Shown: positions 1 to 64,000 of the stretch, piece after piece | Layout of the letters: each line of letters begins with the position of its first letter | How positions within the stretch are numbered: position 1 is the first letter of the stretch | NCBI RefSeq assembly: GCF_020595125.1 | Contig: NZ_JACNMS010000002.1 | Location: 744,001 to 808,000, forward strand | Origin: Jeotgalibacillus aurantiacus | GTDB taxonomy: Bacteria > Bacillota > Bacilli > Bacillales > Jeotgalibacillaceae | Length of the DNA: 64,000 bases | Reading direction: 5' to 3' | The notes under the pieces: generated by a model | Databases searched by the model: none | Told to the model about the DNA's origin: nothing | Seen by the model: the letters and a program-made list of their open reading frames with translations, nothing else | Program-made: the position numbers and the translations under genes

Positions 1-1
1 A

Positions 2-946
2 TTTGCGATTAACGTGTTGACGATTATTATTTTCTTCTCGTCTTTAATCTCGGTTCTTTACTACTTAAAGATCATGCAGTTTGTCATTAAAATTCTTGGT
101 GGCGGACTATCATGGTTACTTGGCACAAGAAAAGCTGAGTCCATGTCTGCTGCTGCAAATATCTTCGTAGGACAAACTGAAGCACCTCTTGTTGTTAAAC
201 CTTACATTGCTAAAATGACTGATTCTGAACTGTTTGCCGTTATGACAGGTGGACTTGCTTCGGTAGCAGGTTCTGTTCTGATTGGATATTCATTGCTTGG
301 TGTACCACTTGAATATTTATTAGCTGCGAGCTTCATGGCCGCTCCGGCTGGTCTTGTGATGGCAAAAATGTTTGTACCTGAAACAGATAATCGTCCTGAC
401 CCTGAAGATTTTAATATGGAAGCCGATGAAGAAGCTTCGAACGTGGTTGACGCGGCTGCACGCGGTGCTGCAACTGGGCTGCAGCTTGTATTAAATGTTG
501 GTGCGATGCTTATTGCCTTTATCGCTCTCATTGCTTTGCTGAACGGTATTTTAGGTGGAATTGGTGGTCTTGTTGGATTTGACCAGCTTTCTATTGAGCT
601 GATCCTTGGTTATGTCTTTGCACCACTTGCGTTTGCGATTGGTATTCCTTGGGATGAAGCGATCCGTGCGGGTAACTTCATTGGACAGAAGCTTGTTCTG
701 AATGAGTTTGTAGCTTATGCGAGCTTTGCACCTGAGATTGATCAGTTCTCTGAAAAGTCAGTTGCAATCATTACGTTTGCTCTTTGTGGATTCGCAAACA
801 TTTCTTCACTTGCGATTCTATTGGGTGGTCTTGGTAACCTTGCACCTAACAGACGTCCTGATATTGCGCGTATGGGTATTCGTGCTGTTGCAGCCGGAGC
901 GCTTGCTTCAATGCTATCCGCTGCGATTGCAGGTATGTTCTTCTAA
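2..946 (+). CDS. nupC: NupC-type nucleoside transporter, 5' end cut by window
   Basis: This is the C-terminal part of a concentrative nucleoside transporter (CNT family), an inner-membrane protein that imports nucleosides with a coupling cation. The frame is already open at base 2 and encodes family sequence before the GTG at 14 ([10 protein letters not shown]), so that GTG is internal and roughly the first 90 residues are missing. The visible part has several hydrophobic segments, the substrate-site stretch [10 protein letters not shown] and the late [15 protein letters not shown] region, and ends as usual for the family with a membrane segment. A strong terminator follows. Family assignment is firm; the substrate (pyrimidine or purine nucleosides) cannot be told. 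Confidence 0.93.
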
Positions 947-980
947 TTCTCAGAGGTTATTTTTTTACAGATATGTACCG

Positions 981-1018
981 AAAAAGCGTCACAACTCATA
1001 AGGTTGTGACGCTTTTTT
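981..1018 (+). terminator. Rho-independent terminator of nupC
   Basis: The stem AAAAAGCGTCACAAC pairs with GTTGTGACGCTTTTTT across a short loop and ends in a T run. It lies 34 nt after the nupC stop and the A/T symmetry would let it work in both directions. Confidence 0.9.
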
Positions 1019-1040
1019 AAATAGCGGGTTATTATAAATC

Positions 1041-1280
1041 GGGTCAGGGACATCCTCCGCTTTCCTTTGTCCAGCTGCGGCGACTAGCCCCTCGAGGTCA
1101 TAAGTCAAAGATGAAAGAGGGCGAAGATCAGCCCTCTTTTCATCTTCGCCTTATGCTTGTCGGGGCTGGACGAGTCGCCTTCGCTTTTCTGTGGCCGCGC
1201 GGTGAGCCAGCTTGCGCTACGCACTGCACTGTCTCACCTGTCGCTCCTCTGCCGTAGGAGTCTGCGGATGTCCCTGACCC
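1041..1280 (-). repeat. Palindromic element copy A (subfamily I core with variant insert)
   Basis: Read on the minus strand this is a full copy of the intergenic palindromic element. The 15-nt end arms GGGTCAGGGACATCC (1041-1055) and GGATGTCCCTGACCC (1266-1280) are perfectly complementary. Next to one arm is the conserved core (ACTCCTACGGCAGAGGAGCG, then the GGTGAGACAG/CTGGCTCACC stem). Between AGAAAAGCG and GGAAAGCG sits an insert closed by GGCGACT/AGTCGCC that holds CCCCG/CGAGGGG, ATAAG/CTTAT and a long apical hairpin built on GCGAAGATGAAA. That insert has the same plan as the ones at 38.2, 40.1 and 58.6 kb but a different tip. It lies between convergent nupC and murE and, with the terminator, accounts for most of the gene-free stretch 947-1382. 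Confidence 0.85.
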
Positions 1281-1382
1281 TTTTTAAGTCAATAATCATG
1301 CGGATGTTTTTTGCAGGTAGTTAAAAGGACCAGATTAGTTTCGGTCCTTTTAATATAAAGTCTACTAAATATATGACTGAAT

Positions 1383-2843
1383 TCAGAAGCGTTCTTTTAT
1401 GACTTCAAGTGCGATGCCACTGTCACTGTGTGGGTATTTGGTGTTTTCGATAATCTGATAGTCTTCGTGACCCTTTCCTGCGAAGATAATGATATCGTCC
1501 GGTTCTGCCTGTTGCATGAGGTGACGGACAGCCTCTCCTCTATCACCGATGCATGCGTATTGATTGTGAGTCATTCCTTTTTCAAGATCGCCTGTGATGC
1601 TGTCATAGTCCTCATAGCGCGGGTCATCTGTTGTCAGAACAACGTAATCTGCGAGTGAGGCCATTTCTGCCATAGCCGGCCGCTTGGATTTATCGCGGTT
1701 GCCTCCGGTACCAATTAAAAACAGGATCCGGTTTTTCTTAAACGGCATAACCGATTTAATGGCTTTTTCAATGGCATCAGGTGTATGGGCATAGTCAATA
1801 TAAATTGATAAAGGCGCATCCGTTGGTACCCTCTCCATTCTACCTGAAACCGGGGCAATGGTACGAAGGTGTTCAACCAGCTCACTGACCTTATAGCCTT
1901 TTGCATAGAGTGCTGCAATTGCTGCCAGTGTGTTTGAAACGTTAAAGGTTCCAAGAAGCTGTGTTTCAAGCTGATACACGCCGTCTGGAGAATGAAGTGT
2001 ATATAGCGTACGGTCTGATAAGTACTCTATATTTTCAGCATAAAAGTCAGCAGGTCTCTCCATGCTGTAGCTGATCACATCAAATGGTGTCATTTGGGCA
2101 TAACGTTCAAACCACTCATCATCAAGATTAAGGACAACTGCTTTATCTTTGGATAAATCCTGCCCCATCTGTGAAAACAGGAGTCCCTTGGCATAGCCGT
2201 AATGATCCATCGTCCCGTGGTAATCGAGATGATCATGACTTAGATTTGTGAAGACCGCTACATCAAAGTCAACACCCCAGAGCCGGCCTTCCACCAGACC
2301 GTGTGAAGACACTTCAAAAATCATATTTGGAATCCGGTGGTCAATGGCTGTTTGCATCATTCTCTGAGTCGTGAGAAGATCGCTCGTTGTATTTGCACTC
2401 TGGTGCAGCTCACCGTCAAGGTTGAAGCCGATTGTCCCAGATAGTGCAGCTTTTTGCCCGGAAGCTTTCAGCAATGCATGGATCAGATTCGTTACGGATG
2501 TTTTCCCGTTTGTGCCTGTGACACCAAAGACGGTCATTTTTTCTGAAGGTGACTGAAAGAACCGGTCAGCCAAAATAGCTAGCGTCCGCTCAGTGCTTTT
2601 TACAACGATTTGAGTGGCAGCTCCTTCAAGATCCAGCTCCTTTTCAGAAACGATAACTGCTGCTCCATTTTCTGCAGCCTGGCGTGCATAGTCATGTCCA
2701 TCCACTGTATATCCTTTAATACAGATAAAGACTGAACCTGCAAGCACCTTCCTTGAGTCAGTTTCAAGAGACGTAATTCTTTCAGGCAGCTCTCCAATTT
2801 GTTTAATTATCTTTAATGAATGAAAAAGTGTTGTCGTTTTCAT
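1383..2843 (-). CDS. murE: UDP-MurNAc-tripeptide synthetase (MurE ligase)
   Basis: MurE adds the third amino acid (meso-diaminopimelate or L-lysine) to UDP-MurNAc-L-Ala-D-Glu in the cytoplasm during peptidoglycan precursor synthesis, using ATP. The 486 residues have the usual three-domain length. Visible motifs are DSR (29-31), the ATP loop GVTGTNGKTS (107-116), EVSSHGL (177-183), the likely carbamylated lysine K219, GTGGNRDKSKRP (378-389) and KGHEDYQ near the C-terminus. The amino-acid-selecting motif reads DDPR (406-409), close to the DNPR of diaminopimelate enzymes but not identical, so the substrate is left open. The start has a GAGGAT ribosome site. It follows the M42 peptidase gene by 34 nt, probably as one operon, and is not next to mraY or murD here. 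Confidence 0.92.
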   Translation of the reverse strand: MKTTTLFHSLKIIKQIGELPERITSLETDSRKVLAGSVFICIKGYTVDGHDYARQAAENGAAVIVSEKELDLEGAATQIVVKSTERTLAILADRFFQSPSEKMTVFGVTGTNGKTSVTNLIHALLKASGQKAALSGTIGFNLDGELHQSANTTSDLLTTQRMMQTAIDHRIPNMIFEVSSHGLVEGRLWGVDFDVAVFTNLSHDHLDYHGTMDHYGYAKGLLFSQMGQDLSKDKAVVLNLDDEWFERYAQMTPFDVISYSMERPADFYAENIEYLSDRTLYTLHSPDGVYQLETQLLGTFNVSNTLAAIAALYAKGYKVSELVEHLRTIAPVSGRMERVPTDAPLSIYIDYAHTPDAIEKAIKSVMPFKKNRILFLIGTGGNRDKSKRPAMAEMASLADYVVLTTDDPRYEDYDSITGDLEKGMTHNQYACIGDRGEAVRHLMQQAEPDDIIIFAGKGHEDYQIIENTKYPHSDSGIALEVIKERF

Positions 2844-2877
2844 AAGTAATCCTCGCTCGTCTTAATATGGTTTCCTG

Positions 2878-3927
2878 TTATTCAGCCAATTGTGAGAATA
2901 CATACCGGCTGATCAGTGATTCAGTATGATAAAGGGACTTTTCATGCGTCCGTTCATTTGCGTGGGAAGCATCAACCCCAGCACCGATCAATGCGTGCTT
3001 AATATCTGCACCTGAACGGACTGCCGCTGAAGCATCTGAGCCGTAATAGTTATACAAATCAATTTTATAATCAATCTGATGCTCCTCGGCTAATCTGACC
3101 AGATGTTTCCTTAGTCCGTAATGGTATGGGCCTGAACTGTCTTTTGCGCAGATTGAAACCGTAAATTCATCTGAAGCCTGTCCATCACCGAGTGCACCCA
3201 TATCAACCGCCAGATACTCAACGGTCTCAACAGGAATGTTCGAGTTTCCACCGTAACCGATTTCTTCATTGTTCGCAATAATAAAATGGGTTGTATAAGG
3301 AAGCGTTTCTTTATTTTCCACAATAGATTCGATGACTTTTAAAAGCATGGCAACACTTGCCTTATCATCAATGTGTCTAGATTTGAAAAATCCGCTTTTG
3401 GTGATTTCAGGACGAGGATCAAATGAAACAAAATCCCCCACAGAAATCCCAAGATCCTCTGTATCTTTTTTCGAGTGGACGACTTCATCGAGACGCACTT
3501 CAATATTCTGTTCACTTCTTTCAGCCGAACCTGCATCTTTATATGTGTGTACGGATGCCTGATGCATCAGAATCGTTCCTCTGAAGCGATTTCCTGTCGT
3601 GGTCTCGACTGAGCAATATTCTCCCTCAACCGCATTCCAGCGAAAGCCGCCGATCATTGAAAGCTTCAGTCTTCCATCTGATTTTATTTCTTTCACCATA
3701 GCGCCGAGCGTATCTACGTGCGCCGTCAGCACTCTGTGGAGGGAAGTATCCTCTCCATGAAGCGTCACAATGAGCCCGCCTTTATTAGTGATCCTCGACG
3801 GAACATGACGTTCTTTAAGCCATTTTTGTATAAATTGAATAATGTCGTATGTATTGCCGGATGGACTTGGGATTAAGACCAGGTCTTTTAATAAATTCAT
3901 TGTTTCTTTGGTATTTGGTGTATACAT
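2878..3927 (-). CDS. M42-family metal-dependent aminopeptidase
   Basis: This is a cytosolic dinuclear-metal aminopeptidase of family M42 (glutamyl aminopeptidase/tetrahedral aminopeptidase, YsdC/FrvX-like), which trims N-terminal residues from peptides in large hollow oligomers. Of 349 residues, the metal ligands and catalytic residues are visible: AHVD (H70, D72), HIDDKAS (D187/D188), NNEEIGYGG (catalytic E221 and ligand E222), DMG (D242) and a late H in HANERTHEK (322). The start is preceded by AGGGGGATTCTT. It lies upstream of murE in the same direction, and diverges from the kinase gene at 4050. The natural substrate is unknown. Confidence 0.9.
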   Translation of the reverse strand: MYTPNTKETMNLLKDLVLIPSPSGNTYDIIQFIQKWLKERHVPSRITNKGGLIVTLHGEDTSLHRVLTAHVDTLGAMVKEIKSDGRLKLSMIGGFRWNAVEGEYCSVETTTGNRFRGTILMHQASVHTYKDAGSAERSEQNIEVRLDEVVHSKKDTEDLGISVGDFVSFDPRPEITKSGFFKSRHIDDKASVAMLLKVIESIVENKETLPYTTHFIIANNEEIGYGGNSNIPVETVEYLAVDMGALGDGQASDEFTVSICAKDSSGPYHYGLRKHLVRLAEEHQIDYKIDLYNYYGSDASAAVRSGADIKHALIGAGVDASHANERTHEKSLYHTESLISRYVFSQLAE

Positions 3928-4049
3928 AAGAATCCCCCTGAGTTAGGCTTTTCGCTTATTACTATATTCTAGTATAGTGTACTATAGACAAAATAAAATA
4001 CAATCTGCACAGGGTGGTCGAATCATCCTGTTTTAAGAGAGGTGAAAAA

Positions 4050-5636
4050 ATGTCTGAAGAGCAATTTATTACAGAAAGAAATAAGAGAATGCTTTTTATA
4101 TTATGGATCGCTTACGGTCTTCAAGTACTGTCTTTTTTTATAGTTGACCAGCGGATCGAACAATCCCTTCAGCCTCATGGGTTTATCATCATTTCATTCA
4201 CAACCGCACTCGTCCTGTTGATCAAACAGCCGGTTATTGGGATGTGGATCGTGCTTGGCGGACTATATTTATACATTTTGTACTTCAATCTTAATTACCC
4301 GCTATTGGTTAATATACTCTTTTTCTTTTTTGGGATATTGGCGTCGTCGTTTTATTTAAACAGAAAAGTGCTGATGATTTCGAGCAGTCTCTCTTCTGTT
4401 TTAATCAGTTATTTTTTCCTGACACATTTCAATGAGATCTCTGAAAGCTTCCGCCGCGCAGATCTGTTATACCTGCTGTTGTTTCTTATTTTACTGACCA
4501 CGTTTCTTTTGATTTATACATCCTATATTCAGCAGATCCATAAAAGACTCAAGCAGGAAGAAACGCAGGCAAAAAAAGAACTGACCTCCAAAAAAGGCTA
4601 TCAGAATTTATTGTTTGAGCATGCCCAGGATGCCATCATTGTTTATAACCTTGAGGAGATCATTGTTGAAGTTAACCCTGCATTTGAAAAGATTTACGGA
4701 TGGGCAAAAGAAGAGGCGATCGGAAAACGCCTGCCGATTGTACCAAAAGAAAGACTGGAGGAAGCATCTGATCGAACACAGCGAATGATGCAGGGAGAAA
4801 GCTTCTCGACCTTCAGAACAAAAGATCAGCGGCGCGATGGCTCGCTTGTGGATGTCGAAATTACCTTATCACCGATTTTCGATGACGATGATCAGGTGAT
4901 TGCCATGTCGGCCATCATTCGTGATGTTTCTTATAAAGTGGAAACCGAAAAGTATATGATCCAATCAGAAAAATTGTCTCTTGCAGGAGAAATTGCGGCA
5001 GGTGTTACACATGAGATCAGAAATCCGTTAACCGTCATTTCCGGTTTCCTGCAAATGATGAATGAAGACTCCAATAACCCGTACCCGACCTATACTAAAG
5101 TCATGGAAGCAGAAATTCAGCGCATTAATTTGATTATCAGCGAGTTTCTTGTCCTCGCCAAACCTCAGGCAGACATTTATAAACAGGTTTCACTTGAAGA
5201 ATTGATTTCAACTACGCTGACTCTATTTGAAACAGAGCTCCATCTTAAAAATATTCAGGTTGAACAAACCTGGGATACGTCTCCGGTATTTCTGCACGGA
5301 GATGAAAATCAGTTAAAGCAGGTACTGCTCAACATTTTTAAAAATGCAGCTGATGCGATGCCTGCCGGTGGCTATATCAAGATTGAAGTCTTACAGGCCA
5401 TTTACCGTCAACATCCTGCAATTGAAATCAGCATTACGGATACAGGAACAGGCATGGAACCGGAAGTGCTTCAGAAAATTAAAGATCCGTTTTTTACAAC
5501 AAAAGAAAATGGAACCGGCCTCGGGTTCGTCATTTCAGACCGGATTATTCACTCCCACGGCGGAGAAATCCGCGTAAAAAGTAAAGTAAACCATGGAACC
5601 ACGATAAAGATTGTGCTTCCTTTATCTGGCGATTAG
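4050..5636 (+). CDS. Membrane PAS sensor histidine kinase (sporulation-kinase type)
   Basis: This 528-residue protein has about five to six transmembrane segments in residues 14-160, a PAS domain (about 186-292, with NPAFEKIYGW), a HisKA dimerisation domain with the phosphorylated histidine H321 in VTHEIRNPL, and a HATPase domain with N-box NIFKNAADAM and DTGTGM. The AAGVTHEIRNPLTVISGF block is typical of kinases that feed the Spo0F/Spo0A phosphorelay in Bacillus (KinA-E, KinD-like), so a role in sporulation or biofilm control is likely but inferred. No partner regulator is adjacent, which suits an orphan kinase. ATG 4050 is chosen over an in-frame GTG at 4014 because GAGAGGTG lies 7 nt before it. 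Confidence 0.88.
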   Translation: MSEEQFITERNKRMLFILWIAYGLQVLSFFIVDQRIEQSLQPHGFIIISFTTALVLLIKQPVIGMWIVLGGLYLYILYFNLNYPLLVNILFFFFGILASSFYLNRKVLMISSSLSSVLISYFFLTHFNEISESFRRADLLYLLLFLILLTTFLLIYTSYIQQIHKRLKQEETQAKKELTSKKGYQNLLFEHAQDAIIVYNLEEIIVEVNPAFEKIYGWAKEEAIGKRLPIVPKERLEEASDRTQRMMQGESFSTFRTKDQRRDGSLVDVEITLSPIFDDDDQVIAMSAIIRDVSYKVETEKYMIQSEKLSLAGEIAAGVTHEIRNPLTVISGFLQMMNEDSNNPYPTYTKVMEAEIQRINLIISEFLVLAKPQADIYKQVSLEELISTTLTLFETELHLKNIQVEQTWDTSPVFLHGDENQLKQVLLNIFKNAADAMPAGGYIKIEVLQAIYRQHPAIEISITDTGTGMEPEVLQKIKDPFFTTKENGTGLGFVISDRIIHSHGGEIRVKSKVNHGTTIKIVLPLSGD

Positions 5637-5644
5637 CATTTATG

Positions 5645-5678
5645 AAAGAGCGAGTCATTCATCCTGACACGCTCTTTT
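5645..5678 (+). terminator. Terminator after the PAS kinase
   Basis: AAAGAGCG pairs with CGCTCTTTT over a 17-nt loop just after the kinase stop codon. Confidence 0.7.
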
Positions 5679-5737
5679 GTTTAAGTATTTTCTTTATCTC
5701 CCCTTCTGATCTCGAAAAAGCGATTTAACAATTGATA

Positions 5738-5826
5738 CGGGACATTTCGAAGACTCTATGCGGCAGTATTCGACCTATGAGACAGATTGGCTCGACCAAG
5801 GAAAGGATGCATCACGGCCCGGTTTT
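5738..5826 (+). repeat. Decayed copy of the palindromic element
   Basis: The stretch holds recognisable core words in the right order: GAAGACTC, TGCGGCAG, ATGAGACAG, TTGGCTC, CCAAGGAAAGGATG, followed by the usual CCCGGTTTT flank. The end arms no longer pair well and the inner stem is broken, so this is read as an eroded subfamily I copy. Confidence 0.55.
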
Positions 5827-5855
5827 ACAGTCACACTAATTGATGCGTTTTAAAA

Positions 5856-6596
5856 TTAATCATCCCATGTGATATTGATGACTTCTCCTGAGATGGCGTT
5901 TATCTGGACGGTGGCGTCATCTTCTTCTGTTTCGATTTCAATAAGATAATACGGCACACCGTTGCTCTCCCCTTGCTCAATATCATCAATCTCACCGGCA
6001 ACAGCTGTCAGCGCGATATTACCCGCCTCGTCAGCTGTTATGATTTTAGCCGGCTCCGGTTCTGCCGGCGGCGCTTCAGACGGTGGAGCCTCCTCAATCG
6101 TCTCTCCCTCTGTCGTATCCACTTCGCCCGTTACAGCATTCAGATATAAAATGGTTCTTGTATTTCCTTCCTCAATTGTAGCTTTATATTGAGGACTATC
6201 ACCTTCATTGAGTAATTCAACGTTTGTGATCTCTCCGCTCTTTTCAGCATTTGCCTTTTCTCTGATCTGCTCTTCAGTCAGCAGCTCTTCGATTGGCTGA
6301 TCGTCCTGTGCGTTTACAGATACAGGTTCCAGGGAAGCGATGGAGCCATCTTCGCGGTTCAGGCGAAGCTGATATTCACCCGCATTTGTTTTAAAGGTAA
6401 AATCAAATAAATCGGCGGTTTCTTCAACCGTTAATACTTCGCTGTTCGGGTAACGTTCATTAATGAGTTCCCTGGCCTCTTCCTCTGTTATGGGAGATGC
6501 CGAGGTCATTGACGTCATAAATTGCTGGACGATCACGATAAGGATAACGAGCAGCAGTGCACCTCCTGTCATCCAGATCATTCGCTGTTTTTTCAT
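5856..6596 (-). CDS. Membrane-anchored PepSY-domain protein
   Basis: This 246-residue protein has an N-terminal anchor (about residues 7-26) and an extracytoplasmic part with two or more PepSY-like modules of the form ITxEEAxxIAL...GEIDDIE...YYLIEIET...ISGEVI. A Glu/Pro-rich linker (EEAPPSEAPPAEPEPA) separates them. PepSY domains occur next to sensor systems and are thought to restrain proteases or ligands outside the cell. It is the third gene of an operon behind the response regulator and kinase, as with B. subtilis ykoG-ykoH-ykoI. ATG 6596 is preferred over the GTG nine bases upstream because GAGGTG then sits at proper spacing. Confidence 0.85.
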   Translation of the reverse strand: MKKQRMIWMTGGALLLVILIVIVQQFMTSMTSASPITEEEARELINERYPNSEVLTVEETADLFDFTFKTNAGEYQLRLNREDGSIASLEPVSVNAQDDQPIEELLTEEQIREKANAEKSGEITNVELLNEGDSPQYKATIEEGNTRTILYLNAVTGEVDTTEGETIEEAPPSEAPPAEPEPAKIITADEAGNIALTAVAGEIDDIEQGESNGVPYYLIEIETEEDDATVQINAISGEVINITWDD

Positions 6597-6672
6597 GCTG
6601 TTCACCTCTGACTGTTTAATTACATTCAGTTTATCAGCGGATTATGAGAATTAGATGAGAAGAACATGAGAG

Positions 6673-8022
6673 TTAGGAAAGAGATATTCTGATGGTTGCC
6701 ACTGTTCCCATTCCTTCGATACTGTTCAATTCTACATTCAGCCCGAGCGCATCTGACAATTCCTTAGCAAGAGATAAGCCAAGTCCGGATCCCCCTGATT
6801 TTCTTGTTCTTGCTTTATCAACCCGGTAAAACCGGTCAAATACTTTTGGCAGATCATCTTTAGGAATACCGATCCCTTTGTCCTGTATGCTGATGTAGCC
6901 GCTATCGACGTCAATACCTGAGACAATCTCAATAGAGTCGTCACTGTATTTGTGGGCGTTATCCAGAAATATATAAATGAGCTGCTTTAATTTCTGTTTA
7001 TCTGCTTCAATTTCCAATCCTTCTTTAATCGTCAGTTTAATTTCCCTTCCGTATGCGTTCGTAAAAGCTTGTACTGATTCTTCCAGGAGCTCTGGAACAT
7101 AAATGGGCTCCGGAGACAGTTTCCACTGCTCTCCGTGTTTTGCGAGTAACAGCAGCTGCTGCGTCATTTCCTTCATCCTGATGGCTTCTGAATGAATGGC
7201 ATGGATGGATTCTTCGACAACCTCCCTGTTATCAAGCCCTCTTCTTTTTACCAGATTTGCATAGCTTTCAATGACGGTCAGCGGCGTTTTTAATTCATGT
7301 GACGCATTCGCTACAAACTGCTCCTGCTTATCAAAGTTTGTTTCGAGAAGCGACATCATATGGTTAAAAGAGTCACCCATTTCGTATAATTCGTCCCGGG
7401 ACTTACCTTCCAGGTGAATCCTTTTGAATTCGCCGCTCTGCTGAATAGATTTGATTGTTTTAATCATCGATCGAATCGGGACCGTAATCACATTGCCGAG
7501 TAGTCTCCCTGAAATAATAACAGGAATAAAGGCAATCAGCGTCACAGCGATTAACACGTTTCTAAGTATTTGCAGATTGTTTACTGCGTTTTCAAGACTT
7601 TCGTAAATTTGCAGATTAGCGATTGATCCATTTGACCAAATGAGAGGGATGGAGACAAACGTATATCGTTGTCCATTCAACTCAATGATTTCAGCCCGCT
7701 CCTCTGAATAGAAGACTTCATCTGTATTTCTGAGATCATTTTGTCCGACTGACGTCACAGGGCCGATTGAGGTATTATCCTCCAGAATGATTGAAGCAGC
7801 ACCGTTTGCAGGAGGATAGGCTCTCAGTATCGCCTGATCCTCTATGACTCCAGCAGAGGATGCTATTCCTGCTGCCGTAGAAGCTGCAGTCGCCTGTGAG
7901 GACCGCAGTTCGCTCTGATAAGTCAGTGTACTGAAAGTAAAGTAGACAGCCAGGCTGATCATAACTAATAAAAGGGCAAAAACAGCAGAAGTGTATAGAT
8001 GAATTTTATTTTGAAGCTTCAT
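6673..8022 (-). CDS. Two-component sensor histidine kinase (HAMP, HisKA)
   Basis: The 449 residues form a classical membrane sensor kinase: transmembrane helix at about 10-32, an extracellular sensor region to about 150, a second helix (155-178), HAMP (about 178-232), HisKA with H242 in ASHELKTPLTV, and HATPase with N-box DNAHKYS and G-boxes DKGIGIP and GGSGLGL. It phosphorylates the regulator encoded just upstream, with which it overlaps by 4 nt (ATGA). The signal is unknown; the neighbouring PepSY protein suggests an envelope cue. YkoH/ArlS-like. Confidence 0.93.
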   Translation of the reverse strand: MKLQNKIHLYTSAVFALLLVMISLAVYFTFSTLTYQSELRSSQATAASTAAGIASSAGVIEDQAILRAYPPANGAASIILEDNTSIGPVTSVGQNDLRNTDEVFYSEERAEIIELNGQRYTFVSIPLIWSNGSIANLQIYESLENAVNNLQILRNVLIAVTLIAFIPVIISGRLLGNVITVPIRSMIKTIKSIQQSGEFKRIHLEGKSRDELYEMGDSFNHMMSLLETNFDKQEQFVANASHELKTPLTVIESYANLVKRRGLDNREVVEESIHAIHSEAIRMKEMTQQLLLLAKHGEQWKLSPEPIYVPELLEESVQAFTNAYGREIKLTIKEGLEIEADKQKLKQLIYIFLDNAHKYSDDSIEIVSGIDVDSGYISIQDKGIGIPKDDLPKVFDRFYRVDKARTRKSGGSGLGLSLAKELSDALGLNVELNSIEGMGTVATIRISLS

Positions 8023-8699
8023 TCATTCACCTTCAGTACATATCCTACACCTCTCACTGTATGGATAAGAGGTGTTTCCTCAGGAAGATCTATTTTTTTA
8101 CGTAAATAGCGGATATAAACGTCCACTACATTTGTATCTCCATAATAGTCATAGCCCCATACAGCATTTAAAATCTGCTCACGGTTCAAAACCTGTCTGA
8201 CGTTTTTCATTAAATACACAAGCAGATCAAATTCCCGCGGCGTCAGTTCGATTTCTTTGCCTCCTCTGCTTACCTCTCTCGTCTGTTCATCCAGCTTTAG
8301 ATTCCCTGCAGTCAGGCCGTCAGACACGCTACCCTTTTTAATTCTTAAGGATGCGCGGACGCGGGCCAGGAGTTCTTCAATCTGGAAAGGCTTTGTTACA
8401 TAATCATTGGCCCCAAGGTCAAGACCCGTTACTTTATCTTCAACTGAATCTTTCGCTGTCAGCAGGATAACAGGGGTTTTATCGTCTCCTGAGCGGATCC
8501 TTCTTAACAGTTCGATTCCGGTCATTTCAGGTAGCATGACATCAAGTAAAATTAAATCCCATTGCTCAGAACGGTATTTTTCAAGTCCTTCATAACCTGT
8601 GAGCGCTTTTTCTGTTTCATATCCTTCAAATGATAATTCAAGTTCTAATACACGGGCGATTTTCTCTTCATCCTCTACAATTAAAATTCTTTTTTTCAT
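8019..8699 (-). CDS. OmpR-family response regulator
   Basis: This 226-residue DNA-binding regulator has a receiver domain (acidic pair in VEDEEK, phosphorylated D53 in LLDVMLPEM, K in TKPF) and a C-terminal winged helix ending in HTVRGVGYVLK. It is partner to the kinase that overlaps its 3' end and heads the regulator-kinase-PepSY operon. The start at 8699 (MKKRILIVEDEE) is preferred because AGGTGAT lies 6 nt upstream; an extension of 14 residues from 8741 lacks such a site. Related to YkoG/ArlR by layout. Confidence 0.94.
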   Translation of the reverse strand: MKKRILIVEDEEKIARVLELELSFEGYETEKALTGYEGLEKYRSEQWDLILLDVMLPEMTGIELLRRIRSGDDKTPVILLTAKDSVEDKVTGLDLGANDYVTKPFQIEELLARVRASLRIKKGSVSDGLTAGNLKLDEQTREVSRGGKEIELTPREFDLLVYLMKNVRQVLNREQILNAVWGYDYYGDTNVVDVYIRYLRKKIDLPEETPLIHTVRGVGYVLKVNE

Positions 8700-8815
8700 A
8701 TGATGATCACCTGTTTTTTTCCTCAATTGTAGCACAGCCAAAGCATTTTACACCTATATGACACGGTCTGGTGTTACACTGAAACAAGAATGTCTTTGGT
8801 AAAGGAGAATGTTTG

Positions 8816-9250
8816 ATGGCAATCCATTCATTTCATTTAAAAGCAGACTGGCCCGGCGGACGTAACAGTGTCGGGATGATTAAGACTGAAAATCTTCACA
8901 CAAAAATCTCAATCCCTCCTGAGATGAACGGTCCGGGAGTAGGTACGAATCCCGATGAAATGCTGCTCGGTGCTGCAGCAACATGTTATATTATTACGCT
9001 TGCAGCTAAGCTTGAGCGCGGAAAAGTAGAGATCGAAGAAATGTCGTTAACGTCTGAAGGGCTTGTGGAGGTGGATGATTACGGCGTCATAACGTATCGA
9101 AAGATCATTCACCGGCCATATGTTAAAGCGGATCAGGCTTCTCATAAAAAAATTATGCGCTATATGGAATCATCGGAGGAAAGCTGTATGATTTCGCGCG
9201 CATTAAAAGGCAATGTCACGATTGAATTAGAACCCGTTATAGAGAGCTGA
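8816..9250 (+). CDS. OsmC/Ohr-family protein
   Basis: This 144-residue OsmC-type protein belongs to small thiol peroxidase-like enzymes that reduce organic hydroperoxides or related electrophiles. The two family cysteines are present, C57 in AAATCYIITLAAK and C124 in EESCMISRAL, and the N-terminal domain-swap strand region is intact. It is closer to the YhfA/SACOL-type branch than to OhrA by its NGPGVGTNPDEMLLGA block. The start is the ATG at 8816 behind AAAGGAG; a TTG codon lies directly before it. It diverges from the two-component operon and is followed by aldA. Confidence 0.85.
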   Translation: MAIHSFHLKADWPGGRNSVGMIKTENLHTKISIPPEMNGPGVGTNPDEMLLGAAATCYIITLAAKLERGKVEIEEMSLTSEGLVEVDDYGVITYRKIIHRPYVKADQASHKKIMRYMESSEESCMISRALKGNVTIELEPVIES

Positions 9251-9276
9251 ATGTTCTTATAAATGTTTTGTCCTTC

Positions 9277-9311
9277 CTGTACGTGGAAAACAGAGAGTAT
9301 TCCACATACAG
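9277..9311 (+). promoter_or_regulatory. Inverted repeat abutting the aldA ribosome site
   Basis: CTGTACGTGGAA (9277-9288) and TTCCACATACAG (9300-9311) pair over 12 positions with one mismatch, with an 11-nt loop. The 3' arm touches the Shine-Dalgarno GGAGGA and a run of seven T follows. It may end osmC transcription, attenuate aldA, or bind a repressor. Confidence 0.5.
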
Positions 9312-9323
9312 GAGGATTTTTTT

Positions 9324-10769
9324 ATGCAAAAACATAAGCTTTATATTAACGGTGAATACATGGATTCAACAGGCAACGAATGGATTGACATTATTAACCC
9401 GGCAACTGAAGAAGTTATTTCACAAACTCCCAAAAGTACTGAAGAAGATGTTAACAAAGCCATCGAAGCAGCTTTTGAAGCACAGAAGACATGGGAAAAG
9501 GTGCCTTCTAATGAACGTGGACAAATTGTCCGTAAACTGGGAGATAAGCTAAAAGAAAAAAGAGAAACCTTCATCTCGCTTTTAATAGAAGAGCAGGGAA
9601 AACCGAAGGACCAGGCTACTGACGAAGTCGATACTGCTGTTGAGTACTTCTACTACATGTCTGAATGGGCCAGAAGAATCGAAGGTGAAATTCTTCCAAG
9701 TGATCGTCCAAACGAAAATATTATGATTTTCAAAAAACCTATAGGTGTCGTGGCAGGAATCGTACCCTGGAACTTTCCGGTTTTTATTCTTGCCAGAAAG
9801 GTTGCAACCGCATTAATTGCAGGCTGTACGATCGTTTTAAAACCGAGTCAGCAGACACCTAATACAGCGGCAGAATTCACAAAAATTGTTGATTCAATGA
9901 GTGAAATTCCGAAGGGTGTGTATAATTACGTAACCGGTACAGGTTCAACAGTTGGAAACGTTATGGCATCCCATCCAAAGGTTGGTATTGTGACGATGAC
10001 AGGCAGCGTTGGCGCAGGTGTAAAAGTAATGGAAGCTGCATCGAAAAATATTACGAAGGTCAATCTCGAGCTTGGAGGTAAAGCACCCGCCATTGTGACA
10101 GAAAATGCCGACCTTGATCTTGCAGTTAAGCATATCCTCACATCAAGACTGACGAACTCCGGTCAGGCATGTACGAATGCAGAACGTATTTACGTACAGG
10201 AATCCGTTGCTGAAGCATTCACGGCAAAAATGAAGGAAGCCATGGCCAATGCCAAGGCTGGTAATCCAGCAGAAGAATCAGACCTTGACCTCGGACCACT
10301 CGTCAGCAAAGACCGACTGGATGAAGTACATGAGATGGTAGAAAAGGCGATTCAAGAAGGTGCCCAAGTGCTGACTGGTGGTAAACCTCTTGACCGTGAT
10401 AAAGGATTTTTCTATCCCCCGACGCTTTTGACAAATGTAAAACATGATCATTCCATTATTAAGGAAGAAGTATTTGGTCCCGTTCTGCCAATCGTCACTT
10501 ATAAAACGCTTGATGAGGCGATTGAAATGGGTAACGATACTGACTATGGACTTTCCTCATCCGTTTACACAGAGAACTACCATGAAGCGATGAGAGTCAT
10601 TAACGGCTTGAAGTTTGGTGAAACATTTGTTAACCGTGAAAACTTTGAAGCCATTCAGGGTTACCATGCGGGGATTAGAAAATCTGGATTAGGCGGTGCA
10701 GATGGAAAGCACGGTCTGGAGGATTTCCTGATCACGCATGTTGCTTACATGCAGTATAAAACCGAATAA
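9324..10769 (+). CDS. aldA: AldA-type aldehyde dehydrogenase (lactaldehyde/glycolaldehyde)
   Basis: This NAD-dependent aldehyde dehydrogenase oxidises small aldehydes to acids in the cytosol. In E. coli the AldA group works on L-lactaldehyde and glycolaldehyde. The 481 residues have the oxyanion asparagine N150 in VPWNFP, catalytic base E249 in LELGGKAPA, nucleophile C283 in SGQACTNAERIY, and the AldA signature near the C-terminus, FGETFVNRENFEA and GGADGKHGLEDFL. The start has GGAGGA at 8 nt. It stands alone between OsmC and a terminator, so no sugar pathway can be inferred from neighbours; an aldehyde-stress role beside OsmC is possible. Confidence 0.9.
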   Translation: MQKHKLYINGEYMDSTGNEWIDIINPATEEVISQTPKSTEEDVNKAIEAAFEAQKTWEKVPSNERGQIVRKLGDKLKEKRETFISLLIEEQGKPKDQATDEVDTAVEYFYYMSEWARRIEGEILPSDRPNENIMIFKKPIGVVAGIVPWNFPVFILARKVATALIAGCTIVLKPSQQTPNTAAEFTKIVDSMSEIPKGVYNYVTGTGSTVGNVMASHPKVGIVTMTGSVGAGVKVMEAASKNITKVNLELGGKAPAIVTENADLDLAVKHILTSRLTNSGQACTNAERIYVQESVAEAFTAKMKEAMANAKAGNPAEESDLDLGPLVSKDRLDEVHEMVEKAIQEGAQVLTGGKPLDRDKGFFYPPTLLTNVKHDHSIIKEEVFGPVLPIVTYKTLDEAIEMGNDTDYGLSSSVYTENYHEAMRVINGLKFGETFVNRENFEAIQGYHAGIRKSGLGGADGKHGLEDFLITHVAYMQYKTE

Positions 10770-10776
10770 TGTAATC

Positions 10777-10816
10777 ATTACCGCACTGAAGTCATGCCAG
10801 TGCGGTAATTTTTTCT
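10777..10816 (+). terminator. Terminator of aldA
   Basis: ATTACCGCACTG pairs with CAGTGCGGTAAT, followed by TTTTTTCT. Confidence 0.9.
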
Positions 10817-10886
10817 CTAAAAAATGGTTTCCCTCTTGTTAAAATGGGAATAGATTACTATTACTTTATTCAGGGAGGTCGTAATC

Positions 10887-10988
10887 ATGGGAGAAGAAAA
10901 TGTTGTATATACGAAATCAGATATTTTAACAGGTCTGGCAGGCACCGGCGTGATTACTGCAATACTATTATTTCTGACAAATATTTAA
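10887..10988 (+). CDS. Small hydrophobic protein, 33 codons
   Basis: A short frame starts at an ATG with GGGAGG 7 nt upstream and encodes 33 residues: a polar head (MGEENVVYTKSD) then one hydrophobic segment (ILTGLAGTGVITAILLFLTN). It lies between two terminators, the aldA one and one at 11013, as expected for an independent small gene. The predicted product is a single-span membrane peptide. I do not recognise a family. Confidence 0.5.
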   Translation: MGEENVVYTKSDILTGLAGTGVITAILLFLTNI

Positions 10989-11012
10989 CAGCTATCATAA
11001 TACTTATTCATT

Positions 11013-11047
11013 AACGGTTTCAGCTATCGCAGCTGGAACCGTTTTGC
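11013..11047 (+). terminator. Terminator after the 33-codon gene
   Basis: AACGGTTTCAGCT pairs with AGCTGGAACCGTTTT (one mismatch) with a short T run. Confidence 0.75.
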
Positions 11048-11080
11048 TTTCTAAAAATGAGTTTGGCGGAGCTTAATTCG

Positions 11081-11109
11081 TTTACAGAATCGCTTTCCCG
11101 TGATAAATT
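11081..11109 (+). promoter_or_regulatory. Possible sigma-A promoter of the YeeE/YedE gene
   Basis: TTTACA (11081-11086) and TAAATT (11104-11109) are separated by 17 nt and lie 38 nt before the start codon. It is a match by eye only. Confidence 0.4.
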
Positions 11110-11146
11110 TATTCCCGATAAAACCAATTGGAAATGAGGGATTCAA

Positions 11147-12400
11147 ATGACTCAGCAAACACAGGAAATACCTAAGGGCTGGATACCGGGGCGAACAACC
11201 GTCGTTACCAATTTGTCACCCATACAGAAACCTCAGGTCATACTTGGCATTATTGCCGCTGTTGCGTTATTCACATGGATTATCACAACGACTAACATGA
11301 CGCAGGGCGTGCTGTTCATGATCGGATTGGCGCTGGGTCTGACCCTTTTGTACGCACGATTCGGATTCACCTCAGCTTTCAGACGTCTGATGGCTGTTGG
11401 AAACGTGCAGGGATTACAGGCACACATGGTGATGCTGGCCGTAGCATCCACACTTTTTGCCATTATCTTAAGTACCGGATTCAGTTTTACCGGAGTTGAT
11501 CCTCAAGGGTACGTTTCCCCTGTAGGAATCAGTGTTATTTTCGGTTCATTCATATTTGGAATCGGGATGCAGCTTGGTAGCGGCTGTGCATCAGGAACGC
11601 TGTACTCAGTTGGAGGCGGTCAGTCCTCCATGCTGCTGACACTAATCAGCTTTATCGCAGGATCTGTTCTCGGTGCCTATCACTTCACCTTTTGGATGGA
11701 AGAGACATGGGCATTACCGCCAATTTCACTGGCAGAATCAACAGGTCTTGGATTTTTTGGCGCATGGGCTGTTCAAATGGCGCTGTTTGGTATCATTTAT
11801 TATGTACTCGTGCTCATCGCACGCAAAAAAAATCCACCTATGATGAAGCCATTACCAACAACGACAGGCCTAAAGAAAGTGTTCAGAGGATCATGGCCGC
11901 TGTTAACAGCTGCTATCGTGCTCGCTGTATTAAATGCATTAACATTAACAGTCCGAGGTAACCCATGGGGTATTACTTCCGCATTTGCACTTTGGGGATC
12001 AAAAGGACTCGAGGCAGTAGGTGTAGACGTCTCACAGTGGGGCTACTGGCAGGCAAATGCAGCTCAGCTTGCGAACCCGATACTTGCAGATTCAACAAGC
12101 GTTATGAACTTCGGGATTATTCTTGGAGCCTTTATCGCCGCAACAGCAACCGGATCTTTCAAACCGGGAAAAATCAAGCCCGGTATCGCAATGAGTTCTA
12201 TTATTGGCGGTTTACTGATGGGTTACGGCTCACGCCTTGCATTCGGCTGTAACATCGGAGCCTACTTTGGCGGAATCGCCTCATTCAGCCTTCACGGCTG
12301 GGTATGGGCAATCATGGCCATGCTCGGAACCGGCCTCGCCCTATTCATCCGGCCACTATTCGGCCTGAAAAACCCAAAACCAAAAGATTCGATCTGTTAA
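11147..12400 (+). CDS. YeeE/YedE-family (sulfur-compound) membrane transporter
   Basis: This 417-residue polytopic protein has about ten hydrophobic segments arranged as two related halves. Each half carries a conserved cysteine motif, GMQLGSGCASGTLYS in the first and LAFGCNIGAYFGG in the second. These are the hallmark of the YeeE/YedE (TsuA) family, where characterised members import thiosulfate through such cysteines; many relatives carry other sulfur or selenium compounds. No TusA-like (sulfur carrier) or rhodanese gene lies beside it, so the substrate is open. The start follows GAGGG. Confidence 0.88.
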   Translation: MTQQTQEIPKGWIPGRTTVVTNLSPIQKPQVILGIIAAVALFTWIITTTNMTQGVLFMIGLALGLTLLYARFGFTSAFRRLMAVGNVQGLQAHMVMLAVASTLFAIILSTGFSFTGVDPQGYVSPVGISVIFGSFIFGIGMQLGSGCASGTLYSVGGGQSSMLLTLISFIAGSVLGAYHFTFWMEETWALPPISLAESTGLGFFGAWAVQMALFGIIYYVLVLIARKKNPPMMKPLPTTTGLKKVFRGSWPLLTAAIVLAVLNALTLTVRGNPWGITSAFALWGSKGLEAVGVDVSQWGYWQANAAQLANPILADSTSVMNFGIILGAFIAATATGSFKPGKIKPGIAMSSIIGGLLMGYGSRLAFGCNIGAYFGGIASFSLHGWVWAIMAMLGTGLALFIRPLFGLKNPKPKDSIC

Positions 12401-12439
12401 TTATCTTGATTATGATTAAAGTGTACTTACTTTAAATCA

Positions 12440-12472
12440 GAAAAAAATAAGTTCTGTGAAACCTCTCAGAAC
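12440..12472 (-). terminator. Terminator on the minus strand below element B
   Basis: Read on the minus strand, AGTTCTG pairs with CAGAACT and is followed by TATTTTTTT. It can end transcripts coming from the EAL gene through the palindromic element. Confidence 0.6.
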
Positions 12473-12499
12473 TCACCAATTTATAAAAAAAGTCAAAAA

Positions 12500-12612
12500 G
12501 GGCCGTAGCGCATCCGAAGACTCCTGTGGCGGAAAGGGTCAGGTGAAACCGATGTGCAGAGCACAGCGGGTTCACCGCCCGGCCACGGAAAGCGTAGGAT
12601 GCGCTACGGCCC
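12500..12612 (+). repeat. Palindromic element copy B (subfamily II, no insert)
   Basis: This is the cleanest simple copy. The end arms GGGCCGTAGCGCATCC (12500-12515) and GGATGCGCTACGGCCC (12597-12612) are perfectly complementary. The core is ACTCCTGTGGCGGAAAGGGT, then a hairpin GGTGAAACC...GGGTTCACC topped by TGTGC/GCACA, then CCCGGCCACGGAAAGCG. It starts after an A run, ends with CGATTTATTT, and lies between convergent genes, 3 nt from the EAL gene's stop codon. Confidence 0.9.
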
Positions 12613-12615
12613 GAT

Positions 12616-14469
12616 TTATTTCCTTCTCGTAATCGAATAAAACGAAGCCCGCTTATAATTATCGATCCAGCCATTAATCTCATCCGGCGGCAAAGGCCTG
12701 CTGAGCAGATACCCCTGAAACCTCTTACAGCCAAGCTCGTTCAAAAGCGCCCACTGCTCTATTGTTTCCAACCCTTCAGCAATCACGCTAATATCAAGGT
12801 TTTCCGCAAGATCAATGATTGTTTTCACGATGGCCATGCTTTTATGGTTCGTCGTTAACCGCCTTATAAACTCTTTATCAATCTTAATTTCTTTTATCGG
12901 ATATTCCTGTAAATACACAAAAGCAGAAAACCCTGTGCCAAAATCATCAACTGATAGCTGAATGCCCATGTCATCAAACAGCTTCAACCGTTCAATCACA
13001 AGGTCCTCTTCCTCCATTGCCACTGATTCTGTTATTTCCAGACAGAGTCTTTCAGGCGGAATATGATATTGCAACAGCCCTTCATTAATAATGGCAGGAA
13101 GCCTTTGATGGAGAAACTGCCTCGGCGATATATTAATCGACATCGTCACCTGATCCATACCGTTATCATGGAATTTTTTCAACTCTTTAATCGACTCTTT
13201 TATGACCCACTCACCAAGCGGAATGATAAATCCTGTTGATTCCGCCAGAGGGATAAATACTCCGGGTGGCACCAGACCAATCTCAGGGTGATTCCACCGG
13301 ATCAGTGATTCAAATCCCGTTATCTCCCCTTCTTCCCCTTCAACCTGAGGCTGAAAATATAAAATAAACTGGTTCAGATCAAGCCCTTTTCTTAAATCCA
13401 TTTCAATGGCAAAATGATCCTTGCTTGATTCCTTCATCTCTTCCGTAAACCATGTCACAGAGCTCCTGGCCGATCTCATCTTTCCTCTGTTAAGGGCAAT
13501 CTGAGCACTCTGCAGAAGTTCTTTTGCCGGGTTTTCACCATGAAAGTGGCGGCTGACACCTGCGCTGAATGTTGCGGTCACATCATAGCCGGTTACCAGA
13601 AACGGCGGACTCATCAAAAAAAGAATATTTTTCAGCCTGTTTTCCACGTCTGCTTCATCAAGAAACAGCGCAAAATGATCATGGTCTGCCCGTGCAACTG
13701 TTTCGTTGCTTTTTAACACCCTGTTAAAACGGCCTGCAATTTCTTTAATAATCTGATCTCCCCCATCGTATCCCAACGCATCAATAATTTGATCCACCTG
13801 ATCCACCTGGAGATAACATAAGACAGGGTTTTCGGCACGATGAATCGATCCGTTTACTTCGCTGTAAAACAAATTCAAATTTGGCAGTCCAGTCAGCTGA
13901 TCATAGTAGGCGAGATATTCCAGCTTTTTCTCCATTTCCTGCTGCTGCAGACTGTCCAGAAGAAAACCGACAAGATCTGAAAACGTCCCGGCAAGCGATT
14001 CCTCAAGCCTGGTCCAGCTGCGGGCTATAGAGGATTCACAGCAAACCACACCCGCCACACCATTGGCTAAAACGATTGGAGCATCAATCATGGACTGTAT
14101 ATTGCCAGCCTTAGAGAAATAATCAGGATACAATTCCTTCACGCGCTCATCGTTCGATACATCTGAAATCGCGATCACTCTAGTTCCTTTCAAAAGAGTA
14201 AAATAGGCAGGAAACTGATGCTTGTGCAATCGCTCTCCACTCGTATGCATCCCATTATGCTGCTGATATACATTAAGGGCAGTTAACGAAGGCTGCTCAT
14301 CATCAAACAGCCAGACCCCGATCCGCTCACACTGAATCATTTCAGCAATGCCTTCACATAGCTGTTCGATCGTATGCTGTAATTCAACGGAAGAAATTTT
14401 CTTTGATTTTGCAAGCTGGAATAGCTTTTGCTGCTGAAGACTAAAGGATGAATTCGAATCTTTGGACAT
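12616..14469 (-). CDS. GAF-GGDEF-EAL protein with degenerate GGDEF
   Basis: This 617-residue cytosolic protein has a GAF-like sensory region (about 15-170), a GGDEF-type domain (about 185-340) and a C-terminal EAL phosphodiesterase domain (about 355-600). The cyclase signature reads ADHDHF in place of GGDEF, so cyclic-di-GMP synthesis is very unlikely. The EAL domain keeps the catalytic set: E of FESLIRW, N of NISPRQF, E of LEITES, DD of VDDFGTG, K of IKIDKEF, E of IAEGLE and Q of FQGYLLSRPLP. It should therefore hydrolyse cyclic-di-GMP. ATG 14469 is chosen with AAGGTG upstream; a GTG nine bases earlier overlaps that site. Confidence 0.9.
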   Translation of the reverse strand: MSKDSNSSFSLQQQKLFQLAKSKKISSVELQHTIEQLCEGIAEMIQCERIGVWLFDDEQPSLTALNVYQQHNGMHTSGERLHKHQFPAYFTLLKGTRVIAISDVSNDERVKELYPDYFSKAGNIQSMIDAPIVLANGVAGVVCCESSIARSWTRLEESLAGTFSDLVGFLLDSLQQQEMEKKLEYLAYYDQLTGLPNLNLFYSEVNGSIHRAENPVLCYLQVDQVDQIIDALGYDGGDQIIKEIAGRFNRVLKSNETVARADHDHFALFLDEADVENRLKNILFLMSPPFLVTGYDVTATFSAGVSRHFHGENPAKELLQSAQIALNRGKMRSARSSVTWFTEEMKESSKDHFAIEMDLRKGLDLNQFILYFQPQVEGEEGEITGFESLIRWNHPEIGLVPPGVFIPLAESTGFIIPLGEWVIKESIKELKKFHDNGMDQVTMSINISPRQFLHQRLPAIINEGLLQYHIPPERLCLEITESVAMEEEDLVIERLKLFDDMGIQLSVDDFGTGFSAFVYLQEYPIKEIKIDKEFIRRLTTNHKSMAIVKTIIDLAENLDISVIAEGLETIEQWALLNELGCKRFQGYLLSRPLPPDEINGWIDNYKRASFYSITRRK

Positions 14470-14665
14470 GACGTTCACCTTCTTAATGTAAAATGCTTCA
14501 TTATGTTCATAAACAAAGCAGAAAGACCCGTTTCTTTTTATATATATAAAACTATTTTACCACACACCTTATAAAAAACAGCCTGTCTGAAAGATTTTTT
14601 ATTAGCAGGAAGCTTACTCTGATAAAATGAAAGCGTTATCAACTATACAGAGGGAAGTGGATTAA

Positions 14666-15484
14666 ATGAAGCAAGAAAATGCCTATACTGATTTCAAGCA
14701 TTCGATGACCTATTCTGAGTACTTATCACTCGATCAGGTTCTCGGTGCTCAAAAAAGGTTGTCCAGCCATCACGATGAAATGCTATTTATCGTGATCCAT
14801 CAGGTGAGCGAGCTCTGGATGAAATTGATTCTGCATGAACTGAGAGCTGCCTGCCAATCGATCGGGACCAATTCTTTTGAAGCAGCCTTTAAACAGCTGG
14901 CACGCGTGTCCAAAATCCAGAACCAGATTATTCAGGCCTGGGACGTGCTGGCAACAATGACTCCATCTGAATACATTGAATTTCGGGATACGCTTGGTAA
15001 AGCCTCCGGATTCCAATCCTTTCAGTACAGGCAAATCGAGTTTCTGCTCGGACACAAAACACCGCACGTTTTAAAAATCTATGAAAAGGATCAGGAGCTG
15101 CTTGAGGTTCTGACGCAAGCCCACAGCACGAAAAGTATTTACGATCTGGCTATTGAAAAACTCGCAGAAGCCGGCTTTACCATTGATCCTCAAGTCCTCT
15201 CACGCGATGTCAGACAGTCATATGAATCGAATGAAAGTGTCAAACAGGCATGGATGAATGTGTACAAGAACAAAGAAGCGCACTGGACGCTGTATCAGCT
15301 GGCTGAAAAACTCGTAGATATTGAGGACTGCCTTCAGCAGTGGCGTTTCCGTCATATGAAGACAGTGGAACGGATTATTGGTTTTAAAACGGGGACCGGG
15401 GGATCGTCAGGTGTAAATTATTTAAAAAGCGTCCTTGAACAATCCTTTTTCCCGGAATTATGGGAATTGAGAACGGAATTATAG
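14666..15484 (+). CDS. kynA: Tryptophan 2,3-dioxygenase
   Basis: This heme enzyme opens the indole ring of L-tryptophan with O2 to N-formylkynurenine, the first step of the kynurenine pathway. The 272 residues match the bacterial TDO length. Seen are the distal histidine H45 in [12 protein letters not shown], the substrate-binding arginine R107 in [14 protein letters not shown], the proximal heme ligand H230 in [14 protein letters not shown], and [11 protein letters not shown] that closes the site. The start follows GAGGGAAG. Kynurenine formamidase and kynureninase genes, usually beside it, are not in the window. Confidence 0.94.
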
Positions 15485-15517
15485 CCTAAGCCACACATAT
15501 CCTGAAAAATAAAAATA

Positions 15518-15542
15518 GGCTGTCCAAAAAATTGGACAGCCT
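15518..15542. terminator. Bidirectional terminator between kynA and a small minus-strand gene
   Basis: GGCTGTCCAA and TTGGACAGCC form a perfect 10-bp stem with a short A-rich loop. On the minus strand it is followed by TATTTTTATTTTT, so it is a strong terminator for the 26-codon frame; on the plus strand the tail is poor. Confidence 0.8.
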
Positions 15543-15544
15543 GC

Positions 15545-15625
15545 TCAAGCCGCTTTTGCCGTAGTTGAATTAAGAAAGTTTTTAAACCACCACTTCTCAA
15601 AGTGGGTGTTCGCAAAAGCCTTCAT
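15545..15625 (-). CDS. Candidate 26-residue small protein with ideal ribosome site
   Basis: A minus-strand frame of 26 codons begins at an ATG 6 nt after a perfect AAGGAGG. It stops immediately before a strong terminator with a T-rich tail, so it has the layout of a complete gene. The peptide is aromatic and basic at the front (MKAFANTHFEKWWFKNFL) and ends STTAKAA. It has no secretion signal or cysteine, and part of its message can fold around CACTTTGAGAAGTGG. I do not recognise it; it may be a regulatory or amphipathic peptide. Confidence 0.55.
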   Translation of the reverse strand: MKAFANTHFEKWWFKNFLNSTTAKAA

Positions 15626-15834
15626 GTGCGTCCTCCTTGTCAAGATGACAGAGGCATAACAATCCCGCTTTTATTTAAAACTCCCTGTTACAGCTCAAAG
15701 GTTAAAACTTACTTAGAACTTACGCACAATGCAGCCTGAATTGAATCATAGCGCAGTTTACTCAAAAGTTCAATTGTTAAGCCTGCATAACAATATGTTA
15801 TGATACTTGAGACAAATTATGTACTGGAGTTTAA

Positions 15835-17109
15835 ATGATGGATGTTCTAACAAAAGATTTACTCGTCAACTTTTTACTCATGATTTTACCTTTACTGTTT
15901 ATTCAGATCGTCTATTTTTATTCATACAGACAACGGCTCGAGAGCAGCAAAGAATGGCTCGCTGCACTGTTTCCGGCAGTATCAATTGTTTTGTGTATGC
16001 TTTTTCCCTTCTCTGTAAATGAGGGTTTCCTTTGGGATTTAAGAGGCGTTCCTCTCATTCTCGGTGCTTTATACGGCGGTTACCGTATGGCTTTTTTTCT
16101 CATTGGTGTCATGCTGATCACACGTATGATGATTGGCGGGGATGGCGTCCTGGTCATTAGTTATACACTGCTTTTAATGTCCATTCTTTTACCCGTTTCC
16201 ATTAAATTTTTCAAAAACGCACCTCTTCTTGTCAAGGCAATGGTTTCCTGTGGACTGGTCACTGCTTTTGTTTTATCAAATGCGTTTTTGGCTTATCTTC
16301 TTTTTGGTGTCCAAATGGATCTTTTCATCTGGGCGGAATATATTTTCATCAATGTCACAGGGATGTTACTAGCCATTATTTTATGGGAAATCATCAGAAC
16401 CAATTTTGTTATTCTAAATGACCTGATAAAAGCTGAAAAATTAGCTGTTGTCAGTCATTTAGCCGCCAGCATCTCACATGAAGTAAGAAATCCTTTAACA
16501 GTCAGTAAAGGGTTTATTCAAATGGCTATTCAGCAGGAAAAAGACCATCCTAAAACCGATGAATACCTTTCTACTGCCTTAAAGGAAATTGATCATGCCA
16601 GTGAAATTATTAATGATTATCTGACATTTGCAAAACCTGCTCCGGAACAGCAAAAAGATCTTGTGATTATAGAAGAAATCAATCAGAGTATCAACGTCAT
16701 GAAGCCACTTGCAAATATGAACAAGGTTGTGATCCACCCGGTACTCAACTTGCCGGCAGATCAGATGGTGAAAACAGAACCCAAAAAATTCAAACAGTGC
16801 ATGATCAACATTATAAAAAATGCAATTGAAGCCATGCCGGATGGCGGAAACCTTTATATTAGATGCGGAATCGAATCAAACTGTATTGTCATCAGCATAC
16901 AGGATGAGGGGCTGGGTATGAAAAAAGAAGAACTTAACAGGCTTGGAGAGCCGTATTTTTCAACTAAAAATAAAGGAACAGGACTTGGCCTTATGGTTTC
17001 ATACAGTATTATCCGCGCACTGAATGGACATATCGATGTATCCAGTGAACCTGGTAAAGGAACGATATTCACAGTAAAGATTCCAGTTGAAAACAATTCA
17101 CTGCAATAA
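15835..17109 (+). CDS. KinB-like membrane sensor histidine kinase
   Basis: This 424-residue kinase has an N-terminal 5TM-LYT sensor (about 10-190, with DLRGVPLILGALYGG and the MMIGGDG turn), a HisKA domain with H215 in SISHEVRNPLTVSKGF, and HATPase motifs NIIKNAIEAM, DEGLGM and KGTGLGLMVSY. That layout is that of KinB, the sporulation phosphorelay kinase whose membrane part senses signals with accessory lipoproteins. No kbaA-like partner or response regulator is adjacent. ATG codons at 15835 and 15838 are both possible after CTGGAG. The call of sporulation kinase is by family resemblance. Confidence 0.87.
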   Translation: MMDVLTKDLLVNFLLMILPLLFIQIVYFYSYRQRLESSKEWLAALFPAVSIVLCMLFPFSVNEGFLWDLRGVPLILGALYGGYRMAFFLIGVMLITRMMIGGDGVLVISYTLLLMSILLPVSIKFFKNAPLLVKAMVSCGLVTAFVLSNAFLAYLLFGVQMDLFIWAEYIFINVTGMLLAIILWEIIRTNFVILNDLIKAEKLAVVSHLAASISHEVRNPLTVSKGFIQMAIQQEKDHPKTDEYLSTALKEIDHASEIINDYLTFAKPAPEQQKDLVIIEEINQSINVMKPLANMNKVVIHPVLNLPADQMVKTEPKKFKQCMINIIKNAIEAMPDGGNLYIRCGIESNCIVISIQDEGLGMKKEELNRLGEPYFSTKNKGTGLGLMVSYSIIRALNGHIDVSSEPGKGTIFTVKIPVENNSLQ

Positions 17110-17110
17110 A

Positions 17111-17150
17111 TAAAGAAAAACCCGTCTAAATTGAACGGGTTTTTCTTTAT
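17111..17150. terminator. Bidirectional terminator between convergent genes
   Basis: TAAAGAAAAACCCGT and ACGGGTTTTTCTTTA form a long perfect stem with flanking A and T runs. The minus-strand oxidoreductase gene stops inside its right arm. Confidence 0.92.
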
Positions 17151-18259
17151 TTCAACAATACTTCCGGTGAATAAGGTGATAAATCCAGCACCGTTTCCTC
17201 TCCAGCTGCAAGTCTTGCCAGCTCCGCCCCTAGAAATGGACCGGATGTCAAGCCTGATGCACCAAGTCCATTCGCAAATAATAAATTTGTTATCCCGGGA
17301 AATTCTCCGATCACCGGTAAAAATCCCGGTGTAAAAGGCCGATAGCCAACTCTGCCTTCTACAAATTCAGCCCTGTCAAGAGCTGGAGCAATAGCAGTTG
17401 CTTTATCAAATACTTCACGGATGCCCGAAACTGTTAAGCGATCATCCATCGGCACATCATTCTCATGAGTAGCGCCCGCAACCAGCCTGCCCCCTTCAAA
17501 CGCCAAAAGATACTGATCTCCCGGTGGAATCACAACGGGCCAATCATCTGTCTCATCTTCGATCTGCAAATGAAGAATTTGTGCTTTTTGATAAGTTACA
17601 TCAATATCAATATTTTCCTCAGCAAACAGTTCTTTTGCCCATGCTCCCGCTGCAACAATTACACAATCAGCCTGAAAAAACTCACCTGAAACCGTTACAC
17701 CTTTCACACTTCCCTCCTCTATTGCAAGGTCAGCGTGATCATAAATGATGTTTGCTCCTAATTTAGCAGCTGCTGACAGGAGAGAATCTCTTAGCTTCGC
17801 CCCATCCACTCTTGCCGCACCTTCAACGAAAAGACCTTCAAATTCACGATTTAAGTATGGAAAATACTTCTGCACTTCTGCTTTACCGATTGGCATCAGT
17901 TGTCCGATCTCAGGAGCATTTTCTCTTTTCTCAATAGCGCGATTTAGCATTTTATCTCTTTTTACCGAATCTGCATGCAGGCAGACCGCTCCTGTTTGTC
18001 TAAAACCATGATCCTCTTCACCTGCTTTATTCAGCCTGGGAATCAGTTCACGATAATAAGCCGCTCCTTCCTTGACCATCGCATACCACGCTTTATTCCT
18101 TCTTTGCGAAAGCCACGGACAAATAATGCCTGCAGCAGCCCCGGTAGCCTGTCCTTTATCTTTTCGGTCAACCACCGTAACTTTAAAACCTTTTTCAGAC
18201 AAATGATAAGCTGTAGAGGCCCCTAAAATGCCTCCACCAATCACAACCATTCTCTTCAT
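17147..18259 (-). CDS. FAD-dependent amine oxidoreductase (DAO family)
   Basis: This 370-residue flavoenzyme of the D-amino-acid-oxidase/glycine-oxidase fold (DadA/ThiO/YurR-like) oxidises an amine, probably an amino acid or a modified one. The dinucleotide-binding GGGILGASTAYHLSEKG (8-24) lies at the N-terminus with VVDR at the end of strand 2. Later come CVIVAAGAW and the C-terminal FAD contact NGLGASGLTSGPFLGAELARL. No signal peptide is present, so it is cytosolic. The start has CGGAGG. It is a single gene, and the substrate cannot be told from neighbours. Confidence 0.88.
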   Translation of the reverse strand: MKRMVVIGGGILGASTAYHLSEKGFKVTVVDRKDKGQATGAAAGIICPWLSQRRNKAWYAMVKEGAAYYRELIPRLNKAGEEDHGFRQTGAVCLHADSVKRDKMLNRAIEKRENAPEIGQLMPIGKAEVQKYFPYLNREFEGLFVEGAARVDGAKLRDSLLSAAAKLGANIIYDHADLAIEEGSVKGVTVSGEFFQADCVIVAAGAWAKELFAEENIDIDVTYQKAQILHLQIEDETDDWPVVIPPGDQYLLAFEGGRLVAGATHENDVPMDDRLTVSGIREVFDKATAIAPALDRAEFVEGRVGYRPFTPGFLPVIGEFPGITNLLFANGLGASGLTSGPFLGAELARLAAGEETVLDLSPYSPEVLLK

Positions 18260-18282
18260 TTATGACAACCTCCGATAAAAAT

Positions 18283-18317
18283 AAAAAAACGCTCATTCCA
18301 CAGACAGAAGAGCGTTC
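18283..18317 (-). terminator. Terminator downstream of tRNA-Val
   Basis: On the minus strand AACGCTC pairs with GAGCGTT, followed by TTTTTTAT, just after the tRNA gene. Confidence 0.85.
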
Positions 18318-18324
18318 ATCTTAA

Positions 18325-18397
18325 TGATTCCGACTGGTCTCGAACCAGCGACCTCCACCCTGTCAAGGTGGCGCTCTCCCAACTGAGCTACGGAATC
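18325..18397 (-). tRNA. tRNA-Val (anticodon GAC)
   Basis: On the minus strand a complete cloverleaf can be drawn. The acceptor is GATTCCG/CGGAATC with discriminator A. The D arm is GCTC-AGTTGGGA-GAGC. The anticodon arm is CCACC-TTGACAG-GGTGG, giving anticodon GAC. The T arm is CTGGT-TCGAGAC-ACCAG-like. CCA is not encoded. The anticodon reads GUC and GUU valine codons. Confidence 0.96.
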
Positions 18398-18498
18398 ATA
18401 ATATGTAATATTAATCGACAATATTTATAATATCGCCAACATCCCATAATGTCAACGAAAAGTATAATGCCAAGAATATTTTCCCACACACTCATTTC

Positions 18499-18528
18499 TT
18501 GAATAAAGAACAAACGTTCGTATATAAT
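18499..18528 (+). promoter_or_regulatory. Sigma-A promoter with embedded LexA (SOS) box
   Basis: TTGAAT (18499-18504) and TATAAT (18523-18528) are 18 nt apart. Between them AGAACAAACGTTCG (18507-18520) matches the Gram-positive LexA core GAAC-N4-GTTC. A repressor bound here would cover the spacer. The gene at 18549 starts 21 nt after the -10 box. Confidence 0.7.
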
Positions 18529-18548
18529 GAACTTAAGGAGGGATTATA

Positions 18549-18776
18549 ATGCAAAATCAATTAAAAAAATGGATGGCTGATGAGACACCTGTTGAAATGA
18601 TTTATCTCGACCGGACAGGAACATTCACAAGACGTAAAATTGTCATTTATACTGTCGCTGCAAACTCCATACGGGCATACTGCTTCACCAGAAAATCCAT
18701 CCGCACCTTTCAAATCGACTGCATCCTATCAGCCGCTCCCGCCAAACGAAAAAACCCATACCTGATCAGTTCATAA
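18549..18776 (+). CDS. Small WYL-like protein under a LexA box
   Basis: This 75-residue protein resembles an isolated WYL-type fold: MIYLDRTGTFTRRKI, then VAANSIRAYCFTRKSIRTF and a closing ID.IL strand, the pattern seen in the C-terminal sensor domain of WYL regulators. WYL domains bind nucleic acids or nucleotides in DNA-damage and defence regulators. There is no helix-turn-helix. The start has a perfect AAGGAGG 6 nt upstream. The promoter carries a LexA box, so induction by DNA damage is predicted. Real gene status is likely; function is unknown. Confidence 0.7.
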   Translation: MQNQLKKWMADETPVEMIYLDRTGTFTRRKIVIYTVAANSIRAYCFTRKSIRTFQIDCILSAAPAKRKNPYLISS

Positions 18777-18822
18777 TTAAACCTGTACTATCCAAATTGC
18801 TTTTAATATGACTTTACTCTGA

Positions 18823-18903
18823 GGTCCTGATTCATCCTCAAACTCCTATGTCTGAAAAGCCGAGGTGAAACCAGCCACGGTAAGCGAAGGGTGAGTCCTG
18901 ACC
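18823..18903 (+). repeat. Decayed copy of the palindromic element
   Basis: The outer arms GGTCCTGATTCATCC and GGGTGAGTCCTGACC still partly pair, and the core words ACTCCTATG, CGAGGTGAAACC, AGCCACGGTAAGCGAAGG remain in order. The inner hairpin is deleted. It sits between the WYL-like gene and the TRAP terminator. Confidence 0.6.
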
Positions 18904-18937
18904 GAATTAAAGTTACCCGTTCTACCCCACACAATAT

Positions 18938-18965
18938 AAAAAGCCGGGACAACACCGTCCCGGCT
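18938..18965 (-). terminator. Terminator of the TRAP operon
   Basis: GCCGGGAC and GTCCCGGC form a perfect stem; on the minus strand the tail is TTTTTATA. Confidence 0.9.
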
Positions 18966-18983
18966 TCGCTCAAGATCATATCA

Positions 18984-20969
18984 TCAGGCACTCGCCGTCT
19001 GAAGCTTATCCTTATCTTTCCGCTTCCAGACAAACTGGAGCACCAATAAACCAACAAACAACGCGGCACCAAGAATATCCGTAATTCCTTCAGGATACAC
19101 AAGCATAATACCCGCAGCCAGCGCAAGAATACGCTCAATTGGGTGTACCGGTCTGTACCAGTACCCAATCACAGCCGCTCCAATAGCAGTCATACCCGCC
19201 AGTGCTGTTACAACTGAAATTGAGATCTCAAATACATTTGTGTCAATCAATAGTAGCTGAGGAGACAGAACAAACATATACGGGATAATAAATGCCCCTA
19301 TGGCAAGCTTGGCGGCATTGACCCCGGTTCGTATCGGTTCTCCTCCAGACACCCCTGAGGCCGCAAAAGCAGCAAGTGCTACAGGAGGCGTAATATCAGC
19401 CACAATTCCGAAGTAAAATACAAACAGGTGAGCTGCAAGCGGCGGTACATCAAGAAGAATCAGTGCCGGGGCAGCAATCGTTGCTGTAATGACATAGTTG
19501 GCAGTAGTAGGTGAACCCATTCCAAGAATGATCGCTGCAAACATGGTAAAGAATAACGTCAATAGCAGAATTCCGCCGGACAGTTCCACAATCCCATTTG
19601 CAAGCTTTAATCCCAGACCTGTTCGTGTTACCACTCCTACAATAATACCCGCACATGCAGTCGCAACTGCTACGGATAGTGCGGTTCTTGCCCCGTCAGC
19701 CAATCCATCAAAGAACTTTCTGATGTTGATTCGAGTATCTTTACGAATCATACTGACAAGGATCGTAATGACAATTGAATATAGTGCCGCTCGGATAATC
19801 GAGTTACCGTCAAGCAGCAGGAAGATAACCGCAAAAATTGGTGTTAACAGATAAATTTTCTTAAGTACAACAGACTTCTTTGGAATCTCACTGTCCGGAA
19901 GTCCGGTTAGACCGATTCTTTTTGCTTCAAAGTGAGTAATAATCCAGATGCCTGCAAAATATAACACTGCAGGAATCGCTGCTGCTTTAGCAATTTCCCA
20001 ATACGTCACGCCTCCGATGAATTCGACCATCAGGAAGGCCGCTGCTCCCATGATTGGGGGCATGAGCTGACCACCTGTTGATGCAGCTGCCTCAACTCCA
20101 CCGGCAAACTCTTTACGATATCCGAGACGTTTCATCATCGGAATCGTAAAAGACCCAGAAGTAACAACGTTTGCTACAGAACTTCCGCTGATTGTCCCCT
20201 GCATGGCACTTGAGAAGATCGCAACCTTCGCAGGGCCTCCAACGGCTTTTCCTGCAAATGCAACAGCCAGATCGTTAAAATACTGACCGATCCCTGTTTT
20301 AACGAGGAACGCTCCAAACAGCAGAAACAGGAAGATAAATGTTGCGGATACGTATAACGGTGTTCCGAAAATACCTTCGGATGATATAAATAGGGTATTC
20401 ACAATTGATTCCAGATCCTGACCGCGGTGACGAAGAAAGCCTGGCATATAAGGTCCAAAATACGCATATCCAATAAATGACATAGCGATAATCATAATTG
20501 GTAATCCTACTGCACGTCTAGTGGCTTCAAGCACCAGCAGAATAGCGATCAGACCAGTCCAGAAGTCCATCGGAGATATGGACCCAATCGTATTAACGAT
20601 TCGATCTTCATTTAATGGATAATAAGCTCCTACCCAAATTGATACAAGGGCAAGCACTCCATCATACCATGCCAGTTTATTGTGACCGATCTTCTTTTTG
20701 GATGCGGGAAACAAAAGGAATACCAATGATAACGCAAAACCTAAATGAATAGATAACAAGGTTTGACGCGGAATAGATTGAGTAATTGACGCATATATCT
20801 GAAAGACTGAAAAAGCAATTAGGCCAATAAAAACAACCCAGTTCAAAATCCCTTTATATTGTTTCGTCCTGGCATCCGGGTCATATTTAGCCAGTAAATC
20901 TTTTTGATCCTGTTCACTGAACTGTTCATTATTTTTATTTTCCAGTTCAGGGTTCTTATGATCTGACAT
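18984..20969 (-). CDS. TRAP transporter fused DctQM permease (TAXI type)
   Basis: This 661-residue membrane protein is the fused small and large permease subunits of a tripartite ATP-independent periplasmic-type transporter, which imports carboxylates or similar solutes using the sodium gradient. The first about 200 residues hold the DctQ-like four helices. The rest is the DctM-like part with motifs SGSSVANVVTSGSFTIPMMK, ASTGGQLMPPIMGAAAFLM and LGMGSPTTANYVI. The polar C-terminal tail is short. It overlaps the upstream DUF1850 gene by 14 nt. Start ATG 20969 follows AGAGGAGTGA. Confidence 0.94.
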   Translation of the reverse strand: MSDHKNPELENKNNEQFSEQDQKDLLAKYDPDARTKQYKGILNWVVFIGLIAFSVFQIYASITQSIPRQTLLSIHLGFALSLVFLLFPASKKKIGHNKLAWYDGVLALVSIWVGAYYPLNEDRIVNTIGSISPMDFWTGLIAILLVLEATRRAVGLPIMIIAMSFIGYAYFGPYMPGFLRHRGQDLESIVNTLFISSEGIFGTPLYVSATFIFLFLLFGAFLVKTGIGQYFNDLAVAFAGKAVGGPAKVAIFSSAMQGTISGSSVANVVTSGSFTIPMMKRLGYRKEFAGGVEAAASTGGQLMPPIMGAAAFLMVEFIGGVTYWEIAKAAAIPAVLYFAGIWIITHFEAKRIGLTGLPDSEIPKKSVVLKKIYLLTPIFAVIFLLLDGNSIIRAALYSIVITILVSMIRKDTRINIRKFFDGLADGARTALSVAVATACAGIIVGVVTRTGLGLKLANGIVELSGGILLLTLFFTMFAAIILGMGSPTTANYVITATIAAPALILLDVPPLAAHLFVFYFGIVADITPPVALAAFAASGVSGGEPIRTGVNAAKLAIGAFIIPYMFVLSPQLLLIDTNVFEISISVVTALAGMTAIGAAVIGYWYRPVHPIERILALAAGIMLVYPEGITDILGAALFVGLLVLQFVWKRKDKDKLQTASA

Positions 20970-21483
20970 TCATCTTCACTCCTCTCAACACTTCCCATAA
21001 TGTAAAATCTTCCACTGAAATAGAAATCGCAGTCCCCGGTTCTATATAATCATCCAGAGCGTGTGCATCCTGATTATATCTGAATACATGACTGACCACG
21101 ACCTGGCTTGTATACAAATTAATTTCAGGAAATAGCCTGTTCATATTTTCAATTCTGTATTTCCCGTCTTCCTGTACAAAGGTTTCTCCTTCAAATAAGG
21201 AATTGGATGGCATTCCGATCGCTGTATCTTCATATTCCAGCGCAGTTTGCCTGATCTGGTTATCTTCTGTCATTTCATAATAATCAATGACAGGAGACCG
21301 GTGAATAGAATGAGTGTATTCCAGCTGAAAAGCAGCATTTTCATTTACGGGGATATAAGCCAACAATTCGTTTGTCCGCTGATGATGAAAAGCAATAACG
21401 TGTTGAAAAGGCAGAAAAAACACTGCCAGGATGATGCCGGAAATGATTATCATTAAAGCCCATTTTATGTTTTTGGTTTTCAT
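20956..21483 (-). CDS. DUF1850 protein of TAXI-TRAP operons
   Basis: This 175-residue protein has one N-terminal membrane segment (about 10-30, WALMIIISGIILAVFFLPF) and an outside domain with LEYTHSIHRSPVIDYY and the central EDTAIGMPSNS block typical of DUF1850. Genes of this family sit next to TAXI-type TRAP transporters and presumably help solute delivery or assembly, though no activity is known. It is between the binding-protein gene and the permease gene in the same direction. Confidence 0.85.
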   Translation of the reverse strand: MKTKNIKWALMIIISGIILAVFFLPFQHVIAFHHQRTNELLAYIPVNENAAFQLEYTHSIHRSPVIDYYEMTEDNQIRQTALEYEDTAIGMPSNSLFEGETFVQEDGKYRIENMNRLFPEINLYTSQVVVSHVFRYNQDAHALDDYIEPGTAISISVEDFTLWEVLRGVKMNVRS

Positions 21484-21507
21484 CTTCAGTACAACTCCAT
21501 AAGAATG

Positions 21508-21537
21508 GGCAAACAGGTCCCCTCGGACCTGTTTGCC
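21508..21537. promoter_or_regulatory. Intercistronic 13-bp perfect hairpin
   Basis: GGCAAACAGGTCC and GGACCTGTTTGCC pair perfectly around a 4-nt loop in the 71-nt gap between the binding-protein gene and the DUF1850 gene. No T run follows on the transcribed (minus) strand, so it more likely protects the 3' end of the upstream message or partly ends transcription. Confidence 0.7.
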
Positions 21538-21554
21538 ATTTTAAAGCTTATTGA

Positions 21555-22523
21555 TTACTGTTCGTCAAAGTAGCGCTGGGCACCAGGATGAACATCAATG
21601 CCGATTCCTTCAAGGGCTGTATCAGCTGTAATAAATTCACCTTTAGGGTGAGTGATTGAATCTGTATTTTCGAAAATCGCTTTTGTAATATCATACACGA
21701 CATCTTCCGAAAGCTCTGAAGATACAGCAAGCATTGCCTGAACGGCTACTGTTGGGACCGCTTCTTCAAGTCCGTAAGTTCCTGAAGCTACCTCATCTAC
21801 AGAGTAGTATGGATACTCTTCCATTAATGCTTCAGCCATATCAGCTGCGACAGGAACGATGACAACATCAACCTGTGCTGCAAGACCCTCAACGGCACCT
21901 GTTGGCGTACCACCTGTAATAAATGCCGCATCAATGGACCCATCCTGAATACCTGTTGTAGAATCATCAAATGAGAGATTCTGTACGTCCATATCCTCAA
22001 ATGACATGCCGTGTACTTCTAGAATCTGCTCTGCATTCAGACGCGTTCCTGAACCTGATTCACCAACTGAAACTGTTTTGCCTGCTAAATCTTCAACAGA
22101 CTCAATTCCTGAATCAGCCGTCGTTACGATTTGAATGGTTTCAGGGTATAGCGTTGCAAGTCCCTGGATCGTTTCAATCGGGCCGTCAAACATTTGTGTT
22201 CCTTCGACAGCGTATGAAGCAATATCCGTTTGCACGAATGCGATTTCCGCTTCTCCGTCATTGATAAGGGCCATGTTCTCTGCAGATGCATTAGATGTAA
22301 TGGCTGTTGTATCGATACCGGTTTCATCTTCGATTAGCGAAGCAAATGTTCCTCCAAGTGGATAATACGTTCCACCTGTACCACCAGTTGCGACATTAAG
22401 GAATTCCGGCTGATCAGATCCTCCTTCGTCACCGCCACTGCTTTCTTCACCGCCGCACGCAGCAAGAATCATAGACGCAGCAAGAATAGGCGCAACTGTA
22501 CCAAAAATCTTTTTCTTGTTCAT
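21555..22523 (-). CDS. TAXI-family TRAP solute-binding lipoprotein
   Basis: This 322-residue extracellular solute receptor captures ligand for the TRAP permease encoded downstream. The signal peptide ends in a lipobox, LAAC, with C23 lipidated, followed by a GGEESSGGDEGG linker. The family's N-terminal block NVATGGTGGTYYPLGG and the later VSVGESGSGT are clear. As the first gene of the operon, with a hairpin after it, it is likely made in excess over the permease. Ligands of TAXI receptors are often dicarboxylates or glutamate; here unknown. Confidence 0.94.
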   Translation of the reverse strand: MNKKKIFGTVAPILAASMILAACGGEESSGGDEGGSDQPEFLNVATGGTGGTYYPLGGTFASLIEDETGIDTTAITSNASAENMALINDGEAEIAFVQTDIASYAVEGTQMFDGPIETIQGLATLYPETIQIVTTADSGIESVEDLAGKTVSVGESGSGTRLNAEQILEVHGMSFEDMDVQNLSFDDSTTGIQDGSIDAAFITGGTPTGAVEGLAAQVDVVIVPVAADMAEALMEEYPYYSVDEVASGTYGLEEAVPTVAVQAMLAVSSELSEDVVYDITKAIFENTDSITHPKGEFITADTALEGIGIDVHPGAQRYFDEQ

Positions 22524-22620
22524 ATTGTTTCCCCCTCTTATAAATTTACAAAACTACGTATACCATTTTATCATGCAATGTTACATTTATGTCAAATATC
22601 ATGCCACAGGAACAAAAATA

Positions 22621-22670
22621 CAAATGCGTTTAAACCTTGATATGATAAGGGTTAAACGCATTCATTTTTT
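22621..22670. terminator. Bidirectional terminator between yutG and the TRAP operon
   Basis: AATGCGTTTAAACC pairs with GGGTTAAACGCATT around an AT-rich loop. A T run follows on the plus strand and GTATTTTTG on the minus strand, where it would end yutG. Confidence 0.75.
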
Positions 22671-22742
22671 TCGTATTATATCCTTATTTTATATTTCATT
22701 TACAATACACTCTGCACAATTTTGCATAGATTTTGCATGAAA

Positions 22743-23288
22743 TCATTCGTCTTCAATAATTCTTCTTTCATTTTCAGGGAGATTTTCTTCTATATCTCTT
22801 AATTTGTGTGCAAGTCTGGAGGAAGCATTAGCGGCAATCGCAGCGACCATATCGTCAAGAAAAGTGTGGACGCCTCCGCCTCTTTTGGTATCAAGCTTTT
22901 GAATGATGCCGATCTTATTTTTATCCAGATGGCCGAACGTTGTCACAGCTATACTGCCATATCCAAGTGATGCCCCTAAGGCTATCGTCTCATCTACACC
23001 AAAAAGACCTTCGTCTGATTCCACAATTGATTGCAGAGGTTCAGTAAGCTTCTTTTGTTCTGCAAGACGGTCAAGCTCAACAGCCACGAGAATGGCATGC
23101 TGCATCTCTCTTTTCAGCAATACTTTTTCTACACTGTCTATACACTCATCCATTTTAAGCTTCCCGTTATAGGGTGACTGCATTTCAAACACAATATCAG
23201 CAATGTCCTCAATGCTGACACCTCTTTCGATCAGCGATTCATGAGCGGCTTTAGTTACTTCATGTGAATGAACTCGATTTTGATTCAT
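22743..23288 (-). CDS. yutG: Phosphatidylglycerophosphatase A-like protein (YutG)
   Basis: This 181-residue soluble-looking protein belongs to the Gram-positive PgpA/YutG group, thought to remove phosphate from phosphatidylglycerophosphate in phosphatidylglycerol synthesis. Visible are DETIALGASLGYGSIAVTTFGHLDKN and the metal-site-like HTFLDDMVAAIAANASSRLAHKL, with paired aspartates. The N-terminal half is helical. It has no operon partner; the terminator lies just below it. Assignment to the family is good, the enzyme activity inferred. Confidence 0.82.
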   Translation of the reverse strand: MNQNRVHSHEVTKAAHESLIERGVSIEDIADIVFEMQSPYNGKLKMDECIDSVEKVLLKREMQHAILVAVELDRLAEQKKLTEPLQSIVESDEGLFGVDETIALGASLGYGSIAVTTFGHLDKNKIGIIQKLDTKRGGGVHTFLDDMVAAIAANASSRLAHKLRDIEENLPENERRIIEDE

Positions 23289-23403
23289 TAATGATTACCC
23301 CTTTTCTGTATATATCGGATTAAAAAGCGTCCTCTCTAGCATGATATGATACAATCTATGTGTAAACGCTTCAAATTTTTTTGTCGAAACAGGAGGACTC
23401 GTT

Positions 23404-24138
23404 ATGGCGAATACAGGCACAGTGAATGAACATACAATCTACAGTGAGGCCTTGCAGGAAGAGATCTCATTTCTTGTCTATCTGCCCTCAAATTACTCCC
23501 CTCTGTATAAGTATACCGTTGTAGTGGCTCAGGATGGTAAAGATTATTTTCAGCTTGGCAGGGTTCCCCGTCTTCTGGACCGCCTGCAGGCTGAAGAAAA
23601 AATAGAAAACATGATCTTTATTGGAGTGCCTTATCAGAATGTTAAGGACCGTTATGAAAAATATCATCCGGAAGGTACTCAGCATGAAGCATACATCCGG
23701 TTTCTTGCAAGAGAGCTGACTCCATATATTGATGAGCATTTCCCTACGTATCAGATGGGACTCGGCAGAGCCTTAATAGGAGATTCGCTGGCCGGAACAG
23801 TGTCATTTATGACAGCCTTAAAATATCCGAATACATTTGGCAGGGTCATTATGCAATCACCTCTTGTGAACAATCAGGTTCTGGAAGCCGCTTCAGACTT
23901 TAAAGATAAACATCTGATTAATTTCTACCATATTATCGGCAAACAGGAAACTTCCGTTAAAACAACGAGGGGTTCTGAAGAAGACTTTCTGACACCTAAT
24001 AGAAAGCTTCACGAGCTGATGAGTGAAAAAGGATGTACTGTATTTTATGATGAATTTGATGGAGGACACACCTGGAAGTACTGGCAACCGGATCTTGAGA
24101 GGGTAATGGAAGTCATGTTCAGGAAAACGAACTATTAA
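23404..24138 (+). CDS. yjcH: Esterase-like alpha/beta hydrolase (YjcH)
   Basis: This 244-residue member of the enterochelin-esterase-like hydrolases is the homologue of B. subtilis YjcH by sequence and by its yjcG-yjcF neighbours. The nucleophile elbow is G-D-S-L-A-G (ALIGDSLAGTVSF), an acid follows in the second half, and the histidine is in DGGHTWKYWQPDLERV. No signal peptide is seen, so it acts in the cytosol. The substrate is unknown. The start follows AGGAGG at 7 nt. Confidence 0.86.
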   Translation: MANTGTVNEHTIYSEALQEEISFLVYLPSNYSPLYKYTVVVAQDGKDYFQLGRVPRLLDRLQAEEKIENMIFIGVPYQNVKDRYEKYHPEGTQHEAYIRFLARELTPYIDEHFPTYQMGLGRALIGDSLAGTVSFMTALKYPNTFGRVIMQSPLVNNQVLEAASDFKDKHLINFYHIIGKQETSVKTTRGSEEDFLTPNRKLHELMSEKGCTVFYDEFDGGHTWKYWQPDLERVMEVMFRKTNY

Positions 24139-24256
24139 ACGCAGATTAACCGGAGAATGATGGCGTTTATGATTCTGGTGATTAAACAGCGTAAGTGCTG
24201 ATTTTTTTGCTATAATAATACTGATGATGACAGATCTGACTAAGGAGGCTGAAAAA

Positions 24257-24775
24257 ATGAAATTTGGAATTGCTGTATTCCCTTCAAAAAAATTACAGGA
24301 CCTTGCTAATTCTTATAGAAAGCGTTACGATCCGCATTACTCGCTTATTCCGCCTCACCTGACCTTGAAAAACCCATTCGAGGCATCCGAGGAAGAAATT
24401 AATGAAATAGCACAAAAGCTTTCCGAAACAGCTAAGAAAACACGTCCTTTTACACTTAGAGCCTATAAAATCAGTTCCTTCCAACCCGTTAATAACGTAA
24501 TTTATTTTAAAGTGGATGCTACACCGGAACTTTTACAGCTTCATGAGGAGCTCCATACTGAAGATCTTGGCGGAAAGCCTGAATATGCTTTTGTTCCGCA
24601 TATTACCATTGCACAAAAGCTTTCTAATGACGAACACTCTGATGTATACGGCTCTCTCCGGATGGCTGGTGTGGATCACGAAGAAACAGTGGACCGTTTT
24701 CATTTGTTATACCAGCTTGAAAATGGATCCTGGACCGTATATGAAACTTACCGTCTTGGTGGTGCTGAAGTCTGA
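24257..24775 (+). CDS. yjcG: 2H phosphoesterase / RNA ligase-like protein (YjcG)
   Basis: This 172-residue protein of the 2H phosphoesterase superfamily has both catalytic H-x-T motifs, HLTLKNPF and HITIAQKL. Members hydrolyse or ligate 2',3'-cyclic or 2'-5' phosphodiesters; B. subtilis YjcG itself has no firm role. The start at 24257 has a perfect AAGGAGG at the right distance; an upstream in-frame ATG at 24224 has none. Its stop codon shares one base with the yjcF start, so the two are translationally coupled. Confidence 0.9.
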
Positions 24776-25197
24776 TGATTGTAAAGGTAGCCGAAACAGA
24801 ACAGGAAAAACAGCATGCGTTTGCTGTCAGAAAAAAAGTATTTGTTGAAGAGCAGCAGGTTCCGGAGGAAGAAGAAATCGATCAATTCGATCAAACTGCC
24901 ACACATTTTGTCCTGTATGATGAAAACCTTCCTGCTGGAGCAGGAAGGTTCCGGGTAAAGGATGGGAAAGGAAAAATCGAGCGTGTCTGCATTTTATCTG
25001 AATACCGGGGAAAGAATGCCGGTGTAATCGTGATGAATGCTATGGAACTCTATGCAAGAGAACGAACCGTGCTGTCCCTTATTCTTAATGCTCAGACTCA
25101 TGCTGTAGGATTTTATGAGAAGCTTGGCTATTCAGTTACTTCCGAAGAGTTTCTGGATGCGGGAATCCCTCATGTTTCAATGGAGAAAAGTCTTTGA
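24775..25197 (+). CDS. yjcF: GNAT acetyltransferase (YjcF)
   Basis: This 140-residue N-acetyltransferase of the GNAT fold uses acetyl-CoA. The pyrophosphate-loop region reads VCILSEYRGKNAGVIVM and the last part LNAQTHAVGFYEKLGYSV is the classic C-terminal GNAT motif. The early segment FAVRKKVFVEEQQVPEEEEID is characteristic of the YjcF/ElaA-like group. It overlaps yjcG by one base and is followed by a terminator. The acceptor substrate is unknown. Confidence 0.9.
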   Translation: MIVKVAETEQEKQHAFAVRKKVFVEEQQVPEEEEIDQFDQTATHFVLYDENLPAGAGRFRVKDGKGKIERVCILSEYRGKNAGVIVMNAMELYARERTVLSLILNAQTHAVGFYEKLGYSVTSEEFLDAGIPHVSMEKSL

Positions 25198-25214
25198 TAG
25201 TTTCATACAGCTTG

Positions 25215-25244
25215 AAAGCCCTTTGCAGATACGCAAAGGGCTTT
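25215..25244 (+). terminator. Terminator after yjcF
   Basis: AAAGCCCTTTGC pairs with CGCAAAGGGCTTTT around a 5-nt loop. Confidence 0.9.
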
Positions 25245-25249
25245 TCTTA

Positions 25250-25537
25250 TTAGATGGATTCATTGAAGTGTTGGCCTTTTCCAGTGTATTTCGGAATTAA
25301 GTGAGGTGGAATCGGTGCGGAATGATATAGTGGCAGTTCTTTTCTTCTGGTCATTTCTTCTGACTGTTCTGATCTGTTCATTTGTCTTTCGAGCTGGTCT
25401 TCAAAATCCCTGTTCGCTCTTCTGTAGGGCTGTACTCTGTATACAGGCGTTAACTGGTATGGATCGTAATCCTTCATGTTGACCCTTTCAGCATACTGCT
25501 GATACTGATAATTGTTAACCGGTGCGATATAACCCAT
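25250..25537 (-). CDS. Hypothetical Tyr/Gln/Arg-rich protein near spore genes
   Basis: This 95-residue protein is not recognised. It is polar and rich in Y, Q, R and P: an N-terminal MGYIAPVNNYQYQQYAERV, a central YDPYQLTPVYRVQPYRRANR and a tail with PPHLIPKYTGKG. It has no signal peptide or membrane segment. Such composition is common among small spore-coat or crust-associated proteins, and spoVIF lies 95 nt upstream, but a spore role is only inferred. The start at 25537 follows CAGGGGGTGA; a 17-residue upstream extension has no ribosome site. Confidence 0.7.
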   Translation of the reverse strand: MGYIAPVNNYQYQQYAERVNMKDYDPYQLTPVYRVQPYRRANRDFEDQLERQMNRSEQSEEMTRRKELPLYHSAPIPPHLIPKYTGKGQHFNESI

Positions 25538-25632
25538 TCTTCTCACCCCCTGTTTAGTAATAATATTACCGTTAAAAATATCCTTCAAACTTGATAATAC
25601 ATATTACGGGAGTAAAGGTTTTTTTCTGTGGG

Positions 25633-25887
25633 TTATTTTTTATTCATCATATTTGATAACGTATTAAAATCAATTGATTTTCCTTTTGCAGTAATCGTTT
25701 GAACAATTTTGTCTTCCATATCCTTTGCAACGGGTTTATTTGCCGCTTCTGATACCTGGCGAATCAGTTTTCTTACGGTTTTTTCATCACGGAAATCCGC
25801 GTTTTGAAACGCATTTGCAAGAGCAAACATTTTTTCCATACTAACGCCTGTTTTATTCTCCATTTTTTTAAAAAAAGCATCGTTCAT
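25633..25887 (-). CDS. spoVIF: Stage VI sporulation protein F
   Basis: SpoVIF (YjcC) is a small mother-cell protein needed for proper spore coat assembly, working through GerE-dependent genes in B. subtilis. The 84 residues match the family's length and its blocks FFKKMENKTGV, ANAFQNADFRDEKTVR and the ending FNTLSNMMNKK. A strong AAAGGAGG lies before the start. The position beside the yjcZ-like gene and yjcFGH matches the B. subtilis neighbourhood. Confidence 0.9.
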   Translation of the reverse strand: MNDAFFKKMENKTGVSMEKMFALANAFQNADFRDEKTVRKLIRQVSEAANKPVAKDMEDKIVQTITAKGKSIDFNTLSNMMNKK

Positions 25888-25927
25888 AAGGGGTTCCTCC
25901 TTTAATCTTATCTGATATTCAAAGGAT

Positions 25928-25958
25928 AAAAAGCGGAATCGTCAAACCCGATTCCGCC
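25928..25958 (-). terminator. Terminator of the YjcZ-like gene
   Basis: On the minus strand GGCGGAATCG pairs with CGATTCCGCT and is followed by TTTTAT. Confidence 0.85.
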
Positions 25959-25966
25959 TAGTTCTC

Positions 25967-26086
25967 TTAAACGAAGCTCGCACCAACAATAATTAGCAGA
26001 ATAAATAAAACCACAATCAGGATAAATGTTGAATATCCTCCACCGTAGCCATATCCACAGCCGCCATAACCATATCCGTAGCCCAT
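25967..26086 (-). CDS. YjcZ-family small sporulation membrane protein
   Basis: This 39-residue protein has a Gly/Tyr-rich head ([17 protein letters not shown]) and one transmembrane segment ([19 protein letters not shown]), the exact plan of the YjcZ/tiny-TM Bacillus spore family. Such proteins are made during sporulation; their role is not clear. A strong purine-rich ribosome site (GGGAGGTGAGGAG) precedes the ATG. A terminator follows. B. subtilis yjcZ occupies the same neighbourhood. Confidence 0.9.
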
Positions 26087-26145
26087 CTCCTCACCTCCCT
26101 GCTATCTACATCATATGTAGCAGGAGTAAAGAAGAGTGGGCACTT

Positions 26146-26505
26146 TTACTTTGCTCTCGGTTTAAACACAAGTGCACCAATAAAACCAAAAATAATAGCT
26201 GCTGATATACCCGAGCTGGTAACTTCAAACATTCCGGTCATCACACCGATAATGCCATGCTTTTCCGCTTCAGCCATTGCACCGTGAAGCAGGGCATTGC
26301 CAAATGAAGTGATCGGAACAGTTGCCCCTGCTCCCGCAAAATCGATTAAAGGTTCATAAAGGCCAAACGCCTCTAATAAAGCTCCCGCAACGACTAATGT
26401 ACTCAGTGTATGGGCAGGTGTCAGTTTAAAGGCATCCATCATAATCTGGCCAATTACACATATAAATCCTCCTACAATAAATGCCCACAAAAACATCATC
26501 CACAT
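26146..26505 (-). CDS. spoVAE: SpoVAE (SpoVAEb-type) membrane protein
   Basis: This 119-residue hydrophobic protein is part of the SpoVA complex that moves calcium dipicolinate into the forespore and out during germination. It has about four membrane segments and the family blocks GGFICVIGQIMMD, PAHTLSTLVVAGALL and GAGATVPITSFGNAL, which are also found in SpoVAC, its ancient paralogue. ATG 26505 shares a base with the spoVAD stop (TGATG) and has GAGGGGGGG upstream. The gene ends the spoVAC-AD-AE cluster. Confidence 0.92.
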   Translation of the reverse strand: MWMMFLWAFIVGGFICVIGQIMMDAFKLTPAHTLSTLVVAGALLEAFGLYEPLIDFAGAGATVPITSFGNALLHGAMAEAEKHGIIGVMTGMFEVTSSGISAAIIFGFIGALVFKPRAK

Positions 26506-27524
26506 CAGGAAACGCCCCCCCTCTCGCCTGTAATGGCAACCGCATGCGCTATACACGGAATCGTTTCTTTTTGCTGAAAGCTCAGTGGGGATAAAAGTGC
26601 CCCTGTGGCAACTGACAATATTCTCTTGATATGTCCTGCTTTTAATTCATTCAGAAAGTGGCCATAAATCATCAGTGCTGAACACGCTGGACCACTGGCT
26701 CCTGCAAGAACTTCCGGACGATCTCCATAAATCATTCTTCCGCAATCAAGAAACTTTTCCTCCGGAATGCATACTCCCCGTTCATTCAGGATATCCATCG
26801 TGATTCCATGGCCAATCTCTGCAAGATCACCTGTAATGATGTAGTCGTAGTCCTCAACCGTATCCCCGGACTGATTAAAGTGCCGTTCAATCACATCTGC
26901 AGCAGCAAGTGACATGGCAGCTCCCATATTAAATGGATCTGATACATTAATATCCCTGACCCGTCCAATCGTTGCTTTTTCGATATAAGCCAGTGCTCCC
27001 CGACCTGCCTCTTTACCAACAAGTACGACGCCAGCTCCTGTAACCGTCCATTGTGCAGTTGGCGGTTTCTGACCTCCGTACTCTGTTGGATAACGAAACT
27101 GTTTTTCAACGGCAGCATTATGGCTTGATGCACCCGTCAGCACTTTTTCACAATATCCTCCATCAATTAATGCAGCTGATAGTGCGAGTCCCTGCATGGA
27201 CGTTGCACATGCACTGAATAGCCCAAGATATGGAATATCGAATTGTCTGGCAGCGAATCCTGATGGAGTAAGCTGATTAATTAAATCCCCCATTAATAAA
27301 GCATCCACATCTGATTCAGCAGTCAGCCCTTTTTCTAAAGTAACTTTGATGGATTTTTCAATCAGACTTCTCTGAGCTTTTTCGAAGCTTTTCTCCTCAT
27401 CATACAGATCATCTGAAAAGTAATCGAAATACTGCGCAAAAGGGCTTTCCTTTTCAAACGGACCTGCAGAAATACCGGCGGATAAGATCGCAGGCTTAGA
27501 TGTAAATATCCATGTTTTTGTCAT
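26505..27524 (-). CDS. spoVAD: SpoVAD dipicolinate-binding protein
   Basis: SpoVAD is a thiolase-fold protein on the outer face of the spore inner membrane that binds dipicolinic acid for the SpoVA channel. The 339 residues include ACATSMQGLALSAALI around the old thiolase cysteine position, GYCEKVLTGASSHNAAVEKQ and FLDCGRMIYGD, all typical of SpoVAD. The ATG at 27524 overlaps the spoVAC stop (ATGA) with GGGGG upstream, better than an extension to 27539. It lies between spoVAC and spoVAE. Confidence 0.95.
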   Translation of the reverse strand: MTKTWIFTSKPAILSAGISAGPFEKESPFAQYFDYFSDDLYDEEKSFEKAQRSLIEKSIKVTLEKGLTAESDVDALLMGDLINQLTPSGFAARQFDIPYLGLFSACATSMQGLALSAALIDGGYCEKVLTGASSHNAAVEKQFRYPTEYGGQKPPTAQWTVTGAGVVLVGKEAGRGALAYIEKATIGRVRDINVSDPFNMGAAMSLAAADVIERHFNQSGDTVEDYDYIITGDLAEIGHGITMDILNERGVCIPEEKFLDCGRMIYGDRPEVLAGASGPACSALMIYGHFLNELKAGHIKRILSVATGALLSPLSFQQKETIPCIAHAVAITGERGGVS

Positions 27525-27982
27525 GAGATGAACCCCCATTGAATCAGGAGGGTTTTAATTAGCGCTAAAAAGAAAGCTGAAACAACGCCAAATACAATTA
27601 CTGAGCCAGCAAGCTTAAAAATGTTTCCACCAACCCCAAGCACGAGCCCTTCACTCCGGTGCTCAATAGCAGCACTTACTACTGCATTTCCGAACCCTGT
27701 AACCGGAACGGCACTTCCCGCTCCTGCAAATTGACCTAATTTGTTATATAATCCAAATCCGGTCAGAAGCATTGATAGAAAAACCATAATTGAAACGGTT
27801 GGATTGCCCGCTGTCTGTTCAGTAAATGGAAAATAAATAATAAGCAGTACTGTGATCAGTTGACCAATTGTACAAATAAGTCCACCGATAACAAAAGCCT
27901 TGATGCAGTTTTTAAGTATGGGTCTTTTTTTATCATGCCGGTCTGTTTCAGACTTAAAAAGCGGTTTATTCTGTTGACTCAT
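27521..27982 (-). CDS. spoVAC: SpoVAC membrane channel protein
   Basis: SpoVAC is a polytopic inner-membrane spore protein that behaves as a mechanosensitive channel for dipicolinate in B. subtilis. The 153 residues have a polar N-terminus, about four membrane segments and the family blocks GGLICTIGQLITVLL, FGLYNKLGQFAGAGSAVPVTGFGNAV and EHRSEGLVLGVGGNIFKLAG. It overlaps spoVAD by 4 nt and follows a lipoprotein gene by 14 nt, making a four-gene sporulation operon. Confidence 0.95.
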   Translation of the reverse strand: MSQQNKPLFKSETDRHDKKRPILKNCIKAFVIGGLICTIGQLITVLLIIYFPFTEQTAGNPTVSIMVFLSMLLTGFGLYNKLGQFAGAGSAVPVTGFGNAVVSAAIEHRSEGLVLGVGGNIFKLAGSVIVFGVVSAFFLALIKTLLIQWGFIS

Positions 27983-27996
27983 CGTTATGCAGCTCC

Positions 27997-28425
27997 CTAT
28001 GTCAGCTCTTTCTTCAGAGAAATGATTTTTTTCATCTCACTTAAAGCCTCTTTTTCACTCATATTTTTTTCTGACCACTTTTCAAAAAGCTGAAAAGATT
28101 CAAGGAAAATTTTATAATCACTCGACAGTGTAATTTCATGATCAGGGTATTGATCTTTCAGCCAGGCCTCAAGATCTTTTTCGATCCCTTTCATATCAAA
28201 ACGGTATAAGTGCTTCACTTTATAGCTGATCAAAAGGGAAGAATCCGCCGCAATGACAACCGTATCATATAATTCTTTTGTACTCTCCAGCCGTTCACCA
28301 ATTTGTTTAATGGTCTCCTCCTGTGAAGAATGAATGACTGCATGAGAAGCTCCTTTTTCTTCAAACAAAACACATCCGGATAATATAGAACTAATCATCA
28401 TGACGATTATTAGACTTTTTTTCAT
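27997..28425 (-). CDS. YhcN/YlaJ-like sporulation lipoprotein
   Basis: This 142-residue protein has a short lipoprotein signal ending ILSGC (C18). The middle (DTVVIAADSSLLISYKVKHLYRF...IEKDLEAWLKDQYPDHEITLSSD) resembles the YhcN/YlaJ lipoproteins found in spore inner membranes. It is the first gene ahead of spoVAC, 14 nt away, so it is probably co-expressed in the forespore. Family assignment is moderate; in B. subtilis the spoVA operon does not carry this gene. Confidence 0.7.
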   Translation of the reverse strand: MKKSLIIVMMISSILSGCVLFEEKGASHAVIHSSQEETIKQIGERLESTKELYDTVVIAADSSLLISYKVKHLYRFDMKGIEKDLEAWLKDQYPDHEITLSSDYKIFLESFQLFEKWSEKNMSEKEALSEMKKIISLKKELT

Positions 28426-28520
28426 ACCATCGCCTCTTTATCATTTGAATAGCTTTAGTTTGCATCACAATCGAACTTTTCATGCCCAATTTTTAAAATA
28501 ACGGCGAATGACCACTCCAT

Positions 28521-28540
28521 GTTATTCAGAAATGAATAAC
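28521..28540. promoter_or_regulatory. Perfect inverted repeat upstream of cotZ
   Basis: GTTATTCA and TGAATAAC pair around GAAA, 32 nt before the cotZ start. It lies where a promoter or operator of the coat gene is expected. It is too short and lacks a T run for a terminator. Confidence 0.45.
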
Positions 28541-28572
28541 GTATAGAGAATCCAATAAAAGGAGGAGAAAAA

Positions 28573-29094
28573 ATGGGTTGCTGTGGTAAGAATAATGATG
28601 TAGCCGGTGAGCGCTTTGATCGCAATTGTGTATGTGAAGTTGTTCGCGCGATTAAGGACATCCAGGATAACGCAGTTGATGTAGAATGCCAGCCTTGTTT
28701 AACAAACTGTTTTCTTGAGCCGCTGGGTGATCTTGTTGCCCCGTCAAGACGCCGTCGTGCAGACACGCGTGTATTTGTCTTAAAAACGAAGGATGGTTCA
28801 CCATTCCACGCGTTTTACAGAGATGGAGACCGTTACGATCATGACTGTATCTCTGTGTTTTTCAGAGTGGAAAGTATTTTCGATGGCTGCTGTGCGACTT
28901 TACGAGTGCTTGAGCCGAAGGATAAGGAAGGGAAAGAAGTGGACCTTCTGAATGAGTGCGGAACGAAAATCAAGCTTGGAAAGTTATGTAAGGTTTATGA
29001 TTTCGAATCAACTGACAGCTGTATTACGGTTGATTTGAGCTGCTTCTGCGCAGTGCAGTGTATCAAGGACGTATATCTCGGTATTTGCGACTAA
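28573..29094 (+). CDS. cotZ: Spore coat/crust protein CotZ/CotY family
   Basis: This 173-residue cysteine-rich protein of the CotY/CotZ/ExsY family self-assembles through disulfides into the outermost spore layer. Cysteines recur through the chain: MGCCGKN, CVCEVV, VECQPCLTNCFLEPL, DGCCATLRVLEP, then LSCFCAVQCIKDVYLGICD at the end. The start follows AAAAGGAGGAG. In B. subtilis cotZ lies next to cotO, as it does here across an element copy. A strong terminator follows. CotY and CotZ cannot be told apart by eye. Confidence 0.92.
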   Translation: MGCCGKNNDVAGERFDRNCVCEVVRAIKDIQDNAVDVECQPCLTNCFLEPLGDLVAPSRRRRADTRVFVLKTKDGSPFHAFYRDGDRYDHDCISVFFRVESIFDGCCATLRVLEPKDKEGKEVDLLNECGTKIKLGKLCKVYDFESTDSCITVDLSCFCAVQCIKDVYLGICD

Positions 29095-29117
29095 CGAAGG
29101 GAACTCCCTGATCTTTC

Positions 29118-29153
29118 TAAAAAAACCGGAATCCTTTTGGATTTCGGTTTTTT
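29118..29153. terminator. Terminator of cotZ
   Basis: AAAAAACCGGAATCC pairs with GGATTTCGGTTTTTT (one mismatch) around TTTT; the symmetry of the A and T runs allows both directions. Confidence 0.92.
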
Positions 29154-29175
29154 CAATTTTGTTGATATGTAAACC

Positions 29176-29287
29176 GGGCCGGATTCCCCCTTCGCTTTCC
29201 ACGGCCGGGCGGTGAACCCCTTGTGCTTCGCACAATGGTTTCACCTGTCCCTTCACTGCCGTAGGAGTCTTCGGGGTAATCCGGCCC
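29176..29287 (-). repeat. Palindromic element copy C (subfamily II, no insert)
   Basis: The end arms GGGCCGGATTCCCCC (29176-29190) and GGGGTAATCCGGCCC (29273-29287) pair apart from one bulge. Read on the minus strand the core has ACTCCTACGGCAGTGAAGGG, a GGTGAAACC...GGGTTCACC hairpin and CCCGGCCGTGGAAAGCG. It lies between convergent cotZ and cotO and fills the rest of the 285-nt gap after the cotZ terminator. Confidence 0.87.
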
Positions 29288-29379
29288 TCTGAATATCAGT
29301 TACCTTTCAAAATTAAACGTCATGACAACTAAGACAAAACGCAACAAAAAGTTTTTTATAAAAAAAGTATCACAGCTGA

Positions 29380-29850
29380 TTATTGAATCATGATAGCTTG
29401 AAGATCCTTCTTTTTATATTCGGAGACATCTCCTGAGAGTGTTTTGATTTCGAATAGTTCTCCTTTTATTGAATGAAGATAGCCGTTTACTGGTTCTCCT
29501 TCGTTGAAAGTAAAAATACAGCTGTAAGGTGCTCTTCTTCCCGCGAAGGAATGAAGGTAATCCATTTTTTCTGTCAGTGTCATTTTGCGAAACGGTTTTA
29601 ATTCTGTAAAGAAGGGAAGTGCTTTTGCCTTTGTTTCTTTTTTCTCGGCAACGGGCTCTTCAAACGGCTTTTTATGTTCAGGTTCTTTTTCTACAAATTC
29701 AAGTGGAGGTAATGGAACTTTCTTTTTTGGGACGGGCTTTTGCACGTCTGCTGATGACTGATAAACGTGCTGCATCACCGGCTTTACTGACTTGAAATCA
29801 GGCTGATTTACATACAGCAACGGTTTTCCTGATTGACTCTTCTGATCCAT
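29380..29850 (-). CDS. cotO: Spore coat morphogenetic protein CotO
   Basis: CotO is a coat protein needed for outer-coat encasement with CotE/CotH. The 156-residue product has a polar Lys/Pro/Glu-rich front half (KPVPKKKVPLPPLEFVEKEPE) and a conserved C-terminal half with MTLTEKMDYLHSFAGRRAPYSCIF and the ending KKKDLQAIMIQ. Start 29850 has AAGGAGGG at the correct distance; an open extension upstream to 29949 lacks one. The order fabI-cotO-cotZ agrees with B. subtilis yjbW-yjbX-yjbY. Confidence 0.88.
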   Translation of the reverse strand: MDQKSQSGKPLLYVNQPDFKSVKPVMQHVYQSSADVQKPVPKKKVPLPPLEFVEKEPEHKKPFEEPVAEKKETKAKALPFFTELKPFRKMTLTEKMDYLHSFAGRRAPYSCIFTFNEGEPVNGYLHSIKGELFEIKTLSGDVSEYKKKDLQAIMIQ

Positions 29851-29970
29851 CAAGATCCCTCCTTGTATGGTACACGATATGCAGATTTTCAGAAATCTAT
29901 TCAGCCCTTCAATTACCGACCCATTTTTTTTAAAAAAGCCGCCTGACACGATGGGTCAGACAGCTTTTGA

Positions 29971-30744
29971 TTATCCTACGATATGATAGCCGGAGTCCAC
30001 ATGAAGATTTTCTCCCGTTAATCCTCTTGAGTAATCGCTGAACAAAAATGCAGCAGTATCCCCAACTTCTTCCGGAGTCGTGTTTCTTCTAAGCGGTGCT
30101 TTTTCTTCAATTTCTTTTAGAATTGAATTAAAATCGCTGATTCCTTTTGCAGAAAGTGTACGGATCGGACCGGCTGAAATCGAGTTAACACGGATCTGGT
30201 CTTTACCAAGATCTCCAGCAAGATAACGGACACTTGCTTCAAGAGATGCTTTTGCCACACCCATTACATTGTAATTTGGAAGGATGCGCTCTCCCCCAAG
30301 ATAAGTAAGTGTAACAATACTTCCACCTTCAGTCATTAACGGACGTGCTTCTTTTGCAACAGCTGTCAGTGAATAGGAGCTGATGTTGTGCGCAAGTAAG
30401 AAGTTGTCACGGTTCGTGCTTAAGTATTCACCCTGAAGATCCTCTTTTTCAGCGAAAGCAATACAGTGAGCGAATCCGTGGATCACGCCTGCTTTTTCTT
30501 TAATAATGTTAAAGCATTCCTTAATTTCTTCATCATTTGTGATGTCACAAGGAAGAATCAGCTCGTGGTTTCCTTCAAGCGTGCTGACAAGATCGCGAAC
30601 AGGTTTTTCAAATCTTTCCCCTGCATATGTAAAAATCAGATTGGCTCCTGCCTGATCAAGTGACTTAGCGATGCCCCATGCAATGCTGCGCTTATTTGCC
30701 ACACCCATGACGACGATCGTTTTTCCTTTTAATGATAAGCTCAT
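29971..30744 (-). CDS. fabI: Enoyl-ACP reductase FabI
   Basis: FabI reduces trans-2-enoyl-ACP with NAD(P)H in the last step of each fatty acid elongation round and is the target of triclosan. The 257 residues form a short-chain dehydrogenase: the cofactor loop GVANKRSIAWGIAKSLD (14-30), Y148 and the catalytic pair Y158-x6-K165, and the ending LHVDSGYHIVG. The start follows AGGAGG. A FapR operator lies 28 nt upstream of the start codon, so the gene should respond to malonyl-CoA. Confidence 0.96.
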   Translation of the reverse strand: MSLSLKGKTIVVMGVANKRSIAWGIAKSLDQAGANLIFTYAGERFEKPVRDLVSTLEGNHELILPCDITNDEEIKECFNIIKEKAGVIHGFAHCIAFAEKEDLQGEYLSTNRDNFLLAHNISSYSLTAVAKEARPLMTEGGSIVTLTYLGGERILPNYNVMGVAKASLEASVRYLAGDLGKDQIRVNSISAGPIRTLSAKGISDFNSILKEIEEKAPLRRNTTPEEVGDTAAFLFSDYSRGLTGENLHVDSGYHIVG

Positions 30745-30771
30745 TGTTGGCCTCCTGTTTTAGAACAAGTT

Positions 30772-30790
30772 ATTAGTACCTGATACTAAT
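30772..30790 (-). promoter_or_regulatory. FapR operator of fabI
   Basis: ATTAGTACCTGATACTAAT is an imperfect palindrome matching the FapR consensus ATTAGTACCTGGTACTAAT at all but one position. FapR represses fatty acid and phospholipid genes in Bacillus and is released by malonyl-CoA. Confidence 0.9.
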
Positions 30791-30900
30791 TTAGCATATT
30801 CATGATGATTTTATCAATGATATGTATTTATTTTTTGAATCGGCGCTTGTAACTTTCTTGGATCATCAACCCTATTTTAAAAAATATTAAATTAGAAACC

Positions 30901-31015
30901 GGGCCTGGTCGCATCCTACGCTTTCCGTGGCCGGGCGGTGAACCCGTCTGCGCTTCGCACAGTCGGTTTCACCTGTCCCTTTCCGCCACAGGAGTCTTCG
31001 GATGCGACCAGGCCC
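30901..31015 (-). repeat. Palindromic element copy D (subfamily II, no insert)
   Basis: The arms GGGCCTGGTCGCATCC (30901-30916) and GGATGCGACCAGGCCC (31000-31015) are perfectly complementary. The minus-strand core reads ACTCCTGTGGCGGAAAGGGA, GGTGAAACC...GGGTTCACC and CCCGGCCACGGAAAGCG. It is in the 589-nt gene-free stretch between fabI and mgtE, which otherwise holds the FapR site, copy E and about 200 nt of AT-rich DNA in which I see nothing else. Confidence 0.9.
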
Positions 31016-31217
31016 TTAAATTTGTGAACTTCCATTCCGTATTAAATAAAATATTCAAAATAATTAAGGTGAAAAATCCCATTTAATTACTGAGAATCCC
31101 ATATACTTCTCTCAAAGGTTCCTCTTTTCCTATCAGCCTAAGGATCTCCGGGCACATTTATTCATGTGAAAATAACACGAATTTTTATTTTATATAAATC
31201 AAACTTCTTCACATAAA

Positions 31218-31288
31218 GGACCAGCCACACCCGGAGACTCCTGCGGCGGAGGAGCGACAGGTGAGACAGCGTAGGGTGTGGCTGGTCC
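31218..31288 (+). repeat. Palindromic element copy E (71-nt internal deletion form)
   Basis: The arms GGACCAGCCACACCC and GGGTGTGGCTGGTCC are perfectly complementary, and the left core half (ACTCCTGCGGCGGAGGAGCG, then ACAGGTGAGACAGCGTAG) is intact. The right half of the core, from CTGGCTCACC to GGAAAGCG, is missing. It therefore keeps the outer stem while losing the inner one. It ends in CGTTTTCTTTATTT. Confidence 0.85.
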
Positions 31289-31333
31289 GTTTTCTTTATT
31301 TATAAATGCTTCTCTAAAGTGATTTATTACAAC

Positions 31334-32707
31334 TTATAAATAACTCATAAACGAAGTTGCGATTCCGAAGTAAATGAGAATACTGATAATATCGTTAATT
31401 GTTGTGATAAATGGGCCGGATGCAACGGCCGGATCGATGTTGAAACGGTGCATGACGAGTGGGACGAGTGATCCCGCAAGTGTTGCTACGATCAGTGAGG
31501 CGAAGATTGATATGCCGACCAGGACACCAAGAAATAGTGAATCCTGCCAGACGTAGACGATGCCGATTACGATGACACCACAGATGCTGCCTGTAATGAA
31601 GCCTGTTCCTGCTTCTCTTAAAATCAGCTTCATTTTACTTTCGTCTTTAATATCACCGGTTGCGATACTTCTGACTGCAACGGCAAGCGCCTGGGTTCCT
31701 GTATTTCCTGCCATTCCGGCAATGAGTGGAATAAATACAGCCAGGATCGCCACCTGTTCAAGGGTGTCTTCAAAACGGCCAATAAGATTAGCTGTCATCA
31801 TTCCTAAAAATAATAAGGCAATTAGCCAGGGCAAACGTTTCCTCGCTGCACGTAACGGGGTACGGTCCCGTGAATCCATATCTGATACCCCGGCAAGCTT
31901 GGAGTAGTCATCTGAAGCCTCCTCTTCAAGAACGTCGATGATATCATCAACCGTGATAATACCAAGTAGATGGTTTTGAAAATCCACTACAGGAAGGGCA
32001 AGAAAATCGTAATCCTTCATGGTACGGGCAACATCTTCCTGGTCATCTCCGACCGATACCGATACAACCCGCTCTGACATGATGTCCTTAATTAGTACAT
32101 CTTCATCAGATGTTATCAGGTCTCTCAGAGAGACAACGCCTACAAGCTTTCTATCTTCATTTATGACAAATGTATAATAGATTGTCTCTGCGCCAGGCGC
32201 TTTGTTTCTTAAGATGGCCATGGCAGATCTCACAGTGGAATGCTCAGGAATCGAGACAAACTCCGTAGTCATAATCGAACCGGCGGTGTATTCCTCGTAA
32301 TGCAGGAGGTTTTTGATTTCTTCTGCCGATTCCTTATCCATGATCGTTAAGTAGCTTGCAACCTGTTCTTTATCGAGCTCATTCAGCACGTCAACCGCAT
32401 CATCGGTATACATGTGAGAGAGCAGGTCAGCAGCATATTGAGGATTCATCTCTGCAAAAAGCGGTTCATAGTCTTCATCATCTGCATCGATGTTTTCCAT
32501 GATTTCTCCCATTTCTTCGGGAGACAGGTACTCATATATTTTTACTCGTTGTGCAGGTTCCAGGCGGAAATAAAATTGTGCACGATCATAAGGGTGCAGA
32601 TCAAAATATTCTTCCCTGAACGTATCAAAATCATTTTCTTCCAGTAAACTTATCAGCAGCTCTTCATCAAATACTTTTTGTTCATTATCCATTTGCTGTT
32701 CAGCCAT
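31334..32707 (-). CDS. mgtE: Magnesium transporter MgtE
   Basis: MgtE is a Mg2+-gated magnesium channel of the cytoplasmic membrane. The 457 residues show the N-terminal MgtE_N superhelical domain (about 15-125), two CBS domains (about 130-255, with AGSIMTTEFVSIP and IKDIMSERVVSVSVGDD) and five membrane helices with the pore region RLPWLIALLFLGM and FIPLIAGMAGNTGTQ. The start at 32707 follows AAAGGAG at good distance; an ATG 21 nt upstream has no such site. I see no M-box magnesium riboswitch in the 166 nt upstream. Confidence 0.94.
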   Translation of the reverse strand: MAEQQMDNEQKVFDEELLISLLEENDFDTFREEYFDLHPYDRAQFYFRLEPAQRVKIYEYLSPEEMGEIMENIDADDEDYEPLFAEMNPQYAADLLSHMYTDDAVDVLNELDKEQVASYLTIMDKESAEEIKNLLHYEEYTAGSIMTTEFVSIPEHSTVRSAMAILRNKAPGAETIYYTFVINEDRKLVGVVSLRDLITSDEDVLIKDIMSERVVSVSVGDDQEDVARTMKDYDFLALPVVDFQNHLLGIITVDDIIDVLEEEASDDYSKLAGVSDMDSRDRTPLRAARKRLPWLIALLFLGMMTANLIGRFEDTLEQVAILAVFIPLIAGMAGNTGTQALAVAVRSIATGDIKDESKMKLILREAGTGFITGSICGVIVIGIVYVWQDSLFLGVLVGISIFASLIVATLAGSLVPLVMHRFNIDPAVASGPFITTINDIISILIYFGIATSFMSYL

Positions 32708-32873
32708 TTTATCTACACTCCTTTCCATCCAAACATAATCATAGCAGGAGTTTGCTTATTTTTCACCGCATATGGTGGTAAACTGTATGAAAAGTGTCCA
32801 TTTGCCTGATCAGATGATTTCATTGATGGTCTTTTCAGGTTCACCGTTATGAATTTTAATTGGAGGCTGTAAG

Positions 32874-33620
32874 ATGAAAATTGATATTATTGGAGATATT
32901 CACGGTTGCAGGGAAGAATGGATCCAGTTAACAAAGGAGCTGGGTTACGACTGGTCCAGCGGTCTTCCTGTTCATCCAGAAAATAGAAAGCTTGCATTTG
33001 TTGGCGATCTGACAGACAGGGGGCCTGACTCACTTGGTGTCATCCGGGATGTATCTGGAATTGTGGAACACCTTGGCGGTTATTACGTACCCGGAAATCA
33101 CTGCAATAAGCTTTACCGTTATTTCTCAGGAAATAATGTGAAAATTGTTCACGGTTTGGAGACAACAGTAGAGGAATTAAATCAACTCAATCCTGAAGAT
33201 TATGCAGACATAAAAAACAAATTTATGTCCCTTTACGAAAATGCACCTCTTTATCATATAATTGATCGAAAAAAGCTCGTGATCGCTCATGCCGGGATCA
33301 GGGAGCATGATATCGGACAATCGAATAAACGGATCGCGACCTTTGTGTTATATGGGGATATCACGGGTGAGAAAAACGAAAAAGGCATGCCAGTCAGACG
33401 CGACTGGGCAAAGCATTATAAAGGCAGCTCATTTGTTGTATATGGTCATACTCCTGTTCATTCACCACGATTCAAAAACAAAACGGTGAACATTGATACC
33501 GGTTGTGTATTCGGCAATAAACTTACTGCATTAAGGTATCCGGAGATGGACATTGTTTCAGTTCCGTCCTCCATGCCTTACGTGCCTGAAAAGTTCAGAG
33601 ATGAAGAGTTTGAAGAATAA
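32874..33620 (+). CDS. prpE: Bis(5'-nucleosyl)-tetraphosphatase PrpE
   Basis: PrpE is a metallophosphatase of the PPP type that splits diadenosine tetraphosphate asymmetrically. In B. subtilis it affects germination of spores. The 248 residues show the phosphoesterase motifs GDIHG (7-11), [10 protein letters not shown] (44-53) and GNHCNKL (74-80), then AHAG and YGHTPV that complete the metal site. The start follows GGAGG. It lies in the B. subtilis order next to yjbO (convergent here, with a shared terminator). Confidence 0.93.
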
Positions 33621-33666
33621 AGTCATAAAGCTGCTTCTTTAGGGTTTGCTGAGCTGAAAAAAATTA

Positions 33667-33710
33667 AAACAGTCCTGATGAAACGTTACAACGTTTCATC
33701 AGGACTGTTT
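33667..33710. terminator. Bidirectional terminator, partly coding for YjbO
   Basis: A 21-nt arm AAACAGTCCTGATGAAACGTT pairs with its complement at 33690-33710 around a 2-nt centre, with flanking A and T runs. It ends both prpE and yjbO. The yjbO stop codon and its last seven codons lie inside the stem. Confidence 0.93.
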
Positions 33711-34603
33711 ATTTTTGATAAAACCTGCTGCATGTCAGAAGGAACAGGAACAAGTATCTGAAGGTTTTCTCCAGTCACAGGGTGTTCAAATGCCACTGAT
33801 CGGCAGTGAAGTGACTGTCTGGAGATCTCTGTTCTGCCACCACCGTAAAGATCATCGCCTGCAAGCGGGTGCCCTAAGTAAGAAAAGTGGACACGGATTT
33901 GATGGGTCCTCCCCGTTTCAAGTCTGATAAAAAGGTGTGTGAACTGATGTCCGGTACTCTGAACCTCATAATGTGTAATCGCACGTTTTCCGGAACTGTT
34001 CACTTCCCGCTCGATAATGCTGCTGCCTTTTCTAGCAATAGGTAAATCAATGGTACCGGACATTTGGGTGATCTCACCTTCTGCAATCGCTTCATACATT
34101 CTATTAATTTTCTTTTGCTTCTGCATTTCACTCAAAAGATGATGGATATGCGAATGCTTGGCGATGAGCATGGCTCCTGAAGTATCACGATCCAGCCTCG
34201 TGACAATATGAATGCCGGAATGAATACCGTTTTTCAGGTAGTATCCGGCAAGCAGATTGGCAACCGATCCTGATGGATGCTCCCTCGAAGGGATTGTATT
34301 CATGACAGGCGGTTTATTGATTACAAGGACATAGTCATCCTCATACACAATATCCAGCGGAACCTCTTCCGGTTTAAGCTGTTCACTGATCTGCTCTACA
34401 GGAAACCAGATTTTCACATGGTCATCCTGCTTCAGTACATAACGGACCGTAACCTCGTTTTGATTGACTGTAATCAGGCCGCCATCATATTTGATTGAGG
34501 TGAGTGCTCTTTTTGAAACGCCTTTTCCCCCCAGAAAATCTCTCAGCAGCAGTTGATCTTCCTGCTGATGAACCGTCCATTCGAGCGAAAACTGCTTATC
34601 CAT
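33686..34603 (-). CDS. yjbO: RluD-family pseudouridine synthase (YjbO)
   Basis: This 305-residue RNA pseudouridine synthase of the RluA/RluD family has the catalytic motif [16 protein letters not shown] with the conserved aspartate, [13 protein letters not shown] before it, and [29 protein letters not shown] after it. Its RNA target is not known. The start at 34603 (MDKQFSLEW) is chosen because it overlaps nadK by 8 nt only; the longest frame reaches back to 34678 inside nadK. The last codons run into the terminator stem. It is the third gene of relQ-nadK-yjbO. Confidence 0.9.
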
Positions 34604-35390
34604 CGATAAATGAATCGTGCACCCGCTTCCAGAATGGAAACGGACGGAACCTTGCAAATCTGATTTTTTCATCAGCAACGCGATACTGAATCGACTTCAC
34701 ATCTTTATGTACCAGGGTAAGATGATCAATGGTAATCATGAAATCAGAACGGTTCACAGGCTTCAGCATACACGTATGATGGGCAGGCATAATGAGCGGA
34801 GATCCGACGGTTCTGAACACCCTGTTATTAATCGAAGCCATCTCTGCAAGCTGAATGGACGGTAAAGAAGGGTGAATAATCGCCCCGCCGAGCGCTTTGT
34901 TGTAGGCCGTTGAACCGGACGGCGTGGAAAGACACAAACCGTCGCCACGGAACACCTCAAAATGCTGGCCGCGAATTTCAACATCCATTACCAGTGTTCC
35001 ATCCACACTTTTAACGGTTGACTCGTTTAATGCCAGATAGCGCGTTTCACGTCCACCGCTCTTATAACGGATAATCGCTTCCAGAAGTGGATACTCAATA
35101 ATCTGATAAGGCGTTTTGGCGATCGCAATCACAAGCTTTTCAATATCATCAGGTACCCAGTCCGCATAAAACCCGAGATGACCCGTATGAACCCCAACAA
35201 AGGCTGTTTTGGAAAGTCGGGAGCTGTAACGGTGAAAAGCATACAAAAGGGTTCCGTCTCCACCGACAGAAATAACAATCTCAGGTTCATTTTCATCATA
35301 TTCGAGGTTAAAATCTTTTAAATATGTCCTCATTTTATGCATCAGGGCATTGGATTTGGCATCCCCTTTTGATGTAATGGCAAATTTCAT
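34596..35390 (-). CDS. nadK: NAD kinase
   Basis: NAD kinase (PpnK, YjbN) phosphorylates NAD to NADP in the cytosol. The 264 residues hold the nucleotide-binding GGDGTLL (43-49), the second motif [23 protein letters not shown] and the DGLC block, all characteristic. The start (35390) follows GGGGGG and overlaps the relQ stop by 4 nt, so the two genes are coupled in an operon with yjbO, the same arrangement as yjbM-yjbN-yjbO in B. subtilis. Confidence 0.95.
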
Positions 35391-36070
35391 ATATAGCGCC
35401 CCCCTTCTCTCCAGCGATTCTGATCATGTTTTCGAATGGATTTTTCATTGCTGTCATCCTTCTTTTTCTGAAAAAACGCCTGAGCCTCCTGAATTTCCTC
35501 TCTGATCTCAGACATTTCCTCATCAAGACGGAAAGCGGCTTCCGCTGCGCGCTGAAGACGGTTCTGAATATCTTCCGGGAATTGTCCCTGATACTTATAA
35601 TTCAGTGAATGTTCTATCGTTGCCCAGAAATTCATCGCAAGCGTTCTGATCTGAATCTCTGCAAGAATCTTCTTTTCACCATTAATGGTCTGAACCGGAT
35701 ATTCAATCACCACATGATAGGAACGGTATCCGCTTATTTTTTTGTTTGAAATATAATCTTTTTCTTCCACAATGACAAAATCTTTTCTCAGCCTGAGCAG
35801 CTTCACAACACGTTCAATATCATCAACGAACTGACACATCATTCTGACGCCGGCAATATCCTGCATCTCTTCCGCAATGCGGTCCATTCTGATATTCTTC
35901 TCACGGGCTTTATCTTTAATACTTGCTACAGGCTTTACTCTTCCTGTCACAAACTCTATTGGAGAATGGGTTTGCTCCAGTTGAAACTGGTTTCTCATCC
36001 CTTTTAATTTGATCTTAAGTTCATCAACGGCCTGTTTGTATGGTTCTAAAAAAGCCTCCCAATTCTTCAT
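35387..36070 (-). CDS. relQ: Small alarmone synthetase (RelQ/YjbM)
   Basis: This 227-residue single-domain GTP pyrophosphokinase makes (p)ppGpp from ATP and GDP/GTP without a hydrolase domain, as SAS1/YjbM does in B. subtilis. The synthetase core is clear: [51 protein letters not shown] and [24 protein letters not shown]. The C-terminal charged helices are those that build the tetramer. ATG 36070 with AGAGGTG 6 nt upstream is preferred over a GTG nine bases earlier. Confidence 0.94.
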
Positions 36071-36103
36071 CCGCATCACCTCTTCAATTTGTATGCTGCA
36101 GAA

Positions 36104-36493
36104 TTATTCCTCCACTTTCTTTTCAAGAAAAATGTCCTCAACCTGTTTGACCATTTCTTCTCCATAGTTACTGTTACCCTCAATATTGGAAATTAAATAC
36201 TCAATTTCTTCCTCAAGATCCTTTAATTCAAGCTTTTGCCCTTGAAGAGAAACGTATACCGGATGGACACTGAGGGAACGTTTGAGATCCGTCCATAGAA
36301 AATCGGGGATGTATAGATATGTATAATGAGCTGAATTTTCTTCATCAGCCAGGTAAACAAAGGCCCTTTCATCTGAATCAACGATCATTTTCCCTGCTGG
36401 TGACAGCGCATCAAATGTATCATTTGATTCTCCCGTAAGAATACATTCATTTTCTTTTAACTCAAGGCTTGTAAGCCATACTTTTTTTATCAT
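36104..36493 (-). CDS. yjbL: UPF0738 protein YjbL
   Basis: This 129-residue protein of the UPF0738 family is conserved in Bacillales and of unknown function. Visible blocks are GKMIVDSDERAFVYL, YTYLYIPDFLWTDLK and an acidic helical end (LEDL-like EEEIEYLISNIEGNSNYGEEMVKQVEDIF). It precedes relQ by 33 nt in the same direction and diverges from yjbK, as in B. subtilis. The start follows AAGGAG. Confidence 0.85.
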   Translation of the reverse strand: MIKKVWLTSLELKENECILTGESNDTFDALSPAGKMIVDSDERAFVYLADEENSAHYTYLYIPDFLWTDLKRSLSVHPVYVSLQGQKLELKDLEEEIEYLISNIEGNSNYGEEMVKQVEDIFLEKKVEE

Positions 36494-36617
36494 AATGACA
36501 TGACTCCTTCCTGCTTATTTATTTTAGCACAGCCGGCTCAGGGTTTTCATCCCGGCATTGCAGTTTCTCACAAAACCATCCATAATTGAAGATATCATTA
36601 AAAGGGAGCGTATAACA

Positions 36618-37205
36618 ATGTCACAAGAACTTGAAATTGAATTTAAGAATCTCCTGACAGAAGATGAATATCAGCGACTGCTGAATACATACGGGCATAC
36701 ATCTCCTGTTAAGCAGGTCAACCATTATTTCGATACTCCTCTTTTTCATTTAAAACAAGCTGGAGCCGCACTGAGAATCAGGGAAAAAGACAAAAGAGCA
36801 GTGCTGACCTTAAAACAGCCGGTTGAAGAAGGAGTACTTGAAACCCACCAGGTCATTACCTCACTTGATTCAGAAGATATGATGAATGGCGGGGGACTGA
36901 AGAGCGGCGAAATATCAGACCTGCTTGAGCTTCTTAATATCCCTGTAAGTGATATTATTCATTTCGGAAGCCTCACCACTGAACGGATTGAAACTGAATA
37001 CGAAGGTGGTCTGCTCGTGCTTGACCACAGCTTTTATTTAAATAAAGAAGATTTTGAAGTTGAATATGAAGTCAGTGACAGGCAGGACGGGGAAAAGAAA
37101 TTCATGTCATTACTATCTTCCTATGAAATTCCTGTCCGTGAAACCGATAGTAAAATAAAGAGGTTTTATAAGGAAAAAGTTCGCCTTATTCAATCAGGAC
37201 GATAA
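36618..37205 (+). CDS. yjbK: CYTH-domain protein YjbK
   Basis: This 195-residue CYTH (triphosphate tunnel metalloenzyme) protein starts with the signature ExExK, seen as ELEIEFKN (residues 4-11), and continues with VNHYFDTP, AALRIREKD and TLKQP, all tunnel-lining blocks. Members hydrolyse triphosphates such as inorganic triphosphate or cyclise ATP; YjbK has no fixed role but neighbours an alarmone synthetase. Start 36618 has AAAGGGAG; an upstream ATG at 36558 does not. It is followed 48 nt later by yjbJ. Confidence 0.88.
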   Translation: MSQELEIEFKNLLTEDEYQRLLNTYGHTSPVKQVNHYFDTPLFHLKQAGAALRIREKDKRAVLTLKQPVEEGVLETHQVITSLDSEDMMNGGGLKSGEISDLLELLNIPVSDIIHFGSLTTERIETEYEGGLLVLDHSFYLNKEDFEVEYEVSDRQDGEKKFMSLLSSYEIPVRETDSKIKRFYKEKVRLIQSGR

Positions 37206-37253
37206 TCCACAACGACGACAGGAACCCCCTGTCATCTGAAGGAGATGCTATAA

Positions 37254-37895
37254 ATGGACATTCAATCCCTTAACAAAATGCTGCAGCTTCAGGCAATGCG
37301 GACGCTTGGCTCCCAGCAGTCTTCCCAATCGGATACGATGGATTTCGGCTTAGGCTCATTCAGCCAGCTCATTCAGCAGGCTGAAATGAATCCAAACCAG
37401 CTCGGTTCCGTAGCAGGCCTGCTTGAGCAGAAAGAATCCATGATGCCGCTGATTTCACAGGCTTCTTTATTACAGCCTCCAGCAGTAGAAACGCCTGTAA
37501 GTGACATACCTAAGTCAGGAAACTCAATCGACCGGATTATTGCTGAGGCTTCCGCACGTTACGGCGTCCCTGAAAAATTGGTCAGATCCGTCATCAAACA
37601 TGAATCCAACTTCAACCCGACCGCTGTCAGCCACGCAGGTGCATCCGGCTTAATGCAGCTGATGCCCGGAACAGCCAAATGGCTCGGTGTCAAAAACATT
37701 TTTGACCCGCAGGAAAACGTCACAGGCGGCGTTAAATACCTGCGCGACATGCTGAACCGCTACAACCAGGATCCAAAACTTGCCCTGGCCGCCTACAACG
37801 CAGGACCAGGAAACGTTGACAAATACAATGGCATCCCGCCATTCAAAGAAACAACCAACTATGTAAGAAAAGTAATGGATTCCTACCTGGCATAA
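37254..37895 (+). CDS. yjbJ: Lytic transglycosylase-like protein YjbJ
   Basis: This 213-residue protein has a C-terminal SLT lytic transglycosylase domain, with catalytic glutamate in [32 protein letters not shown] and [21 protein letters not shown]. These enzymes cut peptidoglycan between MurNAc and GlcNAc. The N-terminal about 90 residues are Gln/Ser-rich and unstructured, without a classical signal peptide, as in B. subtilis YjbJ. The start follows GAAGGAGA. A terminator follows. Confidence 0.9.
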
Positions 37896-37927
37896 TTTAC
37901 ATTCAAGTAAAATCACAAACAAACACC

Positions 37928-37962
37928 AAAAAACCTTGCCAAACATGCAGCAAGGTTTTTTA
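37928..37962 (+). terminator. Terminator of yjbJ
   Basis: AAAAACCTTGC pairs with GCAAGGTTTTT around a 10-nt loop and ends in T. Confidence 0.9.
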
Positions 37963-38005
37963 ATTTCTTAACTGTACAATTAAAAGCCTGCTGTCTTCTA
38001 CAAAG

Positions 38006-38062
38006 GGCTGGTGTCAACCGTAGGCTACTTTGGCAGAAAAAATTATGGGCAAGGACACCACC
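38006..38062 (+). repeat. Possible decayed element remnant
   Basis: GGCTGGTGTCAACC and AAGGACACCACC can still partly pair and enclose CGTAGGCT and TTGGCAGAAA, reminiscent of the element core. The hairpin part is gone. This is a weak call. Confidence 0.35.
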
Positions 38063-38150
38063 AAAAATATACTCACAACCAAAAAATATCTTTTTTTCTT
38101 TATTTAAGAACTTTTTTATCTCATTTGTAAGACGGTTAACTACAATTCTA

Positions 38151-38413
38151 GGGGCGGTGTGATCCGTAGACTCCTATGGCGGAAAGGGTCAGGTGAAACC
38201 GAATGTGCGAAGCACAGGCGGGTTCACCGCCTGGCCTTAGAAAAGCGGAAGCGGGCGTTAAGGGACGTACAAACTGGACTGGCCCCGACGGAGATAAAGG
38301 AAACACAGCGAACGCAGTGAGCTGATGTTGACTTATCGGACGAGGGGACGGGAAGTTTGCTAGTCCCTGCCCGCATTAGCTAGACAATGGAAAGCGAAGG
38401 ATGACACCGGCCC
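38151..38413 (+). repeat. Palindromic element copy G (subfamily II with insert)
   Basis: The arms GGGGCGGTGTGATCC (38151-38165) and GGATGACACCGGCCC (38399-38413) pair with two mismatches. The core is ACTCCTATGGCGGAAAGGGT, then GGTGAAACC...GGGTTCACC with a TGTGCGAAGCACA tip. After AGAAAAGCGG comes an insert (about 38252-38389) starting GCGGGCGTTAAGGGACGTAC and ending TCCCTGCCCGC, and the core resumes at GGAAAGCG. The copy fills most of the 676-nt gap between yjbJ and yjbI. Confidence 0.88.
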
Positions 38414-38571
38414 GATTCTTCTGTTTATATTAAGCATCAACTACTCCAAAAACTTCTTATATATACACACCTGTCTGATTCTCCCAAAGCGAGTTATTTG
38501 AGAAAACAATCCCCGGTTGCTACAATATACTTACAATCGACAAGAAATCGAGCGTAAAGGGGTTATGTATC

Positions 38572-38973
38572 ATGGCTGAACAGACAGAAACACCATACGA
38601 GATGATCGGGGAAGCGAAGCTGACTGAGCTTGTACATGCTTTTTACGAAAAAGTCGGGAACCATCCGCTGCTTATTCCTATTTTCCCGGATGATCTGACT
38701 GAAACCATTCGAAAACAAAAGCAATTTCTAACTCAATATCTAGGCGGACCAGCCTATTACACAGAAGAGCACGGACATCCAATGCTGAGAGCAAGACATC
38801 TGCCACATGAAATTACGCCGGAACGTGCGAAAGCCTGGCTCACCTGTATGGATGAAGCAATGAATGAGACAGGTGTGGAAGGAGAATTCAGAGACTTTCT
38901 ATTCTCCAGGCTTACGTTAACTGCCAACCACATGGTGAATACGTTTCCAGCTGATGAGGGTGATTTGGATTGA
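38572..38973 (+). CDS. yjbI: Truncated hemoglobin (group II, YjbI)
   Basis: YjbI is a small heme protein that binds O2 or NO; in B. subtilis it is encoded with yjbH, and in related bacteria linked to Clp adaptor function or oxidative stress. The 133 residues contain the B10 tyrosine Y25 in HAFYEKVGNHPLLIPIF, YLGGPAYYTEEHGHPML, and the proximal histidine H76 in RARHLPHEITPERAKAWL, with W89 after it. The start follows AAAGGGG. The stop overlaps the yjbH start by 4 nt. Confidence 0.92.
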   Translation: MAEQTETPYEMIGEAKLTELVHAFYEKVGNHPLLIPIFPDDLTETIRKQKQFLTQYLGGPAYYTEEHGHPMLRARHLPHEITPERAKAWLTCMDEAMNETGVEGEFRDFLFSRLTLTANHMVNTFPADEGDLD

Positions 38974-39830
38974 CTGCAAAAAAATGGACTGAGGCCAATT
39001 GGTATACCCAGGACCAAAAGCCACTGGAGATCTATCTATTCACTGATCCGCTCTGCTCCAAATGTTGGGCATTGGAACCGAAACTGAAAAAGCTGATGAT
39101 CGAATACGAACCGTATATCCGGATCAAATATATTTTAAGCAGTGACCTTTCCACTCTTAACTGCTGCACATCAAAAAAGCGAAAAGAATTAGCAAATGCA
39201 TGGAAATCAACAGCAGAATATTCCGATATGCCATGTGATGGCTCATTATGGATTGAAAATCCTGTAGAGTCTCCATTTATCGCCTCCATTGCTGTTAAAG
39301 CAGCAGAACTTCAAGGAAAAAAAGCAGGCAGCCGCTTTCTCAGAGCGGTTCAGGAACAACTGTTTATGGAAAAACAGAACATCTCAACATTTGACGTTCT
39401 GATAGAGTGTGCAGAAAAAGCGCAGCTGGATACAGAAGAATTTATACATGATATCAATTCTGCAACGGCATCAAAAGCCTTTCAATGTGACGTTAAAATT
39501 GCCGGTGAAATGGACGTTGAAAGTACACCGACACTTGTATTCTTTAATGAAAATATCGAGGATGAAGGAATTAAAGTAGACGGTCTGTACCCTTATGAGA
39601 TTTATGCGCAAATTGTTGAGGAAATGCTTGAAAGAAAAGTGGAGAAAAAAGAACTCCCTTCAATTGAGGATTTTATTAAACGCTACCGGCTCGCAGCAAC
39701 TCCGGAAGTGGCCGAAGTTTATGGACTTACAACCGCTGAAGCTGAAAAATCCTTAAAGAAACTGATGTTCAAAAACAAAATAGAAAAAATCGAAGCAAAA
39801 CAAGGAACATTTTGGCGTTATCTTTATTAA
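38970..39830 (+). CDS. spxH: ClpXP adaptor SpxH (YjbH)
   Basis: SpxH/YjbH is a DsbA/thioredoxin-fold adaptor that binds Spx and hands it to ClpXP; stress makes it aggregate and so frees Spx. The 286 residues keep the C-x-x-C pair, C29 and C32 in TDPLCSKCWALEP, then AAELQGKKAGSRFLRAVQ, MDVESTPTLVFFN and the C-terminal helical part. The start codon is TTG, overlapping the yjbI stop (four bases), with GAGGGTGA a few bases upstream; translational coupling is likely. Its target gene spxA is 5 kb away. Confidence 0.92.
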   Translation: MTAKKWTEANWYTQDQKPLEIYLFTDPLCSKCWALEPKLKKLMIEYEPYIRIKYILSSDLSTLNCCTSKKRKELANAWKSTAEYSDMPCDGSLWIENPVESPFIASIAVKAAELQGKKAGSRFLRAVQEQLFMEKQNISTFDVLIECAEKAQLDTEEFIHDINSATASKAFQCDVKIAGEMDVESTPTLVFFNENIEDEGIKVDGLYPYEIYAQIVEEMLERKVEKKELPSIEDFIKRYRLAATPEVAEVYGLTTAEAEKSLKKLMFKNKIEKIEAKQGTFWRYLY

Positions 39831-39948
39831 TACAATTAAAAGCTGGAGTATTGAAATTCATCTGCGATTCCATTATAAGATTCAATTTACATTTCACATT
39901 TAAAACATCATGATTAAAAGGGAAAAGATATAAATGTTTTTTTAAAAA

Positions 39949-40210
39949 GTGCCAGTTCATTCCGTAGACTCCTACGGCAGAGGAGCGACAGGTGAGACAG
40001 ATGTGCGGAGCACAGCTGGCTCACCGCGTGGCCATAGAAAAGCGGAGGCTGGCGTTTAGGGACGTACAAACTGGACCGGCCTCGACGAAGATAAAGGAAA
40101 CACGGTGAACGAAGTGAACCGATGTTGACTTATCGAACGAGAGGACGGGAAGTTTGCTAGTCCCTGCCCGCCAAAGCTAGACAATGGAAAGCGAAGGAAT
40201 GGCCTGGCAC
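39949..40210 (+). repeat. Palindromic element copy H (subfamily I with insert)
   Basis: The arms GTGCCAGTTCATTCC (39949-39963) and GGAATGGCCTGGCAC (40196-40210) pair with one wobble and one mismatch. The core is ACTCCTACGGCAGAGGAGCG and GGTGAGACAG...CTGGCTCACC with a TGTGCGGAGCACA tip. The insert runs from about 40044 to 40187 and differs from copy G at paired sites (GGT/ACC for AGC/GCT; CCTCG/CGAGAGG for CCCCG/CGAGGGG). It occupies the gap between spxH and a small membrane protein gene. Confidence 0.88.
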
Positions 40211-40243
40211 GATTTCTAAATTAAATAATCATGAAATAAAGCG

Positions 40244-40273
40244 AAAAGCCTTCATCAACAGATGAAGGCTTTT
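40244..40273. terminator. Terminator between spxH and the small membrane protein gene
   Basis: AAAAGCCTTCATC and GATGAAGGCTTTT pair perfectly around AACA. It is the first classical terminator after spxH, beyond the element copy. Confidence 0.88.
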
Positions 40274-40443
40274 CATTACGAACAAAGGGGATGGGAGAAA
40301 TTTTTCACGGTCAAACAAAGGGGTATATGTTTGCATGTGATCAATTTCACACGTCTAGCTTATCATGTATTTACAAGTGTGACAAGTCATTTAGCTGAAT
40401 AAATTTGTTTTCCTTTTCATACATTGAATTGGGAGGAACTGCG

Positions 40444-40638
40444 ATGAAATGGATTCGTCTGATTTTGTGTATTTTTGTGATTCCTGTTGCTTTTATTTTT
40501 CACCTTCTTGCACTGCTCGAGATCTACAGTGTTTTTATTTCATCAGTTTTTTTATTTTTATCTATTCTTTTTTTCATCTGGACATTCCACTATGGCAGAA
40601 TATTTAAACGTTCAGGAGTTTTTTCGAGAAGACAATAA
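40444..40638 (+). CDS. Small two-span membrane protein
   Basis: This 64-residue protein is almost wholly hydrophobic in two stretches (residues 4-24 and 28-46), ending in a basic tail, FKRSGVFSRRQ. It is preceded by GGGAGGAAC at good spacing, and an upstream in-frame ATG at 40405 has none. A terminator follows. I do not recognise the family. Confidence 0.65.
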   Translation: MKWIRLILCIFVIPVAFIFHLLALLEIYSVFISSVFLFLSILFFIWTFHYGRIFKRSGVFSRRQ

Positions 40639-40668
40639 GTTGATTAATAAGTTGATTTTGGGTACAAA

Positions 40669-40699
40669 AAAGAAGCCGGATCGAACCGGCTTCTTTTGA
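40669..40699. terminator. Bidirectional terminator between convergent genes
   Basis: AAAAGAAGCCGG pairs with CCGGCTTCTTTT around a 5-nt loop between the small membrane protein gene and pepF. Confidence 0.92.
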
Positions 40700-40766
40700 A
40701 ATCTGTTGAGAGTCTAAAACATCAAACGATCCTTATAACATTCAAATTCCCGGAGATAATAGAAAT

Positions 40767-42581
40767 TTAAGACAGGAGCTCTTCCATTTCCTTCAGTTTT
40801 TCTTCAAACACTTTACATGCAGCTTCAATCGGTTCCGCCGTAGTCATATCTACACCGGCTTTCTTTAATACTTCGATTGGATAATCAGAGCTGCCGGCCT
40901 TTAGAAATTCGTTAATGTACTGCTCTACTGCAGGCTGCCCTTCCTGCAGAATTTTTTTGCTTAATGCTGTTGCAGCACTGTAGCCTGTCGCATATTGATA
41001 AACGTAATAGTTATAGTAGAAGTGTGGAATTCTCGCCCATTCCAGCCCGATTTCCTCGTCTACAATCACATCTTCACCGAAATACTTTTTATTCAGCTGG
41101 TAGTATTCCTCAGTAAGCGATTCAGCTGTAAGTGCTTCACCATTTTGAGCCTTTTGGTGAATAATATGCTCGAATTCAGCGAACATCGTCTGGCGGAAAA
41201 CTGTCCCTCTAAATCCTTCAAGGAAATGGTTTAAAATATATAAGCGCTTCTTCTCATCCGTGATCGTATTCAACAGATAGTCATTTAAAAGTGCTTCATT
41301 ACAAGTTGAGGCAACCTCTGCAACGAAAATTGAATAACCGCTGTCATGATATGGCTGATTATTTCTTGAATAATAGCTGTGCACACTGTGTCCAAATTCA
41401 TGAGCCAATGTGAAGAGATTATTCACATTATCCTGCCAGTTCATAAGAATATAAGGGTTTGTTCCAAAAGCACCGGATGAATATGCACCGCTGCGTTTGC
41501 CTTTGTTTTCTTCGACATCGACCCAACGGTTTTCAAGTCCTTCATTAACAATGGCCTGATATTCCTCTCCGAGCGGTTTGAGGCCTTCAACCATCATTTG
41601 TTTTGCCTCTTCATAAGGGACCTTCATGTCTACATCCTTCACAAGTGGCGTATACAGATCGTACATATGAAGTTCGTTCAAACCAAGCACCTTTTTACGC
41701 AGCTTCACGTAGCGATGCAGCAGTGGAAGGTTTTTATTTACAGTATTAACAAGGTTCTCATACACGTCCTCAGGAATACTGTTCACAGATAAAGCAGCAT
41801 GACGCGCAGAATCATAATTTCTTACCCGCGCAGAGAAATTGTCTTTTTTCACCTGACCGCCAAGTGTTGAAGCAAAAGTATTGCGATACTTCCCATACGT
41901 TTCATAAACAGCTTTAAACGCATCTCTTCTGACACGCGGGTCACTGCTTTCGAGGAAATTCACAAAGCGCCCATGTGTCACCTCGACTTCTTCACCTTTT
42001 TCGTTTTTAATCGTTGGAAATGTCAAATCTGCATTGTTCAGTGTACCAAACGTGTTTGAAGAAGCATTCAGAACCTCTGACGCTTCTGCAAGCAGACCTT
42101 CCATTTCGGCTGATAACACGTGCGGACGCTGTGCATTGATCACTTCAATCGAATGCTTGTAAGACTGCAATTCTTCCTTCTCTTCAATAAACTGATTAAT
42201 TTTTTCTTCCTCAATCGAAAGAATTTCCGGTACTAAAAAGGCGAATGAGCTGCTTACCTGTGAAACCAGGTTTTTAGCACGGTCATCCATACCCTGATAA
42301 AACGAGTTGGTTGTTTCCTGATCAAACCGCATATGAGAATATGTATAAAGTCTTTCAAGTCTCTGCATGATCTGACTCTGGAAATCCAGCGCCTGATAAA
42401 AAGAATCCGCACCTTTTGATAGCGTGCCTTTTAAATCATGAGCTTTTTTTGAATCTTCAAGAACTGCCTTGTATTCCTCGTCCCATTTTTCATCTGTGGA
42501 AAAAATAGCTTCTAAATCCCAAGTTAATTCTACGGGTACCTCACGTCGTTCCTTCAATGTTTGTACTGCCTGTTCTGCCAT
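40767..42581 (-). CDS. pepF: Oligoendopeptidase F
   Basis: PepF is a cytosolic zinc metallopeptidase of family M3 that cuts peptides of about 7-17 residues, including signalling peptides. The 604 residues match YjbG/PepF. The zinc motif HEFGH is at 394-398 and the third ligand E422 in the SIFVAEVAS stretch, with SGAYSSGAFGTNPYILMN just before. Start 42581 follows GGGGG. In B. subtilis it lies next to coiA in the same order. Excess PepF lowers sporulation there by hydrolysing Phr-type peptides. Confidence 0.95.
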   Translation of the reverse strand: MAEQAVQTLKERREVPVELTWDLEAIFSTDEKWDEEYKAVLEDSKKAHDLKGTLSKGADSFYQALDFQSQIMQRLERLYTYSHMRFDQETTNSFYQGMDDRAKNLVSQVSSSFAFLVPEILSIEEEKINQFIEEKEELQSYKHSIEVINAQRPHVLSAEMEGLLAEASEVLNASSNTFGTLNNADLTFPTIKNEKGEEVEVTHGRFVNFLESSDPRVRRDAFKAVYETYGKYRNTFASTLGGQVKKDNFSARVRNYDSARHAALSVNSIPEDVYENLVNTVNKNLPLLHRYVKLRKKVLGLNELHMYDLYTPLVKDVDMKVPYEEAKQMMVEGLKPLGEEYQAIVNEGLENRWVDVEENKGKRSGAYSSGAFGTNPYILMNWQDNVNNLFTLAHEFGHSVHSYYSRNNQPYHDSGYSIFVAEVASTCNEALLNDYLLNTITDEKKRLYILNHFLEGFRGTVFRQTMFAEFEHIIHQKAQNGEALTAESLTEEYYQLNKKYFGEDVIVDEEIGLEWARIPHFYYNYYVYQYATGYSAATALSKKILQEGQPAVEQYINEFLKAGSSDYPIEVLKKAGVDMTTAEPIEAACKVFEEKLKEMEELLS

Positions 42582-42647
42582 TTATTTCGTCCCCCTATCA
42601 TTTTCTAGAACTTTCTTTATTTTCTCTTTTTTTAATGCTTCTTGCAA

Positions 42648-43856
42648 CTATCTGGCATTATATAATTCTATGATTTTATGCATATAATTATTCATAAAAT
42701 GTTCGACGACTTTATTTCTATTCTCAACACAATCAATTTTGAAAACAATATGGTCAGGGTTTAAAGAATATTGGTCCCCTATTTTTATTACGATATGGCA
42801 AGCTTCCATCATTTCGAGCCATTCATTTACGGATTCAGCTACAAAACGACAGCTGGTATCAGCTTGATTCCTTCTTAGGGCAATAACCCCTTGTTTTATG
42901 AGCTTCTCCATATAGATAATTAGTTTCTTCTCAGTCATAATCCCTCCCTTTTTCATGTATAAATATAGATAAGTCTGCCACTCACAGGCATATGTGGTGA
43001 AATTGAGGTTTGAACGCATAGGAAGACCATTCCATGGGGGATTAAGCAAGATTGTTTCTTTGCCTTCATACAGCATTCTGAGAAATTGATCTTTTATGCC
43101 GACATTATATTTATAGCGGTTAATAATCCACTTTTCACGGTGGATTAGATATGAGGAGAAAAGTTCAGCATCCAGGCTGCTGAACTTCACTGGGATGTGA
43201 GGGAACGGAACACATTCTTGAGGCAATCGCTCTAGCCTCACAATAAATGAATATTTTGAAAGTGGGGCAATGAGATAAATGATCATAAACGTTGTCATTT
43301 CAGAGGAATATAAAAGAAGAAAATACTGCTTGAGGGCTTCTGAATATCGTAGAAACTGCTGATGGAACTCGGTCAGTTTAACAATCCTGCTTTCGGAAAG
43401 TTGCAGGGTCTCATACGAAAGAATCCAAAACGGGATAATGTTTAATGAGCGGTAATCCTTTGTACGCTCAGACTTGATGTAAGGAGCGATTGCTGAACAT
43501 TGATATTCAATCGCATATTCCAGATTACCCGATTTCACACCAATATCCGCTCTCCTGCCGATTTCCTCATATACCTTTTCCAGCTCAGGGTTCAATCCAA
43601 GACTATGTAACCAGCTATACAAAGATTTTTTTCCATTTAAGTGGTTGTCTGTTTCTCCTTCTGAAGCAGATGAACAGTTTTTTTTGGCATGATGAGCAAA
43701 ATGAGGAATTTTAATTCTTCCTATTTTCAGGATAACAGGGGCTTTACATGAAGAGCAGATGAAAGAGGAATTAGCGTGGATTTTAGTCAGTTGATCTCTC
43801 GAGTTAAATTGGAACAGGGAAACAAGTTCGTTTTTCTCATTTAGTGCAGTCAGCAT
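42648..43856 (-). CDS. coiA: Competence protein CoiA
   Basis: CoiA is a competence-induced protein needed for recombination of incoming DNA; it has a nuclease-like domain. The 402 residues begin with a zinc-ribbon-like part (FICSSCKAPVILK, C36/C39, HFAHHAKKNC) followed by a restriction-endonuclease-like motif, GRRADIGV and YAIEYQCSAI, which supplies a D...E-x-Q set. The long C-terminal part is specific to this family. It begins just below the mecA terminator, so readthrough or an own promoter is needed. I see no clear ComK box. Confidence 0.9.
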   Translation of the reverse strand: MLTALNEKNELVSLFQFNSRDQLTKIHANSSFICSSCKAPVILKIGRIKIPHFAHHAKKNCSSASEGETDNHLNGKKSLYSWLHSLGLNPELEKVYEEIGRRADIGVKSGNLEYAIEYQCSAIAPYIKSERTKDYRSLNIIPFWILSYETLQLSESRIVKLTEFHQQFLRYSEALKQYFLLLYSSEMTTFMIIYLIAPLSKYSFIVRLERLPQECVPFPHIPVKFSSLDAELFSSYLIHREKWIINRYKYNVGIKDQFLRMLYEGKETILLNPPWNGLPMRSNLNFTTYACEWQTYLYLYMKKGGIMTEKKLIIYMEKLIKQGVIALRRNQADTSCRFVAESVNEWLEMMEACHIVIKIGDQYSLNPDHIVFKIDCVENRNKVVEHFMNNYMHKIIELYNAR

Positions 43857-43875
43857 TTTTTCACCTCAAAAAAAT

Positions 43876-43914
43876 CTGCACAGCCTTACTGAATTCAATA
43901 AAGCCGTGCAGACA
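43876..43914 (-). terminator. Terminator of mecA, adjoining the coiA ribosome site
   Basis: On the minus strand CTGCACGGCTTT pairs with AAGGCTGTGCAG and is followed by seven T. The coiA Shine-Dalgarno GAGGTG begins right after the T run, so the terminator may also throttle coiA. Confidence 0.88.
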
Positions 43915-43921
43915 AAATTAT

Positions 43922-44578
43922 TTATGCAAAATACTGTTGTACATTTTTAAAGACATTGTCACTCATGACAACCTTACCATATTCTTCAAGTCGGTGAATC
44001 GTGAGCTGTGTTTCCTGGCCATATTCCAGAAGGATGCTTGAAATGTTTTCAAGATCGCCTTCATCAAAATATTCCTCAGGAAATTCGACAAACAGGTAAT
44101 AAATCTCTTCATATACAAAAAGCTTTGAATGTAAGTCTTCATGGTCAAAACGTTTGGATAGTGAAATAACATCTTCAAAATCCTTGAATCTCAGGGTAAT
44201 GTTCATTTCCTGATCAGGTGAAGAATCATCATCCATATCAAAATGATCACCTAGATAGTCCTCAATTTGATTGGTAATCGATCCACTCTGATTTTTATCA
44301 TCCGGCATTGGCAGCTCAAATTTCTCTCCATCTTTTGTTACCTGCGCTTTTGTAACAAGGATCTCTAGACCTTTTTCAAGTGCCTGAACCTGAATCCAAA
44401 GCGGACCTTCAACAGCAAAGTCCTCTTCCTGATGAACTTCATCCATCATTTCCCAGAAGAGCTCTTCACTTTTGTCCCGGTTGTACCAGATTTCTTCACG
44501 GTCGAACCCTCTATCTTCAATATCGCCATACGAAATGTAAAACTTTACGGTATGATCGTTAATGCGTTCTATTTCCAT
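43922..44578 (-). CDS. mecA: Adaptor protein MecA
   Basis: MecA delivers ComK and other proteins to ClpC-ClpP for degradation and so holds competence off. The 218 residues have the N-terminal target-binding domain (MEIERINDHTVKFYISYGDIEDRGFDR reduced here to its blocks MEIERIND and YGDIEDRGF, plus EELFWEMMDE) and the C-terminal ClpC-binding domain with LTIHRLEEYGKVVM. An acidic linker connects them. The start follows GGGAG. coiA lies downstream and spxA upstream, all on one strand, as in B. subtilis. Confidence 0.95.
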   Translation of the reverse strand: MEIERINDHTVKFYISYGDIEDRGFDREEIWYNRDKSEELFWEMMDEVHQEEDFAVEGPLWIQVQALEKGLEILVTKAQVTKDGEKFELPMPDDKNQSGSITNQIEDYLGDHFDMDDDSSPDQEMNITLRFKDFEDVISLSKRFDHEDLHSKLFVYEEIYYLFVEFPEEYFDEGDLENISSILLEYGQETQLTIHRLEEYGKVVMSDNVFKNVQQYFA

Positions 44579-44895
44579 CTTTCAACTCTCCCTTCCTATG
44601 TGTTGGATGAAGGGAATCTCCCCCCTAAGTCATAGGTGATAATACCTTCCATTACTTGTGAGAATAGGGTGATCTTTCTATACTGTTATTGTATGATAAT
44701 TACGCCTCAAAGGGAAATTATAAACGTCTAATCTTTTTAATGATTGTCACTTGAGTGTAGACTATTTAGCGGTTAATTTCAAGCATTCTGAATTCACCGT
44801 GTACGCTCCATCCTTATACAGCAGCCGGCAACGAAAACAGTAAGACCAGGGGACAAGCTTTTTAAAATCATAAAAATAATAAAGTAATAAACAAT
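44579..44895. other. Gene-free stretch between mecA and spxA
   Basis: Apart from the spxA terminator at its right end (44896-44932), this 317-nt AT-rich stretch must hold the mecA promoter on the minus strand. I see no open frame with a ribosome site and no copy of the palindromic element. Confidence 0.5.
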
Positions 44896-44932
44896 GAAAA
44901 AGACTTGTCCGGCAAAAAAACGGGACAAGTCT
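44896..44932 (-). terminator. Terminator of spxA
   Basis: On the minus strand AGACTTGTCCCG pairs with CGGACAAGTCT around a T-rich loop and is followed by TTTTTC. Confidence 0.88.
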
Positions 44933-44944
44933 CAGTATCAATCA

Positions 44945-45340
44945 TTAATTAACCATTTTTTGAGCTTCAAGAAGCTGGAAAGTTCTAACTTTCCGTGGCA
45001 GGAATCGACGGATTTCATCTTCATTATATCCAACCTGAAGACGCTTTTCGTCCATAATAATCGGTCTGCGAAGCAGCCCTGGATTTGCCTGAATTAATTC
45101 AAACAGATCCTGCAGCGGTAGAGATTCTAAATCCACATTAAGCTTTTGAAAAATTTTAGAACGCGTTGAGATGATTTCGTCTGTTCCATCCTCTGTCATT
45201 CTCAATACTTCTTTGATTTCATCAATGCTTAATGGTTCAGAAAAAATATTACGCTCTGTATATGGAATCTCATGCTCTTCTAACCAGGCTTTTGCTTTCC
45301 TGCACGATGTACAGCTAGGTGAAGTGAACAAAGTTACCAT
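44945..45340 (-). CDS. spxA: Redox regulator Spx
   Basis: Spx binds the alpha C-terminal domain of RNA polymerase and switches transcription to thiol-stress genes. The 131-residue product has the same length and near-identical sequence to B. subtilis Spx, with the redox switch C10-x-x-C13 in [52 protein letters not shown] and a C-terminal ending that can be read by ClpXP (AQKMVN). ATG 45340 is used; an in-frame ATG seven codons earlier begins inside the ribosome site AGGGAG. Two PerR-like boxes lie upstream. Confidence 0.97.
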
Positions 45341-45371
45341 GAACCATTCACACTCCCTCAATGAAAGAAAT

Positions 45372-45386
45372 TTAAAATCATTTTAA
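45372..45386 (-). promoter_or_regulatory. PerR/Fur-type operator 1 of spxA
   Basis: TTAAAATCATTTTAA is a perfect 7-1-7 palindrome matching the PerR consensus TTATAATNATTATAA except at one symmetric pair. It lies in the untranslated leader of spxA. Confidence 0.65.
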
Positions 45387-45402
45387 TTCTCTGATACCTA
45401 AA

Positions 45403-45417
45403 TTAAAATTGTTTTAA
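45403..45417 (-). promoter_or_regulatory. PerR/Fur-type operator 2 of spxA
   Basis: TTAAAATTGTTTTAA is a second 7-1-7 palindrome with one mismatch, centred 31 nt (about three helical turns) from the first. A TATAAT -10 box (complement at 45436-45441) lies just upstream on the minus strand, so both boxes fall after the likely transcription start. Confidence 0.6.
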
Positions 45418-45614
45418 CTAAGATATCTTAATTTTATTATACACAAGTGTACAATAGTTGAACAGGGGGTTAACGAAATTGTCATAAAAGTGATATAAAG
45501 CTGTTTGTTCTTATATGATCTTGCATACATCTAATATTCCCGAAATACTTTTTTTTAAACACAAATTTTCAATCAGGATGATCTATTCTCAATTACACGT
45601 AATGATTGAAAATA

Positions 45615-46187
45615 TTATATTCCTTCCAGAACGTCTTTTCCATCCTCACGGTCATTCTTCAGCACTTTTTCAACCGGTTCATATTGTTCACCATATAACT
45701 CTTCATCTTTGTAAGTATGGATCGACTCATATGTTTTTTTCATGGATTCATAAATAATATCCTCTGATTCCCCGTTAGGTGCCCAGTAAAGAATCTCCAT
45801 TGCATTAACTTCATTTGTAGCAAGTGAACGTCTGTTATATCCAATAGAAACAGCGTGTTCAAAGCCGGCTCTTTTATAAAAGCGTAACCTTTTTTCCGTA
45901 TCTGTATCTTCGTAATCAACAGGCTCTACTTCAAGGATGATCGGCTTGCCTTTATCCTTAAGCTTTTGAATTAATTGTGCACCAAGTCCTTCGCCTCGTG
46001 CTTCACTTGATACAAACAAATAATCAATAAAAATAAATTCATCTGTCTCCACGTACATCATCACATGCTTTGGACCTTCATCTTTGTGATAAATATCGCC
46101 CTTATCTTTCAAAAGTATTTCCATATGTTTTTGTGATTTCATTTCTTCAACCGGAAAATAGTCTTTTAATTTTTCATACCAGTGCAT
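45615..46187 (-). CDS. yjbC: GNAT acetyltransferase YjbC
   Basis: This 190-residue acetyltransferase of the GNAT fold has FIDYLFVSSEARGEGLGAQLIQKL as the acetyl-CoA site (in pieces SSEARGEGLGAQLI) and RLRFYKRAGFEHA as the C-terminal motif. YjbC lies ahead of spxA in B. subtilis, where the two share transcripts; here they are separated by 274 nt in the same order. ATG 46187 is preferred because AAAGGGAG is too close to the ATG six bases upstream. The acceptor is unknown. Confidence 0.88.
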   Translation of the reverse strand: MHWYEKLKDYFPVEEMKSQKHMEILLKDKGDIYHKDEGPKHVMMYVETDEFIFIDYLFVSSEARGEGLGAQLIQKLKDKGKPIILEVEPVDYEDTDTEKRLRFYKRAGFEHAVSIGYNRRSLATNEVNAMEILYWAPNGESEDIIYESMKKTYESIHTYKDEELYGEQYEPVEKVLKNDREDGKDVLEGI

Positions 46188-46349
46188 GGGCATTCTCCCT
46201 TTCCATGGATATTATCTGTTGGGTTTAAACGGTTTGAGGGTAAAGTCGTGGGGTCATCTTTAACATCTTATAAATACCCTTTACGAAAAGTTTTAAACCA
46301 GATTATGAAAAATATTTAAAAGCTTATCTTTTTATTTGTATCTAAAAAA

Positions 46350-46388
46350 AACGGGACATAACGCCGCTGATCAGCGTTATGTCCCGTT
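46350..46388 (-). terminator. Terminator of the glycosidase-like gene
   Basis: AACGGGACATAACGC pairs with GCGTTATGTCCCGTT; the minus-strand tail is TTTTTTTAG. Confidence 0.93.
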
Positions 46389-46397
46389 TACTTATTA

Positions 46398-47600
46398 TCA
46401 AGGTAAATAATTCACACCTTCAGTATAACTGTTGCCGGCATTCCATAATAAGAATTCATTGATCCCATTGTCATAAAGCGCCTGAATCTGCGCTCTTACC
46501 TCAGCTGCACCGTAAACCAGATAATTACCAGATCCAAGATAAGAGGCCGTAAAGTCCTGCAGCCACGGCCTTGATACTGGTGGATCTTTAAGTTCAGCCA
46601 GCTTGGCGTTTTCAACTTTTGAATATTCAGCAATAAGATTGTATGGTTCTAAATCAGGTTTTTCAATCCCAAAATATGAAGTCCAATGACTTGGATAGAT
46701 CATGGAAGAAATAACGTCCACGCTTTCTGAAATGCGTGTAAAGTTTTGACCGATACCAGGTGCCTCAGGTAAAGTTGCAGAATAACCAAAAATATCAACA
46801 GACACATCTACATCATAAGGTTCAAGCTGTTTTGAAGCATACGCTACAAAGTCTGAAACAGCATCAACTCGCTTTGATACGTTGTCTCCTTCATCGTCTC
46901 CATATTGACCGGTTCCGTAAACAAGCTCGTCATCACGGTTCTCAAATCCTTCTGGAAAACGGACGTAATCAAACTGGATTTCCTGAAAGCCCATTTTAGC
47001 TGCCTCAATGGCAATCTCAACATTATAATCCCAGACTTCTTTCTCAAATGGGTTTACAAACGATTCACCACGTCCGTTCGCCCAAATTTCCCCGTTATCC
47101 TGAAAAGACAGATCAGGTCTTTTTTGTGCAAGCACAGAGTCTTTAAATACGACTACTCTGGCAATTGGATAAACATTATTCTCTTCGAGGGTTTCAAGTA
47201 CTCCCCTCATATCTTTTATGTATGGCTGTCCAATATCGTAATACGGTGAATCCTCTTCAGGAACGTAAGTAAGGTAACCATGATCCTCTTTTACATCAAT
47301 CACCATAGCGTTCAAATCTGTCGTATTCATCAATTCCAGCAGGGAGTTGAAGCGCTCTCCTCCTGCAGAGTGACCTGTGACGTAAATTCCTCTGACTGCG
47401 TCTGGATACTCAAATGATAAACCCGAGTCATAGATAAACCTTGGCATTGATTCTGGTAATACTTTGGATGTCTGGAACATCTCCCTGATCTGGTGATCTG
47501 TTTGATGATCTGCTTTATCTTCTGCCTGAACGGCTGACTGGAATGAAGATACGGCCAATAACGCAATTCCGGCAGCAGCTGTTAGTTTTTTCAATGACAC
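46398..47600 (-). CDS. Secreted putative glycoside hydrolase (DUF4015)
   Basis: This 400-residue protein has a signal peptide (about residues 1-26, cleavage near AVQAED) and a TIM-barrel-like domain of the DUF4015/putative glycoside hydrolase family. Visible blocks are VRGIYVTGHSAGGERF, NAMVIDVKEDHGYLTY, IARVVVFKDSVLAQKRPDL, VEIAIEAAKMGFQEIQFDYVRFP in parts, and VDVISSMIYPSHW; acidic residues in IDVKEDHG and FDYVRFP are catalytic candidates. It would act on a cell-surface glycan, target unknown. The start is GTG with GGAGAGA upstream. Confidence 0.85.
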   Translation of the reverse strand: MSLKKLTAAAGIALLAVSSFQSAVQAEDKADHQTDHQIREMFQTSKVLPESMPRFIYDSGLSFEYPDAVRGIYVTGHSAGGERFNSLLELMNTTDLNAMVIDVKEDHGYLTYVPEEDSPYYDIGQPYIKDMRGVLETLEENNVYPIARVVVFKDSVLAQKRPDLSFQDNGEIWANGRGESFVNPFEKEVWDYNVEIAIEAAKMGFQEIQFDYVRFPEGFENRDDELVYGTGQYGDDEGDNVSKRVDAVSDFVAYASKQLEPYDVDVSVDIFGYSATLPEAPGIGQNFTRISESVDVISSMIYPSHWTSYFGIEKPDLEPYNLIAEYSKVENAKLAELKDPPVSRPWLQDFTASYLGSGNYLVYGAAEVRAQIQALYDNGINEFLLWNAGNSYTEGVNYLP

Positions 47601-47791
47601 GACTTATCTCTCCTACTAATCTGATTTTATGTACTATTTAATTTTAACAATGATTAAAGCCAAATGAAACGGCAGTTTAGCTTATTTTGCAATAATTTCG
47701 TTTTTGACACAAAACAGGCAGTCCAGCCTATTTTTCTCATATCAGTTATCCTTCATTTGAATGATGAAAATTAAATTTAAATGAAATCGAG

Positions 47792-47821
47792 TTGATAATT
47801 GAATTCTTCTTCTATTATAAT
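47792..47821 (+). promoter_or_regulatory. Sigma-A promoter of trpS
   Basis: TTGATA (47792-47797) and TATAAT (47816-47821) are 18 nt apart and directly precede the T-box leader. Confidence 0.65.
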
Positions 47822-47827
47822 AATAAG

Positions 47828-48088
47828 AAATAAAGTAACGGCAGTGATGAAGAATAGTACCTGTGAAAATGCTTAAGAGAGTCTGCGGCTGGTGAAAGCA
47901 GATGCATGGAAACAGCGAATGGACTTTTGAGCTCCGCGGTGAACCCCTTGTCGGGAATTAGCCTTAGGCGCGCCTCAGCGTTATGAGGAAATGAAGTGGC
48001 AGCATGACGCTGCAATCAAGGGTGGCACCGCGGAACAACCATTCGTCCCTTCCTATTTTTATAGGTTGGGATGGATGGTTTTTTATAT
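47828..48088 (+). promoter_or_regulatory. T-box leader for tRNA-Trp ahead of trpS
   Basis: This leader senses uncharged tRNA-Trp and lets trpS be read through when charging is low. Stem I begins around 47880 with the GGTGAAAGC loop, and the specifier loop shows TGG (47920-47922), the tryptophan codon. The T-box sequence AAGGGTGGCACCGCGG lies at 48018-48033, and its TGGC bulge fits the tRNA acceptor end. The terminator helix AACCATTCGTCCC...GGGATGGATGGTT with a T run ends at about 48085. Confidence 0.93.
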
Positions 48089-48095
48089 TGTCTAA

Positions 48096-49100
<1,005 letters not shown>

Positions 49101-49108
49101 CCACAACA

Positions 49109-49140
49109 AAAGCCTGGAAATCACTCCAGGCTTTTTCTTT
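49109..49140. terminator. Terminator of trpS
   Basis: AAAAGCCTGGA pairs with TCCAGGCTTTTT around an 8-nt loop. It also overlaps the end of the convergent small gene. Confidence 0.9.
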
Positions 49141-49327
49141 TAATCGTGGACAAATGAATCAGCAATAACCCCACCGGAATAAAATATGTCTCAGTATGAG
49201 AAAACATATAAGTAACATATTCCTCTTCCGTATACCCCGATGGAATCAAATTCAAAAATACCGCACTATGTACCGTACCAAAGCACAACAGCCAAAAACC
49301 AATCAAATATAAAATAACCCTTAGCAT
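49121..49327 (-). CDS. Small two-span membrane protein
   Basis: This 68-residue protein is hydrophobic at residues 2-22 (LRVILYLIGFWLLCFGTVHS) and 48-60 (YFIPVGLLLIHLS), with an acidic stretch (YTEEEYVTYMF) between. The start at 49327 follows GGTGGGGAGG; a longer frame from 49399 lacks a ribosome site. Its last codons overlap the trpS terminator. I do not recognise a family. Confidence 0.6.
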   Translation of the reverse strand: MLRVILYLIGFWLLCFGTVHSAVFLNLIPSGYTEEEYVTYMFSHTETYFIPVGLLLIHLSTIKRKSLE

Positions 49328-49454
49328 CCTCCCCACCTCAATACAATCTATGCAATAATACTTAAAATTCCCCGGGAAATTTTTATCTTTTAATATCAAT
49401 TCAAATTGGATTTATATTTATAATATAGCAGAAAGATCTGAAAACTACTGCTGG

Positions 49455-49512
49455 CGAGTGAGCTGATGTTGACTTATCGAAAGAGAGGACGGGAAGTTTG
49501 CTAGTCCTGCCA
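49455..49512 (+). repeat. Solitary fragment of the insert module
   Basis: The stretch GTGAGCTGATGTTGACTTAT, then CGAAAGAGAGGACGGGAAGTTTGC split here as GAGGACGGGAAG and TTTGCTAGTCCTGCC, is the right half of the module otherwise found inside copies G, H and M. No flanking element core is present on its left, though full copy L begins 43 nt later. Confidence 0.75.
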
Positions 49513-49554
49513 TGGAATATTAATTAAATCTAATATATTTTTGAAGCATTCAAA

Positions 49555-49666
49555 GGAGCTGGGACATCCGGAGACTCCTGCGGCAGAGAAGCGACAGGTG
49601 AGACAGATGTGCGCAGCACACCTGGCTCACCGCGCGGCCGCGGAAAGCGCAGGATGTCCCAGCTCC
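49555..49666 (+). repeat. Palindromic element copy L (subfamily I, no insert)
   Basis: The arms GGAGCTGGGACATCC (49555-49569) and GGATGTCCCAGCTCC (49652-49666) are perfectly complementary. The core is ACTCCTGCGGCAGAGAAGCG, GGTGAGACAG...CTGGCTCACC with a TGTGCGCAGCACA tip, and CGCGGCCGCGGAAAGCG. It lies in the 394-nt gap between the small membrane gene and appC, which also holds the insert fragment and the app terminator. Confidence 0.9.
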
Positions 49667-49677
49667 GGCTTCTATAT

Positions 49678-49710
49678 ACAAAAAAGCCGAGACAAAGTCT
49701 CAGCTTTTTC
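49678..49710 (-). terminator. Terminator of the app operon
   Basis: On the minus strand GAAAAAGCTGAGAC pairs with GTCTCGGCTTTTTT. Confidence 0.88.
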
Positions 49711-49721
49711 AAGAGAAAATA

Positions 49722-50627
49722 TTATCGATTCGATTTAGGATTAAACGCATCCTTCAATCCTTCACCAATGAAGTTAATCGAAAGAATCGTTATTGTCAGG
49801 ATGATCGCCGGAGGCATCCAGATCCAAGGCTTGTTGGCTAACACATCTGACTCCTGCGAAGCAGACAGCATGTTCCCCCAGCTTGGAATCGTTTGAGGTA
49901 CACCGTATCCAAGGTAACTTAATCCCGACTCAGCGACAATCAGACCTGCAAATAGAATCGTTGCCTGTACAATGATTGTAGAAAGCACATTCGGTAAAAG
50001 ATGCTTAATAATCACTTTTGATGGCTTACAGCCGATTGAAATCGCTGCAAGAATATATTCATTTTCTTTCTCAGCAAGGATTTTACTCCGTACAATACGG
50101 GCAACCCCACCCCAGCTGAGCAAACTGATGACGGCAATCAAAATGGTTAAACCGTCGATCTGTCCCTGGAAGATCGCACCGATAACGATTACGAACACAA
50201 GGAATGGGAAGTTTAGAACGAAGTCTGTAAATCTCATTAATGCTGAGTCAACAAATCCGCCATAAAAACCTGCAATTGCCCCAACGATTGTTCCAAAAAG
50301 GATTACAAGCGCTGTACACGACATTCCAACGAGAAGTGATACCCGTCCTCCGTACAAAATACGGGTGAAAATATCACGGCCTGATTTGTCTGTTCCCAGC
50401 CAGTGTTCGCCGCTCGGCTCAAGTGACATCTGGCTGATGTTTACCTTTGAGATGTCGGCCGTCGTAATATACGGGGCTAAAAACGAAATAATAATAACAG
50501 TCAACAGGAAGAAACTGCTGATCATAGCCAGTTTGTTCCGAAGAAACTTACGTCTGGCAATGGCCCAAGGAGACATATTAATGGTTTTTTCCTGTGACTT
50601 TCCTGTATCTGCTGTTACGTTCACCAT
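49722..50627 (-). CDS. appC: Oligopeptide ABC transporter permease AppC
   Basis: AppC is one of two membrane permeases of an oligopeptide importer. The 301 residues show the OppC/DppC plan: an N-terminal helix with WAIARRKFLRNKLAMIS, the LGTDKSGRDIFTRILYGGRVSLLVG block outside (here read in two parts), five more helices, and the ATPase-coupling loop EYILAAISIGCKPSKVIIKHLLPN. It is the last gene of appDFABC. The start follows GGAGG. Confidence 0.93.
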   Translation of the reverse strand: MVNVTADTGKSQEKTINMSPWAIARRKFLRNKLAMISSFFLLTVIIISFLAPYITTADISKVNISQMSLEPSGEHWLGTDKSGRDIFTRILYGGRVSLLVGMSCTALVILFGTIVGAIAGFYGGFVDSALMRFTDFVLNFPFLVFVIVIGAIFQGQIDGLTILIAVISLLSWGGVARIVRSKILAEKENEYILAAISIGCKPSKVIIKHLLPNVLSTIIVQATILFAGLIVAESGLSYLGYGVPQTIPSWGNMLSASQESDVLANKPWIWMPPAIILTITILSINFIGEGLKDAFNPKSNR

Positions 50628-50643
50628 TTACATTCCTCCTCCA

Positions 50644-51609
50644 TCAATCCAGACGTATTCTTGGATCAACAACACCATACAAAATATCAGCAACAAGATT
50701 ACCTACTAATGTCAGTGTTGATAGCATCATTGTAATAACCATTAATGTCGGGTAATCACGATTACCTACCGATTCCAGGAACAATTGTCCAATTCCAGGA
50801 TAAGTGAAAATCGTTTCGGTAATGATCGCACCACTTATTAATGTCGCAATATCAAAGCCTAAGAAGGTGATAAGCGGAATAATTGAGTTTCTCATAATAT
50901 GAACGTTATAAATCTTTGAAGTTGGCGTTCCTTTCGCACGTGCAGTTCGGACAAAGTCTTTCCGGCTATTCTCAATAATATCGTTTCGCAGGAATTGAGT
51001 GTAACTCGCTGTACCCAACAGCCCCAGAACGATTGCCGGCATTAACACGTGATGTACACGGCTTACATAATATTCAAAGGTCCCACGTTCAAGACCAACC
51101 TCGACAGATCCAGCATAAGGAATCCAGCCAAGATTAAATGAGAAGAAATAAATCGCAAATACCCCGGCAATAAATGATGGAATCGCAAGTCCAAGATAAT
51201 TCAGACCTCCAATAATATTATCACCTATTGTATAAGGTCTGCGTCCCGCAAAAATCCCCATTGCAAAAGCCAGAACATACGTAATGACAAGTGATGTAAC
51301 ACCCAGGAATATAGTATTTGGCAATCTCTCCGCAATAAGCGTTGAGACAGGTACTTTATATCGTGTTGATTTTCCAAAGTCGCCTTGTAGGAATCCACTT
51401 ACCCAGTTGAAATACTGTACTGGGAGAGGATCATTATACCCCAGCTTTTCACGCATTTCTTCAATGTATTGAGGATCTGTATTCAGTGGATCAATCTCCC
51501 CGCTAAGTGAATCTCCCGGCATTGCTTTCGCCAGGAGAAACACTACAAAGGAGATAAGGAGAAGCATTGGAATCATGCCGAGTAAACGGCGAATTGTATA
51601 CTTTAACAT
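50644..51609 (-). CDS. appB: Oligopeptide ABC transporter permease AppB
   Basis: This 321-residue OppB/DppB-type permease has six membrane helices, an outside loop containing GDSLSGEIDPLNTDPQ and GDFGKSTRYKVPV, and the coupling loop DFVRTARAKGTPTSKIYNVHIMRN. It pairs with AppC to form the pore, and its gene is 16 nt upstream of appC. Start 51609 (MLKYTIRRLLG) follows AAGGAGAG; a six-residue upstream extension lacks a ribosome site. Confidence 0.93.
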   Translation of the reverse strand: MLKYTIRRLLGMIPMLLLISFVVFLLAKAMPGDSLSGEIDPLNTDPQYIEEMREKLGYNDPLPVQYFNWVSGFLQGDFGKSTRYKVPVSTLIAERLPNTIFLGVTSLVITYVLAFAMGIFAGRRPYTIGDNIIGGLNYLGLAIPSFIAGVFAIYFFSFNLGWIPYAGSVEVGLERGTFEYYVSRVHHVLMPAIVLGLLGTASYTQFLRNDIIENSRKDFVRTARAKGTPTSKIYNVHIMRNSIIPLITFLGFDIATLISGAIITETIFTYPGIGQLFLESVGNRDYPTLMVITMMLSTLTLVGNLVADILYGVVDPRIRLD

Positions 51610-51645
51610 AGATACTCTCCTTATCAAGCATTACTAGATTAAGTC

Positions 51646-53382
51646 TTATTGAGCGATCGACCACTCGTGTGGGCTGTTGTAGCCAGATACATCGAATGTA
51701 ACGTTTTCTACACGCTCGTTAAGTGCTACGATTTCATCAAGCTCAGCGATAAAGATCATTGGTACTTCAGAAGCTACAAGTTGCTGCCACTGAACATAAA
51801 GATCTTTACGTGCCTGCTCATCAGTACCAACAATATCAACGTTTAGAGCGTCAGCAAGAAGCTTGTCAGACTCTTCGTTCTTGAAACGTGGGTAGTTCCA
51901 AAGCTGGTCAGATCCCCAAAGAGCTGTTGGATCCGGATCTGCTCCAGTTCCCCAACCGCCGAAGAATGTTTCCATTGCAGGATCATCTTTTTCGATCATT
52001 TCGTAGTAAAGGTTAACTTCAGTCATTTCAAGCTCAGCATTAATACCAACTTCCTGCCAGTACTGAACGATTGCCTGAGCACGTGTTTCAAATGTCGGGT
52101 TACCAGTTGCATAGTGAGAGAACTTCGCTACGAAAGGCTCTCCGTTTGGATCTTCAACAAATCCGTCACCATCTACATCAACATAACCAGCTTCTTCAAG
52201 AAGCTCTTTTGCTCTTTCTGGATCGTAATCATATGTTTCAAGATCAGCAGAGTCTGCTGCGATCCAGTGGTTAGATGGAACTGGTCCATCAATCGGCTTA
52301 CCATAACCGAAGAAGAAAGCGTCTACCCAAGCCTGACGGTCAATCGCGTGTGCCATTGCCTTACGCAGGTTCAGATCAGCGTACTTATCTTTATCTTCTG
52401 TGATTTCTTTTGTTTCGTTGTTAAATGTACCAAGTTTGAATCCAATATAGTAGTAAGAAAGACCCGGGTAACGGACAACTTCTACATTATCAAGTTCTTC
52501 AACTTCAGGTGCATTAACAGGAGCAAGGTAAACCATATCGATATCTCCCTGTCCTAGTGCTCCTACAATTGTAGAGCTGTCAAGAACTCGGATATTGATT
52601 CCGTCCAGCTTAGGCTCGCCTCTCCAGTAGTCTTCGAACTTCACCATTTCTACAGCTTCACCAGGAATTACGTTTTCAACCTTGAATGGTCCAAGACCAA
52701 CCGGCTTCGTACGAACCTGCTCAGATGCAGACATTTCTGCAACTGGAATGCCTTCGAACTGTGCACGTGACATTGGATAAGACCAAACGTTAACAAGGTT
52801 GTTAACACGAGCCTGGTCAAAAGTGATTTCGATTGTGTAATCATCGATTACATTAAGTCCAGCAATTGTATCAGCTTCTCCGTTACGGAAAGCTTCTGCT
52901 CCTTCAATTGTCTGTACATTTGCGTAACGAGATCCGTCATAATCTGGGTTTGCAATTGTTTCAAGTGCGAATACCCAGTCATTAACTGTTAATTCAACAC
53001 CATCGTGCCACATTACACCTTCCTGGAAAGTGAATGTAAATACTTTGTTATCTTCAGTTTCCCAGCTAGCAATACCAGGCTCAGGCTGAAGGTTTTCATC
53101 GTAAGTAAATAATGCTTCATCAAATAATGAAAGTACTTCTGCATCTGTTGCGATTCCGTAAAATGCCGGGTTGAAAAGACCTTCAGGTGCAGTTTCAAAT
53201 CCGTATGTTAGTGTACCGCCGGCTTGTGCTTCACCAGAAGTACCTTCTGTATCAGTGTCTGTATCTTCTGTATCGTTACCGTTTTCTGCAGGCTCTGCTG
53301 CATTGTCTGAGCTACATGCTGCAAGGAATGCTGATAGAATTAACAGCATTGCAAGCATTAGCAATAAGGACTTCTTTTTCAT
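51646..53382 (-). CDS. appA: Oligopeptide-binding lipoprotein AppA
   Basis: This 578-residue substrate-binding protein is anchored outside the membrane by a lipid on C23 of the lipobox LAAC. A Glu/Asp/Thr-rich linker (ENGNDTEDTDTDTEGTSGEA) follows, then the SBP type 5 domain with LTYGFETAPEGLFNP, VKPVGLGPFKVENVIPGE in part, LRKAMAHAIDRQAWV and YDPERAKELLEEAGY. It captures oligopeptides for AppBC. In B. subtilis the App system can replace Opp in sporulation and competence when functional. The start follows GGGGGG. Confidence 0.94.
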   Translation of the reverse strand: MKKKSLLLMLAMLLILSAFLAACSSDNAAEPAENGNDTEDTDTDTEGTSGEAQAGGTLTYGFETAPEGLFNPAFYGIATDAEVLSLFDEALFTYDENLQPEPGIASWETEDNKVFTFTFQEGVMWHDGVELTVNDWVFALETIANPDYDGSRYANVQTIEGAEAFRNGEADTIAGLNVIDDYTIEITFDQARVNNLVNVWSYPMSRAQFEGIPVAEMSASEQVRTKPVGLGPFKVENVIPGEAVEMVKFEDYWRGEPKLDGINIRVLDSSTIVGALGQGDIDMVYLAPVNAPEVEELDNVEVVRYPGLSYYYIGFKLGTFNNETKEITEDKDKYADLNLRKAMAHAIDRQAWVDAFFFGYGKPIDGPVPSNHWIAADSADLETYDYDPERAKELLEEAGYVDVDGDGFVEDPNGEPFVAKFSHYATGNPTFETRAQAIVQYWQEVGINAELEMTEVNLYYEMIEKDDPAMETFFGGWGTGADPDPTALWGSDQLWNYPRFKNEESDKLLADALNVDIVGTDEQARKDLYVQWQQLVASEVPMIFIAELDEIVALNERVENVTFDVSGYNSPHEWSIAQ

Positions 53383-53409
53383 TCTGTTCCCCCCAAAAAT
53401 GTTTGTTTG

Positions 53410-54423
53410 TTAATAAAGAATGCAAGCTACGTGATGACCAGGTTTCACCTCCTTTAAAGTAGGCTTGATCTGCGAACATTCCTCTTTCGCCATTGGACAG
53501 CGCGTATGGAACGGGCAGCCTGATGGTGGATTTTGAGGTGATGGTACATCCCCCTGTAGAACGATTCTTTCTTTTCGTTTCTTCGGATCCGTTTCAGGAA
53601 TGGCAGAGATCAAGGCCTGAGTATATGGATGCAATGGTTCAGCATACAGACTGTCATTTGTCGCAACTTCCACCATGTTTCCTAAGTACATCACACCAAT
53701 TCGATCACTCATATGTTTAACAACACTTAAATCATGGGCAATAAATAAGTATGTGAGATCGAATTCGTTCTGCAGCTCTTTTAAAAGATTTAAAACCTGA
53801 GATTGTACAGATACGTCCAGTGCGGAGACCGGCTCATCTGCAATGATCAGCTTCGGTTTAAGTGCAAGCGCTCGCGCAATACCGATACGCTGACGCTGAC
53901 CGCCTGAAAATTCATGCGCGTATTTGTCATACGCTTCAGGTGGCAAACCTACTCTGCGAAGCAGCTCAAGTACTTCACTTTTCAGTTCTTTTTTACTGAC
54001 TTTTCTGAAATTACGAATCGGTTCAGAGATAATATCTCCAACACTCTGAGTTGGATTAAGTGAAGCATAAGGATCCTGAAACACCATCTGGAAATCCTGA
54101 CGTGCTTTTCTTAATGCTGAGCCTTTAATGTTCGTAATATCTTTACCGTCAAACAGAATTTTTCCGTCAGTAGGTGTCAGCAGTCTGAGGATCGTACGGC
54201 CCGTTGTGGATTTACCACAGCCAGACTCTCCTACAAGCCCAAACGTTTCACCTTTTTTCAGCTTAATATTGATATCATCAACAGCCTTTACATAACCGAC
54301 AGTCCGCTTAAAGAATCCTCCTTTTACAGGGTAATAGGTTTTTAGATTCTGAATATCCAGAAGGACCTCTTTTTCAGTCTTTGGCTGGTCAACGGCTGTT
54401 TCTCTTGATTGTGTCATCGTCAT
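53410..54423 (-). CDS. appF: Oligopeptide ABC transporter ATPase AppF
   Basis: This 337-residue ATPase is the OppF-type half of the transporter motor. Walker A is GESGCGKST, the signature is [17 protein letters not shown], Walker B is [14 protein letters not shown], and the C-terminal oligopeptide-transporter domain has a four-cysteine cluster with [14 protein letters not shown]. The start overlaps the appD stop by 4 nt. The early [23 protein letters not shown] is typical of the F subunit. Confidence 0.94.
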
Positions 54424-55448
54424 CTGTCTCCCACCCTTTCTTTCGGCTTGCTGTTCTCATAAAGGAGACATGCCACTTCGTGCTGTGGAGCATCCTCAGC
54501 AAGCTCAGGTGTCACTGTAAAGCATTCAGGCATTGCCTGCGGGCAGCGGTTTGCAAATCGGCAGCCAACCTGAGGCATTTTCTGAATGGATGGAACAAGA
54601 CCATCAATTGTTGCGAGCGTTTCAACTTTCTCATCCATTTTTGGAATAGCACCCATCAACAGCTGCGTATAAGGATGTTTAGGGCTTTCAAACAGCTCTT
54701 CCACATCAGTTCGCTCGACAATTTTACCTGCATACATAACAATGACCTCGTCACAAATTTCAGCGACGACGCCTAAATCGTGTGTAATCATGATGATGGA
54801 CATATCATTAACTTCCTGAATATCCTTCAAAAGCTCAAGGATTTGGGCCTGTACAGTCACATCGAGTGCTGTGGTCGGCTCATCGGCAATCAGAAGCTTC
54901 GGTTGACAGGCAATCGCCATTGCGATCATGATACGCTGTCTCATTCCTCCTGAAAGCTGGTGAGGATATTCTTCAACGATTTTCTCAGGTCTTGGAATAC
55001 CAACACTCTTTAAAAGAGCAATACTCTTTTGTCTTGCTTCTTTTTTATTAATATTCTCATGGTTCAGCAGGACTTCTTCAAGCTGATACCCGATTGTAAA
55101 TACAGGGTTAAGGGCTGTCATTGGCTCCTGGAAAATCATTGAGATTTCTTTTCCGCGAATTTTGTTCATTTCCCGTTCAGAAAGCTTTTCCAGGTTCCTT
55201 CCCTCAAATTTAATTTCTCCTCCGCGTACTTTTCCGATCCCTTTCGGCAGGAGTTGCATAACGGACAACGACATTACACTTTTTCCACATCCGGATTCTC
55301 CGACTATTCCGACAATTTTGCGGCGATCTACTTTAAATGAAACTTTCTCAACGGCATTATAGTAATCTTTTCCGATTTTAAATCCCGTCTGGAGTTCATT
55401 TATTTCGAGAAGCGGTGTGTCATTTTGTCCTGATGATTGTCTAACCAT
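54420..55448 (-). CDS. appD: Oligopeptide ABC transporter ATPase AppD
   Basis: This 342-residue OppD-type ATPase has Walker [11 protein letters not shown], signature HQLSGGMRQRIMIAMAI, Walker B LLIADEPTTALDVT and a C-terminal cysteine motif CRFANRCPQAMPEC. It is the first gene of appDFABC, in the same gene order as in B. subtilis. Start 55448 (MVRQSSGQ) follows AGAGGTG; a ten-residue extension upstream has no such site. Confidence 0.94.
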   Translation of the reverse strand: MVRQSSGQNDTPLLEINELQTGFKIGKDYYNAVEKVSFKVDRRKIVGIVGESGCGKSVMSLSVMQLLPKGIGKVRGGEIKFEGRNLEKLSEREMNKIRGKEISMIFQEPMTALNPVFTIGYQLEEVLLNHENINKKEARQKSIALLKSVGIPRPEKIVEEYPHQLSGGMRQRIMIAMAIACQPKLLIADEPTTALDVTVQAQILELLKDIQEVNDMSIIMITHDLGVVAEICDEVIVMYAGKIVERTDVEELFESPKHPYTQLLMGAIPKMDEKVETLATIDGLVPSIQKMPQVGCRFANRCPQAMPECFTVTPELAEDAPQHEVACLLYENSKPKERVGDR

Positions 55449-55741
55449 TTGAACACCTCTAATATTTCTTATTTTCAATCAATTTATATTATTTGTATAA
55501 AATACTATTACAAATAGATTACATTTTCAACTTGTTTTTTCTAATTTCTTTAATTTTTTCTTTTCATTTACTCGCAATCCCTTGATACACAAGGATTCTC
55601 TCTGATAAAAAAATCTCAAATTCTTTCTGAAATTGTTATTTTCGACAAGTAAATTTACAATTTTTTTATATTTACGTTATACAAGTGGGTAAAATGAATT
55701 ATATTACAATAAGGTGCATGAATATTCATTCATTTGGATAA
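55449..55741. other. AT-rich gene-free stretch upstream of appD
   Basis: The stretch must carry the appD promoter on the minus strand. It is very AT-rich with many weak -10-like boxes, and I cannot choose one. No open frame with a ribosome site and no element copy is seen. Confidence 0.5.
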
Positions 55742-55772
55742 AAAATAACAGGGTGTGCGGCTGCACACCCTG
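55742..55772 (-). terminator. Terminator of fabF
   Basis: CAGGGTGTGC and GCACACCCTG pair perfectly; on the minus strand the tail is TTATTTTTTAT. Confidence 0.92.
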
Positions 55773-55800
55773 CATAGGTATCGCGTCTATAGACTCATGA

Positions 55801-57039
55801 TTAAGCTTTATACGTTTTGAATACTATGGTTGCATTATGACCGCCAAATCCCAACGAATTACTCATCGCAACCTCTAAATCTGATTTCCTTGATTGATTT
55901 GCAACATAATCAAGATCACATTCAGGATCCGGTGTTTCAAGGTTAATCGTTGGAGGAAGCACCTGATCTTTAAGGGATAATACGGTAAAGATCGCTTCTA
56001 CTCCACCAGCTGCGCCGAGCAGGTGTCCCGTCATGGATTTTGTCGAACTGACAGCAAGTTTATAAGCATGTTCACCAAATACTTCTTTAATCGCCATCGT
56101 CTCGTATTTATCATTATAAGGTGTACTTGTTCCATGTGCATTAATGTAACCGACTGTTGATGGATCAAGACCGGCATCCTCAAGAGACTGTTTCATCGCA
56201 CGTACTCCGCCTTCACCACCAGGAGCCGGCGCTGTAATATGATACGCATCTCCTGTTGAACCGTAACCCACAATCTCAGCGTAGATTGTCGCATTTCTCG
56301 CTAAAGCATGCTCGAGTTCTTCAAGAACCAGAATTCCTGCACCTTCTCCCATCACAAATCCATCGCGGTTTTTATCAAAAGGACGGCTTGCCTTTGCAAT
56401 ATCCTCATTCAATGTGAGAGCTGTATTGGCAACAAACCCTGCCATCGCCATTTGTGAAATAGGCGCTTCCGTCCCACCGGTGATCATGGCATCTGCATCA
56501 CCGCGTTGAATGACCTTGAACGCGTCACCAATTGAATTGGTTCCACTCGCACAGGCAGTAACGGTACATGAGTTCATCCCTTTTGCACCAAGAGAAATCG
56601 AAACCTGTCCAGCTGCCATATCCGGGATCATCATCGGGACAAAAAATGGACTTACACGCTTATATCCTCTTTTTTGGAATGTTTCAAACTGCTTTTCAAA
56701 CGTCTCCATACCACCGATTCCTGAGCCGATCCAGACACCGACACGTTCTGCATTTTTACTGATATCAAGCCCTGAATCTTTTACAGCCATTTCAGAGGCA
56801 ACAACTGCATACTGCGTAAACCGGTCCATTTTACGCGCATCTTTTTTCTCCATATAATCTTCAATATTAAAGTCTTTCAGTTCAGCAACCGCTCTTGCAG
56901 GAAACTCCTCCTGATTAAGCCTTGTCAGCTCTCCAATCCCTGATTGACCATTTACGATATTATTCCATGAAGTTTCCACATCATTCCCAACAGGCGAAAC
57001 CATTCCAAGACCTGTTACTACTACTCGTCGCTTTGTCAT
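55801..57039 (-). CDS. fabF: 3-oxoacyl-ACP synthase II FabF
   Basis: FabF elongates acyl-ACP with malonyl-ACP in fatty acid synthesis and helps adapt membrane lipids to cold. The 412 residues hold the catalytic C163 in [15 protein letters not shown]302 in [11 protein letters not shown] and H339 in [12 protein letters not shown], plus the ending [12 protein letters not shown]. It lies 28 nt after fabH on the same strand and is probably under the FapR operator upstream of fabH. The start follows GGGGAGA. Confidence 0.97.
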
Positions 57040-57067
57040 ACTGTCATCTCCCCGTTACCTGTATGTT

Positions 57068-58003
57068 TTATTTACCCCAGCGCATGGCAATCGCGCCCCA
57101 AGTAAGGCCACCGCCAAATCCAACCATGACCAGTAAGTCTCCATCCTTCACTTTTCCGCTTTCCAGATCTTCTACTAATGAGATCGGAATCGAGGCGGCA
57201 GATGTATTTCCGTATTTATTAACCGTCATTGACATTTTTTCAATCGGAAGCTCAAGTCTTTGTCTTGACGCTTCCATAATCCGGATATTAGCCTGATGCG
57301 GAATCAGATAATCCACGTCCTCTTTCGTCATCCCGGCTTTCTCCAATACATTGATACTTGATTCACCCATCTGACGAACCGCAAACTTAAATACTTCCCG
57401 GCCATTCATGAAAATTCCGTCATCAGCCTGGTAAAGGTGTGATCCGCCTGAACCGTCAGCACCAAGTTCAAAAGATAAAATCCCTTTAGAATCATCAACA
57501 GGTCCAAGTACCATGGCACCTGCGCCGTCACCAAACAGCACCGCCGTATTCCGGTCTTCCCAGTTTGTGATTTTTGAGAGCTTTTCAACCCCTACAACCA
57601 AAACTCTCTGATATCCGGCATTTTCAATAAACTGTTTGGCTGTCACCATGCCGTACATAAAGCCCGCACATGCTGCAGATAAATCCATCGCTGAAGCCTT
57701 TACAGCACCCAGTTTATGCTGAATGATTGTGGCTACTGATGGAAACGGACGATCCGGCGTCACGGTTGCAACAAGGATCATATCGAGCTCTTCAGCCTTC
57801 ACTCCTGCATCCTCTAGCGCTTTTTCCGCTGCCCTTAATGCCATGTCAGAAGTATCAATATCGTCACCTGCGACTCTTCTCTCTTCAATTCCAGTGCGGG
57901 TGCGGATCCATTCATCTGATGTATCCATTCTTTTTTCAAGGTCTGCATTGGTTACGATCTGCTCTGGTAAATATCTGCCGATCCCCCATACTCCTGCACG
58001 CAT
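57068..58003 (-). CDS. fabH: 3-oxoacyl-ACP synthase III FabH
   Basis: FabH begins fatty acid chains by condensing acetyl- or branched acyl-CoA with malonyl-ACP; in Bacillus it favours branched primers. The 311 residues show the Cys-His-Asn triad: C112 in [13 protein letters not shown]236 in [13 protein letters not shown] and N266 in [13 protein letters not shown], along with GDGAGAMVL and [10 protein letters not shown]. It is FabHA by synteny with fabF, app and comZ. A FapR operator lies 56 nt upstream. Confidence 0.97.
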
Positions 58004-58059
58004 ATATCTTCCTTCTTTCTGTGGTCTATTTTCATGCTGGTAAAATTATATGATCAATT

Positions 58060-58078
58060 ATTATGACTTGGTACTAAT
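58060..58078 (-). promoter_or_regulatory. FapR operator of fabH-fabF
   Basis: ATTATGACTTGGTACTAAT matches the FapR consensus ATTAGTACCTGGTACTAAT in 16 of 19 positions, with a perfect right half. B. subtilis fabHA-fabF is also a FapR target. Confidence 0.8.
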
Positions 58079-58157
58079 TTTATCGGATGTTTTTACTTTT
58101 TTCAACTGGAGAGTCGTGGAGTTGTTTTATGATCCATGTAAAATATTTAAAACAGAC

Positions 58158-58270
58158 GGACAGGAAGCCCCCTGCGCTTTCCGTGGCCGGGCGGTGAACC
58201 CGCCTGCGCTTCGCACAGTCGGTTTCACCTGTCCCTTTCCGCCACAGGAGTCTTCGGGGGCTTCCTGTCC
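58158..58270 (-). repeat. Palindromic element copy N (subfamily II, no insert)
   Basis: The arms GGACAGGAAGCCCCC (58158-58172) and GGGGGCTTCCTGTCC (58256-58270) are perfectly complementary. The minus-strand core has ACTCCTGTGGCGGAAAGGGA, GGTGAAACC...GGGTTCACC and CCCGGCCACGGAAAGCG, nearly identical to copy D. It is one of two copies in the 809-nt gap between fabH and comZ. Confidence 0.9.
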
Positions 58271-58475
58271 TTAGGTATTACTTTATCGATTCTATGTAGA
58301 TTTAGAGTGAACGCATAAAACATTTCAGAGGAGTTTTGCTCCTTATCTAAATGGATTCCTGCGAAAATCGGATAATACTAAATAGAATTTGGATTTTGCT
58401 ATTTCGACTGTTTCAATGATCAAAGTTTCGCATCAATTCTTCATTAAAAATACGATTACAGCATTTATAACAAGA

Positions 58476-58740
58476 GGACAGGACTCATCCGTAGACTCCT
58501 GCGGCAGAGAAGCGACAGGTGAGACAGCGTAGTGCGGAGCACTAGCTGGCTCACCGCGCGACCTTGGAAAAGTGGAGGTGGGCGTTTAGGGACGTACAAA
58601 CTGGACTGACCCCGACGGAGATAAAGGAAACACAGCGAACGCAGTGAGCTGATGTTGACTTATCGGACGAGGGGTCGGGAAGTTTGCTAGTCCCTGCCCG
58701 CCGCAGCTAGACAAAAGAAAGCGAAGGATGAGTCCTGTCC
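58476..58740 (+). repeat. Palindromic element copy M (subfamily I with insert)
   Basis: The arms GGACAGGACTCATCC (58476-58490) and GGATGAGTCCTGTCC (58726-58740) are perfectly complementary. The core is ACTCCTGCGGCAGAGAAGCG and GGTGAGACAG...CTGGCTCACC with a GTGCGGAGCAC tip. The insert of about 58572-58716 is closest to copy G's but has GACCCC/GGGGTC where G has GGCCCC/GGGGAC. It ends in CGGTTTTTAA. Between N and M about 200 nt shows nothing I can name. Confidence 0.9.
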
Positions 58741-58769
58741 GGTTTTTAATAAGATTTTATTACAAATAA

Positions 58770-58803
58770 AACAAGGACCAACGCTGGTGGGCATTGGTCC
58801 TGT
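58770..58803 (-). terminator. Terminator of comZ
   Basis: On the minus strand ACAGGACCAATGC pairs with GCGTTGGTCCTTGT around CCACCA, followed by TTTTATTTG; two positions mismatch. Confidence 0.8.
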
Positions 58804-58812
58804 TTGTGGGGG

Positions 58813-58998
58813 TTATTGATTGGATGCGTCCTGTTTGCCAAGCTCGTAGGCGTCGTTCATTGCTTTTGCGAAGATGGACATGAATGGCTGAAGCGCTTCG
58901 ATTGATACTTCGATGCCCGCTTCCTCCATTTTTGCTTTTGCTTCAGGCAGATATTTCATTGCGATTTGCATAAATTCCATTGTTTTGTCCTGTGCCAT
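58813..58998 (-). CDS. comZ: Competence protein ComZ
   Basis: ComZ is a small protein that lowers transcription of the comG operon (DNA-uptake pseudopilus) in B. subtilis. The 61 residues match the family's length and blocks MEFMQIAMKYLPEAKAKMEEAGI and FMSIFAKAMNDAYELGK in part. The start follows AAGGAGA. It lies on the fabH side as in B. subtilis, but med, which normally precedes it, is not found here; the gene upstream is divergent yjzD. Confidence 0.9.
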   Translation of the reverse strand: MAQDKTMEFMQIAMKYLPEAKAKMEEAGIEVSIEALQPFMSIFAKAMNDAYELGKQDASNQ

Positions 58999-59138
58999 GT
59001 TATTCTCTCCTTCAATTTGAAATACTCAACGGTATCATCTTACCGCAAATTTATGAACATTTCATGGATTCGACATTTCTTTTGCGCTACACTATGGTAA
59101 AATGTAAGCGATGTATTGTTTGAAACGGGGTGAATCGG

Positions 59139-59324
59139 TTGGCATATTTTATGACTTTTTTCTGGACTGCTTTACTTGTTAATATGACTGCTTATGTAGT
59201 TGGATCCATGAACTCGACACCTTATGAGTTCACAACGGCGATGATTATTTCTGTCATTGTTACAGTACTTATTTTTGCGCTTGGTGCGGTTATTCCAAAA
59301 CCACAGCCTTCAGAACACCATTAA
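59139..59324 (+). CDS. yjzD: YjzD-like small membrane protein (DUF2929)
   Basis: This 61-residue protein has two membrane segments (about 3-22 and 36-54) and the DUF2929 pattern with AYFMTFFWTALLVNMTAYVV and TTAMIISVIVTVL. Function is unknown. I choose the TTG at 59139, since GGGGTGA lies 5 nt before it; a GTG nine bases upstream overlaps that site. It diverges from comZ, and B. subtilis yjzD is in the same neighbourhood. A terminator follows. Confidence 0.82.
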   Translation: MAYFMTFFWTALLVNMTAYVVGSMNSTPYEFTTAMIISVIVTVLIFALGAVIPKPQPSEHH

Positions 59325-59361
59325 AAAGCATGATCCCGGTCATTGGGATCATGCTTTTTTT
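59323..59361. terminator. Bidirectional terminator between yjzD and clpB
   Basis: AAAAAGCATGATCCC and GGGATCATGCTTTTT pair around a short loop with flanking A and T runs; it overlaps the clpB stop region. Confidence 0.92.
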
Positions 59362-61946
59362 TACGTTCTTTGGCTGTTAAAGACAAATCTGTCATCCATA
59401 CGGTCAATCGTGACTTCACTGTGAGGGTGAATGGTTCCCTGAAGCAGTTCTTTCGCCAATAGTGTTTCGATCTCTTTTTGAATGAAACGCTTTAAAGGGC
59501 GTGCGCCAAATGCAGGGTTATACGCGGTTTTCGCGATAAATGAGATGGTGTCATCTGTCAGGGACAGCTTGATATGCTGATCGTTAAGTCTGTGCTGAAG
59601 CTCACTGATGATCTTCTGAACAATTCCCTTCATATGCTTTTCTGTTAATGGACTAAACAGCACGATGTCATCTAAACGGTTTAATAGCTCCGGTCTGAAA
59701 TGACGATGAAGTTCTCCCATGACTCTCTCTTTTGCCTGTTCAGGAGGAAGTGCCTGATCAAGTAAATGGTTTGAACCGATATTGGACGTCATGATGATAA
59801 TGGTGTTTTTGAAGTCTACGGTTCTTCCTTTAGAATCGGTAATTCTACCGTCATCGAGCATTTGAAGCAGGATGTTGAACACTTCCGGGTGCGCTTTTTC
59901 TATCTCATCAAGCAAAATGACGGAGTATGGCTTGCGTCTTACCGCTTCAGTGAGCTGTCCGCCCTCTTCATATCCGATGTAACCGGGAGGCGCACCGATG
60001 AGTCTGGCTACCGCATGTTTTTCCATGTACTCTGACATATCAATTCTGATCATCTGGTCTTCACTGTCAAAAAGAGTAAAGGCAAGTGTCTTGGCGAGCT
60101 CTGTCTTTCCGACACCGGTTGGTCCAAGGAAAATAAATGAACCGATTGGACGATTCGGGTCTTTAATTCCTGCTCTCGCCCTGAGAACGGCTTCACTGAC
60201 TGCCGTTACGGCTTCTTTCTGACCGATCACGCGCTCTGACAATGTATCTTCGAGTCTGAGAAGCTTCTGCCGCTCCGCTTCCATTAGTCTGTTTACAGGT
60301 ATACCTGTCCATCTCGCTATGATTGAAGCGATTTCCTCTTCTAATACTTCTTCACGCAGCAGGCGGTTTTCATCACGGGTATTTTCGTTCTCTTCTTCAA
60401 GCTGTTTAATTTCTTTCATCAGCTCCGGAATGTGTCCATGCTTTAATTCCGCAGCTTTTGATAAATCATAGTTGTTTTCAGCATCTTCAAGCTCGCGGCG
60501 AAGTTTATCAAGCTCTTCTTTTTTCTGCTGAATGACAAGGAGTGACTGTTTCTCCCGCTCCCATCTCGTTCTCATACCGTCCGCTTTTTCCCGTAAATCA
60601 GCGAGTTCGCGTCTGAGAATATTGAGTCTTTCCATACTTGCCAGATCCTCTTCTTTATCAAGTGCCGCTTCCTCAATTTCAAGCTGCATGATCCGGCGTA
60701 ATGCTTCATCCAGTTCCTGTGGCATGGAGTCGATTTCTGTACGGATCATGGCACATGCTTCATCAATCAGATCGATCGCTTTATCCGGAAGAAAACGGTC
60801 TGTAATGTAACGCTCTGATAATTTCGCAGCAGCTACAAGTGCTCTGTCGTGAATCGTCACACCATGATGAAGTTCAAAACGCTCTTTCAATCCTCTTAAA
60901 ATAGAGATTGTATCCTCTTCATCCGGCTCCTGGACAAGCACCTGCTGAAATCTTCTTTCAAGTGCAGGGTCCTTTTCAATATACTGACGGTGCTCATTTA
61001 ACGTTGTGGCACCGATACAGTGAATTTCACCTCTTGCTAGCATTGGCTTCAGCATATTTCCAGCGTCCATTGCACCTTCTGTTTTTCCGGCACCAACGAT
61101 GGTGTGAAGTTCATCGATAAATAAGATGATTTGACCATTACTTTTCTTTACCTCAGCAAGGACCGCTTTCAGTCTTTCTTCGAATTCGCCGCGGAACTTG
61201 GCACCGGCAACCAGCGCGCTCATATCAAGTTCAAATACAATCTTGTCTTTTAAGCCTTCCGGAACATCTTTTCTGACGATCCGCTGAGCAAGCCCTTCGA
61301 CAATCGCTGTCTTTCCAACACCAGGCTCTCCGATTAAAACCGGGTTGTTTTTTGTTTTTCTCGAAAGGATCCGGATGACATGTCTGATTTCAGCATCCCG
61401 TCCGATGACCGGATCCATTTTCCCTTTCTTCACTTCTTCCACCAGATCCCGTCCATATTTGGTAAGCGCTTCGTATTGAAGCTCAGGATTTTGTGTTGTC
61501 ACGCGTCTCCCTCCTCTTATTTCATCTATAACCGTTTTAAGTTCTGTCTCTTTAACGTTTTGTTTTGATAAATAAGATACGGCTGGCTGGCTCGAAAGTT
61601 TCATTAGACCCAGTAACAGATGTTCTATAGAAAGGAATTCATCCTGAAATCCTTTCATAAACTCTTCTGAGTGCTTCAGCCATTTCGCAATATCATTTGA
61701 GATAACAGGGTTGTACTGATCTGCATGGATCGTCGAGAATGAATCAATTCTTTGTTGAAGAAAAAGATTGAATTCTGCAGTATCCAGCCCCGATTTTTCT
61801 AAAATCTGATTGGCAAAATCATTGTTGTTCAGCATTGCAGTTAAAACATGCTCTATTTCAACAGAAGAATGACGACGGTTTTCAGCTATTTCTTTTGCAC
61901 CGACAAACGCTTCCTGAACGCTGTATGTCATCTGTTCAAGTTTCAT
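59361..61946 (-). CDS. clpB: Disaggregase chaperone ClpB
   Basis: ClpB is a hexameric AAA+ chaperone that, with DnaK, pulls apart protein aggregates after heat shock. The 861 residues show the N domain (1-145), first ATPase with Walker A GEPGVGKT (206-213), the coiled-coil middle domain (about 405-530, highly charged) that marks ClpB rather than ClpC, and the second ATPase with GPTGVGKT (608-615) and [16 protein letters not shown]. The C-terminus lacks the ClpP-binding loop. A CtsR box overlaps the leader. B. subtilis lacks this gene. Confidence 0.97.
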
Positions 61947-61957
61947 CCCGACACTCC

Positions 61958-61974
61958 TTTGACCTTTTTTGACC
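61958..61974 (-). promoter_or_regulatory. CtsR operator of clpB
   Basis: On the minus strand GGTCAAAAAAGGTCAAA is a perfect tandem heptad repeat matching the CtsR consensus RGTCAAANANRGTCAAA. It ends directly at the Shine-Dalgarno AAAGGAG, so the repressor would sit downstream of the start of transcription. Confidence 0.95.
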
Positions 61975-61982
61975 TTTACTGT

Positions 61983-62012
61983 ATCGTAGCATGTTTTTCA
62001 TTAAATTGTAAA
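61983..62012 (-). promoter_or_regulatory. Sigma-A promoter of clpB
   Basis: On the minus strand TTTACA (complement of 62007-62012) and TACGAT (complement of 61983-61988) are 18 nt apart, ahead of the CtsR box. Confidence 0.6.
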
Positions 62013-62085
62013 GAAGATTCGCTTTACATCAGGTGTTTTCGGTGGTTAAATAAATACCATGTGACGAAAGAATGTGGAGGATTTT

Positions 62086-62916
62086 ATGGATATTGAACAG
62101 TTGTGGATCATCTTAAAATTTCTATTTTTAGGTCTGTTTCAAGGGTTAACAGAACCGATTCCGATTTCTTCGAGTGGACATCTTCTACTCGCTCAGTATT
62201 TTCTTGGTGTTGAGATCGAGGGAAACTCATTTACTTTTGAATTGCTGGTCAATTCAGCTTCCTTAATTGCTGTATTGATTATTTACCGCAATGACATTGC
62301 AAGACTGATTGTAAGAGGCCTCGGGTATATCAAAACAAAAAATCCGGAAGATAAAACAGAGTTCAACTTTATTATTTTCCTTATTGTCGGTACGATTCCT
62401 GCCGGTTTGATCGGTGTTCTTTTCGATGATGACATCTCACGTTTATCAAGCCCTCAAACCGTTGCAATCACGCTGATGGTTACAGGGATTGCCCTATTTT
62501 TAATTCGTAACCTTCGCGGAAAACGCGGGGAAAACGGGATGACCATGAAGGATGCTGTCATTATCGGTTTTGCACAGGCGGTAGCGCTGATTCCCGGGAT
62601 TAGCCGAAGCGGGGCGACTATTGTCGCGGCGATGGCCAGAGGTATTCATCAGGAAACGGCACTTCGTTACTCATTCCTGTTATTTATTCCGGTAAGTTTA
62701 GGCGGGACCGTTCTGAGTTTGTCTGATTTCCTTTCCGATGATAATATCGCAGAACTGTGGTTCCCATATTTATTAGCATTTCTTGGATCACTCGTCGCTT
62801 CCTATTTTTCGCTGAAGTGGTTCATGAACATTATGGCTAAAGGAAACCTGATCTATTTTGCGATCTACTGTCTCGTTGTTGGGCCGATCGTATTGCTGGT
62901 TCTCACATTATCGTAA
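62086..62916 (+). CDS. uppP: Undecaprenyl-diphosphatase UppP (BacA)
   Basis: UppP removes a phosphate from undecaprenyl pyrophosphate at the outer face of the membrane so that the lipid carrier of cell-wall synthesis is recycled; excess gives bacitracin resistance. The 276 residues have seven or more membrane helices and the two signature regions, [21 protein letters not shown] with acidic E, S and H residues, and [16 protein letters not shown]. The start at 62086 follows GTGGAGG. It stands as a single gene, with a terminator after it. Confidence 0.93.
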
Positions 62917-62948
62917 TGAGGAATGGAAGAGATTGATTTTTCTTTACG

Positions 62949-62990
62949 CAAAAAAGCTGGAACTGACACGAAGTCGGTTCCAGCTTTTTT
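62949..62990. terminator. Bidirectional terminator between uppP and yitW
   Basis: AAAAAAGCTGGAAC and GTTCCAGCTTTTTT pair with flanking A and T runs; two positions nearer the loop also pair. Confidence 0.93.
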
Positions 62991-62991
62991 A

Positions 62992-63300
62992 TCAGGTAAT
63001 CCCTAATGCAATCTTTGCATAGCGGGACATATTATCTTTGCTCCATGGCGGACTCCAGACAATATTCACATCTACTTCTTTGACTTCAGGCACGTCAGCA
63101 AGTGCTGCTTTTACCTGATCCACGATCACTGGTGCCAGCGGGCATCCCATTGATGTGAGGGTCATCTTCACTTCTGTATTTCCAGCGTCGTCCATCGTTA
63201 CATCATAGACTAGGCCAAGGTTTACGATATCAATACCAAGCTCCGGGTCAATAACCTGCTCGAGGGCGCCCATGATGCTGTCTTTTGTATCCTGATCCAT
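62992..63300 (-). CDS. yitW: MIP18-family (DUF59) iron-sulfur assembly protein YitW
   Basis: This 102-residue protein belongs to the MIP18/SufT-like family involved in maturing iron-sulfur proteins. Visible blocks are EQVIDPELGIDIVNLGLVYDV in parts, MTLTSMGCPLAPVIVDQV with the conserved cysteine, and VNIVWSPPWSKDNMSRYAK near the end. Start 63300 follows AAAGGAGTGA; a 12-residue upstream extension does not have such a site. It lies 64 nt after yitV on the same strand, as in B. subtilis. Confidence 0.92.
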   Translation of the reverse strand: MDQDTKDSIMGALEQVIDPELGIDIVNLGLVYDVTMDDAGNTEVKMTLTSMGCPLAPVIVDQVKAALADVPEVKEVDVNIVWSPPWSKDNMSRYAKIALGIT

Positions 63301-63363
63301 CGAATCACTCCTTTTGCGCTTACTTGTTTTTATCATACCAGAGTTTTCAGCTGACTGAAACCG

Positions 63364-64000
63364 TTAGGCCTGCATGTGCCTGTCAAACCACTTAACCGTC
63401 TCAAGCAACCCTTTACGTGTCACCTTATGCCCTTCCGTTTCTTCTGCAATAAAGCGCAAATGATCCGGGTTTTTACTGTAGGATGGGTAAATGGATTTAA
63501 AAAATGCATAGGTCGGCTCAAAAGGAACGACTGTATCGGCCTTGCCATGCCAGAATAGCAGGGGACGATTTTGCAGACGGTCCGGATGAAGGCTCAAATC
63601 ATACTCTTCGAGAACCTGCAGCTGCTCATCTATTTCCTCTTCACTCATCGGAAGCTTAAAGCCATTTTTCTCAAAATGCTGAATCTGTGCCTTAGCAAAA
63701 CCGACATAGGCGGGTGAGCCCATCAGACTGACACCTGTGTGGATCCAGTCATATTTCTTTAAGGCGCCAAGGGTTGAAATACCACCCATGGATGTACCTG
63801 CAACCCCGATTTTGTTTTCATCGGTCAGCCCGTCAAATAAAAGTTTTTCCTTCAGAACTTTTAATTCCTCAATCATACGGATGACAATTTGCCAGAAACG
63901 CGTACTCATCACCATTTCGTCAGATCCGTCAGACCGCTCCCCGTGATAAGGCGCATCAGGCAAAATGACTCTGAATCCCTTTTCAGCGAGCAGATATGCG
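63364..64000 (-). CDS. yitV: Alpha/beta hydrolase YitV, 5' end cut by window
   Basis: This is the C-terminal 212 residues of a prolyl-oligopeptidase-like/dienelactone-like hydrolase. The frame stays open to base 64000 with family sequence (AYLLAEKGFRVILPDAPYHG), so the TTG at 63963 is not a start. The nucleophile elbow is GTSMGGIS, the acid lies in the HGKADTVVPFEP region and the histidine in TEGHKVTRKGLLE. It is followed by yitW. The substrate is unknown; B. subtilis YitV is a predicted esterase. Confidence 0.9.
   Translation of the reverse strand, partial: AYLLAEKGFRVILPDAPYHGERSDGSDEMVMSTRFWQIVIRMIEELKVLKEKLLFDGLTDENKIGVAGTSMGGISTLGALKKYDWIHTGVSLMGSPAYVGFAKAQIQHFEKNGFKLPMSEEEIDEQLQVLEEYDLSLHPDRLQNRPLLFWHGKADTVVPFEPTYAFFKSIYPSYSKNPDHLRFIAEETEGHKVTRKGLLETVKWFDRHMQA

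Follow-up and report, generated by a model that had tools for sequence, protein, structure and literature searches.

The inserts carried by three palindromic elements of the window, a 64,000-nt stretch of the Jeotgalibacillus aurantiacus genome (G000), are copies of module A, an independent structured repeat of about 147 nt that is separate from its host palindrome (the core). Together with the homologous module B and the similarly built module C, it probably belongs to a Bacillaceae family of nonautonomous mobile hairpin repeats that are composite like pneumococcal BOX and site specific for the core, a reading that we hold with moderate confidence.

RESULTS

Position and boundaries of the inserts

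An earlier note on this DNA had described inserts of 125 to 140 nt at one point of the core in the copies at 38151, 39949, and 58476. All three were found there, but with its ends included the insert measures 147 nt, with about 150 nt added to the core. The flanking words named in that note were present as well, although their assignment had to be mended, GAAAAGCG being part of the insert and GAAAGCG part of the core. The following features were delimited in the window, to which the genome of the sister species (G004) was aligned.

38149 to 38415, plus strand: core palindrome that holds module A and has the outer arms GGGGCGGTGTGATCC / GGATGACACCGGCCC
38239 to 38385, plus strand: module A of the 38151 core, AGAAAAGCGGAAGC...TTAGCTAGAC; the orthologous G004 core is without module
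38386 to 38402, plus strand: right junction of the 38151 composite, with the core's AATGGAAAGCGAAGGAT directly after the module end
39946 to 40211, plus strand: core with module; G004 is without the entire composite
40036 to 40182, plus strand: module A of the CCTCG...CGAGAGG subtype, within the 39949 core
49457 to 49511, plus strand: stand-alone relic of the 3' half of module A, the fourth copy in the window; common to G004
49552 to 49664, plus strand: empty core; its G004 orthologue is filled at GGCC^GCGGAAAGCG by the module pair C-A
58474 to 58742, plus strand: core with module; the orthologous place in G004 holds a different core
58566 to 58712, plus strand: module A, variant with GACCCC/GGGGTC, within the 58476 core

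The gene for the RsaE/RoxS sRNA (40243 to 40350, minus strand) directly adjoins the 39949 composite. The window also contains a 6S RNA (15543 to 15740, minus strand) and a T-box leader (47835 to 48053, plus strand).

Fold and covariation of the module

The three full module copies are much more stably folded than shuffled sequence, with z scores of -6.2 to -7.0, and the core plus module reached -8.3. In a structure alignment of 56 diverse copies, the module is a rod composed of the helices GCGGGC/GCCCGC, GCGAC/GTCGC, AAACT/AGTTT, CTCC/GGAG, GATAA/TTATC, and AACAC-GG/CCG-A-TGTT, with a GGA/GGA internal loop close to the module ends. The pairings and compensatory differences previously noticed by eye were recovered (CAGC/GCTG versus CGGT/ACCG, CCCCG/CGAGGGG versus CCTCG/CGAGAGG, and GACCCC/GGGGTC at 58476). 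To provide a null for covariation, 100 structure-free alignments were simulated along the fitted tree, and a cutoff of E = 0.05 over all pairs was used. Five column pairs exceeded this null, all five of them inside the proposed helices, in keeping with the earlier claim that the module is structured. The paired columns contained 80 G-U and 29 A-C combinations, counts that ignore shared ancestry; these wobble counts point to the plus strand as the one kept folded and under selection to fold.

Modules A, B, and C are each a long imperfect hairpin of about 120 to 150 nt with conserved internal loops. The loops GATAAAGGAAACAC / GATGTTGACTTATC are near-invariant in modules A and B, and all three modules share the ends AGAAAAGC(GGA)GGC ... 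GCC(GGA)GCTGGACA. Searches with the Rfam 15 covariance models gave no credible match to the modules, either at the gathering threshold or at E ≤ 5.

Filled and empty cores in sister species

Comparison of G000 and G004 by stretches revealed nine orthologous cores that differ in being filled or empty, six carrying modules only in G000 and three only in G004. Orthologous cores hold zero, one, two, or mixed modules. The insertion point in cores was always GGCC^NNGGAAAGCG, so that the search for a common insertion point advised in the earlier note ended at a single site. Left and right GAAA(A)GCG words were consistently unlike when filled and empty cores were compared, and the cores displayed no clean target duplication.

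The bases NN at the insertion point give a direction to these differences. NN forms Watson-Crick pairs with its 5' partner (CCTNNGGC) in 48 of 54 empty cores, whereas filled cores keep the pairing in 8/48 (right NN) or 4/48 (left NN). As a simple deletion from one GAAA(A)GCG word to the other would not restore the lost pairs, the filled state is the derived one. Were the insert ancestral to the composite and the copies without it deletions, the direct words GAAAAGCG...GAAAGCG could have mediated the losses. However, the intact pairs of the empty cores argue against this, as does the fact that most core genera are without modules and most module genera without cores. Deletion from an ancestral composite was rejected for the compared loci on account of the NN pairs, and we regard it as highly improbable overall. 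The earlier note had considered that the insert either moved on its own or was lost repeatedly, and had named two findings that would speak against its proposal, an ancestral insert absent only by deletion and a lack of covariation; both were looked for, and neither was observed. The modules of the compared cores are gains rather than losses, as the NN pairs indicate. In G000 and G004, the module has entered cores repeatedly at the single site GGCC^NNGGAAAGCGNAGG, beside a word like the module's own left end.

Features of the host core

Among core copies (in the window, e.g., 12504 to 12606, 29176 to 29290, and 49552 to 49664, as well as in G000 and G004 stretches), the 84-nt interior is 93% alike and the 16-nt outer arms 61%. 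A copy's own arms pair 11.6/12, and arms swapped between copies 7.1/12; the outer arms look as if they were made or fixed at insertion. At orthologous places of G000 and G004, core interiors also occur in opposite orientation, sometimes with identical outer arms; such inverted interiors are found in G000 at C2:273784, C2:275568, and C1:554250 (63784 and 65568 of stretch C2a and 94250 of stretch C1). At G004:C20:105580 there is a small bare hairpin, GGGGTGGGACCACCCC, and at the corresponding place in G000, C2:851233 (107233 of stretch C2b), a full core. The bare hairpin may be either the preinsertion palindrome or the outcome of a deletion.

Distribution of the modules and their arrays

Blastn detected about 48 matches to the module in G000 and about 49 in G004, many of them outside cores, as single copies or in tandem arrays. 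The arrays mix modules A, B, and C, and their joints consist of the word AAGAAAAGCGGAGGC. Stand-alone complete inserts, for which the earlier note had recommended a search, were found outside cores and across genera. The motif GATAAAGGAAACAC..GATGTTGACTTATC is present in many Bacillaceae genera (among the matches listed, Siminovitchia, Neobacillus, Oceanobacillus, Pontibacillus, Halobacillus, and others), and 8 genomes in a sample of 399 from the class contain it; a search of viral contigs for the module motif gave no match. Over the same 61 genomes, modules occur in 21 and cores in 18, in largely different sets of genera with the exception of the window's own. In the sampled loci of five other genomes of this genus (G006 to G009 and G011), modules and cores are unjoined, and a few module/core pairs adjoin each other in other genera.

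At array loci of the sister species, the left-end word is constant and the module content has changed (A versus A-B-C, B-C versus A, or none versus one). End-word variants are uniform within one array, with the partner side changed to match, irrespective of module type (AGTGGAAGC/GCTGGAACT in locus L074 and AGTGAAGGT/ACCGGAACT in L065). In our reading, this uniformity stems from joints recombining with one another rather than from end words passed on together with their module.

Many module arrays have degenerate minirepeats of about 21 nt (CTTGGTCAC(A/T)TT.., TTTGACCACTCT..) beyond their right end (loci L023, L064, L071, and L075, and contig C10 of G004 after position 14256).

Possible spread of modules between cores and their genomic context

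On a tree of 83 modules, about seven switches between cores and arrays were counted, at least three of which are forced by well-supported branches, and 25 of the 26 modules of one clade lie in cores. This core-specific clade is in line with a process in which founding insertions were rare and modules then spread from core to core by homologous recombination or gene conversion via the shared core sequence, no dedicated enzyme being active now; as part of the same process, recombination at the repeated left-end word would lengthen and shorten the arrays. The identical ends of A and C modules in cores, often TT...AA, are also in its favor, as are the array ends, which at a given locus are homogenized over all three module types. 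However, the two bases to the left of the module vary widely in the 26-module clade (TT, AT, AC, AA, CT, AG, and TC), although its modules diverge by no more than a few percent. Simple copies of a single donor core would not be expected to vary in this way, and several separate entries into cores are needed. Gene conversion between cores is the main rival to site-specific mobility and may explain part of the spread; as the whole account, we see it as possible but not probable.

Modules are intergenic, with 2 of 100 overlapping a predicted ORF. Where an upstream gene points into the module (49 cases), the distance from its stop codon to the left end has quartiles of 2, 37, and 206 nt and is often a few nucleotides, and divergent gene pairs are underused (9/98 versus 57/342). 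Both this placement and the strand bias of the covariation would suit an RNA useful to the host, a folded 3' untranslated region element whose mobility would be incidental. Yet a position after stop codons is equally expected from tolerance of insertions, and module presence at the same locus varies between the sister species; we consider such a role unlikely.

Candidate movers

A transposase or reverse transcriptase gene with ends resembling the module, whose existence the earlier note had raised, was looked for, and none was found; nor did the two families searched, Y1 and reverse transcriptase, provide an autonomous element for the module. The reverse transcriptase domain PF00078 is absent from G004, G006, G008, and G009, all of which bear modules, a result that speaks against a retroelement or group II intron derivative; reverse transcriptase was rejected as the mover given its absence from G004.

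The RAYT-like (Y1) genes of the genus match NCBIfam NF047646, mostly just below its cutoff. By hand counts, the long RAYT-like form is present in 10 of 13 genomes with at least six module matches, versus 7 of 40 with none, which could fit movement of the module by RAYT transposases. However, RAYT is missing from genome G032 despite its 17 module matches, no module A, module C, or core was detected at E < 1 in the 1.5 kb around ten Y1 genes, and palindromes of other kinds flank several RAYT genes. RAYT was rejected as the mover on the basis of these genes without modules nearby and the other palindromes beside several of them, and we judge its involvement very doubtful. The palindromes in question belong to the RAYT genes themselves, such as GGGGACGGAG...CTCCGTCCCC in L409 and L403, with others in L401 and L407.

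DISCUSSION

The earlier note considered that a structured element parasitising another would be unusual. Structured repeats inside one another have precedents: the pneumococcal BOX, RUP, and SPRITE repeats are inserted into one another, and Streptococcus suis has BOX frames of two kinds (boxE/boxF) with common boxB modules (PMC3049150). BOX elements of Streptococcus pneumoniae and S. suis have the form boxA-boxB(n)-boxC, with a module number that differs between strains (PMC3049150). BOX is the closest known system in anatomy, a palindromic frame with zero to many independently folding internal modules, and the core likewise is a frame whose folded internal modules vary in number between relatives. 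In contrast to BOX, the module described here is also found in genera that do not have the frame, both by itself and in arrays of mixed A/B/C type, and comparison of the sister species reveals its fresh entry into single frames.

Other repeat classes are less similar. REP/REPIN sequences with their RAYTs are likewise intergenic palindromes, and this genus has RAYT-like genes, but the module is 147 nt long, has conserved internal loops, and was not found beside the RAYT genes. Like miniature inverted-repeat transposable elements (MITEs) such as bcr1, the module is short, noncoding, folded, dispersed, and polymorphic between relatives; unlike them, it shows no target duplication in cores and may lack a terminal inverted repeat matched to an insertion sequence. 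According to a paper cited in PMC2267715, bcr1 is specific to the Bacillus cereus group, and on that description it differs from module A, which occurs in many Bacillaceae beyond this group. Open-licence papers dealing with repeats in Bacillaceae and with the ERIC, MITE, and bcr families yielded no description of this module family, and the motif letters gave only two chance matches, in unrelated papers, in the PMC text searched. The family is apparently undescribed.

If the modules are mobile and site specific, as we favor, a candidate enzyme acting in trans would recognize the folded module, which would be inserted 5' of GAAA(A)GCG-like words. Each unit would then offer a new target at its left end, so that tandem arrays of mixed modules would arise, and recombination between array joints would homogenize the ends and change the copy number. 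A more specific proposal, which we regard as rather unlikely, is that the modules are mobilized as folded single strands, of DNA or RNA, by an unrecognized kind of enzyme targeting GAAA(A)GCG-like words, with mixed arrays growing by insertion beside each unit's own end word. If true, this would amount to an integron-like array of hairpins without genes.

The module family is widespread in Bacillaceae and strongly structured. In its association with the core, it provides a nested repeat in which the order of events is readable, the broken base pairs of the host hairpin marking the filled sites as derived. A defined substrate, a target word, and sister species with both empty and filled sites make the mover of small bacterial hairpin repeats testable.
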